Of a stretch of 12,569 nt of DNA, positions 1 to 12,569 are shown one piece after another. Origin of the DNA: an uncultured Spirochaetales bacterium (GTDB taxonomy: Bacteria; Spirochaetota; Spirochaetia; Sphaerochaetales; Sphaerochaetaceae); the NCBI GenBank assembly GCA_937902565.1, contig CALFMX010000155.1, positions 1 to 12,569 on the forward strand, given 5' to 3'. The notes beneath the pieces were generated by a model. It made no database searches. It was not told the origin of the DNA and saw only the letters and a list, made by a program, of their open reading frames with translations. How positions within the stretch are numbered: the first letter of the stretch is position 1; each line of letters starts with the position of its first letter. The position numbers and the translations under genes were made by a program.

Positions 1-183
1 CTCATCACAGAGGCGCGGCGTGTCGGCTACGAGCAGATGGAGCTTGAGGTGGTCGGTGAGAACGAGGCGGCCGTCGCCCTCTACACGAAGCTCGGCTTCG
101 TCGAGTGGGGCCGCTTGAGGCACGGCTTCAAGAACCGCGACGGCTCCTACCACGACCTCCTGTCAATGGTGCTCACCCTCTGA
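1..183 (+). CDS. GNAT-family N-acetyltransferase, C-terminal part (gene begins before the window)
   Basis: The first 60 codons read in frame 1 to a TGA at 181-183 and look like the end of a GNAT acetyltransferase, which transfers an acetyl group from acetyl-CoA to an amine. The visible part carries the usual end-of-fold pattern: a strand with ELEVVGENEAAVALY, then LYTKLGFVEWGR (the conserved LYxKxGF helix and strand), and a final DGSYHDLLSMVLTL strand. The acetyl-CoA loop (Q/RxxGxG/A) would lie upstream and is not in the window, so the substrate cannot be inferred. The last 11 bases overlap the end of the convergent ArsC/Spx-type gene. The fold assignment is fairly secure; the specific function is unknown. 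Confidence 0.85.
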   Translation, partial: LITEARRVGYEQMELEVVGENEAAVALYTKLGFVEWGRLRHGFKNRDGSYHDLLSMVLTL

Positions 184-526
184 GGCAGGCCTCCCATTCA
201 GCCTCCTTGAAGCCGACGAGCACCCGCTCTCCGGTGACGAGGAGCGGCCGCTTGACCAGCATGCCATCGGTTGCGAGCAGGGCGATGATCTCTTCCCTGC
301 TCATCTCCTTGACCCGATCCTTGAGGCCGAGGTCGCGGTAGAGCTGTCCGCTGGTATTGAAGAACCGTCTCGGTTCAAGGCCGCTTCGGTCGATGTAGGA
401 GGCCAATTCCTCTTGTGTGGGGCGCTGAGCCTTGATATCGCGGTAGGTGTAGGCGATGCCCCTCTCTTCGAGATAGGCCTGTGCCTTTCGGCAGGTTGAG
501 CAACGGGGATAGCAAATGATGGTCAT
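173..526 (-). CDS. ArsC/Spx-family thioredoxin-fold protein
   Basis: A 117-residue protein, the normal size for the ArsC/Spx/YffB family. It has an N-terminal strand (MTIICYPRC) followed by a C9-S-T-C12 motif and RKA at the start of the first helix. The C-terminal half has LLATDGMLVKRPLLV and ERVLVGF, which match the conserved LxKRPxL and VGF segments of the family. Members are either glutaredoxin-dependent arsenate reductases, with one catalytic cysteine, or Spx-type regulators that bind the RNA polymerase alpha subunit and sense redox state through CxxC. A CxxC pair is present, so an Spx-like or thiol-reductase role is as likely as arsenate reduction. No ars genes are nearby. The ATG at 524-526 is preceded by AGGAGG (532-537, spacing 5), which fixes the start. 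It converges with the GNAT gene, with an 11-base overlap. Confidence 0.85.
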   Translation of the reverse strand: MTIICYPRCSTCRKAQAYLEERGIAYTYRDIKAQRPTQEELASYIDRSGLEPRRFFNTSGQLYRDLGLKDRVKEMSREEIIALLATDGMLVKRPLLVTGERVLVGFKEAEWEACLRG

Positions 527-531
527 GGATG

Positions 532-537
532 CCTCCT
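532..537 (-). promoter_or_regulatory. Ribosome binding site of the ArsC/Spx-family gene
   Basis: AGGAGG on the minus strand, five bases before the ATG at 524-526. It is a full-consensus Shine-Dalgarno sequence and decides the start of this gene. Confidence 0.7.
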
Positions 538-617
538 GATGGTCCCATGGTAGCAGAGCTTCGGGAGGAGGACAATCGGAGAATTCTTACAGGTGGCCTA
601 GACCAAAGGCAGAAAAA

Positions 618-647
618 TTGATATATACAATATGTTTCCACCATAAG
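618..647 (+). promoter_or_regulatory. Possible sigma-70 promoter for tig
   Basis: This divergent gap has an AT-rich core. TTGATA (618-623) and CATAAG (642-647), 18 bases apart, are a weak -35/-10 pair. TACAAT at 626-631 is a better -10 by itself but has no -35 at the right distance. No CIRCE-type inverted repeat is visible, so HrcA control is not indicated. The element is tentative. Confidence 0.3.
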
Positions 648-719
648 GACTTTCCCTGACGGGATACACAATACTGGCTTGCCTCCGAGTCATGGAGGGG
701 CCGAAAGGATGAATATAGG

Positions 720-2069
720 ATGATTGCTGATACGAGTATCAAAGAGTTGGAGAACTCCAGTGTCGCGCTGACCGTCACCGTCGGCTCAGAAACGGTTGAG
801 AAGGACTATCAGGAGACGCTGAAGAAGTACGCCTCCACGATCCAGATCAAGGGCTTTCGCAAGGGCAAGGCACCCGTCTCCGTCCTGGAGGGCAAGTTTG
901 GCAAGGCGATTCGCGAGGAGAGCACCTTCAATACCATCGAGGAGGCCCTTAAGGTCGCCATCGATGGAGTCGATGAGAAGCACAAGCCCCTCTCGTTCAG
1001 CGTCCCCGTCCTCCAGGATGAGGAGAGCCTCCTCCCCTTCGAGGCCAACAAGGATGTGACCTTCACTGTCCACTACGACATCATGCCGACCTTCGAGTTG
1101 CCCCAGTACAAGGGCCTCGAGCTCGAGATTCCCGCCGTCGTCGTCGACGACGAGGCTGTCGACAACGAGATCAAGCAGCTCCTCGACCAGAACGCCATGG
1201 TCATCGACAAGGATGGCGAGGCCGCCATGGGCGATATCGTCACCGTCGACTACGTCGAGCTCGATGAGGAGGGGGACGAGGTTGCCGGCACCGAGCGCAA
1301 GGAGTTCACCTTCACCCTCGGCTCCACCTCCAACTTCTACCAGTTCGATGAGGATGTGGTAGGCATGAACGTTGATGAGGAGAAGACCTTCTCCAAGAGT
1401 TATGCCGAAGACTCCACAGTCGAGGGGTATGCCGGCAAGACCATACAGCTTCGTGTGAAGCTGCTCGCCCTCAAGTTCCGTGATATCCCCGTCCTCGACG
1501 ATGAGTTTGCCCAGGACGTCAAGGATGAGTACAAGACCGTTGCCGACTTGCTGGCTGCAACCCGTGAGAAGCTTGAGAAGGCACTCGAAGAGCAGCTTGA
1601 GGGGGCGAAGTTCACCGCCCTGAGCGAGAAGCTGATCGAGAGCACCACCATCGCCCTGCCTGAGTCGATGATCGACTTTGAGGCGGAGCAGAGCTGGAAG
1701 CGCTACCTGCGGCAGATTGGCCTGACTGAGGAGCAGGTCCTCAAATTCATGGACTTCCAGGGCCAGAGCCGCGAGGAGATGCTTGCCCCGATGCGCGACC
1801 AGGCCGCCAAGAGCCTTCGCCTCCAGTTGATCATGGACAAGGTCAAGGAGGAGGAGAAGTTCGAGGTCGATGAGGCAGAGGTCACCAAGGTCCTCGATGA
1901 GCAGACTCAGGGAGTCACTGATGAGGAGCAGCGGGCCTACTATCGCACGATGATCGAGGACGAGATGCGCTTTGCAAAGGTCGGCCCCTTCCTCTTGGAG
2001 AACAACACCTTCAAGGAGGGGGAGAAGGTCTCCTATGCCACCTTCATGGATGGGTCCTACGACGCCTAG
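720..2069 (+). CDS. tig: Trigger factor, ribosome-associated chaperone and peptidyl-prolyl isomerase
   Basis: A 449-residue protein, the usual trigger factor length. It binds the ribosome next to the exit tunnel and shields nascent chains in the cytoplasm. The N-terminal domain contains the ribosome-docking signature GFRKGKAP at residues 45-52. An FKBP-like PPIase domain follows at about 168-250 (GDIVTVDYVELDEEG to GKTIQLRVKLLAL). The rest is the helical, acidic substrate-cradle domain, including IPVLDDEFAQDV right after the PPIase domain as in other trigger factors. The ATG at 720 has AAAGGA at 704-709 upstream. It lies just before clpP and clpX, the classical tig-clpP-clpX order, but an intrinsic terminator separates it from clpP. 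The assignment is secure. Confidence 0.97.
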   Translation: MIADTSIKELENSSVALTVTVGSETVEKDYQETLKKYASTIQIKGFRKGKAPVSVLEGKFGKAIREESTFNTIEEALKVAIDGVDEKHKPLSFSVPVLQDEESLLPFEANKDVTFTVHYDIMPTFELPQYKGLELEIPAVVVDDEAVDNEIKQLLDQNAMVIDKDGEAAMGDIVTVDYVELDEEGDEVAGTERKEFTFTLGSTSNFYQFDEDVVGMNVDEEKTFSKSYAEDSTVEGYAGKTIQLRVKLLALKFRDIPVLDDEFAQDVKDEYKTVADLLAATREKLEKALEEQLEGAKFTALSEKLIESTTIALPESMIDFEAEQSWKRYLRQIGLTEEQVLKFMDFQGQSREEMLAPMRDQAAKSLRLQLIMDKVKEEEKFEVDEAEVTKVLDEQTQGVTDEEQRAYYRTMIEDEMRFAKVGPFLLENNTFKEGEKVSYATFMDGSYDA

Positions 2070-2077
2070 CCTAAGGG

Positions 2078-2106
2078 GTGAAAAATCGGTACTCTACTTC
2101 TATACA
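2078..2106 (+). promoter_or_regulatory. Possible clpP promoter overlapping the tig terminator
   Basis: GTGAAA (2078-2083) and TATACA (2101-2106) lie 17 bases apart and each match 4 of 6 consensus positions. If used, transcription would start near 2113, inside the left arm of the terminator hairpin. The clpP transcript could then not form that terminator. The match is weak and the call is tentative. Confidence 0.25.
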
Positions 2107-2138
2107 AGGCGGAACCTCACCGGCTCCGCCTTCTTATT
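2106..2138 (+). terminator. Intrinsic terminator or attenuator between tig and clpP
   Basis: AAGGCGGAACC (2106-2116) and GGCTCCGCCTT (2122-2132) form an 11-bp stem with one A-C mismatch and a five-base loop. A short T-rich tail (CTTATT, 2133-2138) follows. It ends 20 bases before the clpP start codon, so clpPX expression needs read-through or its own promoter. The short, interrupted T tract suggests partial rather than full termination. Confidence 0.65.
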
Positions 2139-2158
2139 CCAAGCACAGGGGGTGTGCA

Positions 2159-2766
2159 ATGAACAACCATCCGGTCAGGATGTATAATGCAATACCAATG
2201 GTCGTCGAACAGTCCGGTATCGGCGAACGTGCCTATGATATCTTCAGCCGGCTGCTCAAGGACCGGATCGTCTTCCTTGACGGGGAGATCCACGACGCCA
2301 ACGCCGACCTGGTGGTGGCCCAGTTGCTCTTCCTCGACAGCGAGGACCCGGGCAAGGACATCAGCCTCTATATCAACAGCCCCGGTGGTTCGGTCACCGC
2401 CGGCCTTGCCATCTACGATACGATCCAGTACCTGCACTGCGATGTGCAGACGATCTGCATGGGCCAGGCGTGCTCGATGGCCGCTCTCCTCCTGGCCAGC
2501 GGCAGCGACGGCAAGCGCTGGGCCCTTCCCTCCTCCCGGGTGATGATCCACCAACCGTGGGGTGGCGTCGAGGGCCAGGCCGCCGACATCTCCATCCAGG
2601 CGCGTGAGATCGGCCGGCTCAAGCAGCTGACCATCGATATCCTCGCCCGCCACACCAAGCGCAGCATCGAAGAGATACGCCGCGACGTGGAGCGGGACTT
2701 CTTTCTCGCCGCCGAAGACGCAGTCTCCTACGGCTTGGTCGACAACGTCATGAAAAGGAGCTCCTG

Positions 2767-2767
<1 letters not shown>
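2159..2767 (+). CDS. clpP: ATP-dependent Clp protease proteolytic subunit ClpP
   Basis: The serine peptidase chamber of ClpXP. From the ATG at 2159 it is 202 residues, close to the family norm of about 200. The catalytic triad is visible: Ser106 in [11 protein letters not shown], His131 in RVMIHQP, and Asp180 in [18 protein letters not shown]. The oxyanion and substrate strand [15 protein letters not shown] lies at about 74-88. An in-frame GTG at 2078 would add 27 residues but would translate through the terminator hairpin, so the ATG at 2159 with AGGGGGTG upstream (2147-2154) is preferred. The normal GxASM is here GQACSM, with Cys105 before the active serine, a minor variation. The stop codon overlaps the clpX start by one base (TGATG), so the two are translationally coupled. 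Confidence 0.96.
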
Positions 2768-3996
<1,229 letters not shown>

Positions 3997-4995
3997 GCCG
4001 TTCAGCTACCCGGCGGTCGATGGAGAGATCATTGTCCTCCTCAAGGACAGGCCTGAGTTCATCGTGGCAGGGCATGTCGGCCCCGACGGCGACTGTCTCT
4101 CCAGCCAGTTTGCCATGGCTGCCTTGCTGCAGAAGCTTGGCAAGGTGGTCCACCTAGCCAACGCCGGTCCCTTCGACCGCTCCGAGATCGCCCACCTGCG
4201 CTCCGACTTCCTCACACACATCGATGATGGGCTGAGGGGACGCAATCCGGTGGTGGTGGTCGTCGACTGCTCCAGTCCCGACCGCCTCGGCCACCTCGCC
4301 GATGAGATCGAGGGCTTGACCACACTCGTCTTCGACCACCACTCAAGCGGGGAGAAGTTTGGCGATTTTCGCTACATCGTCCCCCGTTCGGTCTCCACCA
4401 CCATGATCATCATGCACCTCTACAAGACGATGGGGGTTCCCATCGACACGGAGATCGCCGAACACCTCTTCTTCGGCCTCGCCACCGACAGTGGCTTCTT
4501 CCGCTTCCTCTCCTCCTACCGTGGTGAGACGCTGCGCATGGCAGCCGAGCTCGTCGACCTGGGGGTAAGCCCCAATGCGATGGCCGACCGGATGAGCGGG
4601 GGCAAGAGCGAGGGGTACGTCCGGTACCTCGGCAAGCTCATCGATCGCAGCGAGAGCCTCTTTGGTGGCAAGCTGATGATCTCATCCTCCTATCTGAAGG
4701 ATGCACGCTCCTTCACCACCAGCGACAAGCCCAGTGATTCCCTCTACCAGATCCTCCTCTCCATCGAGGGGGTTGAGATGGTACTCTACTTCAAGGAGAT
4801 CGACCACAATGTCACCGAGGTAGGCATGCGGTCTGCCTATACCAGCCCGATCAACGTCGGCGAGCTCGCCGAGTCGCTGGGGGGCGGTGGCCACCGCAAG
4901 GCCAGCGGTGTGACGCTGGAGTGCTCCATCGACGAGGCCAAGCGCCGGCTCATCGAGGCGGCGGGAGCACTGCTCCTCTCGTAGATGGCACGCAC

Positions 4996-5035
4996 ATTGC
5001 ATGCTCTTGTGAACATCACACAAGGAGCATGCAAT
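4996..5035 (+). promoter_or_regulatory. Hairpin that sequesters the ribosome binding site and start codon of the sigma-like gene
   Basis: ATTGCATGCTC (4996-5006) pairs perfectly with GAGCATGCAAT (5025-5035). Inside it, TTGTG (5007-5011) pairs with CACAA (5019-5023). G5024 is bulged and the loop is AACATCA (5012-5018). This gives 16 base pairs. The right arm contains the Shine-Dalgarno AAGGAG (5022-5027) and the first two bases of the ATG at 5034. The left arm starts 12 bases after the upstream stop codon. No T tract follows, so it is not an intrinsic terminator. The pairing is seen directly; a role as a translational switch or coupling device is inferred. Confidence 0.75.
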
Positions 5036-6035
5036 GAGAATCCTTCCCCTCTGTGAAACAGCATCCCTGGCCCTGGACAGGCTGGTGATGAGCTGCCAGA
5101 ACCAACCTTCCAACGCTGAGCTCTACCAAACCGTGCACGAGAAGACCCAACAGTTGCTCTACGAGCTGCCCTCCCACCTCCACGTGCTCGACGAGGAGGA
5201 GTGCGCGTCCTTCCTCTTCTTCTGCTGGGATGCCATAGACCACTACATCACGACCTTCCGCACCGGCAGGCTCTCCTACCTCGGCTACCTCAGCCAGGTG
5301 GTCCGCCAGCGGAGCCGCTACTACATCGCCCAACAGCGCGAGCGGGCCCACAAGGAGCGGCTCCTCATCAAGAGCCAGCCTTACGCCTATGATGATGACT
5401 CCTCCAGCATGACGGGAGAGAGCGAATACCCCTATGGCCCGTCGTGTGATCCGGCAACCCTCGATATCGAAAACCTCCCCGCCCTCTTCAACCAACTGCT
5501 CACATCCGAAGCCAGGCCCCCCGAACGGAGTTCTCCTGCGATCAGCGAGCAGCTGCAGGCGCTCTTTCTCAAGGAGACCAATCGCCGGCGCCTCCTCATC
5601 GTCCTCACCCTCTGCCCCGACATGGCCAACACCCACCTCCTCGATGAGCTCTCCCTCCTGTTGGGCGTCGACCGTACCTGCCTCTCCACCTACCTTGCCA
5701 CCGCCGAGATCCTTCTTGAGAAGAAGCGACACTGCCGAGAGGAGTTTGAGGCGGTGAGCAACCGTCACTTTCGCCGGCTCCTGGAGATCGAGGCGCAGAT
5801 CGATGGAGAGACCGAAGAGGAGGAGCTCGAGCGGCTCAGGGCCCTGCGAGAGTGGACGGCAGGGGTCTACAAGGCCAAGGTGACCAAGATCCGTGAGCAG
5901 GAGATGGCCCTGACCCACAACGAAGCGAGCCGGATCTTGGGAATCCCCAAGGGGACGGTGGACAGTTCGGTCTACTATATCCGCCGACTTCTCCAATCCT
6001 ATATGGACGAGACCGGTGGCAATGAGTATCCTTGA
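5034..6035 (+). CDS. Sigma-factor-like protein with a C-terminal region-4-type helix-turn-helix, spirochaete type
   Basis: A 333-residue protein with no close named family that I recognise. Residues about 55-108 (EECASFLFFCWDAIDHYITTFRTG, then LGYLSQVVRQRSRYYIAQQRER) resemble sigma-70 region 2 helices. About 183-229 holds a possible second helix-turn-helix (HLLDELSLLLGVDRTCLSTYL). Residues 293-324 (LTHNEASRILGIPKGTVDSSVYYIRRLL) look like a region-4 DNA-binding HTH. Between them is an acidic, charged helical stretch (EIEAQIDGETEEEELERLRALREW). I recall similar unnamed proteins in spirochaetes, but this is memory and not a search. It could be a divergent sigma factor or a degenerate relative acting as a regulator. 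The start at ATG 5034 is fixed by AAGGAG at spacing 6, buried in the hairpin. The stop lies four bases before the rdgB start. Confidence 0.7.
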   Translation: MRILPLCETASLALDRLVMSCQNQPSNAELYQTVHEKTQQLLYELPSHLHVLDEEECASFLFFCWDAIDHYITTFRTGRLSYLGYLSQVVRQRSRYYIAQQRERAHKERLLIKSQPYAYDDDSSSMTGESEYPYGPSCDPATLDIENLPALFNQLLTSEARPPERSSPAISEQLQALFLKETNRRRLLIVLTLCPDMANTHLLDELSLLLGVDRTCLSTYLATAEILLEKKRHCREEFEAVSNRHFRRLLEIEAQIDGETEEEELERLRALREWTAGVYKAKVTKIREQEMALTHNEASRILGIPKGTVDSSVYYIRRLLQSYMDETGGNEYP

Positions 6036-6039
6036 GTAC

Positions 6040-6648
6040 ATGAAGATCCTGCTGGCATCCAACAATGACCATAAACGGGAGGAGTTCTCCCGTATCTTTG
6101 ATACCCATACCATCGCCCTCCCCCGTGACCTCTCCCTGGCCTTTGACTTCGAGGAGACGAAGGAGACGTTCACCGAGAATGCACTGGACAAGGCGATGGC
6201 CCTCCGGCCCCTCGCCCCCGCAGGGTGGGTCGTCCTGGCAGACGACAGCGGTCTCTGTGTCGATGCACTTGGTGGGGGGCCTGGGGTCCGTACCGCCCGC
6301 TATGGGCAGAAACCTGACGGAACATTGCTCGAGAGCGGAGAGCGCAACCAATACCTCTTGAAGAACCTCTCCCACCTCACCACCCTCGAAGAGCGGAGTG
6401 CTCACTTCGTCTGCGCCCTGGCCCTGGTGGTCAATGAACACCGCATCTATACCGTATGCGAACACGTCGACGGATTCATCGCCTTCGAGGCGAGCGGCAG
6501 CACCGGCTTCGGCTACGACCCGGTCTTCATCGTCGAGGCGGTCGGGGCCCCTATGGCCACCCTCGCCGAAGGCGAGAAGGATCGATACAGCCACCGTGGC
6601 GTGGCATCACGACGCATGAAAACCATCTTGGAGGAGATAGAACTATGA
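6040..6648 (+). CDS. rdgB: RdgB/HAM1-family non-canonical purine NTP pyrophosphatase (ITPase/XTPase)
   Basis: A 202-residue enzyme expected to hydrolyse ITP, dITP and XTP to the monophosphate and PPi, keeping deaminated purines out of nucleic acids. Family motifs are all present: the N-terminal ILLASNNDHKREEF (3-16), metal-site Glu39/Asp69 in FEETKETFTENALDKA and LADDSGLCVDAL, GGPGVRTARYG (79-89), TGFGYDPVF (155-163) and SHRGVA (184-189). GTG 6016 and ATG 6022 are alternative in-frame starts inside the preceding gene. ATG 6040 is preferred because homologues start right before the ILLA strand, although no strong Shine-Dalgarno precedes it; reinitiation after the stop at 6033-6035 would explain that. 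The gene overlaps pepF by four bases (ATGA). Confidence 0.93.
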   Translation: MKILLASNNDHKREEFSRIFDTHTIALPRDLSLAFDFEETKETFTENALDKAMALRPLAPAGWVVLADDSGLCVDALGGGPGVRTARYGQKPDGTLLESGERNQYLLKNLSHLTTLEERSAHFVCALALVVNEHRIYTVCEHVDGFIAFEASGSTGFGYDPVFIVEAVGAPMATLAEGEKDRYSHRGVASRRMKTILEEIEL

Positions 6649-8423
6649 AGATAATGGAACGAAACGAACAGAGAGTAGAGGATACCTGGGACCTGGGGAG
6701 CCTCTATGAGAGCGTAGACGCCTGGGAACGGGCAAAAGACGAGATCGAGGGGCGCATCGTCGAGGCGGCCTCCCTGAAGGGCAGCCTTCTCAAAGGCAAA
6801 GAGTCCTTTGTCAACGCAATTGCGTGGTACAGCGAGACGATGCAACTGATGGAGCGCCTCCACACCTACGCCTTCCTCACCTGGGCCACCGATGCCGCCA
6901 ACAGTGACTCCACACGGATGTACTCCCTCTCCGGTGACGCCCTTGCCCGCCTCTCCACCGCCCTCGCCTTCTTCGGCGTCGAGCTGATGGAGATCGACGA
7001 CGAGACGATCGCCTCCTACCTGGATGACCCCGCCCTCTCTGACTATGCTGTCTTCATCAGGAAGGCACGCCACCTGAAGCCCTATACCCTCAGTGAGCGT
7101 GAGGAGCGGCTGCTGGCGATGCAGTCCGACGCAGCGTCCACAGCCCGCACGGTCTTCAGTGACCTGACCAACGTCGACTTCGACTTCGGATCGGTCGATG
7201 GCAAGCCATTGAGCCAGTCGACCCTCTCCTCCTTCCTGATGAGTGATGATGGAGATCTGAGAAAGAGGGCCTATACACAGTTCTACGGCGTCTATGACGC
7301 ACACAAGCATACCCTGGGCCGCCTCTATGAGGGGCAGGTCAAACAGGACCTCTTCCGCAGCCGTGCACGCGGCTACGAGAGTGCCCGGGCGATGCCCCTC
7401 TACGGCGACGATGTGCCGCTTGCCGTCTATGACAACCTCATCGAGAGCGTCCACGAAGCCTTCCCCACCCTCCATCGCTACTACGCCCTGCGTGCCAAGG
7501 CGTTGGGCCTGGAGACACTCGGGCACTGGGATGTCTATGTCCCGCTGGTGGACGGTATCAAGGCACATACACCGTATGAGGAGGCCGTCGCCATCATCGC
7601 AGAGGCCCTCAAGCCGCTGGGAAACGACTATGTGAAGACGCTCACCGACGGGCTGACCACCGAGCGGTGGGTAGACCGCTATGAGAACAAGGGCAAGCGC
7701 AGCGGCGCCTTCAGCAGCGGCTCCTTCACCGGCAAGCCCTACATCCTGCTCAACTACAAGGAGGACGTGCTGCGCGACCTCTTCACCGTCGCCCACGAAG
7801 GGGGCCACTCGATGCACAGCTACTACAGCAGCAAGAACAACCCCTTCCTCCACTACGACTACACCATCTTCGAGGCAGAGGTCGCCTCGACCTTCAACGA
7901 GCAGCTGGTGGCCCGTTACCTGATCGATACGGCCAAGGATGACCGGATGAAGGCGTTCATCATCGCCAAGCAGATCGACGATATGGTCGCCACCCTCTTC
8001 AGACAGACGATGTTCGCCGAATTCGAGATGAACGTCCATGCCAAGGCGGAGGCGGGCGAGCCAGTGACACTGAAGATGATCAGGGAGGAGTATGGGGCCC
8101 TGCAGCGTGCCTACTTCGGGCCGCAGGTGACCTTCCTTGAGACGAGTGACCTCGAGGGGCTGCGCATCCCCCACTTCTACTCCCCCTTCTACGTCTACAA
8201 GTACGCCACCGGCCTCTCGGCAGCCATCGCCCTCTCGAAGAAAGTCATGGAGGGCGGCGTGAAGGAGCGCGACCAATACCTCGCCTTCCTTGCAAGCGGA
8301 GGGAGCAAATACCCGATTGAATCGCTGAAGGAGGCTGGGGTTGATATGTCCACCCCAGATCCGGTCAGGGAGGCGATCAGGAGCTTTGAATCGCTGATCG
8401 ACCAGTTCGAAGCCCTTCTATAG
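6645..8423 (+). CDS. pepF: Oligoendopeptidase F, M3-family zinc peptidase
   Basis: A 592-residue cytoplasmic metallopeptidase of the M3B/PepF type, which degrades short peptides (roughly 7-17 residues in studied members), including those released by proteases such as ClpXP. The zinc motif HEGGH is at 384-388 within FTVAHEGGHSMHSYYS. The third ligand is expected to be Glu412 in FEAEVASTFNE. Near the end, HFYSPFYVYKYATGLSAAIAL (positions 8173-8235 of the DNA) matches the substrate-binding Tyr-rich segment of the family. The N-terminal region (TWDLGSLYESVDAWERA) is the usual PepF beginning. The true start is ATG 6645, with GGAGGAG at 6630-6636 and a four-base overlap with rdgB; the open frame extends upstream only as noise. 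It appears to be the last gene of the operon. Confidence 0.95.
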   Translation: MKIMERNEQRVEDTWDLGSLYESVDAWERAKDEIEGRIVEAASLKGSLLKGKESFVNAIAWYSETMQLMERLHTYAFLTWATDAANSDSTRMYSLSGDALARLSTALAFFGVELMEIDDETIASYLDDPALSDYAVFIRKARHLKPYTLSEREERLLAMQSDAASTARTVFSDLTNVDFDFGSVDGKPLSQSTLSSFLMSDDGDLRKRAYTQFYGVYDAHKHTLGRLYEGQVKQDLFRSRARGYESARAMPLYGDDVPLAVYDNLIESVHEAFPTLHRYYALRAKALGLETLGHWDVYVPLVDGIKAHTPYEEAVAIIAEALKPLGNDYVKTLTDGLTTERWVDRYENKGKRSGAFSSGSFTGKPYILLNYKEDVLRDLFTVAHEGGHSMHSYYSSKNNPFLHYDYTIFEAEVASTFNEQLVARYLIDTAKDDRMKAFIIAKQIDDMVATLFRQTMFAEFEMNVHAKAEAGEPVTLKMIREEYGALQRAYFGPQVTFLETSDLEGLRIPHFYSPFYVYKYATGLSAAIALSKKVMEGGVKERDQYLAFLASGGSKYPIESLKEAGVDMSTPDPVREAIRSFESLIDQFEALL

Positions 8424-8437
8424 GGAGTCCCCCATCC

Positions 8438-8484
8438 ATTCTGATACTATTCGTTGACAAAAATGATCAGGATAGTATCAGAAT
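8438..8484. repeat. 13-bp perfect inverted repeat downstream of pepF
   Basis: ATTCTGATACTAT (8438-8450) is repeated as its exact reverse complement at 8472-8484, separated by 21 bases. The spacer carries a perfect TTGACA at 8454-8459. There is no T tract after the right arm, so an intrinsic terminator is unlikely. An operator is more plausible. It begins 15 bases after the pepF stop codon. Confidence 0.7.
8454..8481 (+). promoter_or_regulatory. Possible regulated promoter inside the inverted repeat
   Basis: TTGACA (8454-8459, full -35 consensus) is followed after 16 bases by TATCAG (8476-8481, 4 of 6 of the -10 consensus). The -10 lies in the right arm of the inverted repeat and overlaps the direct repeats, so a bound protein would block it. 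No clear gene follows on this strand until the tRNA near 8867. The call is weak. Confidence 0.3.
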
Positions 8485-8496
8485 GTGATCAGAACA
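8464..8496 (+). repeat. Three contiguous imperfect 11-bp direct repeats
   Basis: Three adjacent units begin at 8464, 8475 and 8486: TGATCAGGATA, GTATCAGAATG and TGATCAGAACA. The shared core ATCAGRA sits at 8466, 8477 and 8488, exactly 11 bases apart, about one helical turn. An inverted copy of the core (TTCTGAT) lies at 8439-8445 in the left arm of the larger inverted repeat. The array looks like a multi-site operator. Confidence 0.55.
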
Positions 8497-8794
8497 AAGG
8501 GTACTCGATCTGTTTTCTAAAAGCGCGACGGGTGCATTGAAGCGAGCGTATACTCCTGCAATCATCAAACAGTCATTGCCTTTGCCAACACCGGTGGCGG
8601 TACAATATCGTTGATGGGACAGGGGATGTCGTTGGCGTAGAGAGTGCAGATCGCGTAACGCTTCAGCAACGCGGTTCGTGGAGTACCATCAGCAAACAAT
8701 TGAAGGCGAAACACGTATTCTAGCCTCTTGTGTGAAGTGGAGTAGACATTCGAGCAATCGCTAGAAGATGAGAGAGTGGCCCATGGCACCCTAA
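8497..8794. other. Intergenic stretch without a supported gene
   Basis: This stretch is less GC-rich than the flanking genes. A minus-strand open frame (8565-8831, TTG start, 88 codons) runs through it and continues toward the tRNA, but it has no Shine-Dalgarno sequence and no recognisable motif, so it is not called. The stretch could be an untranslated leader, a small RNA or decayed coding DNA. Confidence 0.4.
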
Positions 8795-8823
8795 GTCGAG
8801 CCCTTTTCAAAAAAGGGCTTGAC
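8795..8823 (+). repeat. Hairpin with 13-bp arms upstream of tRNA-Leu
   Basis: GTCGAGCCCTTTT (8795-8807) pairs with AAAAGGGCTTGAC (8811-8823) around a three-base CAA loop. The only imperfection is G8798 opposite T8820, which is a G-U wobble in plus-strand RNA but an A-C mismatch on the minus strand. No T tract follows on either strand. The right arm overlaps the putative -35 (TTGACT) of the tRNA promoter. Confidence 0.65.
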
Positions 8824-8848
8824 TCAAACAACAGCGTTGTTGTATGGT
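8819..8848 (+). promoter_or_regulatory. Probable promoter of tRNA-Leu
   Basis: TTGACT (8819-8824) and TATGGT (8843-8848) are spaced 18 bases apart, which would put the start of transcription near 8855, about 12 bases before the mature tRNA 5' end. A small stem (AACAAC at 8827-8832 with GTTGTT at 8836-8841) lies between the boxes. Confidence 0.45.
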
Positions 8849-8866
8849 TGTCCCGTTCACCTTTCT

Positions 8867-8950
8867 GCGGTAGTGGTGGAATTGGTAGACACGCTAGCTT
8901 GAGGTGCTAGTGGGAGAAATCTTGTGCTGGTTCAAGTCCAGTCTACCGCA
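8867..8950 (+). tRNA. tRNA-Leu, anticodon GAG
   Basis: A class II tRNA of 84 bases. The acceptor arms are GCGGTAG (8867-8873) and CTACCGC (8943-8949), with A8950 as discriminator. The anticodon stem CTAGC/GCTAG (8894-8898, 8906-8910) encloses the loop TTGAGGT with anticodon GAG at 8901-8903, which reads CUC and CUU leucine codons. A long variable arm of about 15 bases and a T arm with GGTTCAAGTCC follow, as expected for leucine. The CCA end is not encoded (GCT follows), so it must be added after transcription. CTC is used very heavily for leucine in the neighbouring genes. Confidence 0.95.
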
Positions 8951-8953
8951 GCT

Positions 8954-8988
8954 GAGCGGCTTCATCCAAGGATGGGGCCGCTCTTCTT
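8954..8988 (+). terminator. Intrinsic terminator after tRNA-Leu
   Basis: GAGCGGC (8954-8960) pairs with GCCGCTC (8977-8983). CATC (8963-8966) and GATG (8971-8974) pair inside it. A short T-rich tail (TTCTT, 8984-8988) follows. It lies four bases after the tRNA and ends before the convergent exporter gene. Confidence 0.7.
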
Positions 8989-9001
8989 GTATAGGGGTTT
9001 C

Positions 9002-9652
9002 CTAGAGCCTTGGTTGTATCAACGGCCATACCAACGTGATAGCCGTATAGACCAAGGCGAGGGACAACACGATGTTGATGGCCGATCCCACCCTCTTCGA
9101 GGTAAGGAATTTGAGCAGTGCCGCCCCAAAGAGGGTATAGAGGGTAACCGACCCATACATGAGGATGGCAAGGAAGAGGGCGCTTGCCCCCCTCCAGAAG
9201 ATCGTGGTGGGCAGGCTGACCAGGAAGGTCGAATAGATCGTCAAACCCATCAGGAGCGCCTTGGGATTGAAGAGCTGGAGGAGCATCCCCCGGCCAAAGC
9301 CCAGGGGCTCGGGCATCGTCGATGCCAGGGAGATGGAGGAGCGCACCATATGGACAGCGAGGTAGAGGATGTAGAGGGAGCCGAGGACGGTGAGAACGGG
9401 GATGAGGCCGGGCAGCAACGTCTTGATCGCCGATGCCACCAGAGCGCTGGCGATCATCAGGAGGAAGAAGCCGGACCCGATGCCCAGGTGGTAGGGAATC
9501 GTCCGCCGGTACCCGTAGGTGAGCCCCATCGACGCGCTTGAGATGGTATTGGGACCCGGGGTATAGCCGCTGATAATCGCAAAGGCCAAAAACGCCGAGA
9601 GGTCGATCGTCGATAGTACGTCCATAGAGATATTTGACCCCATGCAGCGCAT
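9002..9652 (-). CDS. LysE/RhtB-family amino-acid exporter
   Basis: A 216-residue hydrophobic protein with about six membrane segments, the usual size of LysE/RhtB exporters, which expel amino acids or similar metabolites using the proton gradient. The family signature is clear: SGYTPGPNTISSASMGLTYGYRRTIPYHLGIGSGF near the N-terminus, and LLQLFNPKALLMGLTIYSTF in the middle, matching the conserved NPK motif before the fourth segment. The exported compound cannot be predicted. Two starts are possible. ATG 9652 has AAAGG at 9662-9666 but lies in a palindrome. The internal ATG 9624 (MDVLSTIDLS) gives the more typical N-terminus but has no good Shine-Dalgarno. The longer version is given. It sits 42 bases after the lipoprotein gene on the same strand. 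Confidence 0.9.
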   Translation of the reverse strand: MRCMGSNISMDVLSTIDLSAFLAFAIISGYTPGPNTISSASMGLTYGYRRTIPYHLGIGSGFFLLMIASALVASAIKTLLPGLIPVLTVLGSLYILYLAVHMVRSSISLASTMPEPLGFGRGMLLQLFNPKALLMGLTIYSTFLVSLPTTIFWRGASALFLAILMYGSVTLYTLFGAALLKFLTSKRVGSAINIVLSLALVYTAITLVWPLIQPRL

Positions 9653-9660
9653 GGGGTCAA
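9634..9660 (-). repeat. Perfect 11-bp palindrome at the start of the exporter gene
   Basis: TTGACCCCATG (9634-9644) and CATGGGGTCAA (9650-9660) are exact reverse complements with a CAGCG loop between them (plus-strand reading). On the minus strand it lies at the first possible start codons of the exporter and just downstream of the lipoprotein gene. Neither side has a strong T tract. It could mask the exporter start, act as a weak terminator or 3' stabiliser for the lipoprotein mRNA, or bind a repressor. Confidence 0.65.
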
Positions 9661-9694
9661 GCCTTTCATACCGGCAGATGCACTTGGTGGCAGC

Positions 9695-10921
9695 CTACTT
9701 CTTCGGCCCCGCGGCAAGGGCCTTCTGGGCCAAGGTGAAGAAGTCCGAGACCGTCATCGAGGCACCGGCGATATCATCGGTGTGGCCATCGCTCTTGATG
9801 GTGATCCTCTTGGGGTCCTGGGTCTTGATCAGGTATGCCTCGACAGCCTGTGCCTGCTCATGCCACTCCTTGCCGATCCCGCTCGCCTTGATCATCCCGT
9901 AGCCACCTTCGGCGGCAACGGTCTGCTTGTCCCTCCCATCCTTGTCCACACCGCTGTAGTAGACGTTGATAATATTGCCATTGTGCACATAGAGGGAGAC
10001 GCTGCTCTTCCAGCCACCGTTGTCGTATGCATCGGCACCTGAAGCGTAGGTACCGTCAGCATAGGGGCCGAGGGCGACCGGGCCATTGGCAAGGGCCTTG
10101 GCCACCAGGGCATCGAAGGAGTCGACATGGATCGAGACGCTGCCGATCTCATCGACGGTCCCGCCCCTCTGGTGCTTGACCAGATACGACTCTACATCGC
10201 CGGCTTGCTGGTACCACTCGGCGCGGGCGTTGCCGTACTTCACCATATTGTACCGCCCTGCCCTGTCGTACGCCTTCTTCTCCTCGTTCTTGTTGTTCAG
10301 GCCACTCCAGTACGCCCCGGCGATACGACCGTTGATGACGGTCAGCGACACAAACTCCTTCCAGTCGCTCTCATAGGTATCGGCGATGGCACTATAGGCG
10401 CCATCGGTGTAGGGACCACGCCCGACCGGGCCGGCGTTGAGGGCCTTCTCCACCAAGGTATTGAAGGAATCGGTGCTGATCGAGACACTGGCGATCTCAT
10501 CGACGGTGCCGAGTTTCTGGTGTGTGACCAGGTAGTCCTCAACATCAGACGCCTGCACAGACCACTCAGCACGTGCCTGGGCATACCGTACCATGTTGTA
10601 TCGCCCACCATTATCATAAGCTTTCTTGTCCACCCCACCGTTGGCATTCACCCCACTCCAGTCAGCAGCAGTGATCCTTCCTCCCGAAACGGTGACAGTG
10701 ACTGTCCCCTTCCATCCCGAGTCATCGAAGTCATCCTCCATGGCAAAGTAGATTCCATCCTCATATGTACCCAAAATGGGTGTTATAGTAGGAGAAACAG
10801 CTGTTTTTACTGCTGTGGGGGGAGTACTCACCTTGGATTCTGTTTTTGAACAACCGGTGGCTACCACGATCAAGACTAGTAACATACCTGCCAAAAAGAC
10901 AGTCGAACATTGCTTTTTCAT
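9695..10921 (-). CDS. Lipoprotein with three FMN-binding-like repeats
   Basis: A 408-residue exported protein. Residues 1-24 are a lipoprotein signal peptide (MKK, a hydrophobic core, then VATGC with the acylated Cys24), so it should sit at the cell envelope. A Thr/Pro/Val-rich linker of about 25 residues follows, then three repeats of about 110 residues at 51-163, 171-279 and 288-403. Each has DGxY, then W (W/K-rich strand), an NG(R/N)I turn and a D-E/D-I motif before a final helix, the layout of FMN-binding domains (PF04205-like). The flavin-attachment motif SGATxTS is not intact: the repeats read IASVSIS, IGSVSIH and IAGASMT. Covalent FMN is therefore doubtful, best in the third repeat. 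AGAGGAG at 10931-10937 fixes the start. Probably spirochaete-type surface lipoprotein; the function is unknown. Confidence 0.8.
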   Translation of the reverse strand: MKKQCSTVFLAGMLLVLIVVATGCSKTESKVSTPPTAVKTAVSPTITPILGTYEDGIYFAMEDDFDDSGWKGTVTVTVSGGRITAADWSGVNANGGVDKKAYDNGGRYNMVRYAQARAEWSVQASDVEDYLVTHQKLGTVDEIASVSISTDSFNTLVEKALNAGPVGRGPYTDGAYSAIADTYESDWKEFVSLTVINGRIAGAYWSGLNNKNEEKKAYDRAGRYNMVKYGNARAEWYQQAGDVESYLVKHQRGGTVDEIGSVSIHVDSFDALVAKALANGPVALGPYADGTYASGADAYDNGGWKSSVSLYVHNGNIINVYYSGVDKDGRDKQTVAAEGGYGMIKASGIGKEWHEQAQAVEAYLIKTQDPKRITIKSDGHTDDIAGASMTVSDFFTLAQKALAAGPKK

Positions 10922-10960
10922 ATGAACACGCTCCTCTCTGAAGATCAGAATATATTCGAT

Positions 10961-10988
10961 ACTATACCTACTTTAGACATTTATGCAA
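10961..10988 (-). promoter_or_regulatory. Probable promoter of the lipoprotein gene
   Basis: Reading the minus strand, TTGCAT (10983-10988) and TATAGT (10961-10966, 5 of 6 of the -10 consensus) are 16 bases apart. Transcription would start near 10954, leaving a leader of about 33 bases that contains the strong ribosome binding site at 10931-10937. Confidence 0.5.
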
Positions 10989-11285
10989 TATTGTCATAAA
11001 ATGTATTTATTTTATTGTTATATATGTATTAAGCTCTCAAAACCCTAGAATGTACATCAATATATCTAATTATTCCCATAATTTTTATAAGATATTGAAA
11101 AGCACAGTACCACAATCCTGTTTTAATCACCATGATTTTTCCCCAATTTTTGTGTTGGCCCAGTGTTTGAACGATTATAGGGGCCCAGGCTAGCGTAATT
11201 GGCAAAAGTATGGAAGAATGGTTTCGATAAAAAGAAAACAATTGCACTATATCCTAGTTGTATGCTAGAGTGCCGTTGGTTTGTA
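10989..11285. other. AT-rich divergent intergenic region
   Basis: About 300 bases, strikingly AT-rich against the GC-rich genes on both sides. It must hold the promoters for the minus-strand lipoprotein and the plus-strand flavoprotein genes. A minus-strand open frame at 11029-11247 starts with GTG without a Shine-Dalgarno and has no known motif, so it is not called. Several weak -35/-10 candidates exist for the plus strand (for example TTGCAC at 11242), none convincing. Confidence 0.45.
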
Positions 11286-11339
11286 ACAAGAGAAGTCTTG
11301 TCACCACCACTGATTGCTAGCCCTTGGAAGTCTCGGGCT
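11286..11339 (+). promoter_or_regulatory. Two small stem-loops in the leader of the NADH dehydrogenase gene
   Basis: ACAAGA (11286-11291) pairs with TCTTGT (11296-11301) around GAAG. AGCCC (11319-11323) pairs with GGGCT (11335-11339), ending three bases before the ribosome binding site (AGGAAGGA, 11342-11349). No known riboswitch class is recognisable. They could be simple leader structure. Confidence 0.3.
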
Positions 11340-11352
11340 CAAGGAAGGAATT

Positions 11353-12549
11353 ATGGAGAAAAAACGCATTGTGGTACTTGGCGGAGGCTATGCTGGAGTG
11401 CATGCTGCCAAAGCGCTGCACAAAGCCTTCAAACGCCACCAGGATAAGGTAGAGATTACCTTGATCGATAAAAATCGGCACCATATCTTGATGACAGAGC
11501 TACATGAAGTGGCAGGGAACCGAGTACCCGAGTCGTCGGTAAAAATCTCGTTTGACCGCATATTCAGTGGACGGATGGTCAACGTGGTCCGTGACACCAT
11601 CATTGACATCGACTTCAAAGGACAGCAGCTCACCGGCGGCGTGGGCTCCTACCCCTACGACCAGCTGATCATCGCCACCGGGGCGGAGACTGCAGATTTC
11701 AATATCCCTGGTGTCAAGGAGCATGCATACTACCTCTGGAGCCTCGATGACGCAGTCAGGCTGCGCAGCCATATCGAGAGCACGGTGCGCGAGGCCGCCC
11801 GGGTGTTTGATCCCGTCAAACGGCAACAGATGCTCACCTTCGTTGTCGCCGGTGGCGGCTTCACCGGTGTCGAGATGGTCGGTGAGCTCCTCGAGTGGCT
11901 GCCGATCCTCTGCAAGGAGAATGGCATCGACCACAAGAAGGAGGTCCGCCTCATCCTCGCCGAGGCAATGGGGAACATCCTGAGCATGCTCGGAGAGGGG
12001 CCGAGGGCGAAGGCGTTTGCCTATCTGGAAAAGAAGGGCGTCGAGGTGATGCTCAACAGCCTCATCACCCAGGTCAACGCCGATGGCTTCGTGACCCGGC
12101 ATGGTGTCGAGATCAAGACCGATACCCTGGTCTGGACCTGCGGCATCCGCGGCACCGAGTTCTGCGAGAAGCTGCCCATCACCGATGGGAAGATCGGACG
12201 CAAGCTCGTCAATGAGTTCATGCAGAGCCCCGACCACGAGAACGTCTACGTCGTCGGTGATGGCATGTGGTTCCTTGAGGACAACCGTGCAGTGCCCCAG
12301 ATCGTCGAGGCAGCTGAGCAGACGGCAAAGACTGCAGCCAACTCCATCATCTACACCGTGAAGAGCGAGCTCGGCCTCAAGGCCAAGGAGCCGCAACCCT
12401 TCAAATCCAACTTCCACGGCTACATGATCAGCGTCGGTGGTACCTGGGCAGTGAGCCACACCGCCGGCATCGCCATGAGCGGCTTCCCTGCCATGGCGCT
12501 CAAACATCTGGTCAACGGAGCTAAGCCCTCTGTCAAGACAAAGATCTAG
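11353..12549 (+). CDS. Type II NADH dehydrogenase-like FAD/NAD(P)-dependent oxidoreductase
   Basis: A 398-residue two-dinucleotide-binding flavoprotein. The FAD Rossmann motif GGGYAG is at 10-15, followed by the acidic strand-end ITLIDKN (35-41). IATGAE (107-112) closes the first domain. The NAD(P)H domain has VVAGGGFTGVEMVGEL (164-179), and VYVVGD (298-303) is the second FAD contact. The C-terminus (PQIVEAAEQTAKTAANSI and the following HGYMISVGGTWAVS) matches NDH-2 proteins, which pass electrons from NADH to quinone at the inner membrane face without pumping protons. The length is near the NDH-2 minimum, and no membrane segment is evident, so a peripheral or soluble NADH oxidase role is possible. 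ATG 11353 is preceded by AGGAAGGA. It is transcribed away from the lipoprotein gene. Confidence 0.88.
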   Translation: MEKKRIVVLGGGYAGVHAAKALHKAFKRHQDKVEITLIDKNRHHILMTELHEVAGNRVPESSVKISFDRIFSGRMVNVVRDTIIDIDFKGQQLTGGVGSYPYDQLIIATGAETADFNIPGVKEHAYYLWSLDDAVRLRSHIESTVREAARVFDPVKRQQMLTFVVAGGGFTGVEMVGELLEWLPILCKENGIDHKKEVRLILAEAMGNILSMLGEGPRAKAFAYLEKKGVEVMLNSLITQVNADGFVTRHGVEIKTDTLVWTCGIRGTEFCEKLPITDGKIGRKLVNEFMQSPDHENVYVVGDGMWFLEDNRAVPQIVEAAEQTAKTAANSIIYTVKSELGLKAKEPQPFKSNFHGYMISVGGTWAVSHTAGIAMSGFPAMALKHLVNGAKPSVKTKI

Positions 12550-12569
12550 AAATATAAAGAATATTTCTA
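12547..12569. repeat. Perfect 9-bp AT-rich palindrome at the window edge
   Basis: TAGAAATAT (12547-12555) and ATATTTCTA (12561-12569) are exact reverse complements around AAAGA. The left arm includes the stop codon of the dehydrogenase gene. The palindrome may continue past the window, so its full length and any T tract cannot be judged. It could be a weak terminator or a binding site. Confidence 0.5.

Follow-up and report, generated by a model that had tools for sequence, protein, structure and literature searches.

We found that the start site of a sigma-like gene embedded in a clp operon is buried in a hairpin whose left arm includes the -12 element of a sigma-54 promoter. We consider it likely that hairpin and promoter together make up a read-through lock that acts in cis and is tied to the promoter, such that RNA entering from the clp operon is silenced and RNA begun by sigma-54 polymerase is translated. 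The window, the whole 12,569-nucleotide stretch of Spirochaetales DNA, from a Sphaerochaeta-like bacterium, that we analysed, contains the following features.

720-2069: tig, the upstream gene of the same run as clpP, clpX and the DHH gene.
2078..3996, plus strand: clpP (PF00574) and clpX (zf-C4_ClpX, AAA_2), upstream in the same run.
3953..4984, plus strand: DHH/DHHA1 phosphoesterase (PF01368, PF02272), its stop one base short of the T of the -24 element.
4986..5000, plus strand: sigma-54 promoter TGGCACGCACATTGC, with -24 TGGC at 4986-4989 and -12 TTGC at 4997-5000.
4995..5011, plus strand: left arm of the hairpin, overlapping the -12 element and ending one base before the predicted sigma-54 start.
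5012, plus strand: predicted sigma-54 transcription start (A5012, in the hairpin loop), from consensus geometry.
5012..5018, plus strand: hairpin loop in the fold centroid.
5019..5036, plus strand: right arm of the hairpin, with the Shine-Dalgarno (SD) sequence AAGGAG at 5022-5027 and the start codon ATG at 5034-5036.
5034..6035, plus strand: predicted sigma-70-like protein of 333 amino acids, with a sigma-2-like N-terminus, a long helical insert and a sigma-4-like C-terminal HTH.
6022..6648, plus strand: rdgB/Ham1 (PF01725), which overlaps or directly follows the sigma-like gene; its start is uncertain (6016, 6022 or 6040).

The hairpin is real and can be read directly from the sequence: C4995-G5011 pairs with C5019-G5036 in 17 base pairs, with one bulged base that is either G5024 or, if T5007 and G5024 form a wobble pair as they do in the fold centroid, A5023. 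A separate, independent analysis of the window recovered the perfect 12-nt arms 4995-5006 and 5025-5036, and a plain fold of 121 nt around the site was less striking (z = -1.85, with 6 of 200 shuffles equally good). The initial annotation had described 16 pairs with a single bulged G, enclosing AAGGAG and the AT of the start codon. The hairpin, the AAGGAG and, as one option, the bulged G5024 stand, but that count omitted C4995-G5036, whose G belongs to the ATG, and the complete start codon is in fact paired. The upstream stop had likewise been placed 12 bases before the left arm; the DHH TAG occupies 4982-4984, ten bases before C4995. That the left arm includes the -12 element of the promoter was absent from the earlier description, and because of this overlap the mechanism that we propose differs from the one given there.

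In the usual sigma-54 geometry, transcription begins 12 nt downstream of the C in the -12 TTGC. For the window this predicts a start at A5012, within the loop, and hence a short mRNA without the left arm. The promoter form TGGCAYN5TTGCW has 12 matches in the window genome, compared with none in a reversed control; a stricter form gave 43 matches against 4 in the control over five genomes of the genus, with one match at the sigma-like gene in each. The gene for sigma-54 itself, rpoN (TIGR02395), is present in 137 of 139 family genomes, the window genome (G000) among them. Two clear activators are encoded in the window genome, L093 and the PspF-like L092 (429.9 bits; cut-off, 443.55), the latter adjoining two pspA-like genes. 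We found no terminator-like site at window positions 4700-5200.

We propose that RNA from the tig-clpP-clpX-DHH run would carry the entire hairpin, so that the ribosome site and start codon would be buried and the sigma-like gene would remain untranslated, and that the same read-through RNA could still serve rdgB and pepF downstream. Sigma-54 polymerase, once engaged by the promoter's presumed activator, would start in the loop near A5012 and produce a short RNA that lacks the left arm and can be translated. The -12 element of the promoter would then have a second job, as the anti-start strand. We found rdgB close to or overlapping the sigma-like gene in the loci of the genus and of group g14 where it is visible; it also follows in g11 loci with an upstream terminator, which weakens the argument from the downstream genes.

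The product appears, from its sequence, to be a divergent sigma-70-like protein of an unannotated family. The window protein scored 20.7 bits against TIGR02937 (cut-off, 42.9), and the same model recognised 25 of 40 members of the family at E <= 0.01, the best at 8e-13. The N-terminal fold appears similar to sigma domain 2, a resemblance that is not conclusive. Pfam gave no match to the window protein above cut-off, a Foldseek structure search no match at E <= 0.001, and a sequence search of solved structures only two hits, both at chance level. The initial description of the product as sigma- or regulator-like agrees with the TIGR02937 matches among its relatives. We rejected the idea that the gene is the orthologue of Borrelia rpoS: TIGR02394 (RpoS) is absent from the product's NCBIfam matches up to E 10, and a separate RpoS-like sigma gene exists at L115 (genome G101; TIGR02394, 294 bits, below its cut-off).

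We expressed occlusion as the predicted cost of opening the whole start region, from 13 nt before the start through the start codon. Pairing of the SD alone, which was used first, gave a mixed result, with the SD of loci in the genus often no more paired than in shuffles, because the stem is carried by the start-codon side; the whole-region measure, which the swap test described below also uses, was adopted after that result had been seen, and this should be weighed. As a control, the spacer was shuffled 200 times per locus with the promoter and start region fixed. The window read-through RNA required 18.1 kcal/mol to open its ribosome site, against 6.5 +/- 1.9 for its shuffles (p = 0.005, the floor of 200 shuffles). 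An RNA starting at 5012, or 2 nt earlier, is predicted to require 3.9 kcal/mol either way.

We compared 49 further SD-led ORF starts from the loci retrieved; their mean opening cost was 5.2 kcal/mol and none reached the window's 18.1. The sigma-like gene averaged 13.6 over 64 loci, 43 of which exceeded the 99th percentile of the control starts (approximately their maximum, with 49 starts). For the other genes of the window we obtained 0.5 kcal/mol for tig, 4.6 for clpX, 2.7 for pepF (2.1 for an in-frame alternative), 2.9-8.2 for clpP, 6.3-11.8 for DHH and 2.7-13.3 for rdgB, the ranges depending on which start is correct. The initial annotation had stated that no other gene of the operon has such a structure: the sigma-like start does show the strongest occlusion, but occlusion varies by degrees among the genes, and DHH and rdgB are structured too. 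Its suggestion that translation of the gene is conditional is very probably right.

A protein search found the sigma-like gene in 112 of the 139 genomes of the family sample and a profile in 122; in a sample of the class, the profile detected it in 114 of 148 genomes. Loci were read from 90 of the 112 genomes. These gave 91 loci, two of which (L002 and L003) are one and the same, so that L002 is left out wherever 64 loci are counted; the start codons of L028, L039, L062 and L088 were assigned by hand. The DHH gene lies upstream in 80 of the 91 loci. The strict promoter TGGCn7-9TGC stands just upstream of the sigma-like gene in 65 of 91 (64 of 90 without the duplicate), with 24/24 in the genus, 3/3 in g14, 18/32 in g11 and 9/11 in g2, among others. 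The 26 loci without it count against the read-through lock; by eye, several carry looser versions. At five g11 loci (L067, L084, L086, L087 and L088) TGGC is replaced by TTNCCC or similar before TTGC, and by eye repeats that pair with the SD persist there. These repeats without TGGC also weigh against the lock: the explanation may be a change of promoter type or another use of the hairpin, apart from sigma-54.

At all 64 distinct strict-promoter loci the long RNA was costlier to open than the short RNA. Longer RNA tends to cost more to open, which is why the shuffle and swap controls matter. Own spacer shuffles were beaten at p <= 0.05 by 34 of the 64 loci: 16/23 in g1 (the genus), 3/3 in g14, 4/9 in g2, 5/18 in g11, 2/2 in g6, 1/3 in g20, 1/1 in g9, 1/2 in g13, 1/1 in g16, 0/1 in g19 and 0/1 in g5. 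The remaining 30 were not significant singly, and occlusion at L029, L044, L058 and L063 was at or under the shuffled mean; both facts speak against the lock. In the swap test each start was paired with left segments from other loci. We used 44 dereplicated loci, because near-identical genomes recur, and found that the own left segment gave 12.1 kcal/mol against 8.2 for swapped segments, a result that none of 100,000 permutations equalled (z = 10). The own segment ranked in the top tenth at 20 of the 44 loci and was the best at 9.

The position of the pairing was also informative. In the same 44 loci, positions -11 to -1 relative to the predicted transcription start had a pairing with the start region of 0.52 per position against 0.25 in shuffles; positions +1 to +6 showed a slight excess (0.26 against 0.20), and positions +7 to +15 lay below the shuffles (0.018 against 0.113). 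With the clear excess confined to -11..-1, the start is hidden mainly by the stretch that the sigma-54 RNA would lack. This pattern is as expected if the long RNA needs to be closed and the short RNA open.

Both arms have changed together among relatives. In 17 of 23 loci of the genus, the 8-mer ATGCAATG (window 5029-5036) or a one-base variant retains 7 or 8 of its eight possible pairs to the -12 element CATTGCAT. The assigned start is the first ATG of the 8-mer in 12 of these loci and the second in 5; since the two ATGs are in different reading frames, protein coding does not explain retention of the 8-mer. Beyond it, the extension pairs covary (pair score 45 against 32.9 +/- 4.1; 36 of 20,000 permutations), in a comparison that omitted the 6 of 23 loci without the 8-mer and allowed a one-base bulge to observed and permuted pairs alike. 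The g14 arms are unrelated in sequence and yet equally strong (16.7-23.0 kcal/mol). Loss of pairing without compensation in related genomes, which the initial annotation had regarded as telling against a function, was not the case for the genus overall, which has significant occlusion at 16 of 23 loci and covarying extension pairs; it was the case at the four loci at or under their shuffled mean and at most tested loci outside the family. Among 20 loci outside the family, the DHH gene is upstream in 12 and the strict promoter present in 11, and occlusion was significant in 1 of 13 tested (the L166 test was empty, with no spacer left to shuffle). This rarity counts against the lock; with the promoter kept and the hairpin mostly not, it indicates that the promoter is older and the hairpin an addition of the family. 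At two of these outside loci, L166 and L150, the assigned start codon follows the -12 element by 12 and 16 nt, respectively, and a sigma-54 mRNA would there be leaderless or nearly so.

Several other accounts of the hairpin were weighed. That -12 elements and ATG starts simply happen to be complementary is most improbable: the consensus TTGCAT alone matches ATGCAA, and the purine-rich SD may meet pyrimidine-rich promoter spacers, but the shuffles preserve composition and promoter, the swaps use real segments, and occlusion is absent from most of the Hsp20, PspA and RpoS-like genes that share this -12 element. Tested side by side, one of six such genes (four Hsp20, PspA and the RpoS-like gene) reached p <= 0.05, against five of six loci of the sigma-like gene. 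An RNA thermosensor or ligand-opened leader, in which heat or a factor melts the stem and the long RNA is translated, would suit the burial of both SD and ATG and the proteostasis genes found in the neighbourhood and among other sigma-54 targets. We regard it as highly unlikely. The predicted opening cost of the window stem is 18.1, 16.7, 14.5 and 11.9 kcal/mol at 37, 42, 50 and 60 C, five other loci are similarly stable (8.3-15.1 kcal/mol at 60 C), and loops and sequences differ between genera. No Rfam family, thermometers included, matched at the hairpin at gathering score, and a permissive scan returned only animal microRNA models below their cut-offs. The thermosensor-like switch of the initial annotation was rejected on its predicted stability on heating and the lack of an Rfam match.

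The same annotation had proposed that ribosomes finishing the upstream phosphoesterase open the stem, so that the gene would be co-translated with DHH. In the window, a ribosome terminating ten bases before the left arm could reach it, given the usual ribosome footprint. Over 61 loci, however, the DHH stop and the -24 element are separated by anything from 4 to 169 nt, and in the strong g14 hairpins the left arm starts well beyond the promoter, out of keeping with that footprint. On these variable gaps we rejected coupling as a general mechanism, and consider it very unlikely. Occlusion was commonest, in 21 of 28 loci, where fewer than 20 nt separate the end of the DHH gene and the promoter; it was found in 8 of 24 with longer gaps and no terminator, and in 3 of 8 with a terminator-like site. 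This trend speaks for the read-through lock, with the reservation that it is confounded by ancestry, as most short-gap loci belong to one genus. It is as improbable as coupling that the inverted repeat is a DNA operator, bound by a repressor or autoregulator over the sigma-54 start, with the RNA pairing incidental. The repeat does straddle the start site, with a window core of TTGTG-N7-CACAA, but arm sequences and loop lengths vary between and within genera, G-U pairs occur, and the match follows the SD and start codon wherever these are located. A fixed DNA-binding site would not accommodate such variation in arms and loops, and the operator was rejected on these changing arms and loops.

A stress circuit within a proteostasis operon had been suggested initially. 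A link to stress is plausible, given that Hsp20 and PspA genes of the window genome also stand behind sigma-54 promoters. We observed sigma-54 promoters at L097, L099, L105, L110, L133 and L115 before Hsp20 genes, pspA and the RpoS-like gene; by eye only, the DNA at L117 and L128 is similar to other sigma-54 target loci. Also by eye, a repeated TGTCANNNTGRC-like motif lies about 70-160 nt upstream of the promoters at L097, L099, L110, L115, L128 and L133, and may be an activator site of heat-shock-like sigma-54 genes. The by-eye motif from upstream of the Hsp20 and RpoS-like genes was not enriched at the sigma-like gene (3 of 65 loci, against 4 of 65 shuffled). Eleven more sigma-54 promoters, distributed between the window genome and four genomes of the genus (L100, L101, L121, L124, L126, L129, L130, L132, L134, L135 and L137), are followed by no script-found ORF. 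Instead, each has behind it a conserved sequence, either GAGCAACAG..CAAACCTCCTTAAAGTGTGATTT or GAGCAACA..CATACTCCTCCTTTT, with a terminator-like repeat after it. These probably represent a family of small RNAs, arranged in tandem and carrying anti-SD loops; four of the loci were compared with Rfam and had no match at gathering score. Within the window, we also noted a 14-bp perfect inverted repeat at 8437-8485, directly after pepF, and beyond both a tRNA gene at 8867-8950.

In its broader form, our proposal is that a promoter core element serves as an anti-ribosome strand, that the initiating sigma factor thereby decides whether an RNA can be translated, and that members of a spirochaete family have retained such a double lock on a cascade, linked to protein-quality control, from sigma-54 to a sigma-70-like protein, with both arms rewritten together and the promoter retained. 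We give this wider statement about an even chance of being correct. If it is true, one coding sequence with two RNA start points would have opposite translation, and an operon could house a stress regulator whose expression waits for activation of its own sigma-54 promoter. A literature search, mostly outside subscription journals, found nothing on sigma-54 in Sphaerochaeta or on this gene or hairpin.

Known systems share parts of this arrangement. In ROSE and FourU RNA thermometers, a hairpin covers the SD and start codon near heat-shock genes. The window hairpin likewise covers both SD and start codon near such genes, but its stem is predicted to be too stable to melt over the temperatures computed and has no Rfam match. 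The transposase genes of IS10, IS50 and IS200 are shielded from read-through expression by RNA that folds over the ribosome site, and RNA from their own promoter does not fold in this way. An occluded read-through RNA and an open own-promoter RNA would, on our prediction, be common to both cases; the transposases, in contrast, are mobile, have housekeeping-type promoters and guard against chance insertion, whereas the gene described here is a conserved host regulator. A title on IS200 mRNA structure stands in the reference list of PMC8450116.

In Borrelia burgdorferi, according to the accessible portions of PMC12472547 and PMC3966842, a short rpoS RNA arises from an RpoN promoter and an RNA 121 nt longer from an RpoD promoter, and DsrA exposes the SD of the long RNA. 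Both systems would then be spirochaete sigma-54-to-sigma cascades with an SD hidden in the long RNA and a short sigma-54 RNA. The gene, however, is a different one, the long RNA here would enter through the upstream operon, and no small-RNA opener is known here. In phage T4, the available part of PMC3014915 describes gene e (and also soc, 49 and I-TevI) as having a ribosome site hidden in early read-through RNA and free in late-promoter RNA. As described there, the start region is helical in the long RNA, the DNA encoding the 5' strand holds the promoter, and RNA from this promoter lacks that strand. The window matches a T4-type lock in the predicted sequestration of SD and start in the long RNA and in a promoter placement that, by consensus geometry, excludes the 5' strand. 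It differs in that T4 uses a phage late promoter, whereas here a bacterial chromosomal gene has a sigma-54 promoter with a -12 element that takes part in the pairing; in its conservation, with changed sequence, over a bacterial family; and in that the T4 effect is measured and ours predicted. If our reading is correct, the read-through lock of phages and insertion sequences would also be a conserved device of ordinary bacterial chromosomes.
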